This document shows positions 1 to 55,613 of a stretch of DNA of 55,613 nucleotides, in pieces (the first letter of the stretch is position 1; each line of letters starts with the position of its first letter). The position numbers and the translations under genes were made by a program. Below the pieces are notes generated by a model. It had not been told where the DNA came from and did not search any database. It was given only the letters and a program-made list of their open reading frames with translations. Source of the stretch: Treponema sp. UBA1226 (GTDB taxonomy: Bacteria; Spirochaetota; Spirochaetia; Treponematales; Treponemataceae); assembly GCA_002309195.1 (NCBI GenBank), contig DBWY01000012.1, positions 6,085 to 61,697 on the forward strand, written 5' to 3'.

Positions 1-2
1 AT

Positions 3-134
3 GTATGGATTTTCGGCGGTTATGTAAAAGAATATCCTGTTAATGAAAAACAGGAAAATCCAGAAGAATTAAAAAAATCCGTTGAAAGTATAGGATTAAA
101 GTTCTGTCAATATACTAATGACGAAAAGAAATAA
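3..134 (+). CDS. SH3-domain protein, C-terminal fragment (cut by window edge)
   Basis: The open frame from the window edge ends in TAA at 132-134. It contains a W-I-F-G-G-Y motif matching the G-W-V-F-G-G-Y end of the SH3 domain in the two complete proteins at 1343 and 3617. The remaining ~35 residues are charged and end with a short S-I-G-L motif like the 'KMGI/LMGI' end of the paralogues. It is therefore probably the tail of a third member of the same exported SH3 family, arranged as a spaced tandem set. The 5' part lies outside the window. Family membership rests on one short motif. Confidence 0.6.
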   Translation, partial: VWIFGGYVKEYPVNEKQENPEELKKSVESIGLKFCQYTNDEKK

Positions 135-177
135 TCACATAACAAAGGTTACGACCTTCGGTCGTTTGCATTTGAGG
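133..177 (+). repeat. Intergenic repeat A, copy 1
   Basis: A 45-bp element with a small hairpin (ACGACC, TTC loop, GGTCGT at 152-166) and a GTTTGCAT...GAGG tail. A near-identical 46-bp copy lies at 1289-1334 in front of the SH3 gene. Each copy follows a stop codon almost directly. Copy 2 supplies the GAGAGG ribosome binding site of its downstream gene; copy 1 ends in GAGG but its downstream gene is displaced by the attC-like segment at 219-296. Confidence 0.7.
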
Positions 178-218
178 AAATTATTATCTAGTGTGCTCAC
201 GCGCACGATGCATCAAAG

Positions 219-296
219 CCGATAACGGGTCTATTCGCAGCGCAGCTTCGAGCGAGCCGCTTGCGGTACAGGCAGTTATTAGATCGGTGTTATCGG
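219..296 (+). other. attC-like nested inverted repeat in GC-rich patch
   Basis: A patch visibly more GC-rich than its flanks. CCGATAAC (219-226) pairs with GTTATCGG (289-296). Within it, CGCAGCG (236-242) pairs with CGCTTGCG (258-265) with one extra base. GTTATTAG (275-282) is an alternative outer partner that leaves equal 9-bp unpaired spacers on both sides. Outer AAC/GTT ends, unpaired spacers and an inner stem with an extrahelical base are the layout of integron attC sites. The core bases only partly fit the RYYYAAC/GTTRRRY consensus, so this is a resemblance and not a secure call. Confidence 0.35.
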
Positions 297-319
297 TACA
301 AGGATTTAAAATTAAGAAA

Positions 320-1045
320 ATGAAAATAGCACAAATAACTGATTTACATCTTTGTGATGGATTGGCTGAATGTTTTCAAATCAATTCTAAAAATAATATC
401 AATAAAATATTTGAAGATATTAAAACTGAAAATATTGATATGTTAATATTTACAGGTGATTTTGGTTCTGTTGAAGGAATAGAATATTTAAATAAAAAGT
501 TAAAAGAATTGAAAATTGAATATTATGTAGTTCTTGGAAATCATGATAAGAAAGAAAACTTGATAGAAAATGGGATCATTGATAATTCATATTTATGTGA
601 CCGAACAATTATAAAAGATGAATTTATTATACATTTGCTTGATTCTTCAAAAGGATATCTGGATGACATTCAGATTGAAAATATTTGTAATCAAATAAAT
701 GTTAATAAGAAAAATATTTTATTTACTCATTACCCAATTATTAAATCAAATAGAAATGTGCTTGATCGTGAATTTGGAATAAAAATAACACAAGAACAAT
801 TTAATAAAATTATAAATTTGGATATTGATATTTTTTGTGGGCATTTTCATTGTTATACAGAAAGCAAAATCAATAAAATTAAGCAAGTTACTTGTCCTGC
901 AGCAATAATGCAAATTGGCGAAAAAGATAACAAAATTATTACGGAATCATTCCAGTTTGGATATAATATTATTGAAATTAAAAATAAAGAAATTCAGTAT
1001 AAACCGAAACTATTCGTTGGATCGGGTGTGATTCCGAAGAAGTAA
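320..1045 (+). CDS. Calcineurin-like metallophosphoesterase (CpdA-type)
   Basis: A 241-residue cytoplasmic protein carrying the binuclear-metal phosphoesterase motifs in order: D-L-H near the N-terminus, G-D-F-G in the TGD block, G-N-H-D, T-H-Y-P and G-H-F-H near the C-terminus. This is the set used by class III cyclic nucleotide phosphodiesterases and related hydrolases; the substrate cannot be read from sequence. The frame is open back to 191, but the first 43 codons come from the GC-rich attC-like patch and look non-coding, so I place the start at 320, where the first motif follows at once. The Shine-Dalgarno match is weak. The gene is very AT-rich, like its neighbours in the 5' accessory stretch. 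Confidence 0.8.
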   Translation: MKIAQITDLHLCDGLAECFQINSKNNINKIFEDIKTENIDMLIFTGDFGSVEGIEYLNKKLKELKIEYYVVLGNHDKKENLIENGIIDNSYLCDRTIIKDEFIIHLLDSSKGYLDDIQIENICNQINVNKKNILFTHYPIIKSNRNVLDREFGIKITQEQFNKIINLDIDIFCGHFHCYTESKINKIKQVTCPAAIMQIGEKDNKIITESFQFGYNIIEIKNKEIQYKPKLFVGSGVIPKK

Positions 1046-1052
1046 AAAAATA

Positions 1053-1275
1053 ATGATATTAAGAATTTTTAGTGGATTATGCGCATTATTCTTTCTTGTC
1101 ATACTTATCCGAAGTTTGGTTAGTTGGGATAAACGATACAAAGCATTATATGAAAAAAAATGAAAAAAAAGAATATTTTGAATATGGCGAATATATCCGT
1201 AAAAATGTATATAAAAGTGTTTTATATACATTTGCAGTTTTTATATGTTGTATTATTACATTTGGACAGGTATAA
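1053..1275 (+). pseudogene. Small two-TM membrane protein, frameshifted
   Basis: A frame from ATG 1053 encodes 36 residues with one hydrophobic helix and ends at TGA 1161-1163 inside two A8 runs. Another frame then continues to 1275 with a charged loop and a second hydrophobic helix. Removing one A from the run at 1153-1160 joins the two into a ~73-residue two-helix membrane protein. I read this as one small gene broken by an indel, or a sequencing error. No function is recognisable. Repeat A copy 2 follows. Confidence 0.45.
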
Positions 1276-1288
1276 TAAATTAAAAGAA

Positions 1289-1334
1289 AATCATATAACA
1301 CAGTATACGCCGCTTCGGTCGTTTGCATGAGAGG
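1289..1334 (+). repeat. Intergenic repeat A, copy 2
   Basis: The second copy of the element at 133-177, differing at scattered positions, with the hairpin changed to ACGCCG/CGGTCGT (one bulge). Its GAGAGG end serves as the Shine-Dalgarno sequence of the SH3 gene at 1343. Confidence 0.7.
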
Positions 1335-1342
1335 TAAAAAGT

Positions 1343-2173
1343 ATGAAGAAGAAATTTTTGTTCGCTGTCGTGATCATGGTTGCGAGTTTTTGCTTTGGGC
1401 AGAGCTTTAGCGCGGGCGGATATGCGTTTGTTGATGCCTCGTCTGGGTTACGCGTGCGCGATGACGCGAGTTTGGATGCAAGAAAGATTGGCGTTGTTTA
1501 TGACAGGATGAAAGTTAAGATTCTAGAAGTTGGTCCAAAAGTTACGATAGATGGAATTTCTTCAAACTGGATTAGGATTTTACTTCCGGTTGAAAGTATA
1601 AAACAAAGACGTACTGTTAGTGGATGGGTTTTTGGCGGATATCTTAGTGAGAAATTGAAACCGTTCTCGACTGCGGGATGGACTGATCAGGATTTGATTT
1701 TGTATCTTTTAAGATTTGAATGGCATGGTGACCGCTATCATGTTAAATTTAAGCAAACAGGAAAATGTTCTTGTGGACTTCCGGAATCTAGTTTTGGAGG
1801 AAGTGGCCCATTTTCTGTTTCCATGAAAAATAAAACTGTTGATATGAAAATTGAATTCGGTGATGATTCTGGAGAGTGGTCTAACATAGAAGAATATCAT
1901 TACAAAATAATTTTTATAGACGAAGATAAAATTGTATTTAATAACGGAAAAGAAAATATCACCTATGAACCGACATTCTATTCTTATGATCTACTTTATT
2001 ATTATTTAAAAAATTTCGATAAAATTCCAAGTCTTGAATATGACGATGCGTGGATTTATGTTTTGTGCTATGAATTTGGTCAAAAAAAATTAATTGAGTT
2101 TGCAAAAAAAGATGAAATGGTTAGTGAAAACTTTAAGAATAATTGTAAGTTGATGGGAATTGATGTCGAGTAG
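1343..2173 (+). CDS. Exported SH3-domain protein
   Basis: A 276-residue protein with an N-terminal signal peptide (residues 1-~20, ending around F-G-Q). A bacterial SH3-like domain spans ~25-100: 'ASSGLRVRDDAS' is the usual SH3b start, and G-W-V-F-G-G-Y-L closes it. The ~170-residue C-terminal region has no recognisable fold. SH3b domains in exported bacterial proteins usually bind cell-wall peptides; here that is inference. It is clearly paralogous to the protein at 3617, sharing the same order of blocks such as 'KIG.LYDRM.VK', 'VTIDGI.SNW' and 'PFST.GWTD'. The start is set by GAGAGG seven bases upstream. Confidence 0.75.
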   Translation: MKKKFLFAVVIMVASFCFGQSFSAGGYAFVDASSGLRVRDDASLDARKIGVVYDRMKVKILEVGPKVTIDGISSNWIRILLPVESIKQRRTVSGWVFGGYLSEKLKPFSTAGWTDQDLILYLLRFEWHGDRYHVKFKQTGKCSCGLPESSFGGSGPFSVSMKNKTVDMKIEFGDDSGEWSNIEEYHYKIIFIDEDKIVFNNGKENITYEPTFYSYDLLYYYLKNFDKIPSLEYDDAWIYVLCYEFGQKKLIEFAKKDEMVSENFKNNCKLMGIDVE

Positions 2174-2210
2174 ATAATTTCGGGATGTGATGAAAGAGAG
2201 TTGTTATGTG

Positions 2211-2243
2211 GACAGACCACTGGCCTGCTTTTTGAGAAAGGAG
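2211..2243 (+). repeat. Intergenic repeat B, copy 1
   Basis: An element with the core CCACTGGCCTGC and a T-run followed by GGAG. It recurs at 3148-3180, and each copy precedes a gene start and provides purine-rich sequence upstream of it. Confidence 0.55.
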
Positions 2244-2257
2244 AAACTGAAGATAAG

Positions 2258-2689
2258 ATGAAGACTTTATATTGTGATAAATGTGGGCAACCTTTTCAGT
2301 TTATAAAAGAATCAAAATTTTATTCAGATTCTCTTAATTGTAAAAAATGCGGAAATCACATGCAAGTTTTGACATGCAAAAGATGCGGTCATTCTTTTGT
2401 GTTTTTAGGAAGCCGAATGGCTCCGACAGTTTATATTTATTGTGAAAAGTGCGAATATTGTATAGAAGCAACTTCTGATTATGGTTTTGGGCCGACAATG
2501 CCTGCAATGATTTTTAAGGGAAGCAGAATGCTTGCTTTTATAAAAGGAGCGAGAACATTTCTTGACGGAAATAATCATAAACTTAATATAAAGGTTCCAG
2601 AAAAATATCCAAAAGAAAGCCTTTATACAAGAATTTTCACTATCTGCCCTTATGTTGCAAAATATATAATGGATAAGGAAAAACACTGA
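2258..2689 (+). CDS. Multi-zinc-ribbon protein
   Basis: A 143-residue cytoplasmic protein with four Cys pairs in its first ~70 residues: C-D-K-C, C-K-K-C, C-K-R-C and C-E-K-C. These form two tandem zinc ribbons, and the last pair is followed by a further Cys. The C-terminal half has no recognisable motif and ends with a basic stretch. The start at 2258 is preferred because upstream codons (frame open from 2201) run through repeat B, and the first zinc knuckle begins four residues after this Met. GGAG lies ~14 bases upstream, a little far. The gene ends 10 bases before the next one and is probably cotranscribed with it. Function unknown. Confidence 0.7.
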   Translation: MKTLYCDKCGQPFQFIKESKFYSDSLNCKKCGNHMQVLTCKRCGHSFVFLGSRMAPTVYIYCEKCEYCIEATSDYGFGPTMPAMIFKGSRMLAFIKGARTFLDGNNHKLNIKVPEKYPKESLYTRIFTICPYVAKYIMDKEKH

Positions 2690-2699
2690 CATTGGAAAA

Positions 2700-2990
2700 A
2701 TGAAAAAAGTATACGTTTGTTTTTTTATTGTAGGAATAATAGGAGTTCTGATTACACAAATCATTCCCCAAAATATAATCTCTGAAGATTTGAGTTTCCT
2801 GCTTTTCCTGCTGTTTTTAGGATTTTTTTATGCTCCATTTTATATCAGTTATATAAATAAACGGGAAAATGGAGAAGAAGAAAATATTGAAATTGATAAT
2901 TTCTCAGATTTGCGATTTTATCTTGGCCTGATTTCATATCCAATTATTCTGATTGGATATTTATTATGTAAACTGTTAGGATTTTTTTGA
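2700..2990 (+). CDS. Small membrane protein
   Basis: A 96-residue protein with hydrophobic helices at ~4-22, ~31-51 and ~76-94, separated by a charged stretch rich in Glu and Asn. It starts 10 bases after the zinc-ribbon gene, so the two probably form an operon. No family is recognised. Confidence 0.6.
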   Translation: MKKVYVCFFIVGIIGVLITQIIPQNIISEDLSFLLFLLFLGFFYAPFYISYINKRENGEEENIEIDNFSDLRFYLGLISYPIILIGYLLCKLLGFF

Positions 2991-3147
2991 ATGAATTAAC
3001 TGAACTTTAGGGCTAAAACAAAGAAGCTGTTATATTTAGTTTTTTCTTGACAATTCTTTCGTTTGCCGCCAGTGTTTACGTATGATAGCAGCTGAAAAAA
3101 GAAGTAGAGGATTTTCGAATTCTGCTTGGGAATAAACTTGAATAGCC

Positions 3148-3180
3148 GACAAGCCACTGGCCTGCGCTTTTTTGGAGGAA
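3148..3180 (+). repeat. Intergenic repeat B, copy 2
   Basis: Matches 2211-2243 over the core (16 of the first 18 bases) and ends in TTTTTTGGAGGA, the ribosome binding site of the lipoprotein gene at 3183. The core contains the perfect inverted repeat GCCA-C-TGGC. Confidence 0.55.
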
Positions 3181-3182
3181 AA

Positions 3183-3620
3183 ATGAAAAAAAATTTTATA
3201 AGATTAGTTTCTGTGCTTTTTCTCGTATTGTCTTTTACAAACTGTAAAACTACACAAACAGAATCTGATCCCGTTGAAAATGTGGAATCCAAACAAAAAA
3301 CTTCCGGAGATTTCTTAAAAAAAGATGAAATCAATTTGGATTGGCTCATTGACAGCTGGGAGAATGATAGTAGTATTGTTTATATTCGAAGTGATGGCAC
3401 TTTTCATCACGGCTTTAAGGAAAGTGAAGGCTTTAGTGGGAAATGGTCACTTCTTGATGATGGAACGCTATATATTTCTGACTGCCAGATATATGATGAA
3501 GATCCGTGGATTCAAAAATATAAAATAAAGGTCTGTATGAAAAATAGACTTGTTTTAATCGCAGAAAATGGATGGGTTTGTGATTTACATCCTTTAAAAT
3601 TACATCAGGAGGAAAAATGA
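3183..3620 (+). CDS. Small lipoprotein
   Basis: A 145-residue protein with a 21-residue lipoprotein signal ending F-T-N-C, a loose lipobox of the kind accepted in spirochaetes. After a Thr/Lys/Glu-rich linker, the C-terminal ~95 residues have alternating aromatic and Gly residues ('GKWSLLDDGTLYI') suggesting a small beta-barrel or lipocalin-like fold. The start at 3183 follows GGAGG directly; upstream codons in frame belong to repeat B. The stop overlaps the next gene's ATG (ATGA), implying translational coupling with the SH3 protein at 3617. Confidence 0.7.
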   Translation: MKKNFIRLVSVLFLVLSFTNCKTTQTESDPVENVESKQKTSGDFLKKDEINLDWLIDSWENDSSIVYIRSDGTFHHGFKESEGFSGKWSLLDDGTLYISDCQIYDEDPWIQKYKIKVCMKNRLVLIAENGWVCDLHPLKLHQEEK

Positions 3621-4492
3621 AAAAGATTTTTATAGTATTAACGTTATTTTTAGGTTCAGCATTTATTTATTCACTTGATGCAAAGTATTTCCAGAATAAT
3701 CAGAAGATTGATCATCTTTATGTAAATGCCTCTGATGGGCTTAGAATAAGAAGAAGTGATGATTTATCTGCAATGAAAATCGGAATTCTTTACGACAGAA
3801 TGATGGTAAAAGTTGTTTCTGTTGGAAAAGAAGTTACGATAGACGGAATAAAATCAAACTGGGTGCAGATTCTTCTTCCAATGCAAACACTAAAGGCTGG
3901 GCGCAGCGAATGCGGCTGGGTTTTCGGCGGATATCTTTCGGATAAGCCTGCTCCTTTTTCAACAAATGGATGGACAGATTCCGATCTTACAAGATATCTT
4001 TCAAGATTCAGCTGGGTAGGTAGAGGAAGAATTTATTATGAGTTTAATTCAGACGGTTCTTTCAGAATGTCAATACTTGAAGCAGGTGGTGCTGGAGACG
4101 GAAGTTTTTCGGCTTCCATGAAAAATAAATCTATAACAGTAAAAGCAAGATATGGCGGTGAAGAATATGTAAGTGAGGTTCAAACCAGAATATATAAAAT
4201 CATAAAAATAGAAGAAGACAAACTTACCTTAAGATTTGATGATGAAGAGTTTACCCTAATTCCTTCTATAACACATGGTTCTTTACTCTGGTATCTTACA
4301 GACGATGATGCTCGCCTTGGTCCGGTTCAGGCAATTTCATTTAATGCGCTTATGTTTCCGTTCAGTTCTGACTTAATAAAAACCCTGGGCTCTGAAGATT
4401 TTCTACAGCGGGCTAAAAATAATTTAATCAAAATGGGCATCTACGTGGATGATGAAGAATACAAAAAAAATTATAATTCTTACTGGAATTAG
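3617..4492 (+). CDS. Exported SH3-domain protein, paralogue
   Basis: A 291-residue protein with a signal peptide (~1-20), an SH3-like domain (~30-115, 'ASDGLRIRRSDD' to G-W-V-F-G-G-Y-L-S) and a C-terminal region matching the protein at 1343 in block order ('PFSTNGWTDSDLTRYL', 'FSASMKNKS'). Being translationally coupled to a lipoprotein suggests both act in the envelope. GGAGG precedes the ATG. Ligand unknown. Confidence 0.75.
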   Translation: MKKIFIVLTLFLGSAFIYSLDAKYFQNNQKIDHLYVNASDGLRIRRSDDLSAMKIGILYDRMMVKVVSVGKEVTIDGIKSNWVQILLPMQTLKAGRSECGWVFGGYLSDKPAPFSTNGWTDSDLTRYLSRFSWVGRGRIYYEFNSDGSFRMSILEAGGAGDGSFSASMKNKSITVKARYGGEEYVSEVQTRIYKIIKIEEDKLTLRFDDEEFTLIPSITHGSLLWYLTDDDARLGPVQAISFNALMFPFSSDLIKTLGSEDFLQRAKNNLIKMGIYVDDEEYKKNYNSYWN

Positions 4493-4553
4493 GATGAGAG
4501 GATAATAAAGTTTACGTGTTCGCCTGCTGTCTGGCAAAATCTTAGGAAAATAA

Positions 4554-5048
4554 ATGGAATCGATTCAATTAATTAATGATGATTACAAAGGATATGTAAA
4601 TAATCTTCGTCATGCCTGCAGGGGAATTATAATAAATAACGGGAACGTTTTATTATCTTATGAATCTACTGCAGACAGGTACATTATTCCTGGCGGCGGG
4701 CAGGAAGATGACGAAACGCTTGAACAATGCTGTGAAAGAGAAATGTTGGAAGAAACAGGAATGATTGTAAAAGCAAAGTCCTGCTATCTTGAAATCGAAG
4801 AATTATTTTCGGACTGGAGACATATCAATCATTATTTTTTTTGTGATGTTATTGAAGATACGGGTAAATTCAATCTGACAGAAAGAGAAAAAGAGGCAGG
4901 ATGCAAAATACTCTGGCTTCCGCTGGAGAAGGCTTTGGAAATCTTTGGAAATTATGAGGCTTTCCATGAAACCAACATTGCAGACTATGGCTTATATAAA
5001 AGGGAAGCCTGTGCATTGGCAGAGGCATGTAAAAGATTAAAAAGTTAA
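4554..5048 (+). CDS. Nudix hydrolase
   Basis: A 164-residue protein with a complete Nudix box at ~residues 44-66: G-G-x-E/Q..., then R-E-x-x-E-E-T-G, containing the catalytic Mg-binding Glu residues. The N-terminal 'RGIIINNGNVLL' strand is typical. Nudix enzymes hydrolyse nucleoside diphosphates linked to another moiety; the substrate here cannot be assigned. AGGAAAATAA precedes the ATG. It is the last clear gene of the accessory stretch. Confidence 0.85.
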   Translation: MESIQLINDDYKGYVNNLRHACRGIIINNGNVLLSYESTADRYIIPGGGQEDDETLEQCCEREMLEETGMIVKAKSCYLEIEELFSDWRHINHYFFCDVIEDTGKFNLTEREKEAGCKILWLPLEKALEIFGNYEAFHETNIADYGLYKREACALAEACKRLKS

Positions 5049-5152
5049 GGAAAAATGTATGCGTGATATGGCTTTATCAATAGTCTTTGTTTTGATATAA
5101 CATAGATTATGTGGATGAATGGGTGAGCATTATATTGTTTAAATTAGGATGA

Positions 5153-5379
5153 ATGAGTGAATATAATAAATACAATATAGACGCATCGTTCTTTATTCAA
5201 ATTGTGAAAAATTTTTTTGATAAGATAAAAAATCTTAAAAATAAAGATGTGCAGATAAGCTTGTTCTTAAATACTTGCAGGAAGAGGCTCATATTGTACC
5301 CGATATTCAGAACGATATGTATGCATCGCATTTCTTTCATTATTTTTTTAAGACCGATCAATTAAAAAAAAATGATTAA
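5153..5379 (+). pseudogene. Small ORF broken by a frameshift
   Basis: The frame from ATG 5153 reads sensibly for ~36 residues (to about 5260: Lys/Asn-rich, 'FFIQIVKNFFDKIKNLK'). A -1 shift then gives 'LVLKYLQEEAHIVPDIQND...' ending at TAA 5377, which looks far more protein-like than the original frame. I infer one ~75-residue gene with an indel near 5260. GGATGA stands just upstream of the ATG, so translation initiation is plausible. No family is recognised. Apart from the promoter at 5491, I see nothing else in the AT-rich stretch 5380-5574. Confidence 0.35.
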
Positions 5380-5490
5380 ATATTTTTCTGGATCCTATAT
5401 AAGTTATACAATTGATGATCAGAAATATTTTGTTAAATTATGAAAATATGAAATAAATGACAATCGTTTAGGTAGTCTTTAGAAAAAAAA

Positions 5491-5520
5491 TTGACTATAT
5501 ACAATATTACATATTATTAT
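5491..5520 (+). promoter_or_regulatory. Sigma-70-type promoter for the 5575 operon
   Basis: TTGACT (5491-5496), 18-bp spacer, TATTAT (5515-5520), about 55 bases upstream of the ACT-protein gene. Confidence 0.5.
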
Positions 5521-5574
5521 ATATAAAGAGAGATAGTAGTATTAGCGTAGTATAAAATTTTAAATGGGTATTTT

Positions 5575-5943
5575 ATGAAATTAAAAAAGATTCCTTATGA
5601 TTTGACTGTATGTAAATTGTCAGATTCTGTGCAAATTGATTTAAGCAAAGATTTTTATTTTATCGGAAAGACAGATGAGGAGTTGTCTCTTGTCTGCAAA
5701 ACAGAGGATGTTCCTTCGATACTTTTGGAACGTGATGACGGCTGGAAGGGGTTTCGCATTCAGGGAGTTTTGGATTTTTCATTGATTGGAATTCTTTCAA
5801 AATTAAGTGGAATACTTGCAGAAAATAACATAGGAATATTTGCAGTTTCGACATTTAATACTGATTATATTTTAGTAAAATCTGAAAATTTCGAAAAAGC
5901 CATGCTTGCTCTTGAAAAAGCAGGTTATGAAATAGAAGTGTAG
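5575..5943 (+). CDS. ACT-domain protein (COG3603-like)
   Basis: A 122-residue protein. The C-terminal half ('GVLDFSLIGILSKLSGILAENNIGIFAVSTF' pattern, residues ~60-95) is the ACT_7/CASTOR-type ACT fold seen in small stand-alone proteins annotated as ACT-domain or DUF2241 family. Such domains usually bind amino acids; the ligand is unknown. It stands 9 bases before the methyltransferase gene (GGAGG between them), so the two form an operon led by the promoter at 5491. Confidence 0.75.
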   Translation: MKLKKIPYDLTVCKLSDSVQIDLSKDFYFIGKTDEELSLVCKTEDVPSILLERDDGWKGFRIQGVLDFSLIGILSKLSGILAENNIGIFAVSTFNTDYILVKSENFEKAMLALEKAGYEIEV

Positions 5944-5952
5944 GAGGAATAT

Positions 5953-6708
5953 ATGTTAAAGACAAATTATGCAAAGGTTTCAAAGGTTTATGATAAGAAT
6001 AAGGGGAGGACAGCTTTCCCGATAGATAAGGATATTGAAGAACTGCTTTCTCGTAAAGAAGAAATTACAGTTTTAGATCTTGCATGCGGAACAGGAAACT
6101 GGCTTTATTGTCAGCAGAGCCAATTTAGCGACAAAAAAATAAAATGGATAGGCATGGACGCATCTGAAGATATGCTTGAGCATGCAAAAGAAAAAGGTTT
6201 GGATGCAGAGTTTATTCACTCTACGGCAGAAAACCTTAAGTTAGATACGAAATGCGATTTAATTGTCTGCAATTTTGCATTCCATCATTTTGAAGATAAA
6301 AAAAAGGCGTTGACAAATATTTTTTCTACGCTGAATGAAAATGGAATTTTCAAGTATAGGAATGTTGAGCCTGAGTGCATGAAAGACTGGTGGGTATATA
6401 AATATTGTCCTGAAAGTTATTGCGAAGATTTACACAGATTCTGGCCAAAAGAATTGTTGTGCTATGAACTTGCTAAAGCGGGCTTTGGTAAATTCAGTAT
6501 AAAAAGAGAATATTTCGAAACTTATAAAGAAATTGAAAAGCTTTATGAAAACTATAAACTTCGTGATGCTTCGCAGCTTGCAATGATGGACGATAAAATT
6601 TATCAGAAGGGAATAAAACGTATAGAACGAGAAATTGCTGACGGCGTAAAAGAATATAAAGATGTTGTTGCATTCTTAGAAATAAAATGTGAAAAAGCCG
6701 GACGCTAA
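5953..6708 (+). CDS. SAM-dependent methyltransferase
   Basis: A 251-residue class I methyltransferase. Motif I is 'VLDLACGTGNW' at ~37-47, followed by 'GMDASEDML' (motif II acidic residue) and 'CDLIVCNFAFHHFED' (motif IV). The C-terminal ~110 residues are charged and helical and may shape substrate choice. GGAGG precedes the ATG. The substrate cannot be assigned. It is followed after three bases by the nitroreductase gene. Confidence 0.8.
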   Translation: MLKTNYAKVSKVYDKNKGRTAFPIDKDIEELLSRKEEITVLDLACGTGNWLYCQQSQFSDKKIKWIGMDASEDMLEHAKEKGLDAEFIHSTAENLKLDTKCDLIVCNFAFHHFEDKKKALTNIFSTLNENGIFKYRNVEPECMKDWWVYKYCPESYCEDLHRFWPKELLCYELAKAGFGKFSIKREYFETYKEIEKLYENYKLRDASQLAMMDDKIYQKGIKRIEREIADGVKEYKDVVAFLEIKCEKAGR

Positions 6709-6723
6709 TAAATGGAGAAAAAA

Positions 6724-7248
6724 ATGAATGTTATTGAAGCGATAAAAAACCGACATAGTTATCGCGGAAAATATAAAAATATTTCTGTTTCGCGAAAAGA
6801 TTTGCAGATGATAATGGATGCAGGGCTTGAGGCGCCTTCTGGCTGTAACAAGCAGACGACAAGCCTTATATGTGTTGATGACCCTGAGATTCTTAAGAAG
6901 ATTACAGGTGTTATCGAACCGCCTGTTGCACAGACTGCACCGGCTCTTATCTGCGTGCTTACGCAAAGAATTTGTGCTTACCGCGATAAATGTTATTCTG
7001 TTCAGGATTATTCTGCAGCGATAGAAAATATGCTTCTTGCAATCGTAGAACTCGGATATCAAAGCTGCTGGTATGAAGGACATATTACAGACGAGGACAG
7101 GATTTGTGATAAAATCGCTTCGATTCTGAATGTTCCGGATGACTATGATTTAGTTTGTATTCTTCCAGTCGGAATTGCAGAAGACGAGCCAACCCTTCCG
7201 AAGAAAAAAGATTTTTCTGAACGATGCTGGTTTAATTCGTTTAAGTAG
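6724..7248 (+). CDS. Nitroreductase-family FMN oxidoreductase
   Basis: A 174-residue protein starting 'VIEAIKNRHSYR', the standard N-terminus of the NfsA/FRP superfamily (FMN-binding Arg-His-Ser/Tyr). It has 'APSGCNKQ' at ~37 and a C-terminal 'CILPVGIAEDEP' block. These enzymes use NAD(P)H to reduce flavin-bound substrates; the substrate is unknown. An upstream in-frame ATG exists at 6712, but GGAG lies inside it with ideal spacing to 6724, so I choose 6724. It is the third gene of the 5575 operon. Confidence 0.85.
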   Translation: MNVIEAIKNRHSYRGKYKNISVSRKDLQMIMDAGLEAPSGCNKQTTSLICVDDPEILKKITGVIEPPVAQTAPALICVLTQRICAYRDKCYSVQDYSAAIENMLLAIVELGYQSCWYEGHITDEDRICDKIASILNVPDDYDLVCILPVGIAEDEPTLPKKKDFSERCWFNSFK

Positions 7249-7295
7249 GAAGCAGGATGGTTTAGAAAGTTCTAGATATCCCCTGTATCTTCTGC

Positions 7296-7301
7296 TATAA
7301 T
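7296..7301 (+). promoter_or_regulatory. Extended -10 promoter upstream of 7353
   Basis: TGCTATAAT gives an extended -10 (TATAAT 7296-7301) with no good -35. A short palindrome, ACACGTGT, follows at ~7312-7319 in the 5' leader. Confidence 0.4.
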
Positions 7302-7352
7302 TACAGACAACACGTGTGTCGGGTAAAAATACACTTTTAGACGAGGTAAAAA

Positions 7353-8249
7353 ATGGATGACATTAATCTTGGACAGTTAACGAATGCGGGTTTTAAGAGA
7401 ATCGGCTTGAGCTTCATCGGTAAAGTAGACGATTATTTTTTTACAATTACTGATAAACTTGATGTAGAAAAAGAAATTACTGTTTCTATAAACATTGCAC
7501 CTAATGATGATAAAAGCAAACTTTTTGAATATCTCGATAAAGAGCAGTGCTTTAAGGATTACGGAATCGACGGAAAAACCGTAACGATAACTTTTATCGA
7601 AAGTTCAGAAAGGGATCTGCTTAATGCACTCCAGGAACTTACTGCTAAACTTAAAGAAATAAACGCAGTATGTGTATGCGGCAGCTGTGATAATACAGAA
7701 TATCTTGCAGTTTATACAAACGGTACGGTTCACTCTGTATTGTGCGAAAAGTGCGGTTCTGAGGTTTTAAAATCTTTTGAAGAAGAAAAAAATAAAAATC
7801 CAAACTATGGTAAAGGATTTTTCTTAAGTCTTATCGGAGCCCTCATTGGTTCTATTGTCTGGATTTTAATCGGAATGGCAGGCTTTTATGCATCAATTGC
7901 AGGTCTTGTAATTTCTTTCTGTGCCTTTAAAGGTTATGAAATTGCAGGCGGTAAAGTTACTAAAACCGGTGTAATCATAAACATTATTACTATCGCAATT
8001 GCCTTCTTCTTTGCGCAGTACATCGGACTTTTTATTGCACTTCAAAAAGAAGTTCCGGAACTTACATTCTCGCTCTTTGTTCTTAATTCAAATCTTATAT
8101 TTACTGACCATGATATCTTAAGTTATGTTCTTCCTAATATGGGACTTGGACTTCTCTTTGTTGTACTTGGAGCATCAAGAACTATTTCTAATAACTTTAA
8201 TGCTGCAAAACAGGCAGAAGAATTTAAAATCGAAAAGATTAATTTTTAA
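7353..8249 (+). CDS. Zinc-ribbon multi-spanning membrane protein
   Basis: A 298-residue protein. The N-terminal ~105 residues are soluble and lack a signal. A C-G-S-C...C-E-K-C zinc ribbon lies at ~109-136, and four hydrophobic helices follow at ~155-173, ~176-192, ~208-228 and ~258-274, then a short Lys-rich tail. GAGG precedes the ATG. The layout resembles small 'double zinc ribbon plus TM' proteins of unknown role; I assign no function. Two strong hairpins end the transcript. Confidence 0.6.
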   Translation: MDDINLGQLTNAGFKRIGLSFIGKVDDYFFTITDKLDVEKEITVSINIAPNDDKSKLFEYLDKEQCFKDYGIDGKTVTITFIESSERDLLNALQELTAKLKEINAVCVCGSCDNTEYLAVYTNGTVHSVLCEKCGSEVLKSFEEEKNKNPNYGKGFFLSLIGALIGSIVWILIGMAGFYASIAGLVISFCAFKGYEIAGGKVTKTGVIINIITIAIAFFFAQYIGLFIALQKEVPELTFSLFVLNSNLIFTDHDILSYVLPNMGLGLLFVVLGASRTISNNFNAAKQAEEFKIEKINF

Positions 8250-8257
8250 GACAAAAA

Positions 8258-8321
8258 AAAGCGCAGAGTTTTTCTGCGCTTTGTGTTTACACAAAAGCGG
8301 GATTACATCCCGCTTTTTTTT
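8258..8321. terminator. Double bidirectional terminator
   Basis: Two hairpins in a row: AAAGCGCAGA/TCTGCGCTTT (8258-8282), then GCGGGAT/ATCCCGC (8297-8313) followed by nine Ts running into the stop codon of the convergent chemoreceptor gene. They serve both 7353 (+) and 8320 (-). Confidence 0.85.
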
Positions 8322-10524
8322 ATTCTGTCGTCATAAGCTGACTTATGCTGTTTGCTGTTTCTTTTGTTCGTTCTGCGAGAGTGCGGAGCGCTTCTACCTG
8401 CTGTAAAAGTGACTGTGCATCACCCGAAATCTCAGAACTTGCCTGATCTACTTTTACAGTTGCTTTTGTAAGAAGGTTCATGTTATCAAGAACCTGCGCA
8501 GAATATCTGCTCTGCATGCTTACGTTTTCTTTCATTACAGATGCAGACTGTGACATAAGTTCTGCCTGATGAGAAATTGCATTGCCGGTTTCCATCTGAA
8601 CCTGAATGCTTTCTGCAGCGGCCGTTACTTTTTCTACACTCTGTCCTGCTCCGTTTTGAATCTGAGCAAATGTCTGGTTTACTTTTTCTGTAAGCGAAGC
8701 ACTCTGTTCGATATCATCGATTACGGCTGTAACGATATCACCGATTTTAGATGCATAAGATGAACTGTTTGATGCAAGGTTTTTAATTTCGTGCGCGATT
8801 ACAGAGAATCCTTTACCTGCTTCTCCGGTGTGTGCAGCTTCGATTGCAGCGTTCATGGCAAGAAGGTCTGTCTGTGCTGCAAACTCGTTGATTGTTGTAA
8901 TTACCGAAAGAATTTCTTTTGATGCTTTCTGAATCGACTCGATTACAGAGAAAAGCTTTTTCATATCGTTTGAACCGCTTGTAGTAAGAGTGTTCAATGA
9001 GCGTGTAAAGTTTTCTGCAGTAAGAATACCTTCGTTTACGTTTGTAATTCCTTCCATTACGGAGCGTGTTCCGTCGGCAGTTGTACGTATACTTTCTGCA
9101 GTGCGGTCAAATTCTTCGTTCATCGTACCGAGCGATTCTGTAAGCTCGCGCACTGTATCTGCAGTCTGCGTATGAATCGAAGACTGTTCATGAATTGCAT
9201 TATTGATGATTTCTACTTTTTCGCGCGAGTTCTGTGTTGCCTGCATTACGGCGTTTACAGATTCAGCAAGCTCCTTAGAAATTTGAGTTGATTCAATTAC
9301 CATCGAGCGTGCTGAGTTAAATACATTTGAAAGCTGTTCTTTTTGTTCCTTTGTTTTTTCTGCAAGAATCGTAAATTCTCTCTGTGAGTTTGCAGAACGC
9401 ATAGAAAGCGTAATGAATACCGCGATATCAAGAGTAAAGATTGCAATTGACTGTGTCCACATGAAAGGGTTTTTACCGATGAGCATGTAGATAACGTCAT
9501 GAAGCGCAAGAACTGCACCGACCGTAAATCCAAGGAAGATGTTTATCGCATAAGATTCTTTTCTTTTGATTGCACTGGTAGAAGTAATAAATCCGTAAAC
9601 GATGACAACGACAACAGGAAGAAGCATTATATTGAACAGATTGTTCATCGCATCTTCTTTTCCGCAGACTGCAATGTATGCAACAAAATCAATTACTGTA
9701 AACACGATTGCAATGATTACCATCTTCTTGTAACCACGTCTGTTAAAGAATCTGTTTAAGAAGATTGCCATAAACGAAATACTTGCCGGCAGACATGCTC
9801 TTGAGAGCGAACGGTTTAAGTTATACGGAATAAAAATAAATTCTGAACCGATATCAAAGAAGTAGAATACGATAAAGAACATCGTGATTGCATAGTAAAG
9901 ATATGTCCTGTCGTTTTTGTTACCGATAAAGACTGCAAAACTGTAAAGCATGATGAATGCACAGAGGAATGTAAGGATTAAGAAGAAGCGCGGTCCAAAC
10001 TGGTTGTGAATTACGTTCTGGAACATTGCTTCTGATCCGTTATCAAGTGTAAATTTTAAATTTATAAGTCTGTCAGAAGGACAGAAAATTCTTACTGCAA
10101 CTTTAATCTTTCCATCAACTACTGCAGAAAGCGGAAGGTTGATATCTGTATATTCTTCTACTCGGACAAGTTCACGTGGCGGAAGGTTTCCTCGGCTTCC
10201 TACAAATGAGTTTTCTACAAAGAACTCTGCGGCTGCGTTAAATTTTTCCATTCCAATCCAGAGTTCGTCTTTCATGAATTCTTTTGGAACGTCAAGCTCT
10301 GCCCTTAACCATACAAAGTGTTCTCTTCCTAAATCTATCGAATTATTTTTTACCACAATCCAGTTGCTGTCGTCGTATTCAGACTTAGCCCAGTTCATGT
10401 TATCACCAAGAGCGTATTTCCACTCTGCCGTGACGGGAATTGATTTTCTTCCCTTAATTTGTGTGCATGAAAGAAATAAAAAAGAAATTAATATTGCTGC
10501 AATTGCCTGTATGCGTTTTGACAT
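8320..10524 (-). CDS. Methyl-accepting chemotaxis protein with 7TMR-DISM sensor
   Basis: A 734-residue protein. The signal ends 'LFLSC' (residue ~20), a lipobox, so the N-terminus may be lipidated. Residues ~35-170 form a 7TMR-DISM-type extracytoplasmic beta domain ('DDSNW...VWLRAELDVP'). About seven transmembrane helices follow at ~185-375. The C-terminal half is a methyl-accepting signalling domain, with the CheA/CheW-contacting hairpin around residue ~560-585 ('AAIEAAHTGEAGKGFSVIAHEIKNL'). Ligand binding outside would be passed to the flagellar chemotaxis pathway. I start at 10524 because GGAGGAG lies ~9 bases upstream; an in-frame Met 11 codons earlier has no such site. Its stop codon lies in the terminator T-run. 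Confidence 0.85.
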   Translation of the reverse strand: MSKRIQAIAAILISFLFLSCTQIKGRKSIPVTAEWKYALGDNMNWAKSEYDDSNWIVVKNNSIDLGREHFVWLRAELDVPKEFMKDELWIGMEKFNAAAEFFVENSFVGSRGNLPPRELVRVEEYTDINLPLSAVVDGKIKVAVRIFCPSDRLINLKFTLDNGSEAMFQNVIHNQFGPRFFLILTFLCAFIMLYSFAVFIGNKNDRTYLYYAITMFFIVFYFFDIGSEFIFIPYNLNRSLSRACLPASISFMAIFLNRFFNRRGYKKMVIIAIVFTVIDFVAYIAVCGKEDAMNNLFNIMLLPVVVVIVYGFITSTSAIKRKESYAINIFLGFTVGAVLALHDVIYMLIGKNPFMWTQSIAIFTLDIAVFITLSMRSANSQREFTILAEKTKEQKEQLSNVFNSARSMVIESTQISKELAESVNAVMQATQNSREKVEIINNAIHEQSSIHTQTADTVRELTESLGTMNEEFDRTAESIRTTADGTRSVMEGITNVNEGILTAENFTRSLNTLTTSGSNDMKKLFSVIESIQKASKEILSVITTINEFAAQTDLLAMNAAIEAAHTGEAGKGFSVIAHEIKNLASNSSSYASKIGDIVTAVIDDIEQSASLTEKVNQTFAQIQNGAGQSVEKVTAAAESIQVQMETGNAISHQAELMSQSASVMKENVSMQSRYSAQVLDNMNLLTKATVKVDQASSEISGDAQSLLQQVEALRTLAERTKETANSISQLMTTE

Positions 10525-10633
10525 TTTTTTAACTCCTCCGAAAACTGTCTTATGCATATAAAAAGCAGAACAAAGATGCTTAAAAAATATTTATTATTAT
10601 AACACGAAATTTGTATGTTCCGCTAGTTTTTTC

Positions 10634-10662
10634 TTGATGTTCAGCGTAAAAAAAAGTAATAT
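10634..10662 (+). promoter_or_regulatory. Promoter for the short-chain dehydrogenase
   Basis: TTGATG (10634-10639), 17-bp spacer, TAATAT (10657-10662), 28 bases upstream of the ATG at 10691. Confidence 0.4.
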
Positions 10663-10690
10663 GCAGTGTAGAGTATTACAGGAGATAAAA

Positions 10691-11458
10691 ATGACAGCAC
10701 TGATTACAGGCGCTTCGAGCGGTTTAGGTTGTGAGTTTGCAAAACTTTTTGCATCTGACGGTCACGATCTTATTCTTGTTGCGCGCAGAGTTGACAGACT
10801 TAATGAATTAAAAAAACAGATAGAAGAAAAATACATGACAAAAGTTACGATTTTGTCACAAGACTTGACTCTTCCTGATGCGGCAGAATCTGTTTTTTCT
10901 TTTACTGAACAGAATAAAATACAGGTTGATTTTCTTGTTAATAATGCAGGCTTCGGCGATTTTGGATTTTTTGACAGCTGCGATATTGCAAAACAGCAGA
11001 ACATGGTCATGTTAAATGTAATGACGCTTACAAAACTTGCTCGCCTTTATATAGCCGGAATGAAAGAAAGAAATTTTGGTCGCATCTTAAATGTCGCATC
11101 GATTGCAGCATTTATGCCTGGACCAAAAATGTCTGTGTACTATGCTACAAAGGCTTATGTACGCTCTTTTTCAGAAGCTCTTTCTGTTGAACTTAAGAAA
11201 ACCGGAGTGTCGGTTACGATTCTCTGTCCGGGTCCGACAAAATCTGAGTTCTGGGATAAATCAGAAGCAGACAGCTCAAGCATTTACAAGCACATGATTT
11301 TTTACAAGGCAGAAAAGGTTGCATCTTTGGGATACAGAAAAATGAAAAGGCAGAAGCTTTTTGCAATCCCGGGTTTAATGACAAACATAATCATTTTCTT
11401 TGCAAAAATTGTTCCGCGTTCGTGGGCAAGAACAATCGTTTATTTTGTTCAGCGATAG
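10691..11458 (+). CDS. Short-chain dehydrogenase/reductase
   Basis: A 255-residue classical SDR. T-G-A-S-S-G-L-G at the N-terminus binds the NAD(P) cofactor, N-N-A-G lies at ~85, the catalytic Ser is in 'NVASIAAF', and Y-Y-A-T-K supplies Tyr and Lys. 'CPGPTKSEFW' follows, as in the DltE/YqjQ-like group acting on acyl or keto substrates. The substrate is unknown. The start at 10691 follows AGGAG; the open frame upstream to 10634 overlaps the promoter. Confidence 0.9.
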   Translation: MTALITGASSGLGCEFAKLFASDGHDLILVARRVDRLNELKKQIEEKYMTKVTILSQDLTLPDAAESVFSFTEQNKIQVDFLVNNAGFGDFGFFDSCDIAKQQNMVMLNVMTLTKLARLYIAGMKERNFGRILNVASIAAFMPGPKMSVYYATKAYVRSFSEALSVELKKTGVSVTILCPGPTKSEFWDKSEADSSSIYKHMIFYKAEKVASLGYRKMKRQKLFAIPGLMTNIIIFFAKIVPRSWARTIVYFVQR

Positions 11459-11537
11459 GAAAGCGGTGCGTTTTGAAGCGTGCGATTTAAGATGGCGCGT
11501 TTTGGACAATCTTTCGGACTTGCCGCGCGAAAATGAT

Positions 11538-11566
11538 TTTACTTTTACAGTTTTCTGGAGTACAAT
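11538..11566 (+). promoter_or_regulatory. Promoter abutting the YhhN start (leaderless geometry)
   Basis: TTTACT (11538-11543), 17-bp spacer, TACAAT (11561-11566), then only six bases before ATG 11573. Transcription would start at or next to the A of the start codon. Confidence 0.5.
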
Positions 11567-11572
11567 AAAAAT

Positions 11573-12280
11573 ATGATAACAACATTTGTTTTAGGCATTG
11601 CATCGCTTGTGTGCCTTGGATTAGACCACTTTTTTAGAATCACGGATCACCGCGTTTTGTCTCTGGTATTTAAAGGCATTGCGAGTGTTTTCTTTGTAGT
11701 CCTTGCATTTTATTCATTTTTTAAATGCAAAGACAAGGACGATAAGTTTAAAAAGCTTTCACGCTATGTAGTTATGGCTCTGTGTTTTTCGTTTGCAGCA
11801 GATGTAATGCTTGGTTTAAACGAAGTAGAAATCATGGGCGAGGGCGCATTTATCGTAGGCTTCCTGCTATTTGTTGCTGCACACATCATGTATCTTTTTG
11901 CATTTTCAGCCTATAAGAAGCCAGACAGAGTCTTCTATATTAAAGCTGCAGTTTTAACTGTAATTCTTATCTGCTATGCAGGTCTCACCCCGTGGTTTAA
12001 TTTTAACGGATTATTTCCGCTTATCTGCATTTATTCGGTTATAGTTTCGTGTGTAGTTTTCAGAAGTCTTGATTTTACAGAACGCGATTCTTTAAATGCA
12101 AAAATCATGGCAGGCGGAATGATTCTCTTTGTTCTTTCTGATATGCTTCTTCTTTTCTGGATTTTCCCTAAAGAGGGAGTTTCAAAGAGTGTGTCATCGG
12201 TTATCTTTATAATAAGCAACAGCTGCTATTACATCGGACAGCTCGCTGCTGCTCATTCGATTTCGAAAAGTTATTCCTGA
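11573..12280 (+). CDS. YhhN-family (TMEM86-like) membrane protein
   Basis: A 235-residue protein with about eight hydrophobic helices. The conserved YhhN blocks are present: 'FAADVMLGL' (Asp), 'FIVGFLLFVAAHIMYLFAF' (F-x-x-G...A-H-x-x-Y) and 'LSDMLLLFW' (Asp). Eukaryotic TMEM86 members are lysoplasmalogenases; activity of the bacterial ones is less settled. There is no Shine-Dalgarno at normal spacing, and the promoter sits six bases from the ATG. The gene overlaps the convergent PurF homologue by 10 bases. Confidence 0.8.
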   Translation: MITTFVLGIASLVCLGLDHFFRITDHRVLSLVFKGIASVFFVVLAFYSFFKCKDKDDKFKKLSRYVVMALCFSFAADVMLGLNEVEIMGEGAFIVGFLLFVAAHIMYLFAFSAYKKPDRVFYIKAAVLTVILICYAGLTPWFNFNGLFPLICIYSVIVSCVVFRSLDFTERDSLNAKIMAGGMILFVLSDMLLLFWIFPKEGVSKSVSSVIFIISNSCYYIGQLAAAHSISKSYS

Positions 12281-13686
12281 CCGTTCCAGCAGTAAGTACA
12301 GAGTTTACTCTGATCGATTCCTACGCTTTCGAGCATGTCATCAAGTCTGTGAAAGCGAAGGGTCGTAAAATGAAGCTGCTTTCTGATTTCTTCGAGCATT
12401 GCTGCGTACTCTTTTGAATCAGGGTCGCAGTATTTTTTTAATGTCTCATCACTTACATTTTCGCCTTCGAACTTTTTGATTACACGGCGTGTAATTAAAT
12501 CCATTTCAGAATTTGAGCGTGAGAAATTTAAATATTTACAGCCAAACATAATCGGTGGACATGCAGGACGCACATGAACTTCTTTTGCGCCGCTCTGATA
12601 GAGGAAGTCAGTTGTTTCCCTTAATTGAGTTCCGCGTACGATAGAGTCATCGATAAGAAGAATTTTCTTTCCTTTGATTAAAGGCTGAACCGGAATAAGT
12701 TTCATGTGGGCAATCAGATTTCTCTGATCCTGGCTTGTAGGCATAAACGAGCGTGGCCATGTCGGCGTGTATTTAATGAACGGGCGTGCAAAAGGAATTC
12801 CTGATTCGTTTGCATAACCTACTGCGTGTGCAGTTCCGCTGTCTGGAACACCTGCAACGCTGTCTGGACTTACAGAACCTTTGTCACGTCGTGCAAGATA
12901 TTTTCCGCAGTTGTAACGCATCTGTTCTACATTAACGCCTTCGTATGCAGAAGTAGGATAGCCGTAGTAACACCAGAGGAAAGTACAGATTTTCATTTCT
13001 TTTCCAGGCTGCTGGATTACTTCCATTTTATCCGGAGTAATAAAAACAATTTCTGCAGGTCCAAGCTCGTGATAATCTTTGTAACCTAAGTTTACATATG
13101 CAAAGCTTTCAAATGAAAGACAGAACGCGTTGTCTTTTTTTCCTACCTGGATTGGTGTGCGTCCAAGTCTGTCGCGTGCGCCGTAAATTCCATCTTCGGT
13201 CATTACGATTATTGAAATCGAACCTTTTATTTTTTCCTGAACGTATTTAATTCCTTCTGGGATTGATTTTTTGTGATTGATGAGTGCAACGATAAGTTCT
13301 GTCTGGTTAATTTCGCCGCCGCTCATTTCAAGAAAGTGTGTGTAACCGCCTTCGAGGATTTCGTTGACGAGTTCTTTTTTATTTGTAACAACACCGACTG
13401 TAGAAACTGCAAAGCTTCCGAGATGAGAGTGCACTAAAAGCGGCTGCGGTTCGTAATCAGAGATACAGCCGATTCCGAGATTGCCGTGCATCTGGTCGAT
13501 GTCTTTTTCGAACTTTGTCCTGAACGGAGAATTCTGAATGTTGTGAATTGATCTCTGGAACTTTTTATCCTTTGATAAAACGGCAAGTCCGCCGCGTCTT
13601 GTTCCAAGATGTGAATGGTAGTCAACCCCAAAAAATAAATCCAAGGAACAGTCATCCTTAGAGGCAACTGCAAAAAATCCGCCCAT
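12271..13686 (-). CDS. PurF-like phosphoribosyltransferase with degenerate glutaminase domain
   Basis: A 471-residue protein co-linear with amidophosphoribosyltransferase (first step of purine synthesis). The C-terminal PRTase half is intact: 'GVPDSGTAHAVGYA' and the PRPP loop 'ILLIDDSIVRGT' near residue ~340. The N-terminal class II amidotransferase half is not. It begins M-G-G-F-F where PurF has the nucleophile Cys (C-G-V/I-F). The H-R-G-Q, H-x-R-Y-A-T and H-N-G blocks are replaced by 'GTRRGG', 'GIGCISD' and 'VGVVTN'. Glutamine hydrolysis therefore looks impossible; ammonia use or another role is inferred. AGAAGGA ~9 bases upstream fixes the start at 13686; codons further upstream in frame look non-coding. 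No other purine gene is nearby. Confidence 0.8.
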   Translation of the reverse strand: MGGFFAVASKDDCSLDLFFGVDYHSHLGTRRGGLAVLSKDKKFQRSIHNIQNSPFRTKFEKDIDQMHGNLGIGCISDYEPQPLLVHSHLGSFAVSTVGVVTNKKELVNEILEGGYTHFLEMSGGEINQTELIVALINHKKSIPEGIKYVQEKIKGSISIIVMTEDGIYGARDRLGRTPIQVGKKDNAFCLSFESFAYVNLGYKDYHELGPAEIVFITPDKMEVIQQPGKEMKICTFLWCYYGYPTSAYEGVNVEQMRYNCGKYLARRDKGSVSPDSVAGVPDSGTAHAVGYANESGIPFARPFIKYTPTWPRSFMPTSQDQRNLIAHMKLIPVQPLIKGKKILLIDDSIVRGTQLRETTDFLYQSGAKEVHVRPACPPIMFGCKYLNFSRSNSEMDLITRRVIKKFEGENVSDETLKKYCDPDSKEYAAMLEEIRKQLHFTTLRFHRLDDMLESVGIDQSKLCTYCWNGQE

Positions 13687-13860
13687 TTTTAGTGTCCTTC
13701 TGTCAAAGAAAAATAAAGAATTTGATGAGCGTATTATAGCGGTTTTTCTGACTTTGTTCAAATATGGCGAAGGTGGGGGGGTGGGCTTGCGCAACAAGGG
13801 CGCGCTTTTGGGATGCGCTCGAGTGTGTGGTAAAGGGCTGTGTTGCGTATCTTTTTTTTC

Positions 13861-13889
13861 TTGCGGATTTTTCTTCTATTGTTTAAAAT
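13861..13889 (+). promoter_or_regulatory. Promoter abutting the lysozyme start (leaderless geometry)
   Basis: TTGCGG (13861-13866), 17-bp spacer, TAAAAT (13884-13889), then six bases to ATG 13896. There is no Shine-Dalgarno between them. Confidence 0.5.
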
Positions 13890-13895
13890 ATCTTT

Positions 13896-14756
13896 ATGAA
13901 AAACATAAAATCAAAAATCACCGCAGTTCTCCTTTTAATCGCAGCCTGCACGGTTTTGCCTGCCTTTGAACGTAACTATGATAAAATTCAGCAGGAACAC
14001 ATGAAAGCCGACGGCCAGAAGTTTTTATTTCGCGATGTATTCGGAACAGAATTTATGACCGTTTTAAATCCTAATGTCGAGCGCCATGACTATAAAACAA
14101 GCTCTTTTAAGCGCACAGATTATACGATGATTTACGAAGGCGACCAGCGCTACCAGGCTCGACGAGGAGTCGACATCTCGCATCATGACGGCGAAGTTGA
14201 CTGGAAAAAGCTTAAATCAGACGGAATCGAATTTGTAATCCTTAGAGTCGGATACAGAGGATATCAGAGCGGTTCTTTAAACGAAGACCGCATGTTCCAA
14301 AAGAACATAAAGGGTGCGCTCGAAGCCGGGCTTGATGTAGGTATCTATATTTTTTCTCAGGCAGACAGCGAAAAAGAAGCCCTCGAAGAAGCAAAGTTTG
14401 TTTTAAAGCGTATAAAAAAATATAAGATAACCCTCCCGGTTTTTTATGACCCGGAGATTATCCGCGATGACGAGGCGCGCTCAGACAATATTTCCGGGCA
14501 GCAGTTTACGAAAAACGCAGTCGTATTCTGCAATGCGGTAAAGCAGGCAGGATATATCCCGGGAGTTTACAGCAATATGCTCTGGGAAGCCTACGAGTTT
14601 GATCTTGAAAAGCTTTCTGACTTTGTAATCTGGTATGCAGACTACGAGGCAAAGCCGCAGACTCCATACAGATTTGAGTTCTGGCAGTATGCAGAAAAAG
14701 ACGGCGACATAAAAGCTCCGTACGATATGGATGTCATGATGGTTAAGGTAAAATAG
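13896..14756 (+). CDS. Exported GH25 lysozyme-like muramidase
   Basis: A 286-residue protein. The signal has both a lipobox-like I-A-A-C (residue ~18) and a possible ordinary cleavage site, so lipidation is uncertain. The GH25 domain spans ~90-286. 'RGVDISHHDG' carries Asp93, and 'FYDPE' gives the D-x-E pair Asp185/Glu187, matching the catalytic residues of Cellosyl-type N-acetylmuramidases. 'FEFWQYAEKD' and 'DMDVMM' close the barrel as usual. It would cut peptidoglycan in the periplasm, in remodelling or against other bacteria. A terminator follows. Confidence 0.88.
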   Translation: MKNIKSKITAVLLLIAACTVLPAFERNYDKIQQEHMKADGQKFLFRDVFGTEFMTVLNPNVERHDYKTSSFKRTDYTMIYEGDQRYQARRGVDISHHDGEVDWKKLKSDGIEFVILRVGYRGYQSGSLNEDRMFQKNIKGALEAGLDVGIYIFSQADSEKEALEEAKFVLKRIKKYKITLPVFYDPEIIRDDEARSDNISGQQFTKNAVVFCNAVKQAGYIPGVYSNMLWEAYEFDLEKLSDFVIWYADYEAKPQTPYRFEFWQYAEKDGDIKAPYDMDVMMVKVK

Positions 14757-14785
14757 AATCAGGAAGACGTGATTTTTTTAATAAT

Positions 14786-14826
14786 AAAAACTACCGATTT
14801 ATTGCAAAATCTGGTAGTTTTTTTAT
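14786..14826 (+). terminator. Rho-independent terminator
   Basis: AAAAACTACC...GGTAGTTTTTTT hairpin at 14786-14823, 30 bases after the lysozyme stop, with a T-run. Confidence 0.75.
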
Positions 14827-14919
14827 TTTAAAAGTGGCAATAAAAAATAAGTGTGCTAAAATATTTTATGGAGAGCAAAAAACGGCGTAAAAGCGTCGTT
14901 AAAAAAAGTGGGGTGTTTT

Positions 14920-15408
14920 ATGAAAAAAATTTTTCTTGCTGTTTTACTTACAGCATTCGCAGCAGTGGCCGTTAGTGCGCAGTCTAAGACTTATGTCATC
15001 GACCTTGGCGACAGCACATCAGGAAAGACCATATCGATTGTAAAAAATCCGTATGGCCCTAACTATCAGAACTCTAATCCGGCAACATTTACAAAATATT
15101 TTGCAGGTGATATGCCGTCTCCTGGAGACATCATAGAAGTTCATTACAAATTTACAAGCAATGTAGACCTTCCTGCACTTACAATGGCTGTTATCGACAA
15201 TTCTGAATCTGCAAAATGGTGGCTTGCAATTTCTGATCAGTACGAATCAATCGAAAACATTAAGGCTGGAGAAGTTGTAGAAGGCGTAATCGTTTACAAA
15301 GTTGTAGCAAAACCAGTTGCCGCCGTAACAGTCCAGATGATGTACGACGACAAAATCGTAAGCAAAATCACATTGCAGAAAGCAGGATTTAAAACAGGAA
15401 AGAAATAA
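14920..15408 (+). CDS. Small exported protein
   Basis: A 162-residue protein with a classic signal peptide (residues 1-~21, cleavage V-S-A/Q-S). The mature part is rich in alternating beta-type residues, with motifs such as 'GDIIEVHYKFTSNVDLP' and 'EVVEGVIVYKV', suggesting an immunoglobulin-like beta-sandwich. No family is recognised. A GTG four codons earlier is possible, but ATG 14920 begins the signal peptide and follows GGGG. Upstream, TGCTAAAAT (~14854-14862) is a possible extended -10. It ends exactly one base before the stop of the convergent GH43 gene. Confidence 0.7.
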   Translation: MKKIFLAVLLTAFAAVAVSAQSKTYVIDLGDSTSGKTISIVKNPYGPNYQNSNPATFTKYFAGDMPSPGDIIEVHYKFTSNVDLPALTMAVIDNSESAKWWLAISDQYESIENIKAGEVVEGVIVYKVVAKPVAAVTVQMMYDDKIVSKITLQKAGFKTGKK

Positions 15409-16386
15409 TTATCTTTCCATTCCATCCATTGTGATGATTGCACCTTTATCATCAAACTTGAGTTCGCGGAATTTAACGTTGCGTTTCTGGTTTATTCCGC
15501 CTGAACGCTCACAGTCATGGTAGAATAAATACCATTTTCCGTTGAACTCAAGGATTGAGTGGTGTGTTGTCCATCCGAGTACAGGTGTTAAAATCTTTCC
15601 GCCGAAAGTATATGGTCCGTAAACATTTTTAGATGTCGACCAGTTTAAAAAGTGTGTGTCACCTGTTGAATATGTAAAATAATATGTATCACCTTTCTTA
15701 AAAAGCCATGGATCTTCAAAGTAACGTCTGTCGTGGTCGCCGCCTGTAAGTGGCTTGCCGTTTTCGTCAACGATTACAAGGTCGCGTGGATCTTCTGCAA
15801 GAGTCTTCATATCAGGATTCATCTTTGCAATTTTCGGGCAGACTGCAGGTGTGTCACCTGTTGGTTCTGTGTTTGCCTCGTCGTATTTGTTATTGCGGTA
15901 TTTATCAAGCTGACCGCCCCAGATTCCGCCGAATGTAAGATAGAAGTTTTTATCTGTGTCAGGGAAAATACACGGGTCAATTGAGAAAGTTCCCTTGATG
16001 TAATCTGGTTCTGCTTTAAACGGACCGCGTGGAGAATCTCCGATTGCAACGCCTACGCGGAAAAAACCTTCTTTGTCGCGTGCAGGGAAGAAGAAATAGT
16101 ATTTGCCGTCTTTTTCTGCACAGTCCGGAGCCCAAACCTGTTTTGAAGCCCATGGAATGTCCTTAAGGTCTAAAACCATTCCGCAGTCGCGTGGAAGGGT
16201 ATTTTCGTCATCCATTTCGTATACATGATAATCTGTCATGTCGTACTGGTCGCCGTTATCGTTGCTTTCGACATCGATGTCGCGGTCATGTGACGGGTAG
16301 ATGTAAATTTTGCCGTTAAATACATGTGCAGACGGGTCTGCAGTATAAAGGTCATTTACAAGTGGCTTTTTTTCGATAGAAGACAT
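15409..16386 (-). CDS. Glycoside hydrolase family 43
   Basis: A 325-residue protein without a signal peptide, so cytoplasmic. It shows the five-bladed propeller landmarks of GH43: 'YTADPSAHVF' (general base Asp17), 'FSIDPCIFPD' (the Asp that tunes pKa) and 'RYFEDPWLF' (general acid Glu). 'GWTTHHSILEFNGKWYLFYHD' carries the His of the calcium/active-site region. GH43 enzymes are mostly beta-xylosidases or alpha-L-arabinofuranosidases; the location suggests it acts on imported oligosaccharides. GGAG is seven bases upstream. Confidence 0.88.
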   Translation of the reverse strand: MSSIEKKPLVNDLYTADPSAHVFNGKIYIYPSHDRDIDVESNDNGDQYDMTDYHVYEMDDENTLPRDCGMVLDLKDIPWASKQVWAPDCAEKDGKYYFFFPARDKEGFFRVGVAIGDSPRGPFKAEPDYIKGTFSIDPCIFPDTDKNFYLTFGGIWGGQLDKYRNNKYDEANTEPTGDTPAVCPKIAKMNPDMKTLAEDPRDLVIVDENGKPLTGGDHDRRYFEDPWLFKKGDTYYFTYSTGDTHFLNWSTSKNVYGPYTFGGKILTPVLGWTTHHSILEFNGKWYLFYHDCERSGGINQKRNVKFRELKFDDKGAIITMDGMER

Positions 16387-16466
16387 AAGGAACTCCGTTT
16401 TTGCTCTAAAGCGTATTTTAAATTGAATTTACTAAAGGCTCTTTTTTTGATTCACCTTGATGAGCA

Positions 16467-16495
16467 ATTATAACATAGAAAATTGTAGATGTAAA
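16467..16495 (-). promoter_or_regulatory. Promoter for the GH43 gene
   Basis: On the minus strand: TTTACA (16495-16490), 17-bp spacer, TATAAT (16472-16467). It leaves an ~80-base 5' leader. Confidence 0.6.
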
Positions 16496-16530
16496 TTGCC
16501 ATAAACTAACCTAGTCAAAGGGGGCTAACC

Positions 16531-16817
16531 GTGTTAAAATTACAGAAATGTCGAGATTTTAGAATGTTTTTAAGCGGAATAAAGAAAAACCGACCGTTTT
16601 TCTACAGACTTGGTTTATTTCTATTAACTGTTCTCTTTTTTTCTTCGTGCGAGACTCCTTTAATGAAGCAAGTAAAAACTTAGATGGTGACGAATTTCTT
16701 GGTTATTATCTAACATCATCTATTCAAAGTGAGTATTACAAATTTGATTTCTGGAAAAAAGGGGTAACGGGTTCGATTATTGGTGAAACTTTTATCTGTC
16801 CTATTCGTGAATTTTAA
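16531..16817 (+). pseudogene. Lipoprotein gene broken by frameshift
   Basis: From GTG 16531 (GGGGG six bases upstream) or ATG 16564, the frame encodes a lipoprotein signal ending 'FFSSC', then stops at a TAG near 16681. Another frame picks up around 16670 ('NEASKNLDGDEFLGYYLTSS...') and runs to TAA 16815. Together they would make a ~95-residue lipoprotein. I read this as a decayed gene. Its downstream terminator and facing transposase remnant match those behind the large lipoprotein gene at 28675. Confidence 0.5.
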
Positions 16818-16894
16818 CAGTTAAGTTTGTATATATGCTTCAAAGAAGCTGGGCTTCCGCGTTTGTCGTAGCGTAAAATAATTTTAAAACATCA

Positions 16895-16927
16895 ATGCCC
16901 CGGGATTTTTCTCGGGGCATTTTTTTG
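16895..16927. terminator. Terminator, copy A of a duplicated module
   Basis: ATGCCCCGGG/CTCGGGGCAT hairpin (16895-16920) followed by seven Ts. The same hairpin stands at 31784-31804 in the equivalent position. Confidence 0.75.
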
Positions 16928-16943
16928 CGCAGTGTTTTTTTGA

Positions 16944-17083
16944 TTAATTATTTTTTAAGCCCTCGAGGACAAGTTCCAGAGGCGCGTTCATTTTCTGGGC
17001 AGCAACTTCGGGTGTAGCATTGTAGTCATGAACGAGCATGATGGCATCTTCGACGGCTTTCTGCCGGGCGCCTTTTTCTTAAC
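16944..17083 (-). pseudogene. PD-(D/E)XK (Rpn/YhgA-like) transposase-family C-terminal remnant
   Basis: On the minus strand, ~46 codons end at TAA 16944. They encode '...RQKAVEDAIMLVHDYNATPEVAAQ' followed by 'KMNAPLELVLEGLKNN', a divergent copy of the C-terminus at 31831-32037. The nuclease core and N-terminus are absent, and the upstream sequence (17084-17130) is out of frame and contains a CACCTG/CAGGTG hairpin. This is a relic of a gene family common in Treponema genomes. Confidence 0.65.
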
Positions 17084-17180
17084 GCCGTAGCTGAGGTTCA
17101 CCTGCATCAGGTGCCTGCATATATATACAGATTTTTTTGAGTTTTTTAGACCAAAAAAAATTTTTTTTTATAAAAAAATA

Positions 17181-17189
17181 TGGTATAAT
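17181..17189 (+). promoter_or_regulatory. Extended -10 promoter of the GGDEF sensor gene
   Basis: TGGTATAAT (17181-17189) is an extended -10, 13 bases before ATG 17203. No clear -35 and no Shine-Dalgarno. Confidence 0.5.
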
Positions 17190-17202
17190 ATTGATATCGC
17201 TT

Positions 17203-19119
17203 ATGAGAAAGAAGATAGCTGTTTTTGTTCAGGAAATTTGGTCAGATTATAACAAGTCTCTCATAAAGGGAATCCTTGATTTTTACAAGGGTAAGGATGT
17301 CGATGTCTTTTTAAGTCAGATAAGGATTCCGCTGTACGAAGAAGATGCTTTTGGAATGCAGTACTGGTCGTGTCTTCGTGTTGCAGCCTGCGATGACATC
17401 GATGCTGTAATCGTCTGTTCGCCGACGTTCTGTTCGACGATTTCTCCTGATGAACTTTCTAAAAAGCTTGAACCTATTTCAGATAAGAAAATCGTTTCTG
17501 TTTCGATTCCGCTTGAATTAAAGAATTGCCGTCATACGAGTGTTTCATGCAGAAAGGCTTACTCAGAATTTGTCTCTCATATGATAAAGCAGCATGGCTC
17601 AAAAAAGTTTGCATTTATGTCTGCAAATATCGAAAACTCTGTAGAGGCGCGTGAAAGGCTTGACGCATTTAAAAATGCACTTAAAGAAAATAATCTTGAA
17701 CTTGACGAGGATAAAATTTTTTACGGCAACTTTATGTTTGATGATGGACCTAAAGAGTTGAGTAAAAAATATAAATCAAAAGAAGATATAGATTTTGATA
17801 CGATTTTTGCTGCAAACGACATGATGGCTTTCGGATGTATTTCTTATTTAAAACATCTTGGAGTAAAAGTTCCCGAAGAAGTAAAGGTTGTAGGATACGA
17901 TGATATTCCGCAGGCGTCGACAGATGATTTAACTTTATCAACGATAAACCAGCAGATAGAGTTTCAGGGAGAGACTGCAGCAAAGCTTGCCCTGGATTGG
18001 ACAAATGAAAATGAAATTCCTCAAGACACATTAATCGAAGCGCGCCCGATTTTTAGAGAATCGTGCGGATGTAATATTGGAAAAACAAATATAGAAATTA
18101 CGCATGCAGAAGATGAACGTGCGGCGGCTTTAATAAGAAATGATTGGGGTTTAAATCGAATTCACAATCTGCTTGATAATACTCAGTCAGATGAAACCTT
18201 GCAGGTTGTTTTTGACAAGATGTATGACATCATGAACTTTAACGAAATTAATTTTGCAGCTGTCTGTCTTTATCAGGATCCTGTCTTTGTTGATATCGGA
18301 GAAATTCCTGAAATTCCGGGTAATGCCAAACTTGCTTTTTTTGTTGATAATAAAAAAGGAATACGGGAAATAAATACTCATTACGAATTTAATCTTCGAA
18401 AACATTTTCTTGCAGAAGAATTTAATCAAAACGAAGCGTGTCACATGCTTGTTCAATCTATTTTCTACGGTGATTTTAGTTACGGTTATATTTTACTTCA
18501 GACAGATGATGTTTCGATTACGCTTCACAGTGTTTATTTAAAGATTCTTGCAAATGAAATTGCACAGGCATATAAGTATACGAGAAACATCGAAGAAAAA
18601 GCAGCGCTTGCAAAAATGAATCTTGATTTAAACATCAAGTCGTTTACTGATGAACTTACAGGTTTGATTAATCGACGCGGTCTCATGAAATACGGAAAAG
18701 AATCAATTAATTTGTCGATTCAGCTTGAAAAAAACGGAGTCGTTCTATTCTGTGACATGGATCACTTAAAGGTTATCAACGATACTTACGGGCATGAATA
18801 CGGCGATATCGCAATCAAGGCGCAGAGCGAAATTTTACAGAAGACGTTCCGTGTAAATGATATGATAAGCAGACTTGGCGGTGATGAATTTGTAATTATT
18901 GCGCCGGGTTTAAATATAAGCCAGCTTGATCAGGTGCGCCAGAGAATGAAAGGCGTGAGCGAGGAAATTCAAAAAGAAAAGAAGCTTCCGTTTGAAGTAA
19001 GCATAAGTATCGGTGGTGTTCCGTACAATGCAGAAAATACAGATCTTGAACGTCTTATAATGAGTGCGGACAAAGAACAGTACGAAGAAAAAAAACGTCA
19101 TCACGCACAGCGGCAGTAA
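17203..19119 (+). CDS. LacI-type sensor diguanylate cyclase (GGDEF)
   Basis: A 638-residue protein with no signal or membrane helix. Residues ~1-285 form a periplasmic-binding-protein-like domain of the LacI/GalR effector type ('VKVVGYDDIPQASTDDLTLSTI'), without a DNA-binding helix-turn-helix. A linker region lies at ~285-460, then a coiled stretch, then a GGDEF domain from ~480. That domain has 'DELTGLINRRG', the active site 'LGGDEF' and an R-V-N-D I-site five residues before it, so a feedback-inhibited diguanylate cyclase is likely. It would link a cytoplasmic sugar-like ligand to cyclic di-GMP. The frame is open from 17137, but the TATAAT at 17184 places the start at 17203. Confidence 0.85.
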   Translation: MRKKIAVFVQEIWSDYNKSLIKGILDFYKGKDVDVFLSQIRIPLYEEDAFGMQYWSCLRVAACDDIDAVIVCSPTFCSTISPDELSKKLEPISDKKIVSVSIPLELKNCRHTSVSCRKAYSEFVSHMIKQHGSKKFAFMSANIENSVEARERLDAFKNALKENNLELDEDKIFYGNFMFDDGPKELSKKYKSKEDIDFDTIFAANDMMAFGCISYLKHLGVKVPEEVKVVGYDDIPQASTDDLTLSTINQQIEFQGETAAKLALDWTNENEIPQDTLIEARPIFRESCGCNIGKTNIEITHAEDERAAALIRNDWGLNRIHNLLDNTQSDETLQVVFDKMYDIMNFNEINFAAVCLYQDPVFVDIGEIPEIPGNAKLAFFVDNKKGIREINTHYEFNLRKHFLAEEFNQNEACHMLVQSIFYGDFSYGYILLQTDDVSITLHSVYLKILANEIAQAYKYTRNIEEKAALAKMNLDLNIKSFTDELTGLINRRGLMKYGKESINLSIQLEKNGVVLFCDMDHLKVINDTYGHEYGDIAIKAQSEILQKTFRVNDMISRLGGDEFVIIAPGLNISQLDQVRQRMKGVSEEIQKEKKLPFEVSISIGGVPYNAENTDLERLIMSADKEQYEEKKRHHAQRQ

Positions 19120-19168
19120 ACCGGTGTTGAATGTCGCACGTGTTTGTGATATTATGCGTATATAAAAA

Positions 19169-19252
19169 AGGGGAGCTGGTGTAGCCGGCTGAGAGGAAGA
19201 TGAATCTTCGACCCGTATAACCTGATTCGGATAATGCCGGCGTAGGGAAAAT
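19169..19252 (+). promoter_or_regulatory. TPP riboswitch (THI element)
   Basis: Shows the conserved thi-box segments in order: GGGGAGC, GGCTGAGAGGAAG, ACCCGTATAACCTGATTCGGATAATGCCGGCGTAGGGAA (in two overlapping blocks at ~19190-19250). These bind thiamine pyrophosphate. It lies between the GGDEF gene and the cytX-like permease and is followed by a terminator hairpin, so it most likely acts by transcription attenuation. Confidence 0.95.
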
Positions 19253-19266
19253 CAAAACCTTTTGCG

Positions 19267-19300
19267 AAAATTATCTGAAGTTTTTTCAGGTAATTTTTTT
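19267..19300 (+). terminator. Riboswitch expression-platform terminator
   Basis: AAATTATCTGAA/TTCAGGTAATTT hairpin with a T-run, 15 bases after the TPP aptamer and 32 bases before the permease ATG. It should form when thiamine pyrophosphate is bound. Confidence 0.8.
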
Positions 19301-19331
19301 ATGCCCCGGCGGCAATGTAAAAGGTGGTTTT

Positions 19332-20495
19332 ATGAAAACAAAAAATGAAATTGTACAGAACAGTCTTGTATGGTTTGGAGCGGGAGTTTCAATTGCAGAA
19401 ATCATTACAGGAACTTATTTTGCACCACTTGGTTTTGCAAAAGGTTTTTTAACGATTCTTGCAGGTCATATCATAGGCTGTGCACTTTTCTTTTTATGCG
19501 GTTTAATCGGTGCTAAGACAAGAAAGACTGCAATGGGAACTGTGGAAAACAGCTTTGGTAAAACAGGTTCAAAGTTTTTTGCAATCCTTAATGTTCTCCA
19601 GCTTGTCGGCTGGACTGCAATCATGATTTATGACGGTTCGATGGCGACTGCAGAAATATTCAGCATAAAGCCTTTTGTATGGTGCATCATAATCGGCGCT
19701 TTGATTTTTGTCTGGATTCTCTGCGGTGTAAAAGACCTTGGCTGGATTAACAGAGCTGTAATGGGACTTCTTTTTGTTCTCTCTCTTGTTTTGTGCGCCG
19801 TGATTTTAAAAAACGGAAAGACACAGAACGCTGCAGCTTTTGAGTCTCTTTCTTTTGGTCTTGCTCTTGAACTTTCGATTGCGATGCCTTTATCATGGCT
19901 CCCGCTTATTTCTGATTATACAAAGAATGCAGAAAATCATGTCGGCGTTACATTAGGTTCAACTTTAACATACGGAATTACAAGTGTGTGGATGTATGTA
20001 ATCGGAATGGTTGCAGCAATTTTTACCGGCGAAGGAAATATCGTTGCTATCATGGTAAAATCAGGCCTCGGTGTTGTCGCCCTTGTTATTCTTATCATGT
20101 CTACTGTTACTACGACATTCCTTGATTCATGGAGTGCAGGTATTTCAAGTGAATCGATTGCAAAAAAACTTAACGGCAAAACTGTTGCCCTTATTGTTAC
20201 TGTAGTCGGAACTGTTGCAGCAATTTTATATCCTATGGATAACATTACTGATTTTCTTTACCTTATAGGAAGTGTTTTTGCTCCGATGGCAGCGATTCAG
20301 ATTGCAGACTTTTATATCTTAAAGCGCTCGAGCGAAGAAAAGAAGGTTGATGTAATCAATGCGATTATATGGGTTATTGGTTTTATCGTTTACAGACTTT
20401 TGATGAGAGTTGACATTATAATCGGAAATACAATTCCTGCATTCTTAATTGTAATTGCGCTTTGCGTTGCTGTAAGAAAAGTAAGTAAAAAATAA
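19332..20495 (+). CDS. cytX: Putative HMP/thiamine permease, CytX-type (NCS1 family)
   Basis: A 387-residue protein with about 12 transmembrane helices of the nucleobase:cation symporter-1 fold. 'WFGAGVSIAEIITGTYFAPLGFAKG' at the N-terminus and 'PLSWLPLISDYTKNA' in the middle are typical of CytX. Together with the TPP riboswitch, this points to uptake of the hydroxymethylpyrimidine precursor of thiamine. No thiamine synthesis gene is in the window. AAGGTGG precedes the ATG. Confidence 0.88.
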   Translation: MKTKNEIVQNSLVWFGAGVSIAEIITGTYFAPLGFAKGFLTILAGHIIGCALFFLCGLIGAKTRKTAMGTVENSFGKTGSKFFAILNVLQLVGWTAIMIYDGSMATAEIFSIKPFVWCIIIGALIFVWILCGVKDLGWINRAVMGLLFVLSLVLCAVILKNGKTQNAAAFESLSFGLALELSIAMPLSWLPLISDYTKNAENHVGVTLGSTLTYGITSVWMYVIGMVAAIFTGEGNIVAIMVKSGLGVVALVILIMSTVTTTFLDSWSAGISSESIAKKLNGKTVALIVTVVGTVAAILYPMDNITDFLYLIGSVFAPMAAIQIADFYILKRSSEEKKVDVINAIIWVIGFIVYRLLMRVDIIIGNTIPAFLIVIALCVAVRKVSKK

Positions 20496-20498
20496 AAG

Positions 20499-20538
20499 AT
20501 ATGCGCGGCATGTGGTTATGCTGCGCGATATTTTTTTT
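20499..20538 (+). terminator. Rho-independent terminator after cytX
   Basis: ATATGCGCGGCAT/ATGCTGCGCGATAT hairpin at ~20499-20530 with an eight-T run, immediately after the permease stop. Confidence 0.8.
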
Positions 20539-20563
20539 AAAAATTAGTGCGCACGAAAATGAT

Positions 20564-20848
20564 TTACCAGCCTTTGATACGAAAATATTTTTCTGATGTA
20601 TCAACCGGTAAATCATTTTTTTCTACTCTGTCAATCGAAATAAAGGTTCCGTCATTTAAACGCGAAATTAAATTTTCAATTTCGGATTTTGTTCCCTGAG
20701 CTTCCATTAAAACAGTTCCGTCATAATCATTTAATACCCAGCCTGTAATCCCCAGGCTCTGTGCGATGCTGTTTGCAGTATAACGAAATCCGACTCCCTG
20801 AACGCTTCCGAAAAATCTTATCTGCTGCCTGATTAAATCCTTTTTCAT
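20564..20848 (-). CDS. acyP: Acylphosphatase
   Basis: A 94-residue protein with the acylphosphatase signature 'GSVQGVGFRYTA' (the phosphate-binding loop and catalytic Arg) and 'GITGWVLNDYDGTVLMEAQG', which holds the catalytic Asn. It hydrolyses acyl phosphates such as acetyl phosphate or 1,3-bisphosphoglycerate in the cytoplasm. It starts two bases after the glpK stop, so it is the last gene of the glycerol operon. Confidence 0.9.
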   Translation of the reverse strand: MKKDLIRQQIRFFGSVQGVGFRYTANSIAQSLGITGWVLNDYDGTVLMEAQGTKSEIENLISRLNDGTFISIDRVEKNDLPVDTSEKYFRIKGW

Positions 20849-20850
20849 TT

Positions 20851-22341
20851 TTAATCTCGTGCCCAGTCGAGCGCATGCTTAACTGCTTTGTGCCAGCCTT
20901 TTATGCGCTGTTCTCTGTCACTGGCTGTTATCGTGCTCTTATAGATTTTTTCGACCTTCCAGTTTTTCTTAATCTCGTCAGTGCTTTTCCAGTATCCGAC
21001 TGCAAGCCCTGCAAGATATGCTGCACCCATCGCGGTTGTTTCTACGCAAACAGGTTTGTAAAGCTCTTTATCAAGTAAGTCAGACTGAATCTGCATAAGA
21101 ATGTCAGAACGGCTTGCGCCTCCATCGACTTTAAGAGATTTGATTTTACTTCCCAAATCTTTTTCCATCTGTACTGCAAGATCGTAGGTTGAATAAGCGA
21201 TCGACTCAAGTGTTGCACGAACAAAGTGATATTTATTTACACCACGCGTAAGACCTACAACTGTTCCGCGTGCGTACTGATCCCAGTAAGGAGCTGCAAG
21301 ACCTGTAAATGCAGGAACTACATAACAGCCGTTTGTGTCAGGAACCCGGCTTGCCATGTAATCTGCTTCTGGCGCAGAATCGATAATGTGCATTTCATCA
21401 CGCAGCCACTGAATCGAAGCTCCTGCAACATAAACACTGCCTTCGAGCGCGTAATTTACTTTTCCGTTTAGGCCCCATGCGATTGTCGTAAGAAGTCCGT
21501 TTTTAGAAAAGACAGGTTTTGTTCCTGTGTTCATGAGCATAAAACATCCGGTTCCGTATGTATTTTTTGCTTCGCCCTTGTTAAAGCATGTCTGCCCGAA
21601 AAGCGCACACTGCTGGTCACCGCCTGCGCCTGCAATTTTTATTTTTGATCCAAAAAAGCTTTTATCTGTTTCGCCGTACACATAGCTTGAAGGAAGCGGG
21701 GTAGGAAGCATGCACTTTGGAATATTAAGCTCTTTTAAAATATCATCATCCCACTTTAATGTGTTTATGTTGAACATCATAGTGCGCGATGCGTTTGAAT
21801 AATCCGTAACGTGAACTTTTCCTTTTGTAAGCTTCCAGATTAACCAGGTTTCTACAGTTCCAAAAAGAAGTTCACCTTTTTCTGCTCTTTCGCGCGCTCC
21901 TTTTACGTTATCTAAAATCCATTTTAATTTTGTTGCAGAAAAATAGGCGTCTATTATAAGCCCAGTCTTCTGCTGAATTTTCTTTTCTAGTTTTTTTGCT
22001 TTAAGACTGTCACAGTATTCAGAAGTCCTGCGGCACTGCCATACGATGGCATTATAGACAGGTTCACCTGTATTTTTATCCCATACGATTGTAGTTTCTC
22101 TCTGATCGGTAATTCCGATTGCGGCAATGTCTTTAGCTTCGGCACCTATTTTTGCCATTGCTTCTGCAACAACACCAAACTGAGTTGACCAGATTTCGTT
22201 TGCGTCGTGCTCGACCCATCCTGGCTTTGGATAAATCTGTTTAAACTCGCGCTGTGCGACAGAACATATTTCTCCTTTTTTGTTAAAAAGAATACATCGG
22301 TTAGAAGTTGTTCCCGCATCAAGTGCCATGATATATTTCAT
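20851..22341 (-). CDS. glpK: Glycerol kinase
   Basis: A 496-residue FGGY kinase of the usual glycerol-kinase length. '[15 protein letters not shown]' is the N-terminal phosphate loop, and '[30 protein letters not shown]' includes the glycerol-binding Arg-Glu. '[13 protein letters not shown]' carries the catalytic Asp, and '[18 protein letters not shown]' is the C-terminal signature. It phosphorylates glycerol to sn-glycerol 3-phosphate, the substrate of the GlpA-like enzyme upstream. AAGGAG precedes the ATG. It is the fourth gene of the minus-strand operon starting at 25701. No glycerol facilitator gene is seen here. Confidence 0.95.
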
Positions 22342-22412
22342 AATAGCTCCTTAAAAATCCCGCACGGGCGGTGCATAAAAACAGCAGATTGCAGATTTAC
22401 TCTGCAGCATGT

Positions 22413-22757
22413 TTATATCGATTGTGTCGCAATGACATTCGCATCTGTTTTACAGACATTTTCTATAAGAATCTGTCCGGTTTTTACAGGCGGTGTAATT
22501 ACAAGTTTATTTATTTCTCCGATTATATCAAACATCAATTTTTTTGGAACGGCTTTGTCTGTTTTGCACGAAAGCCGCGGGTGAGTGTGGCTGTTTACCT
22601 TTGCAGTGTGCGTAACAGTTCTGACAGGGTTTATGATTTCGTTTCTTCCGTATTCTTCTCCACGCGAGCAGCTGTTTCCAGAAACTTTATAATCATTTTT
22701 TTCGTCCACGGTTAAGTGACAGCCTTTAGGACAGCATATGCATATTAAGTTTTTCAT
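22413..22757 (-). CDS. DUF1667 protein
   Basis: A 114-residue protein with 'CICCPKGCHL' at the N-terminus and a further Cys in 'VSGNSCSRGEEYG', so four to five Cys that could hold a metal or iron-sulphur cluster. The C-terminal 'KKLMFDIIGEINKLVITPPVKTGQILIENV' matches the DUF1667 family, usually found beside GlpA/GlpB-like dehydrogenases. It overlaps the upstream FAD oxidoreductase by four bases (ATGA), so it is translationally coupled. It is probably an electron-transfer or assembly partner of the complex. Confidence 0.85.
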   Translation of the reverse strand: MKNLICICCPKGCHLTVDEKNDYKVSGNSCSRGEEYGRNEIINPVRTVTHTAKVNSHTHPRLSCKTDKAVPKKLMFDIIGEINKLVITPPVKTGQILIENVCKTDANVIATQSI

Positions 22758-24253
22758 TTCTGTTCCTCCGGTGCTTCAATTGCAATGATAAGCTCCTGTC
22801 TGCTCTGGTTATCTGACGTTTTATGTGTGTCTAAGTCTCCGCTGCCTTCCTGTGAAAGCTGTGAAACTGCGATATTAATCTGTTCCATTTCGCCCGGTGC
22901 CATATGCTCCCGCTTAAACGAAGCAATCTTTGTTTTTGTCTTGCCGTCGCTTTTGTATACGGCGATAACTGAATCAGTTTTATAAACTTTTCTTACTCTA
23001 AAGAAAATCGTAATCACTTTTTCTTTTGTGTTTTTGTGTATGTACTGCGGAACTGTATAAGAAACGTTTTCGTCTGTCGAAACTAAAATTGCGTTGTCAG
23101 ATGATGAAGTGGAATTTGAAATCCGATTTGCCGAGTCCGAAGTTTGCGATTGTTCATTTTTACTTAAAATATATTCTGCAGCACCTCGTCCTGCAATCTG
23201 ACTTTCTTTTGTAACATTATCAACAAGGTCGTGAACGTGAACGACGTTTCCGCATGCAAAAACGCCCGGCGCAAGTGTCTCGCGGTTTTCAAAAACAAAC
23301 GGACCTTTAGTTCGCCTGTCAATTTTGATGCCGGCATTTTTTGTCAGCTCATTTTCGGGCAAAAGTCCTACACTCAAAAGAACGGTGTCGCAGTCAAACT
23401 CAATCTCAGAACCCGGGATTGGTTTTCTGTTTTCATCGACTTTAGAAACGATGACTTTTTCGACGCGGTCTTTCCCGATTATGTTTGTAATTGTGTGCGA
23501 TAGATAAAGCGGAATGTTAAAGTCTTCAAGACACTGAACAATGTTTCTTGTAAGACCGCTTGAAAAAGGCATGAGTTCTACACATGCAAGGACTTTTGCG
23601 CCCGAAAGTGTCAGGCGCCGCGCCATTATAAGACCGATGTCGCCGCTTCCTAAAATCACGACTTTTCTGCCTGGCATCAGTCCTTCGCAGTTGATAAGGC
23701 GCTGCGCCGTTCCAGCGGTAAAAATGCCGGCAGGTCGTGTGCCGGGAATTCCTATTGCGCCGCGGCTTCGTTCCCTGCAGCCCATGGCAAGAATAAGAGA
23801 GCGTGTTTTTATTTCACAGTAGCCGTCTGTCGGATTTACTATATGAAGTGTTTTGTAGTCTTTAGAATTTTCGCCGCTGTTGGTTTTACTATCCGTTCCG
23901 GTTTTACAATCCCCGCTGTTTGCACCGCGAGCATTACTGGTTTTAATATCTGTGTCGGTCTTTAACTCTGCGCAGTTTTCGATATCAAGAACCATTGTGC
24001 CTGATAAAAGTTTTATCACGGTTGACTTTACCATTTCTCCAAATCTTTCTGCGTATTCAGGACCTGTAAGTTCTTCTTTAAAGTAGTGAAGGCCAAAACC
24101 ATTGTGTATGCACTGATTTAGAATTCCGCCTGTTTCGTTTGCACGCTCAATCAAAAGAATTTCTTTAATTCCCTTGTTCCATGCTTCGTACGCTGCTGCA
24201 AGTCCTGCAGGGCCAGCTCCTATAACTGTCAAATCATAAACGCTTTTCATCAT
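22754..24253 (-). CDS. FAD/NAD(P)-dependent oxidoreductase (GlpB-like partner)
   Basis: A 499-residue protein. The FAD Rossmann motif 'DLTVIGAGPAGLAAAYEA' opens it, 'KVVILGSGDIGLIMARRLTLSGAKV' is the second dinucleotide fold, and 'GVFACGNVVHVHDLVDNV' is the conserved FAD-binding end. In glycerol operons this protein accompanies the GlpA-like subunit and passes electrons on. Two low-complexity insertions stand out: a Thr/Lys/Asp/Ser-rich one at ~105-140 ('TDTDIKT...TGTDSKT') and Ser/Thr/Asn-rich ones near ~370-395 and 470-490. It overlaps its neighbours by four bases on both sides. Confidence 0.88.
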   Translation of the reverse strand: MMKSVYDLTVIGAGPAGLAAAYEAWNKGIKEILLIERANETGGILNQCIHNGFGLHYFKEELTGPEYAERFGEMVKSTVIKLLSGTMVLDIENCAELKTDTDIKTSNARGANSGDCKTGTDSKTNSGENSKDYKTLHIVNPTDGYCEIKTRSLILAMGCRERSRGAIGIPGTRPAGIFTAGTAQRLINCEGLMPGRKVVILGSGDIGLIMARRLTLSGAKVLACVELMPFSSGLTRNIVQCLEDFNIPLYLSHTITNIIGKDRVEKVIVSKVDENRKPIPGSEIEFDCDTVLLSVGLLPENELTKNAGIKIDRRTKGPFVFENRETLAPGVFACGNVVHVHDLVDNVTKESQIAGRGAAEYILSKNEQSQTSDSANRISNSTSSSDNAILVSTDENVSYTVPQYIHKNTKEKVITIFFRVRKVYKTDSVIAVYKSDGKTKTKIASFKREHMAPGEMEQINIAVSQLSQEGSGDLDTHKTSDNQSRQELIIAIEAPEEQK

Positions 24254-25701
24254 AGTTCACCTGCAATTATATAAGACCCGTTTTTATCCTGCATGATTTC
24301 ATCGTATTCAAGACCAAAGTCCATTAAAAGTTTTATGACGCGCGGACTGCAAAAGCCTCCCTGACACCTTCCCATTCCTGCGTTGCACCTTCTTTTAATT
24401 CCGTCTACACTCACAGGCTTTATTATCGAATTGAGCGCTGCAAGAATTTCTCCTTCGGTAATCGTTTCGCATCTGCATACGACTCTGCCATAAGTGTAAT
24501 TATCTTTTATAAGCTGTTTCTTTTCCTGTTCAGATAATTCTTTAAATCTGATTTTCTTTCTTGTATCGATAAATCTTTTTTTCTGTTCAATGTGAAGCCC
24601 TGCTTTTTCTAAAAGCATGAGTGCGGCTTCTCCCATCGCAAACGATGCAGAAAGACCCGGAGATTTTATTCCGGCAAAATCTATAAAGCCTTTGCTTTCT
24701 GGAACTTCTCGTATGATAAAATCATCTTCTGTTGAATTTGCCCTGATGCCCGCAAAGTTTCTTATTGATAAACTTAAGTCAATCGACGGAACAGATTTTT
24801 TTGCAAGCTCTGCAATGTAATTTAATCCCTGCGATGTAACTGCAATGTCGTCTTTTTCTGTTGCCTCTGCGTCTGGTCCTACGATTATGTTGTCGTGGCA
24901 TGTAGGAGCAACAAGAACTCCTTTTGTCCCGTTTGAAGGACACTGGAATATTACTCTGTTTACGATTCCGCTTGCTTCGTGGTCAAGAAGAAAATATTGA
25001 CCGCGGCTCGGTTTGATTTTATACGAAGGCTTTGCAACAAGCGAGAGGATTTCATCTGCGTAAACGCCTGCCGCATTTATGACAAAGCTTGCGTTTACTT
25101 TTTCGCCTTTGCCGCTTGTGATTTCATAAGCGTTTTTGTATTCTTTGTTGCACTGTTCACACGGTATTTTTTTAATTGAATTTACTTTAAAATTTCTTTT
25201 GAGTTCTGTTCCGTTTAAGACAGCGGTTTCTGCAAATGCAAGACACAGTTCCCACGGGCTTACGACTCCCGCAGTTTTTGCATAAAGCGCACTTGTAATT
25301 TTATCAGAAAGATTTGGTTCAAGCTTTTTAATCTGTGATGGATTTAAAATTTCCATCTGTGAGATTCTGTTTTTGAGACCGCGGCCGTAAAGTTCTTTTA
25401 CGGTTACATCGTCTTTTTTATCAAAGGCGCATACAAAAGAGCCGGTCCATTTAACCGGAACATCAAGCTTTCTGCAGAGCTCTGGAGCGTATTCGCTTCC
25501 AAGTGCGTTAAGGATTGCCATGAGGCTTCCCGGCCGCGGGTCGTATCCTGCATGAATGATTCCGCTGTTGGCTTTTGTCGTTCCGCTTGCGACATCATTT
25601 TCTGCTTCGAGAATTACGGTTTTAAGATTGTATTTTGAAAGTTCAAATGCAATTGCAGCGCCTGTGACACCACAGCCGATGATGGCAACGTCATAACTCA
25701 T
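24250..25701 (-). CDS. glpA: Anaerobic glycerol-3-phosphate dehydrogenase, GlpA-like
   Basis: A 483-residue protein. The FAD motif 'DVAIIGCGVTGAAIAFELSKYNL' is at the N-terminus, and 'ASGTTKANSGIIHAGYDPRPGS' is the DAO-family substrate-site block. The C-terminal ~90 residues hold a BFD-like domain, with 'VVCRCETITEGEI' and 'RRCNAGMGRCQGGFCSPRV' giving Cys ligands for an iron-sulphur cluster. It would oxidise glycerol 3-phosphate to dihydroxyacetone phosphate. It leads the operon with the FAD partner, DUF1667, glpK and acyP; AGGAG stands before the ATG. A strict choice between GlpA and other DAO-family oxidases depends on the neighbours. Confidence 0.85.
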   Translation of the reverse strand: MSYDVAIIGCGVTGAAIAFELSKYNLKTVILEAENDVASGTTKANSGIIHAGYDPRPGSLMAILNALGSEYAPELCRKLDVPVKWTGSFVCAFDKKDDVTVKELYGRGLKNRISQMEILNPSQIKKLEPNLSDKITSALYAKTAGVVSPWELCLAFAETAVLNGTELKRNFKVNSIKKIPCEQCNKEYKNAYEITSGKGEKVNASFVINAAGVYADEILSLVAKPSYKIKPSRGQYFLLDHEASGIVNRVIFQCPSNGTKGVLVAPTCHDNIIVGPDAEATEKDDIAVTSQGLNYIAELAKKSVPSIDLSLSIRNFAGIRANSTEDDFIIREVPESKGFIDFAGIKSPGLSASFAMGEAALMLLEKAGLHIEQKKRFIDTRKKIRFKELSEQEKKQLIKDNYTYGRVVCRCETITEGEILAALNSIIKPVSVDGIKRRCNAGMGRCQGGFCSPRVIKLLMDFGLEYDEIMQDKNGSYIIAGEL

Positions 25702-25722
25702 TTTCGAATCTCCTGATTTTTA

Positions 25723-25751
25723 ATTATAAACCCGAAAATGAGTATTTTCAA
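25723..25751 (-). promoter_or_regulatory. Promoter of the glp operon
   Basis: Minus strand: TTGAAA (25751-25746), 17-bp spacer, TATAAT (25728-25723). It sits in the 51-base gap right after the acyltransferase stop, so the glp operon can be expressed apart from the upstream genes. Confidence 0.65.
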
Positions 25752-25752
25752 A

Positions 25753-26682
25753 TTATTCGTAATCGTGAACGTTGCGGATTTTTTCGATTTCGTCGTGCTG
25801 TTCTTCGAGAATCTGCATGATGCGGTCAACAGTATGCTGTTTTGGATCCGGGTCATCTGCAGGAACTTTTTCAAGGATTTCGTTTCTAAACGACTTACAG
25901 TCGATTACAGGACTTGCAGACAAAATGATTTCATCCTTGCATACAAGGTCTTTCATCATGTTCTCTGTGTCTTGTGGATTTATGCGAAGACAGTTTCCGT
26001 TGTTAGAAACTAAAATCATCACGTCAAAAAGCCTTAAGTAAGAATCTATTTCGCGAAGACCACGTTTTGTTTCTGGAACTCCGGGACGATAGCGTGTACC
26101 TGCAGGGAATACAAGAATTACTTCGCCGCGTTTCTTACATGCATCCATTGCACGCATTGCAGCAAAATTTATTTTCTTTGATTTTAATTCCTCTGCTTTT
26201 TTCTCTTCTTCTGACATGTCAGAATTTTCTACATTATTAAGTGAGCGGCTCGGATAAATTACGACGCGTGTAAAACCTTCTGTCCATGCGCGAACAAGAG
26301 GATGAGCTTCGTTTAATTTCATTCCGGCAATTGCAACAATTCTCGAAGCAAGATCTTTTGACCATTCTTCTCCTTCTTCTTCCAGTCTGAATATAATCGC
26401 AGGAAGATCAAGGTTTGAGTAATGTTCCATAAGGATAAGACCATGCTTACCGGATTTTACAGCATCATAGAAAGCCTTAAAGTTTTCTTTGTGTTCAAGA
26501 CGGCTTCCGGGAAGATGATTTTCCCTGAGCATGTCAAAAAGAATTTTTCTTGGAACCGGATTTGCTTTTTCATAGACATTTGTTTCGTCGATTTTTGCAG
26601 GTGCCTTTGAATTTGCAAGAAGTTCGTCAAAATACTTTTTATATTTAACAACTAATTCTACAGGTTTTTCATTTTCTTCCAT
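25753..26682 (-). CDS. PlsC-like glycerolipid acyltransferase
   Basis: A 309-residue protein. 'LILMEHYSNLDLPAII' gives the acyltransferase H-x4-D motif at ~98-103, 'VFPAGTRYRPG' stands in for the usual F-P-E-G-T-R block (Glu replaced by Ala), and a later hydrophobic strand 'FDVMILVSNNG' fits the fold. It likely transfers an acyl group to glycerol 3-phosphate or 1-acylglycerol 3-phosphate in phospholipid synthesis. There is no clear membrane helix. GGAG precedes the ATG. Placement beside the glycerol-3-phosphate genes is consistent with this role. Confidence 0.8.
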   Translation of the reverse strand: MEENEKPVELVVKYKKYFDELLANSKAPAKIDETNVYEKANPVPRKILFDMLRENHLPGSRLEHKENFKAFYDAVKSGKHGLILMEHYSNLDLPAIIFRLEEEGEEWSKDLASRIVAIAGMKLNEAHPLVRAWTEGFTRVVIYPSRSLNNVENSDMSEEEKKAEELKSKKINFAAMRAMDACKKRGEVILVFPAGTRYRPGVPETKRGLREIDSYLRLFDVMILVSNNGNCLRINPQDTENMMKDLVCKDEIILSASPVIDCKSFRNEILEKVPADDPDPKQHTVDRIMQILEEQHDEIEKIRNVHDYE

Positions 26683-26745
26683 AATTAAGTATACTCCATA
26701 ATGTATTGTACCGGCTTTTTAAGCCTTATTTATTTTAAAACTAAT

Positions 26746-27597
26746 TTAATTTTTTTGCAATTTCTTATCGATGTTATCCCTGTGCGTTACATAGTAAAAA
26801 TAATCGTGGCCCGCAAGATTTATTGCCTTGATTTTCTTTACAAATTTACTTTCAGGAATTAAATTCTGTGCATTTGAAAGAAGAGAAGAAGATTCTTCTT
26901 TTTTTCCGTCTGCAAAGCGTGACTGTGAAAGCATTATCGATGTGTAATATTTTTCTGCTGTCGTTCCGGCAATCGAATATGCTTTTTCAAAATATGTGCG
27001 GGCTTTATCTTTGCTTCCGCCACCGATTGCAGGTGCCTGGAAAAACCACTGCGCGATATTAACGAGCGTGTACCACATGTTTTCGTTTAACGAAAGCGCT
27101 TTTAAATAGTAGTCTTTAATTACAAGACCTTTTTTCATCGCTTCTGTTCTTGGTAAAAAACGAAGGCTGCACGAAATTACATCTCCTGCGACAGTATAAA
27201 GCCATTCGTTGATTTCTGCTTCTGCGTGAATTTTAATAAAGTCCTCAAGCTTTTTCATCTGCGGAACAATTATGTCTTTAAGATGAGGGTCGTTGTTATC
27301 TGCTTCGTAAAAATAATTGTAGGTTTCCATTACAAGGAAAGTATCGATTACAAGCTGAGCCTGTTCACTTAAGGTTTTACATTCTTCACTGCTTAAAATT
27401 TTTTTGCGGTATTCGTCGATTTTAGCGCGTGCATTTGCAAATTCCATTACAGAAAGAGAAGTGCGGAACGCCATAATATTTTTTATGACCTCTTCTTCGT
27501 GTTTCGTAAAAGATGAATTTGCATAGCACGAAATTCCGCATAAAAAAATACAGAGAATAAGAAAAAATTTCTTAAAATAATTTTTTTTAAAATTCAT
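26746..27597 (-). CDS. Exported TPR-like protein
   Basis: A 283-residue protein with a Lys-rich signal and a hydrophobic core ending near 'GISCYA'; it could be a lipoprotein or a secreted protein. The rest is almost all helical, with a repeating pattern ('YYLKALSLNENMWYTLVNIAQWF', 'KARTYFEKAYSIAGTTAEKYYTSIML') resembling tetratricopeptide repeats. No catalytic motif. It starts 21 bases after the Band 7 gene and is probably cotranscribed with it. Exact role unknown. Confidence 0.65.
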   Translation of the reverse strand: MNFKKNYFKKFFLILCIFLCGISCYANSSFTKHEEEVIKNIMAFRTSLSVMEFANARAKIDEYRKKILSSEECKTLSEQAQLVIDTFLVMETYNYFYEADNNDPHLKDIIVPQMKKLEDFIKIHAEAEINEWLYTVAGDVISCSLRFLPRTEAMKKGLVIKDYYLKALSLNENMWYTLVNIAQWFFQAPAIGGGSKDKARTYFEKAYSIAGTTAEKYYTSIMLSQSRFADGKKEESSSLLSNAQNLIPESKFVKKIKAINLAGHDYFYYVTHRDNIDKKLQKN

Positions 27598-27618
27598 TTC
27601 TACCTGCCGGAAAGTATT

Positions 27619-28539
27619 TTATTCTCTTGCTGCAGGAAGATTTACGATTCCGCCTGCTGCAGTAAGCGGAACATATTCCGGAACCTGACGGCCATCCCAG
27701 CGCTTTGCTCTTTCAAGCTGGATTTCAAGTTCTTTAAGACGAATCTCTACCTGATAGTTCTGTGCAACCTTTGCATTGTAATATGCAAGAGCGTCGGCTT
27801 CGACTCTTTTTGCTTCTGCTGCTTTCTGTGCCTTGATAAGTTCTGCTTCTGCTTCCTGTTCTGCAGCAGCTTTTTTTGCTTCGGCTTCCTTAACCTGTTT
27901 TTGAGCCTGCTGCTCTGCAAGCTTTAAATCCTGTTCAGCTTTTTTAACTTCCTGAGCACGGTTTGCTGTTTCTTTAATCTGCTTGTCAAAGTCGTCCGAC
28001 CAGTCCCAGTTTGTAATTGTCGTCTGGCTTATGTCGATAGGATAGTCTGCCATTCTTGTAAGCATTGCCTGTGCAACTTTTGTAGTTACTTCATTCTGTT
28101 TTTCTACAAGGTCATAGATGGAATACTGACCTACAGTTTCTTTTAAAGAAGCCTTAACGTTGTCACGCATCGCTCCCTGAATTATTGCATCGTTCTGATA
28201 GCGGGTTACGATATCCATGATTCTTTTTTCATCATATACATAGCGTACTGCAACAGTACTTCCTACAGTCTGCATGTCCTTTGTAATTGCACCGTCGCTT
28301 CCGCATGAAAAAGAAACTTCATACGTTTTTGGTTCAAGGCGGAATTTACGAATCTGAGTAATGAATGGTGCATGAAACTTCATGCCGGGCTGAATGACAT
28401 CACCTTCTACCTGTCCGAGTGTAACCTGAATTCCCCTTTCATTAGGCGAAATTACAGAGCAAGAGTTTATAATTACGATAAAAACCAGAGCAACAATGCT
28501 TCCGGCTGTAATAAGCTTTTTTATAAGTTTTTCGTTCAT
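27619..28539 (-). CDS. SPFH/Band 7 (prohibitin-like) membrane protein
   Basis: A 306-residue protein. One N-terminal helix (~9-27), then the SPFH domain ('ISPNERGIQVTLGQVEGDVIQPGMKFHAPF', 'YVYDEKRIMDIVTRYQ', 'TNWDWSDDFDKQIKETANRAQEVKKAEQDL'), then a long Ala/Glu/Lys coiled coil at ~195-260. Such proteins oligomerise at the cytoplasmic membrane and often guard or regulate proteases (HflK/C-like), facing outward or inward. The N-terminal cysteine in 'VIINSCSV' resembles a lipobox. GGAGG precedes the ATG, and TTGCCC-17-TATTTT on the minus strand (28589-28561) is a plausible promoter. Confidence 0.88.
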   Translation of the reverse strand: MNEKLIKKLITAGSIVALVFIVIINSCSVISPNERGIQVTLGQVEGDVIQPGMKFHAPFITQIRKFRLEPKTYEVSFSCGSDGAITKDMQTVGSTVAVRYVYDEKRIMDIVTRYQNDAIIQGAMRDNVKASLKETVGQYSIYDLVEKQNEVTTKVAQAMLTRMADYPIDISQTTITNWDWSDDFDKQIKETANRAQEVKKAEQDLKLAEQQAQKQVKEAEAKKAAAEQEAEAELIKAQKAAEAKRVEADALAYYNAKVAQNYQVEIRLKELEIQLERAKRWDGRQVPEYVPLTAAGGIVNLPAARE

Positions 28540-28617
28540 AGGTATTTACCTCCATGACTTAAAATACCTAAAATTCGATAAAAGGGCAAGGATTGTTTTA
28601 CACTGGCTCAAAAATCC

Positions 28618-28646
28618 TTGATTTCTCAAAATGTGCAGATTATAAT
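28618..28646 (+). promoter_or_regulatory. Promoter for the large lipoprotein gene
   Basis: TTGATT (28618-28623), 17-bp spacer, TATAAT (28641-28646), 29 bases upstream of the ATG. Confidence 0.55.
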
Positions 28647-28674
28647 GGAAGAGATTGCTTTATAAGGGGAGTTT

Positions 28675-31600
28675 ATGAAAAAATCAGCGCTTTTAGCCGC
28701 ATTTTTGACATTACTTTTTTTCTCTTGTAGCTTAACTCTGGACGGGTCACCGCGGGGGAGTGGAGAGGGTTCCCAAACTCCGGTTGAACAGTACATCGAT
28801 TTTAGCAAAAGATATGACACATCAATAAACTTTAATTTATATGAGCCTTCAGAACGATACATAATTCTTCCAAACTTTAAAGATTCAACTTTATTAAGCA
28901 AGCTGAATATAAAAAAAATAAAAATCATTTATGGGGTTACAGACGGCGAAACTTATAACGAAACAGTAGATGCTACGCCAGGTACTTCAACAATCTCGGT
29001 AAATATTTCATTACCGGGCGGAAACTACAACATGTCGCTTGAGGCAATCGATGCAAATGGCAAGGTTGTATTAAAAGCAGCACAAAAAGCTGTAACAGTA
29101 AGGGCAAACGTTGTATTAAGTTTTGCTCTTTCTCCTTACCAGGATAAAACTTCATCCGATGCAAAAGGTTCTGTAAAAGCAACTCTGTATTTTCCTTCAG
29201 GCAGCGGTTCATACTGTGTTAAATGCGGAATCGATAATAATGAAACAGCTTCTAAGGATGTAACTTTATCTTCGACAGGAACGACAGAATGTGTATTTGA
29301 AATAGAAAATGTAAATCCCGGCTCTCATCCTTTTAACGTTGTAATTGCAAATGACTCAACTTTTACTAATCCTGTTGTAATTTCTCTGTCTGTAATCGTT
29401 TACAGCAATATGGTAAGTGACACAAGCTTTGATGCATCAGGTTCTTCCCTTGTAAGTAAGACTATTGAGTTTACTTCGCAGCTTATGCAGGCTGTAACGC
29501 TTAATGACTATGCGCTTTGTATAAACGGGACTGGGGGAAAGTTTCCGACTGATAATCTTGGAGTGCTCCAGAACGCCATCGATGGTAAACAAAAATGCGT
29601 TGTGTTTACCAGCGTAAGCGATGCGCTGGGTTTTGTGAATACTGCAGATGGCTGGAAGGATGCTTCTGAATATACATTTTACATAAGCGGAACAGTAAAA
29701 GAATGTAACATAAATTTTAACATGAGCGGTAAGATGGTAAATCTTACAGGCTATAAACCTTCTTCTGGTGATGTTGCACAAATTGATGCAACTGGTTTAG
29801 ATGGAAAGTTATTTGATGTAAGTAGCGGCACGGTTAAAGTAAATGATCTGACATTAACCGGTGGGGATGCTGGAAGTGGCAATGGCGGTGCAGTTAATGT
29901 AGCTGGCGGAACATTTGAACTTGCAGATGGAGCTGTTATTAAAGGTAACTCATGTACAGGATATGGTGACGGTGTCTATGTAGGTCCTTCAGGTAATTTT
30001 GTAATTTCTGGAAGCGCATACGTAGACAGTGATGATTGTGTTTATCTTGAAAGCGGGAAAGAGATATACGTCAAGGGCGAACTTAATCTTCCGACAGAAG
30101 CAGGCGGATTTGCCGCAACAATTACACCATCTTCTTATGATAGTAATGTAACGGTGTTAATTGGAGATACTGCCGGAGCTGCTTATAATGCTTCAGATAA
30201 AATCAAAGTAACAGCACAGACTGATTCTTTGCGTGAATGGGAAATAGAAAAAAATACGGGAAACCTTACTCCAAAAACACCGATGATTACGATTGCCGAA
30301 ACAGGCGTCGCAGGAAGCGAGAAGTATTATTACACGCTGGATAAATGTTATAGTGCGATAAAAGATGGATATAATGGGGAAAATATAGATATTGTGTTGT
30401 ATAATGGTGCCAGTTCGGAAAAAAGCGAGAATGCGATGAAGAATTCTAGCACAAGCAATACTATTCCTAACGCAATAAGAAACACTAGTTCAAATTCTGT
30501 AAGGCTTATGGTTGCCAGTGGAAATGAAATTGAAATTCCAAGTAATACTTTGGAATTTGCTAATTGCACAAAACTTGTTTATGCAGATTTAAAAGGCTTT
30601 AAAACAGATAGTGTAACAACTATGGGCTATTGGTTTAATCAATGTACAAATCTTACATATCTTAATCTGAAGAATTTTAATACGAGCAATGTTATTAATA
30701 TGGAATGTATGTTTCAAAATTGTAATAAACTTAAAGTATTGGATTTAACAAGTTTTAACACAACTAATGTTAAAAATATGAAATCCACATTTAGTTCTTG
30801 TAGTAAATTAGAAACAATATATGTATCTGAAAATTTTAAGACAGATAGTGTTACCGATAGTACTATGATGTTTCAAGCTTGCAATTCATTGGTAGGAGGT
30901 AAGGGAACTACTCTTTCAAATGTAGGTAATACAACACATACATACGCTCGCATCGATGGTGGCCCTTCGACTGCGACAAAGGGTCTTTTTACAGCCGGCC
31001 CTCCGATTGGTCCTAAACTTAGGCCTGATGCAGTCGGTGATATCGTATTTAAAGATGGCTCTGCAATGGCTTCTTCAGATATAGCATCGATAACTGATGC
31101 GCAGAAAGAAGCCGCTATCGCGGTTATTTTCTATAAGGGTACAAGATTAAATAACGGCGATGATTCTACAACCGAACGTATGCTTGGAGTGGGATTGTGT
31201 CAGGGTTCAAAATCATGGTGTAAAGGTGGTGACAATGCTTCCAATGCTTCTAGTGTAAGAATTGAGACAATATTATGTGAAAATGAACCAGGAAATTATG
31301 GTGTTTGGCCAAATCCTGCGGTTAGGGATGGAAGAGAAAATTTTGAAAAAATAGGACAATATCTTGCAAGCAACGATGATACAGGAACAGCTGGAAATTA
31401 TCCTGCGTTTGAATTTGCAAGAAATTATAAGGAACAGGAAAATTCACGTGTAGAAGAGACTCCTTATGAAAAAGGCTGGTATTTACCAACTTTTGCAGAA
31501 TTATATTACGTACGCGGACGAAAAGGTGATTTAAATTCTGTGTTTAACTCTCTAGGCGTATCAGAACTAAATGTTGGTAATAATATTTTTTACTGGTCCT

Positions 31601-31725
31601 CAAGTCAAAGTCATGCAACGGGAACGGACTATGATGGTAAAGCTATATGCTTAAATATGGTTAATGGTATTAGTGATGGGTCCAAAACCATGACTGCTAA
31701 TGTCCGTGTCATCCGCCAGTTCTAA
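28675..31725 (+). CDS. Large mosaic surface lipoprotein (beta-helix, BspA/DUF285, DUF1566-like)
   Basis: A 1016-residue protein. The lipoprotein signal ends 'LFFSC' (residue ~18). Residues ~40-250 look like Ig-type beta domains. Residues ~330-500 contain polymorphic-membrane-protein-like repeats ('GNGGAVNVAGGTFELADGAVIKGNSC', with G-G-A-V) that suggest a right-handed beta-helix. Residues ~610-760 are DUF285/BspA-type repeats ('LTYLNLKNFNTSNVINMECMFQNCNKL' pattern). The C-terminus resembles DUF1566 ('GWYLPTFAELYYVRG', 'YWSSSQS', 'VRVIRQF'). It is probably surface exposed and adhesive; this is inferred from domain types. The BspA-like part and the end are visibly more AT-rich than the middle, as if modules had different origins. 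GGGGAG precedes the ATG. Confidence 0.8.
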   Translation: MKKSALLAAFLTLLFFSCSLTLDGSPRGSGEGSQTPVEQYIDFSKRYDTSINFNLYEPSERYIILPNFKDSTLLSKLNIKKIKIIYGVTDGETYNETVDATPGTSTISVNISLPGGNYNMSLEAIDANGKVVLKAAQKAVTVRANVVLSFALSPYQDKTSSDAKGSVKATLYFPSGSGSYCVKCGIDNNETASKDVTLSSTGTTECVFEIENVNPGSHPFNVVIANDSTFTNPVVISLSVIVYSNMVSDTSFDASGSSLVSKTIEFTSQLMQAVTLNDYALCINGTGGKFPTDNLGVLQNAIDGKQKCVVFTSVSDALGFVNTADGWKDASEYTFYISGTVKECNINFNMSGKMVNLTGYKPSSGDVAQIDATGLDGKLFDVSSGTVKVNDLTLTGGDAGSGNGGAVNVAGGTFELADGAVIKGNSCTGYGDGVYVGPSGNFVISGSAYVDSDDCVYLESGKEIYVKGELNLPTEAGGFAATITPSSYDSNVTVLIGDTAGAAYNASDKIKVTAQTDSLREWEIEKNTGNLTPKTPMITIAETGVAGSEKYYYTLDKCYSAIKDGYNGENIDIVLYNGASSEKSENAMKNSSTSNTIPNAIRNTSSNSVRLMVASGNEIEIPSNTLEFANCTKLVYADLKGFKTDSVTTMGYWFNQCTNLTYLNLKNFNTSNVINMECMFQNCNKLKVLDLTSFNTTNVKNMKSTFSSCSKLETIYVSENFKTDSVTDSTMMFQACNSLVGGKGTTLSNVGNTTHTYARIDGGPSTATKGLFTAGPPIGPKLRPDAVGDIVFKDGSAMASSDIASITDAQKEAAIAVIFYKGTRLNNGDDSTTERMLGVGLCQGSKSWCKGGDNASNASSVRIETILCENEPGNYGVWPNPAVRDGRENFEKIGQYLASNDDTGTAGNYPAFEFARNYKEQENSRVEETPYEKGWYLPTFAELYYVRGRKGDLNSVFNSLGVSELNVGNNIFYWSSSQSHATGTDYDGKAICLNMVNGISDGSKTMTANVRVIRQF

Positions 31726-31783
31726 AATGTGCTGTCTGTAGTTTCTAACTTTGTAAGACGTAAAATCTTTTAAAAATATCATA

Positions 31784-31812
31784 GCCCCGGGATTTTTCCG
31801 GGGCATTTTTTT
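31784..31812. terminator. Terminator, copy B of the duplicated module
   Basis: GCCCCGG/CCGGGGC hairpin with loop GATTTTT (31784-31804) followed by seven Ts, matching 16895-16927. Confidence 0.8.
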
Positions 31813-31830
31813 GCGCAGTGTTTTTTTTGA

Positions 31831-32210
31831 TTAATTATTTTTTAAGCCCTCGAGAATAAGTTCCAGCGGTGCGTTCATATCTTTTGCAGCTGCTTCTGGA
31901 GTTGCGTTGTATTTTTGAACAAGGGTAACTGCATCTTCGATGGCTTTCTGCTGGGCGCCGGCTTCTTTCCCGTCCTGAAAAGCCTCTTCTTTCTTTACTG
32001 CAATGTCCATCTTGTAATCATATTTTGCACAGAGCATGTTTATGACCTCCCGGGTTTTCTGACTTTCCTCTCAAGCGAAACTTCGTTAAGTTTATAGTCA
32101 CTTCCTGAAAGCGCATTGTAGAGCTCTAGAAAGTTCTTCTTTGCTTTTATGTCACTTCCGAATAAATCTGTAAAGACAGAATCCTTGTACTTTCTGTTAA
32201 TAAACGTCAT
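31831..32210 (-). pseudogene. PD-(D/E)XK (Rpn/YhgA-like) transposase-family gene, internally deleted
   Basis: From ATG 32210 (excellent CAGGAGG site) the frame gives 'RKYKDSVFTDLFGSDIKAKK' and on to 'NEVSLERKV', the typical N-terminus of this family, then runs out of frame to a stop at 32040. The C-terminus resumes in another frame ('TREVINMLCAKYDYKMDIAVKKEEAF' ... 'LELILEGLKNN') ending at 31831. The middle, including the nuclease active site, is missing, so this is a deletion derivative. The ATG at 32037 starts the C-terminal piece by chance. A shorter, older relic of the same C-terminus lies at 16944. Confidence 0.85.
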
Positions 32211-32370
32211 ATTTTACCTCCTGAAAAATAAATTTGGTTTCAGAAGGTATCGTAAAAATTTTTTGAATAAATTCACTCAAAAATAAAAAAAAAGACTAAT
32301 TTTCTCCCGGCAGCAGCCAGAACACAAAATGATTCACGGGAGGAGGTGAGTTGTTTTTTGCCGTGCCGTG

Positions 32371-32399
32371 TTTACAAAATTTTCTCAGAATGATATTCT
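32371..32399 (+). promoter_or_regulatory. Candidate thrS promoter
   Basis: TTTACA (32371-32376), 17-bp spacer, TATTCT (32394-32399). Upstream, CTCCCG/CGGGAG (~32305-32343) could form a hairpin. No T-box motif is present. Otherwise nothing is seen in 32211-32449. Confidence 0.4.
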
Positions 32400-32449
32400 A
32401 GAGGGACTCTTATATTATAGAAAGAAGTATATCTTTCAAGGAAGTTTTT

Positions 32450-34201
32450 ATGGCAATCGATGAACATTTACAGACAGTACGACACAGTTGTGCACATGTT
32501 ATGGCAGAAGCAGTTAAGAGATTGTTCCCGGGAACCAAAATTGCAATTGGCCCTGCCATCGACAATGGATTTTATTATGACTTTGATTTTGGAACCACAA
32601 AAATTTCCGACACCGATTTTGCTGCAATCGAAAAAGAAATGAGAAAAATCATTGCAGGAAATCATGACTTTATCAGAAAAGAAGTTTCAAAAGAAGAGGC
32701 TTTAAAGCTTTTTGCAGATGAACCTTATAAAGTTGAATTAATCAACGACCTTCCTGACGGCGAAACAATTACAACTTATGAGCAGGACGGTTATCTTGAT
32801 TTATGTCGTGGTCCTCACGTTGCAAATACAAAAGAAATTAACGCACAGGCATTCAAGCTTGATAAAATTGCAGGTGCATACTGGAGGGGAGATTCAAACA
32901 AAGCTCAGCTTACAAGAATCTATGCCCTCTGTTTTGCAAAGCCTAATGATTTAAAAGATTATCTTACTCTTCTTGCAGAGGCAGAAAAACGTGATCACCG
33001 TAAGCTTGGTGTAGAAATGGATTTATTCCACCTGGATCCGGAAGACCCGGGACAGATTTTCTGGCACCCGAACGGATGGACAATTTATACGACGATGCAG
33101 GATTACATGAGAAAGATGGTGCGCCGTGACGGTTATCAGGAAGTTAACACTCCTGCAATCATGCCGCGCACACTCTGGGAACGTTCAGGACACTGGGATC
33201 ATTACAAGATGAACATGTTCATCACAGAATCAGAAAAAAGAATGTTCGCAATCAAACCGATGAACTGTCCTGGTGCTCTTGAAATTTTTAAGAGCCGTCA
33301 GCGTTCGTATAAAGAATTACCTCTTCGTCTTGCAGAGTTTGGACACGATGTTCGTAATGAACCTAGCGGAACTCTTCATGGTGTTATGCGTGTGCGCGGC
33401 TTTGTTCAGGATGACGCACATATTCTCTGCACAGAAGAACAGATTGGACCAGAAGTAGAAAAGTTCTGTAAACTTTTAAAACAGGTTTATCACGATTTTG
33501 GTTTTGATGAACTTGTAGTAAAATTTTCTACAATGCCAGAAGATCATGTAGGAGATCTTGCAACATGGGAAAGAGCAGAGAAGGCTCTCTCAGACGCATG
33601 TCACGGCGCAGGTCTTGAGTATGAAATTCAGCCTGGAGAAGGAGCATTCTACGGACCAAAACTTGAGTTTAAACTTTACGACTGTCTTGGACGCGAGTGG
33701 CAGTGCGGAACGATTCAGGTTGACTACCAGCTTCCGAGTGCAGAACGCCTCGATGCAACATACATCGGTGCCGATAACCAGAAACATCATCCGGTTATGT
33801 TACACCGTGCAATCCTCGGATCGTTCGAACGCTTCTTAGGAATCTTAATCGAAAATTTTGCAGGTGTTTTCCCGACATGGCTTGCATTTGAACAGGTTGC
33901 AGTTGTTCCTGTTTCGAACGAGTTTGATGATTATGCAAAGAAAGTAAATGATGTACTTGTTGCAGCAGATATTCGTTCAAATGTTTATCTTAGCGAAGAA
34001 AATATGAAGGCAAAGATAAAGGATATTTCACAGAGTCACAGAACTCCGTACATTCTTGTCGTAGGACAGAAAGAAAAAGACGAAGAATCTGTATGCGTAA
34101 GATATCGTTTCTCAAGCAAAAAGCCTCAGGAAACAATGAAGCTTGCAGACTTCGTTAAGTATGTTCAGGATAAGGTAGAAACACATTTTATCGGTATTTA
34201 A
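32450..34201 (+). CDS. thrS: Threonyl-tRNA synthetase (no TGS domain)
   Basis: A 583-residue class II synthetase. It begins directly with the editing domain: H-S-C-A-H (~17-21) and 'CRGPH' (~120) are its metal-site His/Cys. The catalytic domain has '[10 protein letters not shown]' (zinc Cys), '[19 protein letters not shown]' (motif 2 with zinc His) and '[21 protein letters not shown]' (motif 3). The C-terminal anticodon-binding domain is present. The ~60-residue N-terminal TGS domain of most bacterial enzymes is absent, as in some other bacteria; no upstream start in frame would add it. AAGGAA precedes the ATG. It charges tRNA-Thr. Confidence 0.95.
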
Positions 34202-34258
34202 TTTTGTTCCGCTTAAACGGAATAAAATAAATTATAAATTCTTAAACAGGAGAAAGAA

Positions 34259-35020
34259 ATGAAAAAATTAATCGTTGCTTTAATGGCATGCAGTGTTCTT
34301 TTTTCTTTTGTTTCATGCGGAAAAAAGAATAAAGCAGAATCTGGCAAAGTATGGATTGTTGCTACAGACACAGTATTCAGACCATTTGAATACACAAACG
34401 AAAAAAATGAGTTTGTCGGAATCGACGTAGACATTCTTGCAGCTATTGCAGAAGACCAGGGTTTTAAATATGACCTTCAGGTTCTCGGATGGGATGCAGG
34501 TGTTGCTGCTGTTCAGGTTGGACAGGCAGACGGACTTATCGCAGGTGCTACAATCAAACAGTCACGCATTGACTCTGGATGGATTTTCTCTGACGGATAT
34601 TACAATGCAACACAGACATTCGTAGTTGCTGCAGACAGTTCAATTTCTAAATACGAAGATCTTAAGGGAAAAAATGTTGCAGTTAAAAACGGAACTGCAG
34701 GTGCAGATTTTGCAAATTCCCTCAAGGATAAATATGGATTTACAGTTACAGTATTCGAAGATTCTCCTACAATGTATCAGGATGTAATCCTCGGAAACAG
34801 TGCTGCATGCTGTGAAGATACTCCGATTATGGCAGACAATATCAAGAGTGCAGGTCTTGCTCTCAAGATTCCTGCAGGAATGGAAAGCGAAGGTGCTCCA
34901 TATGGATTTGCAATCATGAATCCGGATAACAAAGAACTTCTTGATATGTTCAATGCAGGTCTTGCAAACATCAAGGCTAACGGAAAGTATCAGCAGATTC
35001 TTGATAAGTATTTGAAATAA
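34259..35020 (+). CDS. Amino-acid ABC transporter substrate-binding lipoprotein (canonical order)
   Basis: A 253-residue family-3 solute-binding protein. Lipoprotein signal ends 'SFVSC' (~20). Lobe I comes first ('KVWIVATDTVFRPFEY', 'VGIDVDILAAIA', 'AGATIKQSRIDSGWIFSDGYY' with the carboxylate-binding Arg). Lobe II follows ('DLKGKNVAVKNGTAGADF', 'CCEDTPIM' with the ligand Asp), and it ends 'NIKANGKYQQILDKYL'. This is the normal GlnH-like order, useful for comparison with the permuted protein at 44834. It binds a polar amino acid in the periplasm for the permease and ATPase that follow. AGGAG precedes the ATG. Confidence 0.93.
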   Translation: MKKLIVALMACSVLFSFVSCGKKNKAESGKVWIVATDTVFRPFEYTNEKNEFVGIDVDILAAIAEDQGFKYDLQVLGWDAGVAAVQVGQADGLIAGATIKQSRIDSGWIFSDGYYNATQTFVVAADSSISKYEDLKGKNVAVKNGTAGADFANSLKDKYGFTVTVFEDSPTMYQDVILGNSAACCEDTPIMADNIKSAGLALKIPAGMESEGAPYGFAIMNPDNKELLDMFNAGLANIKANGKYQQILDKYLK

Positions 35021-35028
35021 AAATTTAA

Positions 35029-35060
35029 AAAGCCGCCGGGATAAAAACCTGTGCGGCTTT
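35029..35060 (+). terminator. Intercistronic hairpin between binding protein and permease
   Basis: AAAGCCGC (35029-35036)/GCGGCTTT (35053-35060), no T-run. Probably a partial terminator or an mRNA-stabilising stem that keeps the binding protein in excess over the membrane subunits. Confidence 0.55.
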
Positions 35061-35077
35061 ATAATGGAGTTCAACGA

Positions 35078-35749
35078 ATGATATCTATTTTGCAGTCCTA
35101 CAGCGTAATGCTTTTACGCTCTCTGGGATATACAATGATTCTTACGCTGCTTGCACTTGTCTTTGCCATGATAATCGGTTTGATATTTGCATTGTGTAAT
35201 GTAAGTCACAACAAGGTGCTTAATGTAGTCGGTACGGTTTATGTAGATGCCATTCGTGGTGTTCCGTTGATTGTTCTTGCATATTTTATTTATTTCGGAA
35301 TTCCTCAGGCGATAAAGATGATGGGGATCGCAGGCTTTAAGCTTCCTGCATTGCAGGCAGGTACCATCGCGCTTTCGATGAACTGCGGTGCTTACATGGC
35401 AGAAATTTTCAGGGCCGGAATCCAGAGTATAGACAAAGGTCAGATGGAAGCTGCCAGAAGTCTTGGTCTTACATACGGAACAAGTATGAAGAATGTAATC
35501 CTTCCGCAGGCCTTTCGCGTAATGGTTCCTTCTGTAATCAATCAGTTTATCATCACTTTAAAAGATACTTCGATTCTTGCAATTATCGGTTACCCGGAAC
35601 TTACGAATATGGGAAAAACCATTTCTGGTAATACCTTTAAGAGTCTTGAGACATGGGCGATTGTCGGAATAATGTACATGATTGTAATTGTTTCGCTCAG
35701 TAAGCTTGCAAAAATTGTCGAACGAAAATTAAAAGTCGAAGAACGATAA
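35078..35749 (+). CDS. Amino-acid ABC transporter permease
   Basis: A 223-residue HisM/GlnP-type permease with about five membrane helices. '[25 protein letters not shown]' opens it, and '[52 protein letters not shown]' contains the EAA loop contacting the ATPase. GGAG ten bases upstream sets the start at 35078; the GTG at 35051 lies within the hairpin. It is followed by the ATPase gene after one base. Confidence 0.92.
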
Positions 35750-35750
35750 C

Positions 35751-36503
35751 ATGGAGAATATAGAGATGAACGATAAAGTAAAGATACATGTAGAAAACCT
35801 TAAAAAAACTTTCGGTAAACTCGAAGTATTAAAAGATATTAACATCGATATTCACGAAGGCGAAGTTGTCGTTGTAATCGGTCCTTCAGGCAGCGGAAAG
35901 TCGACATTCCTTCGTTGTCTTAATAAACTTGAACATTCTAACGGCGGAAAGATTATCGTAAATGGCCACGATATAAATGATAAATCAGTAAACATAAATC
36001 ATGTGCGCGAAAACATCGGAATGGTTTTCCAGCATTTTAATCTTTTCCCTAACCTTACTGTCCTTGAAAACATAATGCTTGCTCCGGTTAAGCTAAAGAA
36101 AATGACAAAAGAAGAAGCGCATATTCAGGGAATGAAACTCCTTACACGCGTCGGACTTGATTCTAAAGCAGACGTTTATCCTCAGCAGCTTTCGGGTGGT
36201 CAGAAGCAGCGTGTCGCAATCGCGCGTGCGCTTGCAATGAATCCTTCGATAATGCTTTTTGACGAGCCTACATCGGCTCTTGACCCTGAGATGGTTGGAG
36301 AAGTTCTTACTGTAATGCAGGAACTTGCAAAAGGCGGAATGACTATGGTTGTCGTAACTCACGAAATGGGTTTTGCGCGCGAAGTTGCAGACCGCGTTGT
36401 ATTTATGGACGGCGGCTACATCATCGAAGAAGGAACTCCGGATGAAGTTCTTAAAAATCCTAAGCAGGAAAGAACTATAAGCTTCCTTAATAAAGTTCTG
36501 TAA
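35751..36503 (+). CDS. Amino-acid ABC transporter ATP-binding protein
   Basis: A 250-residue ATPase of the GlnQ/HisP class: Walker A 'GPSGSGKST', Q-loop '[17 protein letters not shown]', signature 'LSGGQKQR', Walker B '[15 protein letters not shown]', H-loop '[10 protein letters not shown]'. It powers uptake with the permease upstream. Since the second binding protein/permease pair (44106-45616) has no ATPase, this one might serve both; that is speculation. ATG 35766 is an alternative start. Confidence 0.93.
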
Positions 36504-36536
36504 AAATACGCCGGCGTACGGTATATGGAGGAGTGA

Positions 36537-37121
36537 ATGAAAAAAATCATTACAATCAGTCGTGAGTTTGGTGCTGCAGGCGGAACAATAGGAAAAGCCG
36601 TTGCTGAACGTCTCGGATATGAATATTTTGACAAGGAACTTATTATCCGTGCTGCACGCGAAGCAAATCTTGATGTAGAAAAGATGGTAAAGCTTGACGA
36701 ACATGCTCCGCTTATTTTTGGTTTTGGTCAGAGCCTTTTTGATCTTTACAGCTCTCCTGTAGAAGAACGCTTTTATGAATCTCAGAAAAATGTAATCAAG
36801 AAAATCGGTGAGCATGGTAAATGCGTCATCGTCGGACGAAATGCAAACAGCATCCTTTCTGAATACGATGATTCGCTTCATGTATTCATTCATGCAAATA
36901 TGTACTGGCGTCTTAACAGAATGAAAGAAGAAAAGATGCAGGATATCCCTATAGAAAAAGTTGCAGAAGAATTAAACAACATCGACAAGGCAAGAAAAAA
37001 ATTCTGCGCATATTATACAAATAAAGAATTTGGCAGCGCATCAAGCTACGATCTTTGTCTCTGTGCATCTTCTATCGGTATCGAAAAGTGCATCGACATT
37101 ATCTGTAACGCAGCAAAATAA
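36537..37121 (+). CDS. Cytidylate-kinase-like protein
   Basis: A 194-residue protein of the cytidylate-kinase-like family (PF13189 type). 'ISREFGAAGGTIGKAVAERLGY' provides a P-loop-like nucleotide site and 'YFDKELIIRAARE' follows; 'CVIVGRNANSIL' is the second strand block. It is shorter than true Cmk, and its actual substrate is unproven. GGAGG precedes the ATG; it lies 33 bases after the ATPase gene, with a TACGCCGGCGTA palindrome (36507-36518) between. Confidence 0.8.
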   Translation: MKKIITISREFGAAGGTIGKAVAERLGYEYFDKELIIRAAREANLDVEKMVKLDEHAPLIFGFGQSLFDLYSSPVEERFYESQKNVIKKIGEHGKCVIVGRNANSILSEYDDSLHVFIHANMYWRLNRMKEEKMQDIPIEKVAEELNNIDKARKKFCAYYTNKEFGSASSYDLCLCASSIGIEKCIDIICNAAK

Positions 37122-37140
37122 TTTTTAACCCGGGGTTTTT

Positions 37141-38811
37141 ATGAACTTGTTTAAAAGAATCTATACAAACATTGAACCAGAAGTAAAAAGATTTCCCGGT
37201 GTAGTAATCTCGACTGTCGTTGCAGCCTTATCTCTTTTTGTTTTACGTGTAAGTTACAGCATATCACTCGACAGCAATCATTTTATAAGCGTAATGTCCA
37301 AAAGCTCGATGTGGAGCGTTGCGTTTTTAATTTTTGTTTCTTTTTTAACTGAATTTATTTTAAAAAATAAATCGGATGAAAAAAAATCCAGAAGGATAAG
37401 CCTTATAGTTCAGACTGTTTCGCTTTTTATCTGTTATGTTCCGATGTATTTTGTGTTCAGTCTTAAAAACATTTACTTCTGGAATTTTTATTTATGTTCG
37501 ATTGCAGCAATGATTGCAATGACATTTTTCTTTGCAGGAAAAATCCATAACTTCGAAGACGTAATTCCGGGTTTTGTAAGCGCATTTGTAATTTCCCTTA
37601 TCATTTTACTTTGTGTAACTGCAGGACTTTGTCTTATTCTCTGGGCTGTAGACAGTCTGCTTTTTTCTCTGGACTCAAATTATTTTCTTGCGGTATTTGC
37701 AGGATGTTTTTTTGTAGTTTTTATAAACTGTACGCTTGCTTATTCAACACGAAACTTTTCTTCTGAAAAAATTGCAAAACCGTTTAAGGCAATCGTAAAG
37801 ACTCTTTTGTTTTCGCTTTATATAATTCTTGTTTTTGTAATCTATGCTTATTTAATAAAAAGCATCTTTACAAAAAAGATTCCGGTTGGAAAAATAAACT
37901 GGCTTGTTTCATTTGTCTCTGCGTTCTATCTGTTTTTTCAGCTTAGCTTAAAAAAATATACTGACGACAAAGTCGTTTCGTTTTTCTATAAGTCTGGTTT
38001 TTTGATTTTAATTCCGCTTATAACAATACAATGCATTGCAGTCGGCATCCGTGTAAATGCATATGGACTTACAGTTCTGCGTTATGAAAGCATTCTGTAT
38101 ATCATATTCAGTGTCATCGTTCTCATTCTATCTTCGTTTAAAAACGGTGAATACATAAAATACGTCTATCCTGTTTTTGCTTTTATGCTTATGGTTGCAT
38201 GCGTTACTCCGTTAAATCTCGAGGATGTTCCGCGCCGTGATCATATTAAACGCATCGAGCGTATTTATAAAAGCCACGGAATGTTTAAAGATAATTCATT
38301 CATAACAGAAAATGCAGGAAATGTTTTAAGCGAAGATGAAAAGGCAGTTGTCTGCGGCTCTTACGATTATCTTTCGCGTGATTCTGTAAGCCCTCTCTGG
38401 CAGAACTGGAGCTCTGATTCAAAGCAATTTGAGCAGTTGTTCGGTTTTAAATATTCAGGGCTTTATGATTATCCTGAAATTGCAAAAGATTTTGTAATGC
38501 ATAAATACATGGTTGTTACCGGCCGCTATGTGCTCGACGTAAGCAGATATTCAACTATGGAACCAATTGCCTATACAGTCGTTGACGAAAACCACAATAT
38601 TTTTATTTTTGACAAAGATTTGACTAAATATGATGTGACAAAATTCATGCAGGGCTACCTTAAAGATGAGGGTACAGAAGTCCTTGATGAGCCTCTTGTC
38701 TGGGAAATTTCAGACGGAATTTACGCAATTGTCACCAAAGTTGACATAAATCTTCCACGCAGCGGCACAAGCACAACGCTCGACGCAATCCAGGGCTTCC
38801 TGGCTAAATAA
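37141..38811 (+). CDS. DUF4153 multi-spanning membrane protein
   Basis: A 556-residue protein with roughly ten hydrophobic helices in the first ~365 residues, then a soluble C-terminal domain of ~190 residues. The layout and blocks such as 'YAYLIKSIFTKKIPVGKINWLVS' fit the DUF4153 family. Function is unknown; family members are often near cell-envelope or sensing genes. It follows the kinase-like gene by 19 bases (CGGGG upstream), so they are probably cotranscribed. A GCCGCT/AGCGGC stem (38823-38851) after the stop could be a weak terminator. Confidence 0.75.
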   Translation: MNLFKRIYTNIEPEVKRFPGVVISTVVAALSLFVLRVSYSISLDSNHFISVMSKSSMWSVAFLIFVSFLTEFILKNKSDEKKSRRISLIVQTVSLFICYVPMYFVFSLKNIYFWNFYLCSIAAMIAMTFFFAGKIHNFEDVIPGFVSAFVISLIILLCVTAGLCLILWAVDSLLFSLDSNYFLAVFAGCFFVVFINCTLAYSTRNFSSEKIAKPFKAIVKTLLFSLYIILVFVIYAYLIKSIFTKKIPVGKINWLVSFVSAFYLFFQLSLKKYTDDKVVSFFYKSGFLILIPLITIQCIAVGIRVNAYGLTVLRYESILYIIFSVIVLILSSFKNGEYIKYVYPVFAFMLMVACVTPLNLEDVPRRDHIKRIERIYKSHGMFKDNSFITENAGNVLSEDEKAVVCGSYDYLSRDSVSPLWQNWSSDSKQFEQLFGFKYSGLYDYPEIAKDFVMHKYMVVTGRYVLDVSRYSTMEPIAYTVVDENHNIFIFDKDLTKYDVTKFMQGYLKDEGTEVLDEPLVWEISDGIYAIVTKVDINLPRSGTSTTLDAIQGFLAK

Positions 38812-38908
38812 CGTGCCAGAATGCCGCTGAGTCATGTTTTTCAGAAGCGGCCATAATATACTTTTTCTGGGAATTTTGGATATTTTCGTGAATTTTTCTT
38901 CTTATACA

Positions 38909-38937
38909 TTGTAATTATTTTCGCTAAGTATTATACT
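38909..38937 (+). promoter_or_regulatory. Promoter of the hydrogenase operon
   Basis: TTGTAA (38909-38914), 17-bp spacer, TATACT (38932-38937), 45 bases before the first ATG. Confidence 0.55.
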
Positions 38938-38982
38938 ATTGGGGCAGTATTTTCTGCTTAGTTTACATATTAGGAGATTAAA

Positions 38983-39462
38983 ATGGCTAAAGGTGGAAAT
39001 GCCGGATTTTCTGCAGATCTTATTAAGTTCATTAAAGATTGGAAAGATAAACCAGGCAATCTCATTATGATCCTGCACCATGTACAGGAAGAACAGGGCT
39101 ACATTTCTCGCGAAGCTGCTTTCGAAGTTGCTCAGAGAACTGGTATCCCATTGGCACGCGTTTATGGCGTAATTTCATTCTATCATTTCTTTAAAACACA
39201 GAAACCGGGAAAAAATCTCGTTAGTGTATGTTTAGGAACAGCCTGCTATCTTAAAGGTGGTCAGGATGTTATTGATGAATGTCGTTCACTCCTCAAACTT
39301 AAGGAAGGCGATGTATCAACAGAAGACGGACTGTTCTCTGTAGAACCTGTTCGTTGTATCGGTTGTTGTGGTCTTGCACCTGTAATGTCAATTAACGGTG
39401 AAGTTTACGGTAAATTGACAAAATCAATGGTTAAGCCAATTCTCGATAAGTATCGTCAGTAG
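38983..39462 (+). CDS. hydC: NuoE-like [2Fe-2S] subunit of [FeFe] hydrogenase (HydC/HndA)
   Basis: A 159-residue thioredoxin-like ferredoxin of the complex I 24-kDa family. 'ILHHVQEEQGYIS' and 'ARVYGVISFYHFF' are family blocks, and the cluster ligands are Cys in 'CLGTACYLKGG' and 'CIGCCGLAPVM'. It passes electrons within the NAD-linked hydrogenase complex encoded by the next two genes. AGGAG precedes the ATG. Confidence 0.92.
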   Translation: MAKGGNAGFSADLIKFIKDWKDKPGNLIMILHHVQEEQGYISREAAFEVAQRTGIPLARVYGVISFYHFFKTQKPGKNLVSVCLGTACYLKGGQDVIDECRSLLKLKEGDVSTEDGLFSVEPVRCIGCCGLAPVMSINGEVYGKLTKSMVKPILDKYRQ

Positions 39463-39471
39463 GAGTTGCAA

Positions 39472-41361
39472 ATGACACGCGAAGAACTTCATAAAATATA
39501 TGAAAGCAAAAAAGATGAAATCGCTTCCCGCAAAGCTGGCGGTAAAAAAGATATCGCTAACGGTGTAAAAACTGTTTTAGTTTGTGGCGGAACAGCATGT
39601 GAATCATCTGAATCAGTAAAAATCAGAGAGAACCTTGTAGCAGAAATCAAAGCTCATGGTCTTGAAAAGAAAGTTAAGGTAGTTTTAACAGGATGTTTCG
39701 GATTCTGCGAAAAAGGTCCTATCGTTAAAATCATGCCGGAAGATTCATTCTATGTTTGTGTAAAACCAGAAGATGTAAAAGAAATCGTAGAAAAACATCT
39801 TGTTGGCGGCGAAGAAGTTTCTCGTCTTCTTTATGACGCAGAAGCAGCAAGCAAGAACGAAGAAATTCCATTCTATAAAAAACAGATGCGTATCGTACTT
39901 CGCAACTGTGGTGTAATTAATCCAGAAGATATTACAGAATACATCGGTAACACAGGTTATCAGGCTCTCGAAAAAGCAATTTTCGAAATGAAACCAGCTG
40001 ATGTAATCGAAGAAATTAAAGCATCAGGCCTTCGTGGTCGTGGTGGTGCCGGATTCCCTACAGGTCTTAAATGGGAAGCAGGCTTTAAAGCTAAGGGTGA
40101 TCAGAAATACATCGTATGTAATGCCGACGAAGGTGACCCGGGAGCTTACATGGATCGTTCAACAATCGAAGGCGATCCACACTCAGTACTCGAAGCTATG
40201 GCAATTGCAGGATATGCAATCGGAGCAAACAAAGGTTTCGTTTACATCCGTGCAGAATATCCGCTTGCTGTTCATCGTCTTGAACTTGCAATTGAGCAGG
40301 CTCGTGCAAACGGTTTCCTCGGAAACAATATTTTTGGTTCTAAGTTCAGTTTTGATATCGAAATCAGACTTGGTGCCGGTGCATTCGTATGTGGTGAAGA
40401 GACAGCTCTTTTACGTTCTATCGAAGGTAAACGTGGTATGCCTACTCCAAAACCACCATTCCCTGCACAGGCTGGTCTCTGGGGAAAACCAACAGTAATC
40501 AACAACGTAGAAACTTGGGCTAACATTCCTGTAATCCTTACAAAGGGTGCTTCATGGTTCAGTAAGATTGGTACAAACGATTCTAAGGGAACTAAAGTAT
40601 TTGCTCTTACAGGTAAAATTGAAAACTCAGGACTTGTTGAAGTTCCAATGGGAACAACACTCCGTGACATCATTTTTGAAATCGGTGGCGGAATTAAAAA
40701 CGGCAAGAAGTTCAAGGGTGTTCAGACTGGTGGACCTTCTGGTGGTATTATCACAGAAGACAACCTCGATACACCAATCGACTTTGGTGCTCTTATCCGC
40801 TTAGGTTCTATGATGGGTTCAGGCGGTATGATCGTTATGGACGAAGATGACTGTGTAGTAGACGTTTCTAAGTTCTACATGGAATTCTGTGTTGATGAAT
40901 CATGCGGTAAATGTTCTCCATGTCGTATCGGAACAAGACAGCTCTTTACTATCCTTGATGAAATTTCTAAGGGTAACGGAACAATGGAAGACCTCCAGAA
41001 GCTTCAGGACATCGGTAGCGCAATGAAAGCTTGTTCATTGTGTGCTCTCGGTCAGTCTGCTCCTAACCCGACACTTTCTACTCTTGCTAAGTTTAAGGAT
41101 GAATACATTGCTCACGTCGTTGACAAAAAATGTCCGGCTGGAAAATGTAAGAAACTTACACAGTATGTAATTGATGCAGATAAGTGTATCGGTTGTGGTC
41201 TCTGCCAGAAAGGTTGTCCAGCAGGTGCTATTTCTAATAACGCTGCTGAAGAAGTTAAAGAAGGAAAGAAACTTCCTTGGAAACTTATTGATCAGTCTAA
41301 GTGTGTTAAGTGCGGTGCTTGTGAAGCTGCATGTAAATTCCACGCTGTATTGAAGAAATAA
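39472..41361 (+). CDS. hydB: NuoF-like FMN/NAD-binding subunit of [FeFe] hydrogenase (HydB/HndC)
   Basis: A 629-residue protein. An N-terminal thioredoxin-like [2Fe-2S] domain ('VCGGTACESSES', 'LTGCFGFCEKGP') is followed by the NuoF core ('GLRGRGGAGFPTGLKWE' for NAD/FMN, 'CNADEGDPGAYMDRS', 'VCGEETALL'). Next come the SLBB segment, a [4Fe-4S] site ('ESCGKCSPCRIGTRQL') and a C-terminal two-cluster ferredoxin ('CIGCGLCQKGCPAGAI', 'CVKCGACEAACKF'). It exchanges electrons with NAD(H) and ferredoxin; bifurcation is inferred from the HydABC-like set. AGGAG sets the start at 39472 rather than TTG 39466. Confidence 0.95.
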   Translation: MTREELHKIYESKKDEIASRKAGGKKDIANGVKTVLVCGGTACESSESVKIRENLVAEIKAHGLEKKVKVVLTGCFGFCEKGPIVKIMPEDSFYVCVKPEDVKEIVEKHLVGGEEVSRLLYDAEAASKNEEIPFYKKQMRIVLRNCGVINPEDITEYIGNTGYQALEKAIFEMKPADVIEEIKASGLRGRGGAGFPTGLKWEAGFKAKGDQKYIVCNADEGDPGAYMDRSTIEGDPHSVLEAMAIAGYAIGANKGFVYIRAEYPLAVHRLELAIEQARANGFLGNNIFGSKFSFDIEIRLGAGAFVCGEETALLRSIEGKRGMPTPKPPFPAQAGLWGKPTVINNVETWANIPVILTKGASWFSKIGTNDSKGTKVFALTGKIENSGLVEVPMGTTLRDIIFEIGGGIKNGKKFKGVQTGGPSGGIITEDNLDTPIDFGALIRLGSMMGSGGMIVMDEDDCVVDVSKFYMEFCVDESCGKCSPCRIGTRQLFTILDEISKGNGTMEDLQKLQDIGSAMKACSLCALGQSAPNPTLSTLAKFKDEYIAHVVDKKCPAGKCKKLTQYVIDADKCIGCGLCQKGCPAGAISNNAAEEVKEGKKLPWKLIDQSKCVKCGACEAACKFHAVLKK

Positions 41362-41386
41362 GGTTTGAGGATTTTAGGAGTATACA

Positions 41387-43144
41387 ATGGTAACATTAAC
41401 TATAAATGGCAAAGAAGTTTCTGTAAAAGAAGGAACAACTATCCTTGCTGCAGCAAAATCAATGGGAATGAAAATCCCTACATTGTGCCACAGCCCAGAC
41501 CTTAAACCATGGGCTTCTTGTGGTTTGTGTGTAATTAAGAATGTTGACCCACGTACTGGCCGTGCCCGCATGGCTCGTGCATGCTGTACAACAGTTACAC
41601 CTGGAATGAACATTGTTACAGACGATGCTGAACTTAGAAAAGCACGCCGCACAGTTCTTGAATTGATTCTTTCAAATCACCCGCAGGACTGTCTCAAATG
41701 TTCAAGAAACCAGAACTGCGAATTGCAGAAACTCGCATGTGAATTTGGTCTTAGGGAAATCCGCTTTAAGGAAATCCTCAAGAACCAGAAGACTGATGAT
41801 TCTTACGCAGAAATCGTTCTTGACCGCAACAAGTGTATCAACTGTGGACGCTGTGTAGAAGTTTGTCAGAATGTTCAGAACGTTCATGCACTCGAATACA
41901 ATGGACGCGGTGACAAGACTATGATCGGACCTGTTGCAGGTGTTGATATGGCTCATTCACCTTGTATCCACTGTGGTCAGTGTGCTGTTCACTGTCCTGT
42001 TGGAGCAATTACATTCAACAATCCAATCAACGATGTATTTACAAAACTTGCTGATCCTTCTTTGACATCAGTTGTATCAATCGCACCTGCTGTTCGTGCA
42101 GCTATCGGTGAAGAATTTGGATTTGCTCCAGGAACTCTTACAACTGGAAAAATCTATGCTGCATTACGCGCACTCGGATTTAAATATGTATTCGATACAA
42201 ACTTTGCAGCTGACCTCACAATCATGGAAGAAGGAAACGAACTTATTGAACGCATCAAGAAGGGCGGAAAACTTCCTATGTTTACTTCATGCTGTCCAGG
42301 CTGGGTAGACTATTGTGAAAAGAATTATCAGGATATGCTCCCACACCTTTCTACTGCAAAATCTCCACAGCAGATGGAAGGAGCAATGACAAAAACTTAC
42401 TTTGCAGATTCAATTAAAGTAAAACCAAAAAATATCTTTAACGTATCTGTAATGCCTTGTACTGCAAAACTTTTTGAAAGCACAAGAGATAAGAATATGA
42501 AGTCAAGCGGAGTTCAGGACTATGATATGGTTCTTACAACTCGCGAACTTGCAAAACTTATCCGTGAAGCAGGAATTGACTTTGCTAATCTTCCAGAAGA
42601 AAAAGCAGATTCAATCATGGGTGCTTACACAGGTGCAGGTACAATCTTTGGTGCAACTGGTGGTGTAATGGAAGCTGCATTACGTACAGCTTACTTTGTA
42701 CTCACAGGTAAAGAAATGAAACCTGTAGATTACAAACCGGCACGTGGACTTAAAGATGTTAAGACTGCAGAAGTTAAGATCAACAAGGACTTAAAAGTTC
42801 GTATTGCTATCGTTCACCAAATGGGCAATGTTGATGCAGTAGTTCAGCAGGTAAGACAGGAACTCAAAGAAGGTAAAGAACCATCTTGGCACTTTATCGA
42901 AGTTATGGCTTGCCGTGGTGGATGTGTTGCAGGTGGTGGACAGCCTTACGGAGCAACAGATGACATCAGAAAGAAGAGAGCTAACGCACTCTACAAGGAT
43001 GATGGAAAATGTAAGCTTCGTCAGTCACACAAGAACCCGGAAATCGCTAAGATTTACAAGGACTTCTTAGGAAAACCACTTGGAGAAAAATCGCATCACC
43101 TTTTGCATACAACATATACAAAACGCGATTTGTATCGTGACTAA
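41387..43144 (+). CDS. hydA: [FeFe] hydrogenase catalytic subunit (HydA)
   Basis: A 585-residue protein. N-terminal [2Fe-2S] domain ('CHSPDLKPWASCGLC'), then a His-ligated cluster site ('HPQDCLKCSRNQNCELQ'), then two [4Fe-4S] motifs ('CINCGRCVEVCQ', 'CIHCGQCAVHCPVGAI'). The three H-cluster signatures follow: 'FTSCCPGW' (~300), 'MPCTAK' (~355) and 'CRGGCVAGGGQP' (~508). The small-subunit region forms the C-terminus. It makes or oxidises H2 in the cytoplasm. Gene order C-B-A and tight spacing (25 bases) mark one operon. Maturases HydE, HydF and HydG are not in the window. Confidence 0.96.
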   Translation: MVTLTINGKEVSVKEGTTILAAAKSMGMKIPTLCHSPDLKPWASCGLCVIKNVDPRTGRARMARACCTTVTPGMNIVTDDAELRKARRTVLELILSNHPQDCLKCSRNQNCELQKLACEFGLREIRFKEILKNQKTDDSYAEIVLDRNKCINCGRCVEVCQNVQNVHALEYNGRGDKTMIGPVAGVDMAHSPCIHCGQCAVHCPVGAITFNNPINDVFTKLADPSLTSVVSIAPAVRAAIGEEFGFAPGTLTTGKIYAALRALGFKYVFDTNFAADLTIMEEGNELIERIKKGGKLPMFTSCCPGWVDYCEKNYQDMLPHLSTAKSPQQMEGAMTKTYFADSIKVKPKNIFNVSVMPCTAKLFESTRDKNMKSSGVQDYDMVLTTRELAKLIREAGIDFANLPEEKADSIMGAYTGAGTIFGATGGVMEAALRTAYFVLTGKEMKPVDYKPARGLKDVKTAEVKINKDLKVRIAIVHQMGNVDAVVQQVRQELKEGKEPSWHFIEVMACRGGCVAGGGQPYGATDDIRKKRANALYKDDGKCKLRQSHKNPEIAKIYKDFLGKPLGEKSHHLLHTTYTKRDLYRD

Positions 43145-43180
43145 TAGCCTTTAATATGTAAACATGTAAACTAAATACTA

Positions 43181-43218
43181 AAAAAGCCTTTAAAAGTCCG
43201 CTTTTAAAGGCTTTTTTA
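43181..43218 (+). terminator. Rho-independent terminator of the hydrogenase operon
   Basis: AAAAAGCCTTTAAAAG/CTTTTAAAGGCTTTTT hairpin with loop TCCG, directly before a T-run. Confidence 0.9.
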
Positions 43219-43324
43219 TTCGAATTTCTGCAACTTTTTCGTAAAAACCTTGTCTAATTAGTATAGAAGGAACAGAAAGGATTTGATTTTGTTCCGCATA
43301 CCCTTAAAAAAAGAGGTTTTTTTT

Positions 43325-43978
43325 ATGAGAAACGTTATTAATACTATTCCGGCACTTCTTACAGCCGTAGCTAAAAAATTTGCAGTAAAACCTGCCATGC
43401 TTCTTAAAAATGGCAATAAAATTTCATATGACGATATGATGTGGGATGTATCACTTACATGCCGCGCCCTTAAAGAACAGGGAATTACAAAAAGCAGCAA
43501 GGTTGCACTTTTTATGGATAACAGCCCTCAGTGTGTAGAAAGTTTTCTTGCAATTACAAAGATGGGCGCAGTTGCAATTCTTATAAGCTATGATTTTTCT
43601 GAAAATCAGATTAAAGAAATTCTTGAACAGGAAAAACCAGATGCAATTTTTATAAGCGATTATAAATTAAGTTCTGTTCTTGGTGCGCAGAATACAACTA
43701 TTCTTGCAATTGATGATAACCGTGTGTTAAAACAGGTTTCACGCCAGGTAAAAAATTCTATCACACAGGTTTCAGAAAAAGACAATGCCGTAATCATGTT
43801 TGATACTACAGAAAACGGTGGACTTACAAAACAGGTTTTGACACAGAAAGCGTTTGTAGAAATGACATCACAGGTTAAAAAATCTTTTGTTACAGAATCT
43901 GTTAATTCTATTATCGATTGTGTAAAAGATTTTATCGCTCCGATTTTTAAGGGGTTTGCAGTTTGTACAACTAACTAG
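43325..43978 (+). CDS. Truncated adenylate-forming (ANL) N-terminal domain protein
   Basis: A 217-residue protein matching only the first third of acyl-CoA synthetases. 'KISYDDMMWDVSLTCRALKEQGI', 'VALFMDNSPQCVESFLAITKMGAVAILISYDF' and 'QIKEILEQEKPDAIFIS' align with the N-terminus of the full enzyme at 52291. Where that enzyme has the ATP-binding 'TSGTTGTPKG', this one has 'DTTENGGLTKQ'. The adenylation and C-terminal domains are absent, so catalysis is unlikely. It has a good start (GAGG at 43313-43316, ATG 43325) and a strong terminator of its own, so it looks maintained and not freshly broken. Confidence 0.7.
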   Translation: MRNVINTIPALLTAVAKKFAVKPAMLLKNGNKISYDDMMWDVSLTCRALKEQGITKSSKVALFMDNSPQCVESFLAITKMGAVAILISYDFSENQIKEILEQEKPDAIFISDYKLSSVLGAQNTTILAIDDNRVLKQVSRQVKNSITQVSEKDNAVIMFDTTENGGLTKQVLTQKAFVEMTSQVKKSFVTESVNSIIDCVKDFIAPIFKGFAVCTTN

Positions 43979-44012
43979 TTCCTTTTTTAAGGAGAGTTGT
44001 AAAATAGACTTA

Positions 44013-44069
44013 AGACTGCGGTTTCGTAAAATACGTGCAGGTATTTTACGCGCCTGCGGTCTTTTTTTT
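44013..44069. terminator. Long-stem terminator
   Basis: AGACTGCGG...CGTAAAATAC (44013-44034) pairs with GTATTTTACG...GCGGTCT (44041-44062), with an internal mismatch loop, followed by eight Ts. It ends the 43325 transcript. Confidence 0.85.
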
Positions 44070-44105
44070 GCCCGCACGTTGTTATGTAAATGTCAGAGAT
44101 TTTAA

Positions 44106-44777
44106 TTATCTTGAATTACTTCTTGCAAATCTTTTTTCTGCAATCGAGAAGATTTTTGTTAAACCGCATGTAAGGATAAGATAAATTGCGGCGCATGATA
44201 AAAGCGGAATCCACGCATTATACGTTGCGTTTCTGATTTTATCACCTGCATTGGTAAGATCCATTACAGCGATAAATGATGCAACAGATGTCTCTTTTAT
44301 CAATACGATGTATTCGCTTGCATATGTAGGAAGAATTGCTTTAAACGCCTGAGGAAAAACAATGTGTAAAAGTGTTTGTGCTTTTGAAAGCCCAAGAGAT
44401 CTTCCAGCTTCTGTCTGCCCCGGATCTACTGACTGGATTCCTGATCTGAAAATCTCTGCACAGTATGCACCTGAGTTTATTCCGTATGCGATGATGGCTA
44501 CGATAAGATTATTTGTAAGACCAATCGGAAGAAATATAACGAAGTAGAAAATCATAAGCTGTGTTGCAAGAGGAATACCTCTGAGCACAGTCGTATATAT
44601 TTCGCCGATAATCTGGAGTGGTTTGATTCCGGAGATTTTAAAAATTGCGATAAGCCAGCCGAGTATAGTACCGATTATAATTGCACATAAAGAGATAAGA
44701 AGGGTAGTGCCCAAACCTCTTGCAATAAGTACCCAGCGTGAGCCCGAAATTATTGTATCATAAAATGCCTGAATCAA
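44106..44777 (-). CDS. Amino-acid ABC transporter permease (second system)
   Basis: A 223-residue HisM/GlnP-type permease with about five membrane helices. The EAA loop is 'CAEIFRSGIQSVDPGQTEAGRSLGLSKAQTLLHIVFPQAFKAILP'. The frame is open to 44819, but that region is a terminator-like hairpin; GAGG at 44787-44784 points to TTG 44777 as start, giving exactly the length of the paralogue at 35078. It is downstream of the permuted binding-protein gene. No ATPase gene accompanies it. Confidence 0.88.
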   Translation of the reverse strand: MIQAFYDTIISGSRWVLIARGLGTTLLISLCAIIIGTILGWLIAIFKISGIKPLQIIGEIYTTVLRGIPLATQLMIFYFVIFLPIGLTNNLIVAIIAYGINSGAYCAEIFRSGIQSVDPGQTEAGRSLGLSKAQTLLHIVFPQAFKAILPTYASEYIVLIKETSVASFIAVMDLTNAGDKIRNATYNAWIPLLSCAAIYLILTCGLTKIFSIAEKRFARSNSR

Positions 44778-44793
44778 AACTGCCTCAAAAAAA

Positions 44794-44823
44794 AAGTCTG
44801 CAGAACTTATGTCCTGCAAACTT
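44794..44823 (-). terminator. Intercistronic terminator-like hairpin
   Basis: On the minus strand, AAGTTTGCAGGAC pairs with GTTCTGCAGACTT, followed by a nine-T run, between the binding-protein stop and the permease start. It probably limits permease expression, like the stem at 35029. Confidence 0.65.
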
Positions 44824-44833
44824 TTATATAGAA

Positions 44834-45616
44834 TTATTTACGAACGATGATAACCTGTTCTGATGTGTAATAAGGAACAGAAAAGTCTACGTTCTTTTTT
44901 CTTTCTTCTGTAACTGACATTCCGGCTGCGATAAAGTCGATTAATCCAGAATCAAGTGCGTTGATAAGTCCTTCGAAGGCCATATCAACAATCTGGAGTT
45001 TTGCACCGTAGTCCTGAGCAATGTGTTCACCCATTGAAATATCAAATCCTACAACATCTTTCTGTGGAATGTATTCGAATGGAGGGAACTGTGCATTTGT
45101 TCCGAGTTTTACAGATTTAGAAGAATCAATAACGATGGATTCTGGAACTTTAATTTCTCCATCTGCCGGCATAAATGCCTGGATGAGTTTGTCGTACTCA
45201 CCGTTTTCTTTCATTGTTGTGATTGTCTTGTTGATAGAATCCAGCAGGGCTTTGTTTCCCTTTTTAACTGCGATTGCATATTCTTCTTTATTTTCTGAGA
45301 ATACACTGTCGCGGACAATTGTAAGTTCCGGATGACGGCTTACGATTTCTTTTGCAGGAAGTTCATCGAGGATAACTGCATCGAGTCCGCCTGCCTTTAA
45401 TGAAAGGGCTGCATCGATTCCTGTTTTAAAAGGCAATACTTCTTTCTGTGTAAGGCCACTTGCTTCGTTAACCCAGGTTTCTCCTGTAGTTCCGGCCTGA
45501 ACACCTATTTTCTTTCCTTCGAGATCTGCAACTCCATTAATAACAACTTTCTTTTTTCCGCATGAAGCAAGGCTAAATAACATAACTGCACATGCGATTA
45601 AACTGATTTTTTTCAT
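44834..45616 (-). CDS. Circularly permuted amino-acid substrate-binding lipoprotein
   Basis: A 260-residue family-3 solute-binding protein with its halves in reverse order. Lipoprotein signal ends 'SLASC' (Cys19). Residues ~30-149 are what is normally the second half: 'DLEGKKIGVQAGTTGETW', 'GGLDAVILDE' (ligand Asp84), 'YAIAVKKGN', and 'TMKENGEYDKLIQAF', the usual C-terminus. A ~20-residue linker follows (150-169). Residues ~170-260 are the usual first half: 'LGTNAQFPPFEY', 'VGFDISMGEHIA', and 'AAGMSVTEERKKNVDFSVPYY' (Arg239), ending at the hinge strand 'SEQVIIVRK'. All ligand contacts are kept, so it should bind an amino acid. ATG 45622 abuts AGGAG, so the second ATG (45616) is the likely start. 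Confidence 0.9.
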   Translation of the reverse strand: MKKISLIACAVMLFSLASCGKKKVVINGVADLEGKKIGVQAGTTGETWVNEASGLTQKEVLPFKTGIDAALSLKAGGLDAVILDELPAKEIVSRHPELTIVRDSVFSENKEEYAIAVKKGNKALLDSINKTITTMKENGEYDKLIQAFMPADGEIKVPESIVIDSSKSVKLGTNAQFPPFEYIPQKDVVGFDISMGEHIAQDYGAKLQIVDMAFEGLINALDSGLIDFIAAGMSVTEERKKNVDFSVPYYTSEQVIIVRK

Positions 45617-45650
45617 TTCCATCTCCTGGACTTTATTGAATTTAACATTA

Positions 45651-45679
45651 ATTATAGCACCTTTTATATTTATCTACAA
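45651..45679 (-). promoter_or_regulatory. Promoter of the permuted binding-protein operon
   Basis: Minus strand: TTGTAG (45679-45674), 17-bp spacer, TATAAT (45656-45651). Confidence 0.6.
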
Positions 45680-45699
45680 TATTATATGAAAAACTACTA

Positions 45700-45728
45700 T
45701 TGAATAAACATTAATTTTACTTCATAAT
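45700..45728 (+). promoter_or_regulatory. Promoter of cimA
   Basis: TTGAAT (45700-45705), 17-bp spacer, CATAAT (45723-45728), divergent from the minus-strand promoter at 45651. Confidence 0.45.
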
Positions 45729-45754
45729 TTTACCAAAAATTAACAGGAGTTCGT

Positions 45755-47359
45755 ATGAGCGGTACAAAAACAATTGATATACTTGATTCAACTTTACGCG
45801 ATGGAGCACAGGGAGAAGGAATCAGCTTTTCAATTCAGGATAAAATTCATATTGTAGAAGCTCTTGATGAACTCGGCGTTAAATACGTAGAAGCTGGAAA
45901 TCCGGGAAGCAACCCTAAGGACATGGAGTTTTTCCAGCAGGTAAAGAAATTAAACTTAAAAAATGCAAGACTCTGTGCATTCGGTTCAACAAGAAGAAAG
46001 GGAATGCAGTGCATCGAAGATACAAATCTCCAGAGTCTTCTTGCAGCAGATACAGAGGATGTTGTTTTCTTTGGAAAAAGCTGGGATTTTCAGGTAACAG
46101 ATATTATCCGCACGACTCTCGAAGAAAATCTCGAAATGATTCGTGATACTGCAGAGTTCTTAAAGAAAAACGGAAGAAACGTAATTTATGATGCAGAACA
46201 TTTCTTTACTGCTTACGTAAAGAATAAAGAATATGCAATGAAAACTTTGCAGGCTGCAATTGACGGTGGTGCAAGTGTTCTTACTTTATGCGAGACAAAG
46301 GGTGGCTGTGTTCTTGATGAATGCCGCGAAATTACAAAAGATGTTGTAAAGACTTTTGGTGATAAAGCTGTAATCGGAATTCACACACACAACGACTCGG
46401 GGCTTGCAGTTGCCAATACACTTATGGCAGTAGATTCCGGTGCTCGTCATGTTCAGGGTTGTTTACTCGGAATCGGCGAAAGAACAGGAAATGCAAATCT
46501 TTCGACCATCATTCCTAACCTGCAGCTCAAAATGGGTTACGAGTGTATTCCGTCAGAAAATTTAAAGATTATAACACCGACTGTAAAAAAGATTGCAGAA
46601 ATTTCTAACCTGCATCTTGATTCGGGACTTCCTTATGTCGGAACAAATGCGTTTGCTCACAAAGCAGGAATGCACATCGATGCAGTTTTAAAAAATCCGT
46701 ATGCATATGAACACATTGAGCCGGAATCTGTAGGTAACGAACGCGTGTTCCTGATGAGCGAAGTTGCTGGCCGTAGCATGATAATCGAAAAGATTAAGAA
46801 GTTTGATTCTTCTATCGAAAAAGATGATCCTGTTGTTGCAGAAATAATGCAGAAAGTAAAGCAGCTTGAGTTTGAAGGTTATCAGTTTGAAGGTGCAGAC
46901 GGAAGTTTTGAACTTCTTGTACGAAAAACAATCGGTAAGTATCAGCCGTTCTTTAAGCTTCATTATTATCAGGTTAATTCTGTTAATCCACGCCCAGAAG
47001 AAGGCGTATGTGCATGTGCACAGGTAAAAGTAGAAGTTGATGAACAGATAGAAGTAACCGGCGGCGAAGGAATGGGTCCTGTAAATGCACTTGATATTGC
47101 ATTTAGAAAAGCATTGGAAAGATTTTATCCTTCGGTACAGTCATTCAGACTTACAGACTATAAAGTTCGTGTTCTTGATGGAAAGAGTGCGACAGCAAGC
47201 CGCGTTCGTGTATTGATTGAATCATCAGATGGAAACGAAAGCTGGACAACAGTCGGAGTAAGCTGCGACCTTGTAGAAGCTTCATGGCTTGCACTCGTTG
47301 ATTCGTTCGAGTACAAGCTCATTAAAGATGTAGAAAAGAAGTTTAAGAAGATTATATAG
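45755..47359 (+). CDS. cimA: (R)-citramalate synthase
   Basis: A 534-residue enzyme of the isopropylmalate/homocitrate synthase superfamily, in the length range of CimA. 'DSTLRDGAQGEGISFS' is the N-terminal active-site block (Arg, Asp), 'GIHTHNDSGLAVAN' supplies metal-binding His residues, and 'TGNANLSTIIPNLQLKMG' is typical of citramalate synthases. The C-terminal ~130 residues form the regulatory domain. It condenses pyruvate and acetyl-CoA to citramalate, the first step of the threonine-independent route to isoleucine. AGGAG precedes the ATG. The 3' end overlaps the convergent acetyltransferase by eight bases. Confidence 0.93.
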   Translation: MSGTKTIDILDSTLRDGAQGEGISFSIQDKIHIVEALDELGVKYVEAGNPGSNPKDMEFFQQVKKLNLKNARLCAFGSTRRKGMQCIEDTNLQSLLAADTEDVVFFGKSWDFQVTDIIRTTLEENLEMIRDTAEFLKKNGRNVIYDAEHFFTAYVKNKEYAMKTLQAAIDGGASVLTLCETKGGCVLDECREITKDVVKTFGDKAVIGIHTHNDSGLAVANTLMAVDSGARHVQGCLLGIGERTGNANLSTIIPNLQLKMGYECIPSENLKIITPTVKKIAEISNLHLDSGLPYVGTNAFAHKAGMHIDAVLKNPYAYEHIEPESVGNERVFLMSEVAGRSMIIEKIKKFDSSIEKDDPVVAEIMQKVKQLEFEGYQFEGADGSFELLVRKTIGKYQPFFKLHYYQVNSVNPRPEEGVCACAQVKVEVDEQIEVTGGEGMGPVNALDIAFRKALERFYPSVQSFRLTDYKVRVLDGKSATASRVRVLIESSDGNESWTTVGVSCDLVEASWLALVDSFEYKLIKDVEKKFKKII

Positions 47360-48011
47360 AAGCTGCAAGCTTTTCTGCTTCTTCTTTTACTTCATCAAAG
47401 AATCTTGCAATGTGGAAACCATCTGCAACTGCGTGGCTTATCTGCATTGCAATCGGCATTTTAACTGTTCCGTTTTCTTCGAAAGTTTTTCCTGTTGTAA
47501 GGATTGGTGAAAAATATTTTCCGCTTTCTGACATCTTAACGTTTACTGATGTAAAAGAGAAAGGAACGTGTGAGATTTCGAATGCGTTGTCCGGAATATC
47601 GTGTGCGTTTAATGAAGTAAGTTTTAACCCTTCATCGATTGTTTTCTGGCATCCGTCGTAGAAACTCTTGAAATCTTTTGTAAACTTTGTCCACACGCGT
47701 GTAAAAAGTTCTGTGTCTTTGTGGAATACGCGGAAAATCGGATTGATTTCGTCCCAGATCATAAGTTCACCGTTTTCTGCACAATATCCGACTTTAAATT
47801 CTTCGTGCTTGTTAAGGGCAATCGAAATTACATAAAGAATCGAAATTAAAAAATCTTTATTGCTTGCTTTGCATTTTGAATATAATGAAGAAACTTCAAT
47901 GTTTCCTGTCATTGCGCACATTCCTTTTGAACCGTGTGCATAATATTCGTAATAAGGTGCTCTTTTCCATGTCTTTAAGTCGATTGATTTGTAGCCGGAT
48001 GTCATTTCCAT
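47352..48011 (-). CDS. Chloramphenicol O-acetyltransferase-like protein
   Basis: A 219-residue protein, the usual CAT length. It co-aligns with type A enzymes over its whole span: 'TWKRAPYYEYY' near the start, 'GELMIWDEINPIFRVFH', 'PFSFTSVNVK' (active-site Ser), and 'QISHAVADGFHIARFFDEV', with the catalytic His in H-x3-D-G. It could acetylate chloramphenicol or another hydroxylated compound; chromosomal relatives often have other roles. AGGGG precedes the ATG. Codon use looks like the neighbours and no mobile element is next to it. Confidence 0.85.
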   Translation of the reverse strand: MEMTSGYKSIDLKTWKRAPYYEYYAHGSKGMCAMTGNIEVSSLYSKCKASNKDFLISILYVISIALNKHEEFKVGYCAENGELMIWDEINPIFRVFHKDTELFTRVWTKFTKDFKSFYDGCQKTIDEGLKLTSLNAHDIPDNAFEISHVPFSFTSVNVKMSESGKYFSPILTTGKTFEENGTVKMPIAMQISHAVADGFHIARFFDEVKEEAEKLAASI

Positions 48012-48071
48012 AATTTTTTCCCCTTATGATTTTTAAGTTGAGTTCAGTTTAACATAAATAAGAATTTTTTT

Positions 48072-48110
48072 CTATAAAAAAATGGGCTGGGGTAAAACTT
48101 ACTCCAGCCC
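48072..48110 (-). terminator. Orphan minus-strand terminator upstream of the CAT-like gene
   Basis: GGGCTGGGGTAA (48084-48095) pairs with TTACTCCAGCCC (48099-48110). On the minus strand it is followed by a T-run. No minus-strand gene lies upstream of it before the divergent DHFR gene, so it may be a leader attenuator or the end of a lost gene. Confidence 0.6.
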
Positions 48111-48285
48111 GGCAAGTATTATTTTACGATGTGTCTGGTATCGCTAAAACTCCTTTTTCTAAAGTTTATATAATACTTGATTAATATACTAAGCGAAAAA
48201 CCCATAATATCAATTATTTTGTATAGTGACATGAGAATATTTTTGTGGCAAAAAGAATATTTCAAAAACTCTGCGATAAAACGAT

Positions 48286-48313
48286 TTGAAATTTTATCCC
48301 GCTATGGTATTAT
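48286..48313 (+). promoter_or_regulatory. Promoter abutting the DHFR-fusion start (leaderless geometry)
   Basis: TTGAAA (48286-48291), 16-bp spacer, TGGTATTAT extended -10 (TATTAT 48308-48313), then seven bases to ATG 48321 without a Shine-Dalgarno site. Confidence 0.55.
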
Positions 48314-48320
48314 CTGTCAT

Positions 48321-49220
48321 ATGGGAAAACAAAAACGTAAAGGCCCCGAAGGGCTGCTTCTTTTTATTGTCACTTTTTTATTTATTGAAGTTTTTGTCGC
48401 ATTTTTAATTGGAATTCTTGGAATCATATTTAGACGGGACAATAATGAACTGCTTTTATGCTTATGTGTTGTGCTGGCAGTTTATCTTTTAATATGTGCA
48501 GTTTTAATCGTAAAAGGAAACAGAATAGGAAAAGTCTTATATATTCTTTACTGTGTCTTAAATATTGTACTGGGTATAGTTTCTGTTGCAGTATTTATTT
48601 CAAAAAAGGAGTACAGTTATATTGCAAAAGATGTCTTTGGCACGATAAAAAGTTTTCTTTTTATGATGTATTTTGTAAATTCTGATTATGTAAGAAGGTA
48701 TTTTTATCCTGTAAGACTTTCCATCATCGCGGCGTTTGCAAAAAACCGTGTAATCGGATGTGACGGTAGGATTCCGTGGAATATAAAGGCCGACCAGGAG
48801 CGTTTTAAAGAACTTACGACCGGGAATGTGGTCATAATGGGAAGAAAAACTTTTGACGAGATTTTCTTAAAGCTCAATAAACCGCTTCCTGACAGAATAA
48901 ACATTGTTTTGTCAGAAAACAAAAAATATTTTCACGAAGGCGTGACGGTTTTTTCGTCTTTAGAGGCGGCTTTAAACTATTCAGCAGAAAAATATCCTCA
49001 AAAAGAAATCTTTATCTGCGGCGGCCAGTCACTTTATGAAAACGCCTTTGCGCTTTCTGATAAACTTTTTCTTACAGAAGTTGAACTTGATGTAAAAGGC
49101 GACAGGTTTTTCCCGAAGTTTGACACAGACGAGTTTGCTCTCGAACAGACTGAACAGCATAAAGAAGGTGATATCTCTTTTAAATATCTTACATACAGGA
49201 GAAAAATATGCGAAATGTAA
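48321..49220 (+). CDS. Membrane-anchored dihydrofolate reductase
   Basis: A 299-residue protein. The first ~130 residues hold four hydrophobic helices (~12-36, ~42-62, ~68-90 and ~100-120). A complete DHFR domain follows (~137-299): 'LSIIAAFAKNRVIGCDGRIPWNIKADQERFKELTTGNVVIMGRKTFDEI', with W and D of the folate site, 'PLPDRINIVLSEN', and 'IFICGGQSLYENAF' with the NADPH glycine pair. DHFR normally is a soluble ~160-residue enzyme making tetrahydrofolate, so the membrane part is unusual. The frame is open from 48177, but the promoter at 48286-48313 makes 48321 the start. It overlaps the next gene by 13 bases. Confidence 0.85.
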   Translation: MGKQKRKGPEGLLLFIVTFLFIEVFVAFLIGILGIIFRRDNNELLLCLCVVLAVYLLICAVLIVKGNRIGKVLYILYCVLNIVLGIVSVAVFISKKEYSYIAKDVFGTIKSFLFMMYFVNSDYVRRYFYPVRLSIIAAFAKNRVIGCDGRIPWNIKADQERFKELTTGNVVIMGRKTFDEIFLKLNKPLPDRINIVLSENKKYFHEGVTVFSSLEAALNYSAEKYPQKEIFICGGQSLYENAFALSDKLFLTEVELDVKGDRFFPKFDTDEFALEQTEQHKEGDISFKYLTYRRKICEM

Positions 49221-50365
49221 ATGTTTATCCTATAAATAAAATCCCGGAACTTTATTTTCTTGGCCGCGATGTGTCAGACGCAGAAAAAAAATCTTTCAGG
49301 ACACTTTTCTGGAACGGTTCGGGCTTTGAAGTTCATTTTAAAGGACGAGAGCTCTGGGCTTTAATCGAAGGTGGCTTTGAAACTCTGGAGCCGTGGCTTG
49401 TTGTTTTTCTTAACGGAAGAATCAATTCGCGCCAGATGATTACAAAAGGAAAGCAGTGGATATGTCTTGCACGCGGCTTTGATGACAGTTACGAAACGGA
49501 TATCCGCGTTATGAAAGATTCTCAGCCTATGGCAGATGATCCTGAACATTTTATAAAAATTCATAAGCTTGCACTTACTAAAGGCGGTTCATTCTCTAAA
49601 CTTCCTGAACATAAAATGAAAATCGAGTTTGTTGGTGACAGTATTACAACCGGCGAAGGTCTTGCAGGTGCTGTAGATGATATGGCGTGGATCGGATGTC
49701 ATATGTCTTTCTGTAAAACATATGCATATCAGACTGCAGAAAAGCTTGATGCAGATTTTCGCGTTGTAAGTCAGGGCGGTTTTGGTATTGTTTCTGCGTG
49801 GAACAATAATCCTTACTATGTAATTCCGCCTGAATACGAGAACGTATGCTCGATTCCTAAGGGAAAGCTCTACAAAAAGCTCGGTGGTTATCAGAAATAT
49901 GATTTTTCAAAGTGGAAAAGTGATTTTGTAATCATAAATCTTGGAACAAATGACCGCGGTGGTTTTTATTTTGAGCCGTGGACAGATCCTGATACCGGAA
50001 AAGTTTATAAAATGAACCTTGATGAAAACGGAAAGCCCTGTGCTTCTGACGGTGCAAAAATTACTGAAGGAACTAAAAAATTCCTTTATGTCGTAAGAAA
50101 AAACAATCCTGCTGCAAAAATAATCTGGGCAACCGGAATGATGTATATTCCAGAAGTGATGGGCTTTATTTACGAAGGAATTTCACAATTTAAAAACGAA
50201 ACCGGTGATAAAAACGTTTTTACCCTCGAATTTGACTCTATGGATTGTGAAACAAATGAAGAAGATAAGGGTTCAAGACAGCATCCGGGTCCAAAAACGC
50301 ATCGTCTTGCTGCAGAAAAACTTTCTATGGTGATTAAATCGCTTTATTCAACTGAAAAAGTGTAG
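49208..50365 (+). CDS. SGNH/GDSL esterase with N-terminal jelly-roll (CE2-like)
   Basis: A 385-residue protein without a signal peptide. Residues ~30-130 look like the beta-sandwich that precedes the catalytic domain in family CE2 acetyl esterases. 'KIEFVGDSITTGEG' carries the nucleophile Ser, 'VIINLGTNDRGG' the oxyanion Asn block, and 'SRQHPGPKTHRLAAEKL' the catalytic His. It probably removes acetyl groups from oligosaccharides, complementing the GH43 enzyme; this is inference. GGAG precedes the ATG, which lies inside the DHFR gene's end. The tail overlaps the convergent lipoprotein gene by 22 bases. Confidence 0.85.
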   Translation: MRNVNVYPINKIPELYFLGRDVSDAEKKSFRTLFWNGSGFEVHFKGRELWALIEGGFETLEPWLVVFLNGRINSRQMITKGKQWICLARGFDDSYETDIRVMKDSQPMADDPEHFIKIHKLALTKGGSFSKLPEHKMKIEFVGDSITTGEGLAGAVDDMAWIGCHMSFCKTYAYQTAEKLDADFRVVSQGGFGIVSAWNNNPYYVIPPEYENVCSIPKGKLYKKLGGYQKYDFSKWKSDFVIINLGTNDRGGFYFEPWTDPDTGKVYKMNLDENGKPCASDGAKITEGTKKFLYVVRKNNPAAKIIWATGMMYIPEVMGFIYEGISQFKNETGDKNVFTLEFDSMDCETNEEDKGSRQHPGPKTHRLAAEKLSMVIKSLYSTEKV

Positions 50366-51030
50366 TTTTTTTCTTCCTGAAGGGTTAAAATTTCGATGAG
50401 AGGAATTTTTATACCAGGCTGGCCTTTTTTGCTCTGATTTCCTGTCGGAACACAGATTGTAAGATAACCTTCTGTGAGTTCATGTGCAAGTTTTTCACCG
50501 TAAAGTGAAGATAACACTTCTATGTATTCTTCTTTAGTGAGTTCTTCACCTGTAAAGCATGGAGCCATGAGTAAATCTGCATATTTCTGGATTATTGAGT
50601 TCTGATTTGTAATCAAATCCTGTAAAATTTCTGGCGAAAGCGTTACAGAAACAGATTTTATCACGCCGTCTTTTGAGTGAGTATATTTTATAAAATCAAA
50701 TCTTTTTTTTGCAGTTAAAGCCCTTATTGTAAGATTTTCTTCGCCTTTTTCGCTGTCATTATGAGTAATAGCGCTTGCAGAAGTAAAACCGGACTTTATT
50801 AATGCTTTTTCTATTTCTATTGAATCAAAAAGAAGAGTTTCCTTATGATTTTTTGACTTATCAGGCGGTAAAAATGCTTTTTTTATTTCATTTCCTGCAG
50901 AAGTTGTAATAAAATACCTTACATCATCTTCTGATGTATTCTGAATTGAAATATCAACCGGACAGCCTGTAAAAAAAAGAGCACATAATGGTGCCAGAAT
51001 GAAAATAAAAAACTTTCTGTTTTTATTCAC
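50344..51030 (-). CDS. Hypothetical lipoprotein
   Basis: A 228-residue protein with a lipoprotein signal ending 'LFFTGC' (~23). After it comes a stretch that may be an Ig-like strand set ('VDISIQNTSEDDVRYFITTSAGNEIKKAF'), then helical segments ('EILQDLITNQNSIIQKYADLLM', 'TKEEYIEVLSSLYGEKL'). No family is recognised. It begins 18 bases after the NlpC/P60 gene, so the two are probably cotranscribed. Envelope location inferred from the signal. Confidence 0.65.
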   Translation of the reverse strand: MNKNRKFFIFILAPLCALFFTGCPVDISIQNTSEDDVRYFITTSAGNEIKKAFLPPDKSKNHKETLLFDSIEIEKALIKSGFTSASAITHNDSEKGEENLTIRALTAKKRFDFIKYTHSKDGVIKSVSVTLSPEILQDLITNQNSIIQKYADLLMAPCFTGEELTKEEYIEVLSSLYGEKLAHELTEGYLTICVPTGNQSKKGQPGIKIPLIEILTLQEEKNYTFSVE

Positions 51031-51048
51031 TTTAAAATAACTCCTGCA

Positions 51049-52131
51049 TTATTTTAAAACACTTTTTACCGGCAATGTTACACGTATGCCGGTTGAAAAA
51101 ATAAATCCCGTGCAGAGCGAGTCATGAAATTTTAGTGCACCACCATCTGTGTCGTTAAAAATTGTGTATGCAAGGTCCTGTGTAACAGAAATTTTTACAT
51201 TTCCTGCGTTAAATGACGGTGTACTGAACGAAACACCCATTATTCCAGGGAAAAAAGATGCTTTTATAGGATCATGCGTGTCAGGAGTTACAGGATTTCC
51301 AAAAGTTATTACGGGGCCGGCATAAACCGTTACATGTTCGTTAAATGTTAAACTGAACAGTATAGGAAGCTGAAAAACCTGTGTGCCGGAATTCCATCTT
51401 AATGTCGTTCCTACTCCCGGCTGAACCTGCCATCCGGTGTATCTTGCTATCGTTGTAAGTGTAAGTCCCCTGAAATTTATCATGAATTTATTTGGAAGCC
51501 ACAAACTCCAGTCGCATGCAGTTATTGTATCAACTTCGATGTCAGATAAAAACGAACCTTTTGATTTTTTTTCTTCGGAATTGTCGTCTTCTATGACTTC
51601 TTCTTCGATTATTTCATCAGAGTCATCTGTTTTTTCGTTTTTTTTATTTGATTTTGCTGTAGAAATAGGTTTTCCTACACCTGCAAAACAGTTTTTATAG
51701 TATTTTTCGGTCAAAGATGAAGCAATAACCCCTGTATTTGATCCGTCACTTGCCGCATGAATGAACTGATTGCGTCCGATGTAGATTCCGACATGAGAAA
51801 TTGAGCCGTCGCCCGTTGTTTTAAAGAAAACGAGGTCTCCTTCTTCTATCTGGTCCGAAGAAACTATCGTTACGGCAGAATAAATTGCTTTTGCAGAACG
51901 AGGAAGCTGTATTCCAGCTGCTTCTCTGAATACTGTAAAAATTAATCCTGAACAGTCAAAAGCGTCTGGTCCGATTGCGCCGGTACGGTAAGGACAGCCG
52001 ATGTAAGTTTTTGCTTTCTGGCAGACTGCGGAGCGGAGTTTTGCCGCTTCTGATTTTGAGTACTCTTTTGCAAATGCAAAACTAAGTGAACAAAAAATTA
52101 AACTAACACAAAAAAATTTTCTGACATTCAT
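51049..52131 (-). CDS. Exported NlpC/P60 peptidase with C-terminal beta domain
   Basis: A 360-residue protein. Signal peptide ~1-21 (cleavage after F-A-F-A). The NlpC/P60 domain spans ~25-155: 'YIGCPYRTGAIGPDAFDCSGLIF' has the nucleophile Cys, 'GSISHVGIYIG' the His, and 'FIHAASDG' the third polar residue. A low-complexity acidic/Ser/Lys linker (~160-195) follows, then a ~160-residue beta-rich region ending in an aromatic/Val pattern that may be an outer-membrane or periplasmic beta-barrel. The enzyme would cut peptidoglycan peptides. No Shine-Dalgarno is visible; TATTTT ends six bases before the ATG. Confidence 0.85.
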   Translation of the reverse strand: MNVRKFFCVSLIFCSLSFAFAKEYSKSEAAKLRSAVCQKAKTYIGCPYRTGAIGPDAFDCSGLIFTVFREAAGIQLPRSAKAIYSAVTIVSSDQIEEGDLVFFKTTGDGSISHVGIYIGRNQFIHAASDGSNTGVIASSLTEKYYKNCFAGVGKPISTAKSNKKNEKTDDSDEIIEEEVIEDDNSEEKKSKGSFLSDIEVDTITACDWSLWLPNKFMINFRGLTLTTIARYTGWQVQPGVGTTLRWNSGTQVFQLPILFSLTFNEHVTVYAGPVITFGNPVTPDTHDPIKASFFPGIMGVSFSTPSFNAGNVKISVTQDLAYTIFNDTDGGALKFHDSLCTGFIFSTGIRVTLPVKSVLK

Positions 52132-52290
52132 ACTTTTAAAATATCGGAAAATAAAATTTATTACTTAGTTTTTTGCAGAATTTTCGCAAAAAAAATTTAG
52201 AAGAAAAATGAAAAAAAACTTTGCAATTTTTTTAATATAGTAATAAAATAGAGTATATAGAAAAGTAAAAAGTTTTTTTTGGGGAAATTA

Positions 52291-54324
52291 ATGAAGCCGA
52301 TACGAAAAGATGTTTCTTGGAAATTTTTAGATGAGTTTCGCGGGAAGGTGTTTTCATCAACCTGGCCAACGCTGCCTCAGTTGCTGTACATCTCTCAACT
52401 GCGCTTTCCTAACAGACCCTGCTTCGTAGACTTTGATGATGTAACAGGAGTTAAAAACTCTCTGACTTATTCTCAGGTCTGGAATAATGTTTCGCAGGTT
52501 GCCCAGTGGCTTGCCGAGAATGGTGTCAAAAAAGGAGATAGAGTTGCCGTCTGCGGTAAGAACTCTCCTGAGTGGGCTACAGCTTATTTTGCAATCATGC
52601 AGGCCGGTGCCATCGTAGTTCCTATCGACTGCGCACTTCACGAAAAAGAAATCCTTAATCTTATTAATACAGCAAAGCCGGTTATGTTCTTTGGTGATGA
52701 AGAAAAATACAAACTCTTTGCAACAAAAAAAATCGGCGCTAAAGTTTATTCACTTTCTAAATTAAATCAGAAGACATACATCTATAATCTTAAGCCTAAG
52801 AAAAAAGTAGAAATCAAACATGCAGAAATGAAAGATACTGCTGCAATCCTTTTTACTTCTGGAACTACAGGAACTCCGAAAGGTGTAATGTTAAGTCAGG
52901 AAAATCTTGTTTCTGACTGTTTCATTGCTCAGCAAAATCTTATTCTTTATGAAACAGATGTTTTTTATGCACTGCTTCCTATTCATCACGGATACACAAT
53001 GCAGGCAGCAATGATCTGTCCTCTTTCTGCAGGATGTTCAATTGTATTTGGTAAGAGCATGGCTGTAAGCCGTTTGATGAAAGAATTAAAGGAAGGCGGA
53101 ATAACTGTAATGCTCGGTGTTCCTCTTCTTTACAATAAACTTTATTCCGGAATAATGAAGGGAATTGCACAGAAAGGTGTTGCAGCAAAAATTATTATTT
53201 CTGCTCTGATGAATTTCTCTTACTTTGTAAGAAAGGTAACTGGAAAAAACATCGGACACGTTCTTTTAAATTCCGTTTTAACTGCAGCAAATTTAAAGAC
53301 AGTACGTGTTGCAATTTGTGGCGGTGGCCCATTGGCATCAAGCATATTTAAAGGTTATAATGCAATGGGGATTGATTTTATTCAGGGGTACGGGCTCACA
53401 GAAACTTCTCCAATCATTGCATTAAATCCTCTGGAACATTTCAAAATCGAAAGTGTCGGACTTGATTTTTCTCCTTGGGAGGAAATTAAGATAATAAATA
53501 AGAATAAGGAGGGGATTGGCGAAATTGTAGTTAAAGGTCCAATGGTAATGCAGGGCTACTACAAGATGCCAGAAGAAACAAAATCAGTCTTTACAGAAGA
53601 TGGTTTCTTTAAGACTGGTGATTTGGGGTGGATGGACAAAGAGCATTATCTTATGCTTTCTGGCCGTGCAAAAAATATCATAGTTACTGATGGCGGCAAA
53701 AACGTATATCCAGAAGAAATCGAAGATTCTTTCCAGCTTTACTACGATGTTGAACAAATTATGGTTCGCGGATATATTCAAGATGCGGAACATAAATCAG
53801 AGGGTATTGAAGCTTTGATTTATCCTGCCGATGATTTATTGGCAAGACTTCAGGTAAAACGTGAAGGCGCTTCTAGTAATAAAAAAGTCTATGAAGAAAT
53901 TAAGGCAATTGTCGATAAAGTAAATAAGACATTACAGCCTTATGCGCGTATTTCAAGAATAATTATTCTTGAGAAAGCGCTCGAAATGACTACAACAAGA
54001 AAAATTAAGCGTAATGTAACAATTACGTCAAAGGGGGATCAAATGGCAGAAACTAAAAAAACTGCAAAAAAACCAGCTGCAAAAAAGGCAGCAAAAAAAC
54101 CAGCAGCTAAGAAAGCTGTAAAAAAACCAGCAGCAAAAAAGGCAGTAAAAAAGCCAGCTGCAAAAAAAGCTGTTAAAAAACCAGCTGCAAAAAAAGCTGT
54201 TAAAAAACCAGCAGCAAAAAAAGCTGTAAAAAAACCAGCTAAAAAAACAACAGCAAAAAAAGCTGTTAAAAAGCCAGCAAAAAAAGCTGTAAAAAAACCA
54301 GCTAAAAAAGCTGCAAAGAAATAA
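52291..54324 (+). CDS. Acyl-CoA synthetase fused to a histone-H1-like Lys/Ala tail
   Basis: A 677-residue protein. Residues ~1-580 are a long-chain-type AMP-forming ligase: 'ILFTSGTTGTPKGVMLS' is the P-loop, 'QGYGLTETSPIIALNP' motif A5, 'FFKTGDLGWMDKEHYLMLSGRAKNIIV' motifs A7-A8, and 'TTTRKIKR' the end containing the catalytic Lys region. It would activate fatty acids. Residues 585-677 are a tail made almost only of Lys, Ala, Pro and Val in repeats of 'AVKKPAAKK', as in bacterial histone-H1-like proteins. Met585 (ATG 54043) has its own AAGGGGGA site five bases upstream. GGGG precedes the main start at 52291. Confidence 0.85.
   Translation: MKPIRKDVSWKFLDEFRGKVFSSTWPTLPQLLYISQLRFPNRPCFVDFDDVTGVKNSLTYSQVWNNVSQVAQWLAENGVKKGDRVAVCGKNSPEWATAYFAIMQAGAIVVPIDCALHEKEILNLINTAKPVMFFGDEEKYKLFATKKIGAKVYSLSKLNQKTYIYNLKPKKKVEIKHAEMKDTAAILFTSGTTGTPKGVMLSQENLVSDCFIAQQNLILYETDVFYALLPIHHGYTMQAAMICPLSAGCSIVFGKSMAVSRLMKELKEGGITVMLGVPLLYNKLYSGIMKGIAQKGVAAKIIISALMNFSYFVRKVTGKNIGHVLLNSVLTAANLKTVRVAICGGGPLASSIFKGYNAMGIDFIQGYGLTETSPIIALNPLEHFKIESVGLDFSPWEEIKIINKNKEGIGEIVVKGPMVMQGYYKMPEETKSVFTEDGFFKTGDLGWMDKEHYLMLSGRAKNIIVTDGGKNVYPEEIEDSFQLYYDVEQIMVRGYIQDAEHKSEGIEALIYPADDLLARLQVKREGASSNKKVYEEIKAIVDKVNKTLQPYARISRIIILEKALEMTTTRKIKRNVTITSKGDQMAETKKTAKKPAAKKAAKKPAAKKAVKKPAAKKAVKKPAAKKAVKKPAAKKAVKKPAAKKAVKKPAKKTTAKKAVKKPAKKAVKKPAKKAAKK
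54043..54324 (+). CDS. Possible internally initiated histone-H1-like protein
   Basis: In frame within the ligase gene, ATG 54043 follows AAGGGGGATCAA, a stronger Shine-Dalgarno than that of the full gene. It would yield a 93-residue, very basic protein ('AETKKTAKKPAAKKA' then repeats) able to bind DNA. This may be a once-separate gene whose upstream stop was lost, or a dual-product gene. Sequence alone cannot say which product is made. Confidence 0.45.
   Translation: MAETKKTAKKPAAKKAAKKPAAKKAVKKPAAKKAVKKPAAKKAVKKPAAKKAVKKPAAKKAVKKPAKKTTAKKAVKKPAKKAVKKPAKKAAKK
54067..54320 (+). repeat. Coding tandem repeat (Lys/Ala/Pro)
   Basis: Degenerate 27-bp units encoding 'AVKKPAAKK' (five near-perfect copies, ~54115-54240) flanked by shorter variants. 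Such arrays are prone to length change by slippage. Confidence 0.8.
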
Positions 54325-54344
54325 AAAGCTTGTTTCTTAACAAA

Positions 54345-54380
54345 AAAAGGACTGCTTCGTATGAGGCAGTCTTTTTTTTA
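54345..54380 (+). terminator. Rho-independent terminator after the ligase gene
   Basis: GACTGC (54350-54355)/GCAGTC (54366-54371) stem within AAAAAGGACTGC...GGCAGTCTTTTTTTT, closing the transcript. Confidence 0.85.
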
Positions 54381-54386
54381 TTTCGC

Positions 54387-54518
54387 ATCAGAAACTCGAA
54401 CAATAATGGATAAGTCTAAAAGGGCGACAAACCCAATTATATTTGAAGTGAAGGAGAGTTTCTGAGTATCAGAAACTCGAACAATAATGGACATGTCCAA
54501 ATTGCCGCACAAACCCGG
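54387..54518. repeat. Intergenic 81-bp imperfect tandem repeat with inverted repeats
   Basis: ATCAGAAACTCGAACAATAATGGA occurs at 54387-54410 and again at 54468-54491, an 81-bp period. Similarity continues, with changes, to CAAACCC. Between them, GAGTTTCTGA-GTA-TCAGAAACTC (54456-54478) is a perfect 10-bp inverted repeat, and the second copy contains the 12-bp palindrome TGGACATGTCCA (54488-54499). It lies between the ligase terminator and the pyrE stop. Function unknown. Confidence 0.75.
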
Positions 54519-54519
54519 T

Positions 54520-55209
54520 TTACATTATTGCTCCCCACTGAGCATAATATTCATCCATCTGTTTTTTTATTTCTTCTGTTATTAAACCGGAGCCGTCCGG
54601 TTTATAAAGATATTCAATTACATCTTTCATGCTTACGATTGCGCGTGCAGGAAAACCGTATTTTTCTGTAATCGAGGCAAGTGCAGATTTATCTGAATCT
54701 GCAGATTTTTCCATGCGGTTTAAAGAAACCATTTCTCCGATTATCTTAATTGAACCTGGAGTAGTTTCCTGTGCCTTGATTTTAGGATAAGTTTCTTCGA
54801 TTGATTTTCCAGATGTTGTAACGTCTTCTATTATTACAACTCGGTCACCGTCCTTGATGTTGTATCCTAAAAGTCCGCCTTTATCTGCACCATGATCTTT
54901 TTCTTCTTTTCTATCTGCACAGTACTTTAATTCTTTGCCGAAAAGCTTTGAGTATGCGATACATGTTGCAACGCTCAACGGGATTCCTTTGTATGCAGGT
55001 CCAAAGAGAACGTCAAAATCATCTCCAAAGTTGTCGTGAATTGCGTGTGCATAATATACTCCGAGCTTTTCAAGCTGGCTTCCTGTAATGTATGCGCCTG
55101 CATTCATAAAAAAAGGCGACTGCCTTCCGCTTTTTAATGTAAAACTTCCAAATTTCAATGCGTTAGATTCTACCATGAAATCGATAAATTCTTTTTTGTA
55201 TTGTTCCAT
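54520..55209 (-). CDS. pyrE: Orotate phosphoribosyltransferase
   Basis: A 229-residue enzyme. 'LKSGRQSPFFMNAG' is the N-terminal orotate-site block, 'LFGPAYKGIPLSVATCIAYSKLFGKEL' has the conserved Lys-Gly, 'KEEKDHG' the flexible loop, and 'DRVVIIEDVTTSGKSIEET' the PRPP-binding signature. It converts orotate and PRPP to orotidine 5'-phosphate in pyrimidine synthesis. No Shine-Dalgarno is visible before the ATG, and TATCAT ends seven bases upstream, so a leaderless message is possible. No other pyr gene is in the window. Confidence 0.95.
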   Translation of the reverse strand: MEQYKKEFIDFMVESNALKFGSFTLKSGRQSPFFMNAGAYITGSQLEKLGVYYAHAIHDNFGDDFDVLFGPAYKGIPLSVATCIAYSKLFGKELKYCADRKEEKDHGADKGGLLGYNIKDGDRVVIIEDVTTSGKSIEETYPKIKAQETTPGSIKIIGEMVSLNRMEKSADSDKSALASITEKYGFPARAIVSMKDVIEYLYKPDGSGLITEEIKKQMDEYYAQWGAIM

Positions 55210-55227
55210 GTGTTGAATGATAACAGA

Positions 55228-55256
55228 TTGACAGTTTTTTTTCTACTAAGTATTAT
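55228..55256 (+). promoter_or_regulatory. Strong promoter for the NSS transporter
   Basis: TTGACA (55228-55233), 17-bp spacer, TATTAT (55251-55256). The -35 is consensus and the -10 is one base off. Confidence 0.75.
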
Positions 55257-55308
55257 TAATAGAAACACGCTTGCTGATAAGCGAATTGTATATATTTAGG
55301 AGTGAAAA

Positions 55309-55613
55309 ATGGAAAATCAGAATCGTGAAAGTTTAGGAAGCCGCCTTGGCTTTTTACTTTTGTCTGCTGGTTGTGCAATTGGTTTGGGAAACGTATGGCG
55401 CTTTCCTTATATCACAGGTAAATACGGTGGAGCAGCTTTTGTTCTTATTTATTTAGTTTTCCTTGTAATCCTCGGACTTCCTGTAATGGTTTGTGAATTT
55501 GCAGTTGGACGTGCATCAAGAAAAAGTATGGCTGCTGCTTTTGAAGAACTTGAACCTCAGGGTAAGAAATGGCACTGGTATAATGGTTTTGCTGTAGCAG
55601 GTAACTATCTTTT
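55309..55613 (+). CDS. Sodium-dependent NSS-family transporter, N-terminal part (cut by window edge)
   Basis: The first ~101 codons encode 'SLGSRLGFLLLSAGCAIGLGNVWRFPYITGKYGG', the first helix of neurotransmitter:sodium symporters (LeuT fold), with its unwound Gly-x-Gly-Asn-x-Trp-Arg-Phe-Pro sodium and substrate site, then the second helix and 'CEFAVGRASRKS'. These transporters import amino acids with Na+. TTTAGGAGTGAAAA precedes the ATG. The gene continues beyond the window. Confidence 0.93.
   Translation, partial: MENQNRESLGSRLGFLLLSAGCAIGLGNVWRFPYITGKYGGAAFVLIYLVFLVILGLPVMVCEFAVGRASRKSMAAAFEELEPQGKKWHWYNGFAVAGNYL

Follow-up and report, generated by a model that had tools for sequence, protein, structure and literature searches.

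A gene of the spirochaete Treponema sp. UBA1226, located on the minus strand of the 55,613-nucleotide stretch of DNA analysed here (hereafter the window), encodes a family-3 amino-acid-binding protein whose two sequence halves follow each other in reversed order. We conclude that its product is very probably a working amino-acid-binding protein of an ABC importer, predicted to be lipid-anchored, and a natural circular permutant of a family-3 protein; the order of the halves, their conservation, the operon, the selection acting on relatives and the predicted bilobed fold are each established below. Throughout this work, A denotes the classic first half and B the classic second half, the classic order being A-B and the permuted order B-A. 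The features concerned are the following:

44834..45616, minus strand: family-3 substrate-binding lipoprotein with permuted halves, 260 aa, coordinates up to and including the stop codon (open reading frame, Pfam, NCBIfam, PDB alignments, start site)
45560..45616, minus strand: signal peptide and lipobox to Cys19 (LASC), read from the sequence
45167..45547, minus strand: half B, the classic second half, residues 24-150 (NCBIfam, PDB, half-profiles, structure fit)
45119..45166, minus strand: linker that connects the former C- and N-termini, residues 151-166 (about 16 residues)
44837..45118, minus strand: half A, the classic first half, residues 167-260 (Pfam, NCBIfam, PDB, half-profiles, structure fit)
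44787..44825, minus strand: strong terminator-like hairpin followed by a T-run, located between the binding-protein and permease genes (-19.5 kcal/mol, z -6.7)
44106..44777, minus strand: amino-acid ABC permease (PF00528, HEQRo type; Pfam, NCBIfam), likely TTG start at 44777
34259..35020, plus strand: normal-order family-3 binding protein, used as internal comparison (PF00497, half-profiles)
35051..35749, plus strand: permease of the normal-order system (PF00528)
35751..36503, plus strand: ABC ATPase of the normal-order system (PF00005), the nearest ATPase seen to the permuted system

The sequence-only reading of this DNA had placed the gene at 44834-45616, which is exact, and had given no strand, which is minus. 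The open reading frame taken from the first ATG spans 45622..44834 of the minus strand. The second ATG, at 45616, lies 6 nt from an upstream AGGAG resembling a Shine-Dalgarno sequence, and the database twin P0001 begins at the same position; because of this spacing and this twin, 45616 was preferred. Cys19 of the lipobox is nearly invariant across 115 permuted relatives (alignment A2). Half B comprises lobe II, the second hinge strand and the C-terminal helices of lobe I, while half A supplies the rest of lobe I and the first hinge strand.

That the two halves are swapped had been proposed from the letters alone, and the Pfam, NCBIfam and PDB coordinates, which all come in reversed order, bear it out (query coordinates from these three sources are counted from the first ATG and are 2 higher than in the 260-aa numbering). 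PF00497 (SBP_bac_3) matches the protein in two stretches, with an overall E of 2e-36 and a score of 125.1 bits, above the gathering cut-off of 26.4; the best stretch pairs residues 172-262 with positions 2-92 of a profile that is 132 positions long. The passage from first to second half of the profile is reversed in the protein, which is therefore a permuted variant of SBP_bac_3 and not an ordinary member. In NCBIfam, the C-terminal half (168-262) corresponds to TIGR01096 23-118 and the N-terminal half (24-154) to PRK11260 137-263, so that profile coordinates taken for each half run backwards; the sequence-only reading had proposed such a check with PF00497. Against TmArgBP (6svf), query 171-262 aligns with chain 12-104 and query 32-150 with chain 114-226. 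Among the PDB matches listed (60 of 98), a query half pairs with the opposite chain end in 59 of 60 rows; only the tandem A-B-A-B GlnP chain 6h30 departs from this, and query 27-258 aligns to it in a single stretch. The binding protein at 34259, said to have the normal order, does so: a single colinear PF00497 stretch joins its residues 33-252 to profile 2-130. Arg239, Asp84 and the G-T-T-G loop had been named as retained ligand contacts, and the 115 permuted sequences of alignment A2 all share Arg239, Asp84 and Gly42-Thr43-Thr44, with Gly45 nearly invariant. The Arg, Asp and G-T-T loop positions align with their TmArgBP equivalents, and we take them to be the amino-acid contacts of SBP_bac_3. 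Natural circular permutation, as first read from the sequence, is supported.

The AlphaFold2 model of the protein is compact and two-lobed (pLDDT 87.7, pTM 0.78). Its residues 24-112 superpose on TmArgBP 126-208 at 1.7 Å and its residues 164-255 on domain 1 of TmArgBP (6-98) at 2.3 Å, with 45% identity. When the whole first model was compared by Foldseek with classic family-3 chains of the PDB in linear order, TM values were 0.33-0.51; values this low are expected when an order-bound aligner meets a permutant, and the superposition therefore rests on the halves. Thus, of the structural agreement that had been anticipated, the single two-lobed fold is predicted as such, and the superposition on family-3 structures holds half by half only. 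No useful match to the permuted protein was found in a viral structure library. The cut had been assigned to a hinge crossing, with the old termini joined; sequence order, half-trees and structure model agree with this and specify the first crossing and a linker between the old ends. The new chain path would lead from lobe II through the second hinge to the C-terminal helices of lobe I, and from there through the linker to the rest of lobe I and the first hinge strand. One of the two covalent lobe-to-lobe crossings would thereby be cut, each lobe would bear one chain end, and the lipid anchor would sit on lobe II next to the hinge, instead of on lobe I.

The same order is common among treponemes. 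All 120 relatives among the database matches listed (of 2667) are B-A by separate half-profiles, at 63-100% identity; their source names are plain ('transporter substrate-binding domain-containing protein' or alike) and most entries are unlabelled. A pattern scan of genome contigs gave 173 matches, of which 131 encode a relative; the best 80 of those 131 loci were kept, whose titles are all Treponema, Avitreponema or spirochaete. Eight of the 80 are isolates by title (T. bryantii XBD1002, NK4A124, B25; T. socranskii; T. porcinum; JC4; C6A8; Marseille-Q4130). The half-profile test, applied to 130 partly overlapping loci and the window, returned 119 ORFs in B-A order, 17 in A-B order and 1 longer array. 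At the scale of the phylum, 47 of 392 genomes hold one frame covering the whole or nearly the whole of profile A1 (21 sequences), with 288-482 bits. In one spirochaete family, that of genome G286, whose genus takes in G001, the genome of the T. bryantii locus L018, 143 of 274 genomes match at 1e-40: 127 are permuted, two of them (G568, G583) with the gene as pieces at contig ends, and 16 have the halves in classic order. Five plasmid-collection proteins checked for order were all classic. Finally, NG86 dN/dS lies at 0.06-0.19 in 24 of 25 pairs of permuted relatives' genes (one pair was not computable); measured on these pairs, the permuted genes are under purifying selection.

These data bear on other explanations of the order seen in the window. 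An assembly error that joined two halves in the wrong order at this locus has a practically negligible chance of being the cause, since isolate genomes, 127 of the 274 family genomes and all 120 listed relatives share the order B-A, and purifying selection on the relatives speaks against it as well; misassembly was rejected on the recurrence of one order across relatives, isolates, family-wide and phylum-wide samples. A pseudogene was rejected for the Treponema clade by the same dN/dS values, which come from relatives. One could also imagine that the halves are not folded on each other and that domain-swapped dimers exchange them between molecules, and the clostridial B-A-B-A arrays described below do leave the choice of pairing halves ambiguous; nevertheless the monomer model is compact and confident and the linker is nearly constant in length (15-21 residues in 176 sequences), and we consider such dimers improbable.

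The permuted gene is followed directly by a permease of the histidine/glutamine type. By plain ORF listing the permease begins at 44819, and its likely TTG start lies right behind the hairpin; a terminator-like hairpin after the binding-protein gene is a usual means of making more binding protein than permease. Among permuted loci with at least 1000 nt of downstream sequence, 104 of 113 carry a permease at most 400 nt downstream, and an ATPase lies within 2.5 kb in 61 of the 75 loci with at least 2600 nt downstream (some loci overlap in both counts). A B-A gene beside a permease, which the sequence-only reading had suggested seeking in spirochaete genomes, is therefore found, in a set of 113 loci that is redundant. 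No ATPase gene lies behind the window permease (43978-44106), as against those 61 of 75 relatives. The next gene past the permease is a convergent short ORF of 231 aa (43283-43978, plus strand), which is similar to the N-terminal region of an AMP-binding acyl-CoA ligase and has a syntenic match in locus L121. In this syntenic relative (L121 808-1671, minus strand, with a citramalate synthase neighbour), the permuted binding protein stands without an adjacent permease. Because the window lacks an ATPase behind its permease and L121 lacks the permease itself, the window copy may belong to a thinned-out system. The ATPase at 35751..36503 would be a candidate shared partner of the permuted system.

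Concerning the ligand, Rfam gave no match between 33500 and 48500, hence no riboswitch or T-box clue. The best NCBIfam family, TIGR01096 (Lys/Arg/Orn), scores 150.2 bits, below its curated cut-off of 256, a shortfall that does not decide the ligand because the profile assumes the normal order. The nearest solved relatives include arginine- and glutamine-binding proteins. An amino acid, probably basic or polar, would be bound in the cleft between the lobes, which may close like a Venus flytrap and feed the ligand to the neighbouring permease.

Permuted family-3 domains are not confined to this clade. Loci L111/L112 and their relatives constitute a second permuted lipoprotein lineage, in which all 120 matches listed (of 2963) are B-A and the single organism name is 'Clostridia bacterium'. 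Permuted binding protein, permease, ATPase, argG and argH stand in one row in L111 (4797-9735, plus strand), and the two arg genes hint at citrulline or arginine uptake in this lineage. In Clostridia and spirochaetes, permuted domains also occur fused to the permease (L113 type): the 120 matches listed, of 5719, include 51 B-A, 63 B-A-B-A, 4 classic A-B-A-B and 2 cut or partial forms. Every organism name among the fused forms belongs to a metagenome bin; these names are Lachnospiraceae, Oscillospiraceae, Butyricicoccaceae, Acutalibacteraceae, Ruminococcus and Sphaerochaetaceae. In L113 (1690-4715, plus strand) the fused permuted domain-permease is followed by an ATPase and then dapB, and L127 (3104-6121, minus strand) encodes a B-A-B-A-B-A-permease of 1006 aa, that is, three permuted domains in tandem. 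Frames of a length like that of L127 are present in G144 and G314, and a 1109-aa frame in G411 C43. P0130 resembles an odd A-B-A-B-A array, but as its first residues read as the end of a B half, a longer array cut at the N-terminus is the probable explanation. P0197 carries the label 'partial'.

The occurrence of permuted forms in distant lineages raises the question of their origin. In separate half trees, which are weakly resolved with modest supports, both Treponema halves group with the classic spirochaete proteins L116-118 and more loosely with L119, L124 and L125; the fused clostridial permutants likewise have both of their halves near classic A-B-A-B fused proteins. One permuted row, L120, stands outside the other permutants in the half-A tree, its A half being unplaced. 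A hybrid of two unrelated binding proteins is unsupported, both halves grouping with the same relatives. A joined-halves tree (58 rows, 217 columns) was computed without P0130, P0197, L127, the second copies of most tandem repeats and the long-branched classic proteins window 34259, L021, Streptomyces and Cetobacterium; the best tree has 4 order changes, of which well-supported branches force 3. A tree that unites all permuted rows is rejected by the AU test (p 1.55e-5), and none of 200 bootstrap trees unites them; uniting Treponema permutants with clostridial lipoproteins gives AU p 0.012. For clostridial lipoproteins with fused forms the value is 0.22, and these could be one clade. It is rather unlikely that the permuted order arose once, long ago, with all classic relatives inside the tree being reversals: the C-terminal tails discussed below make reversal plausible in Treponema, but the two former tests contradict a single origin, and several reversals would have to be assumed, while 59 of the 60 PDB rows listed show the classic order. 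The permuted gene may have arisen by tandem duplication of A-B to A-B-A-B, followed by loss of the outer halves to leave B-A. No intermediate was seen in the Treponema lineage. In L114 (4815-6314, plus strand) two classic binding-protein genes are adjacent (L114/L115), and B of one gene with A of the next look permuted to the profile; this is an analogue only, which pictures the step from tandem pair to permutant.

The 16 classic-order orthologues share 69-74% identity, half by half, with their nearest permuted relative. All 16 carry in their C-terminal tail the motif [MI]P.[DE]G, which is present in 166 of 174 Treponema-type permuted linkers (a set with overlaps: the total of 177 B-A frames comprises 123 that are distinct over their last 200 residues) and absent from ten of ten other classic proteins and from five named outgroup tails; the tail of L170 resembles the greater part of a permuted linker. 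The permease tree places the permeases of three classic-order orthologues inside permuted operons, in a group of 18 rows supported at 100/98, with 85/64 and 80/89 at the inner forks. A limit of 90% identity reduced the combined set of binding protein and permease from 179 rows to 78, of which 75 entered the tree; those omitted are the window protein at 34259, L021 and L111. Also absent from the tree are L120, which has no permease, and L170, for which none was found in range. Ten classic-order orthologues remain in this tree once near-copies are removed, and they nest among the permuted rows in two positions: L178 pairs with L130 (97/93), and the nine remaining ones form one group (100/99) within a larger group of 32 rows (98/95). 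The permuted rows are kept together in 0 of 200 bootstrap trees, from a bootstrap that is not fully settled. At one of these loci, L116 (269-5931, plus strand), the classic-order orthologue and its permease are located between gyrase-B-type and gyrase/topoisomerase-IV-A-type genes (Pfam), with no ATPase between.

Opening a permuted chain inside its linker would leave just such a tail, which suggests that the classic-order orthologues with the linker motif represent a reversal of the permutation; a tailed parent fits too, and we put reversal at about even odds. The 16 proteins would otherwise be unpermuted parents, in which the tail came first and later became the linker. This has a real though lesser chance of being true: the AU test does not reject a single clade of the permuted orthologues (p 0.22 for the binding protein on its own, 0.113 once the permease is added), packing of the tail on lobe I could pre-date the cut, and some of the nesting supports, such as those of the inner forks of the permease tree, are moderate. 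Against such parents, the sampled classic-order orthologues lie inside permuted rows in the binding-protein, permease and combined trees, the last of these at two places and with no bootstrap tree uniting the permuted rows, and none of 10 outer classic relatives carries a tail of this kind. Taken together, it is tempting to propose, if tentatively and at somewhat under an even chance, that the order of the halves can be switched and even switched back, with independent origins in spirochaetes and Clostridia and at least one return in Treponema that left half a linker as a fossil tail.

Natural circular permutation is known in glycine-betaine-binding proteins, OpuAC versus ProX. OpuAC-type proteins have the same linear order of the fold as the window protein (colinear alignment 21-260 = 9-259, 14% identity) but belong to another sequence family with another ligand, and no such family appeared in Pfam matches up to E 1. 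In the available text of PMC4990184, Tp0684/TpMglB-2 of Treponema pallidum is a natural circularly permuted tethered binding protein, functional in vitro, with relatives in treponemes and Gram-positive bacteria. Compared by description, this 'Type Ic' protein has a Type I (Cluster B) sugar-binding fold, whereas sequence and model of the window protein fit family 3; its cut, as described there, adds a fourth hinge crossing while that of the window protein removes one. The engineered cpLAO-BP sensor is of family 3 and has a like cut, but is laboratory-made: according to the available text of PMC5087393, which refers to Okada 2009, one inter-domain linker was deleted and the old ends were joined by (GGS)4, and lysine binding was kept but 36-fold weaker, which its authors put down to the permutation and the fused fluorescent proteins. 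With PF00497 proteins (TmArgBP, LAO-BP, GlnBP, GlnP domains) the permuted form shares family, two-lobed fold, contact residues, a HEQRo-type permease and usually an ATPase; it differs by the reversed halves, the cut hinge crossing and an anchor presumably on lobe II. GlnPQ likewise has tandem family-3 domains fused to the permease, in A-B-A-B arrays, whereas most clostridial relatives listed are B-A or B-A-B-A. Among the matches listed in the open-licence literature, no natural permutation of a family-3 protein was found, and the accessible portions of PMC2861598, PMC9732360, PMC3688454 and PMC2912341 hold nothing on one. To the novelty asserted in the sequence-only reading must be added the like events in OpuAC/ProX, TpMglB-2 and engineered LAO-BP. 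The permuted protein represents no new kind of system; within a very well studied family it is a variant that is new, common and recurrent.

As to the benefit of such an arrangement, by analogy with cpLAO-BP natural permutants may trade affinity for fast release, which could be useful in nutrient-rich guts; alternatively, permutation may suit the membrane tether, as is proposed for TpMglB-2 in the available part of PMC4990184. Domain annotation hides the permutation under ordinary 'transporter substrate-binding domain-containing protein' names. Permutants probe the role of the second hinge crossing and of the anchor position, points that the work on TpMglB-2 raised without settling, and natural ones may make good sensor scaffolds. 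The tandem arrays found elsewhere are possible stepping stones to permutation, and the presence of both orders in one orthologous operon of closely related species makes the route and the cost of circular permutation directly studiable.
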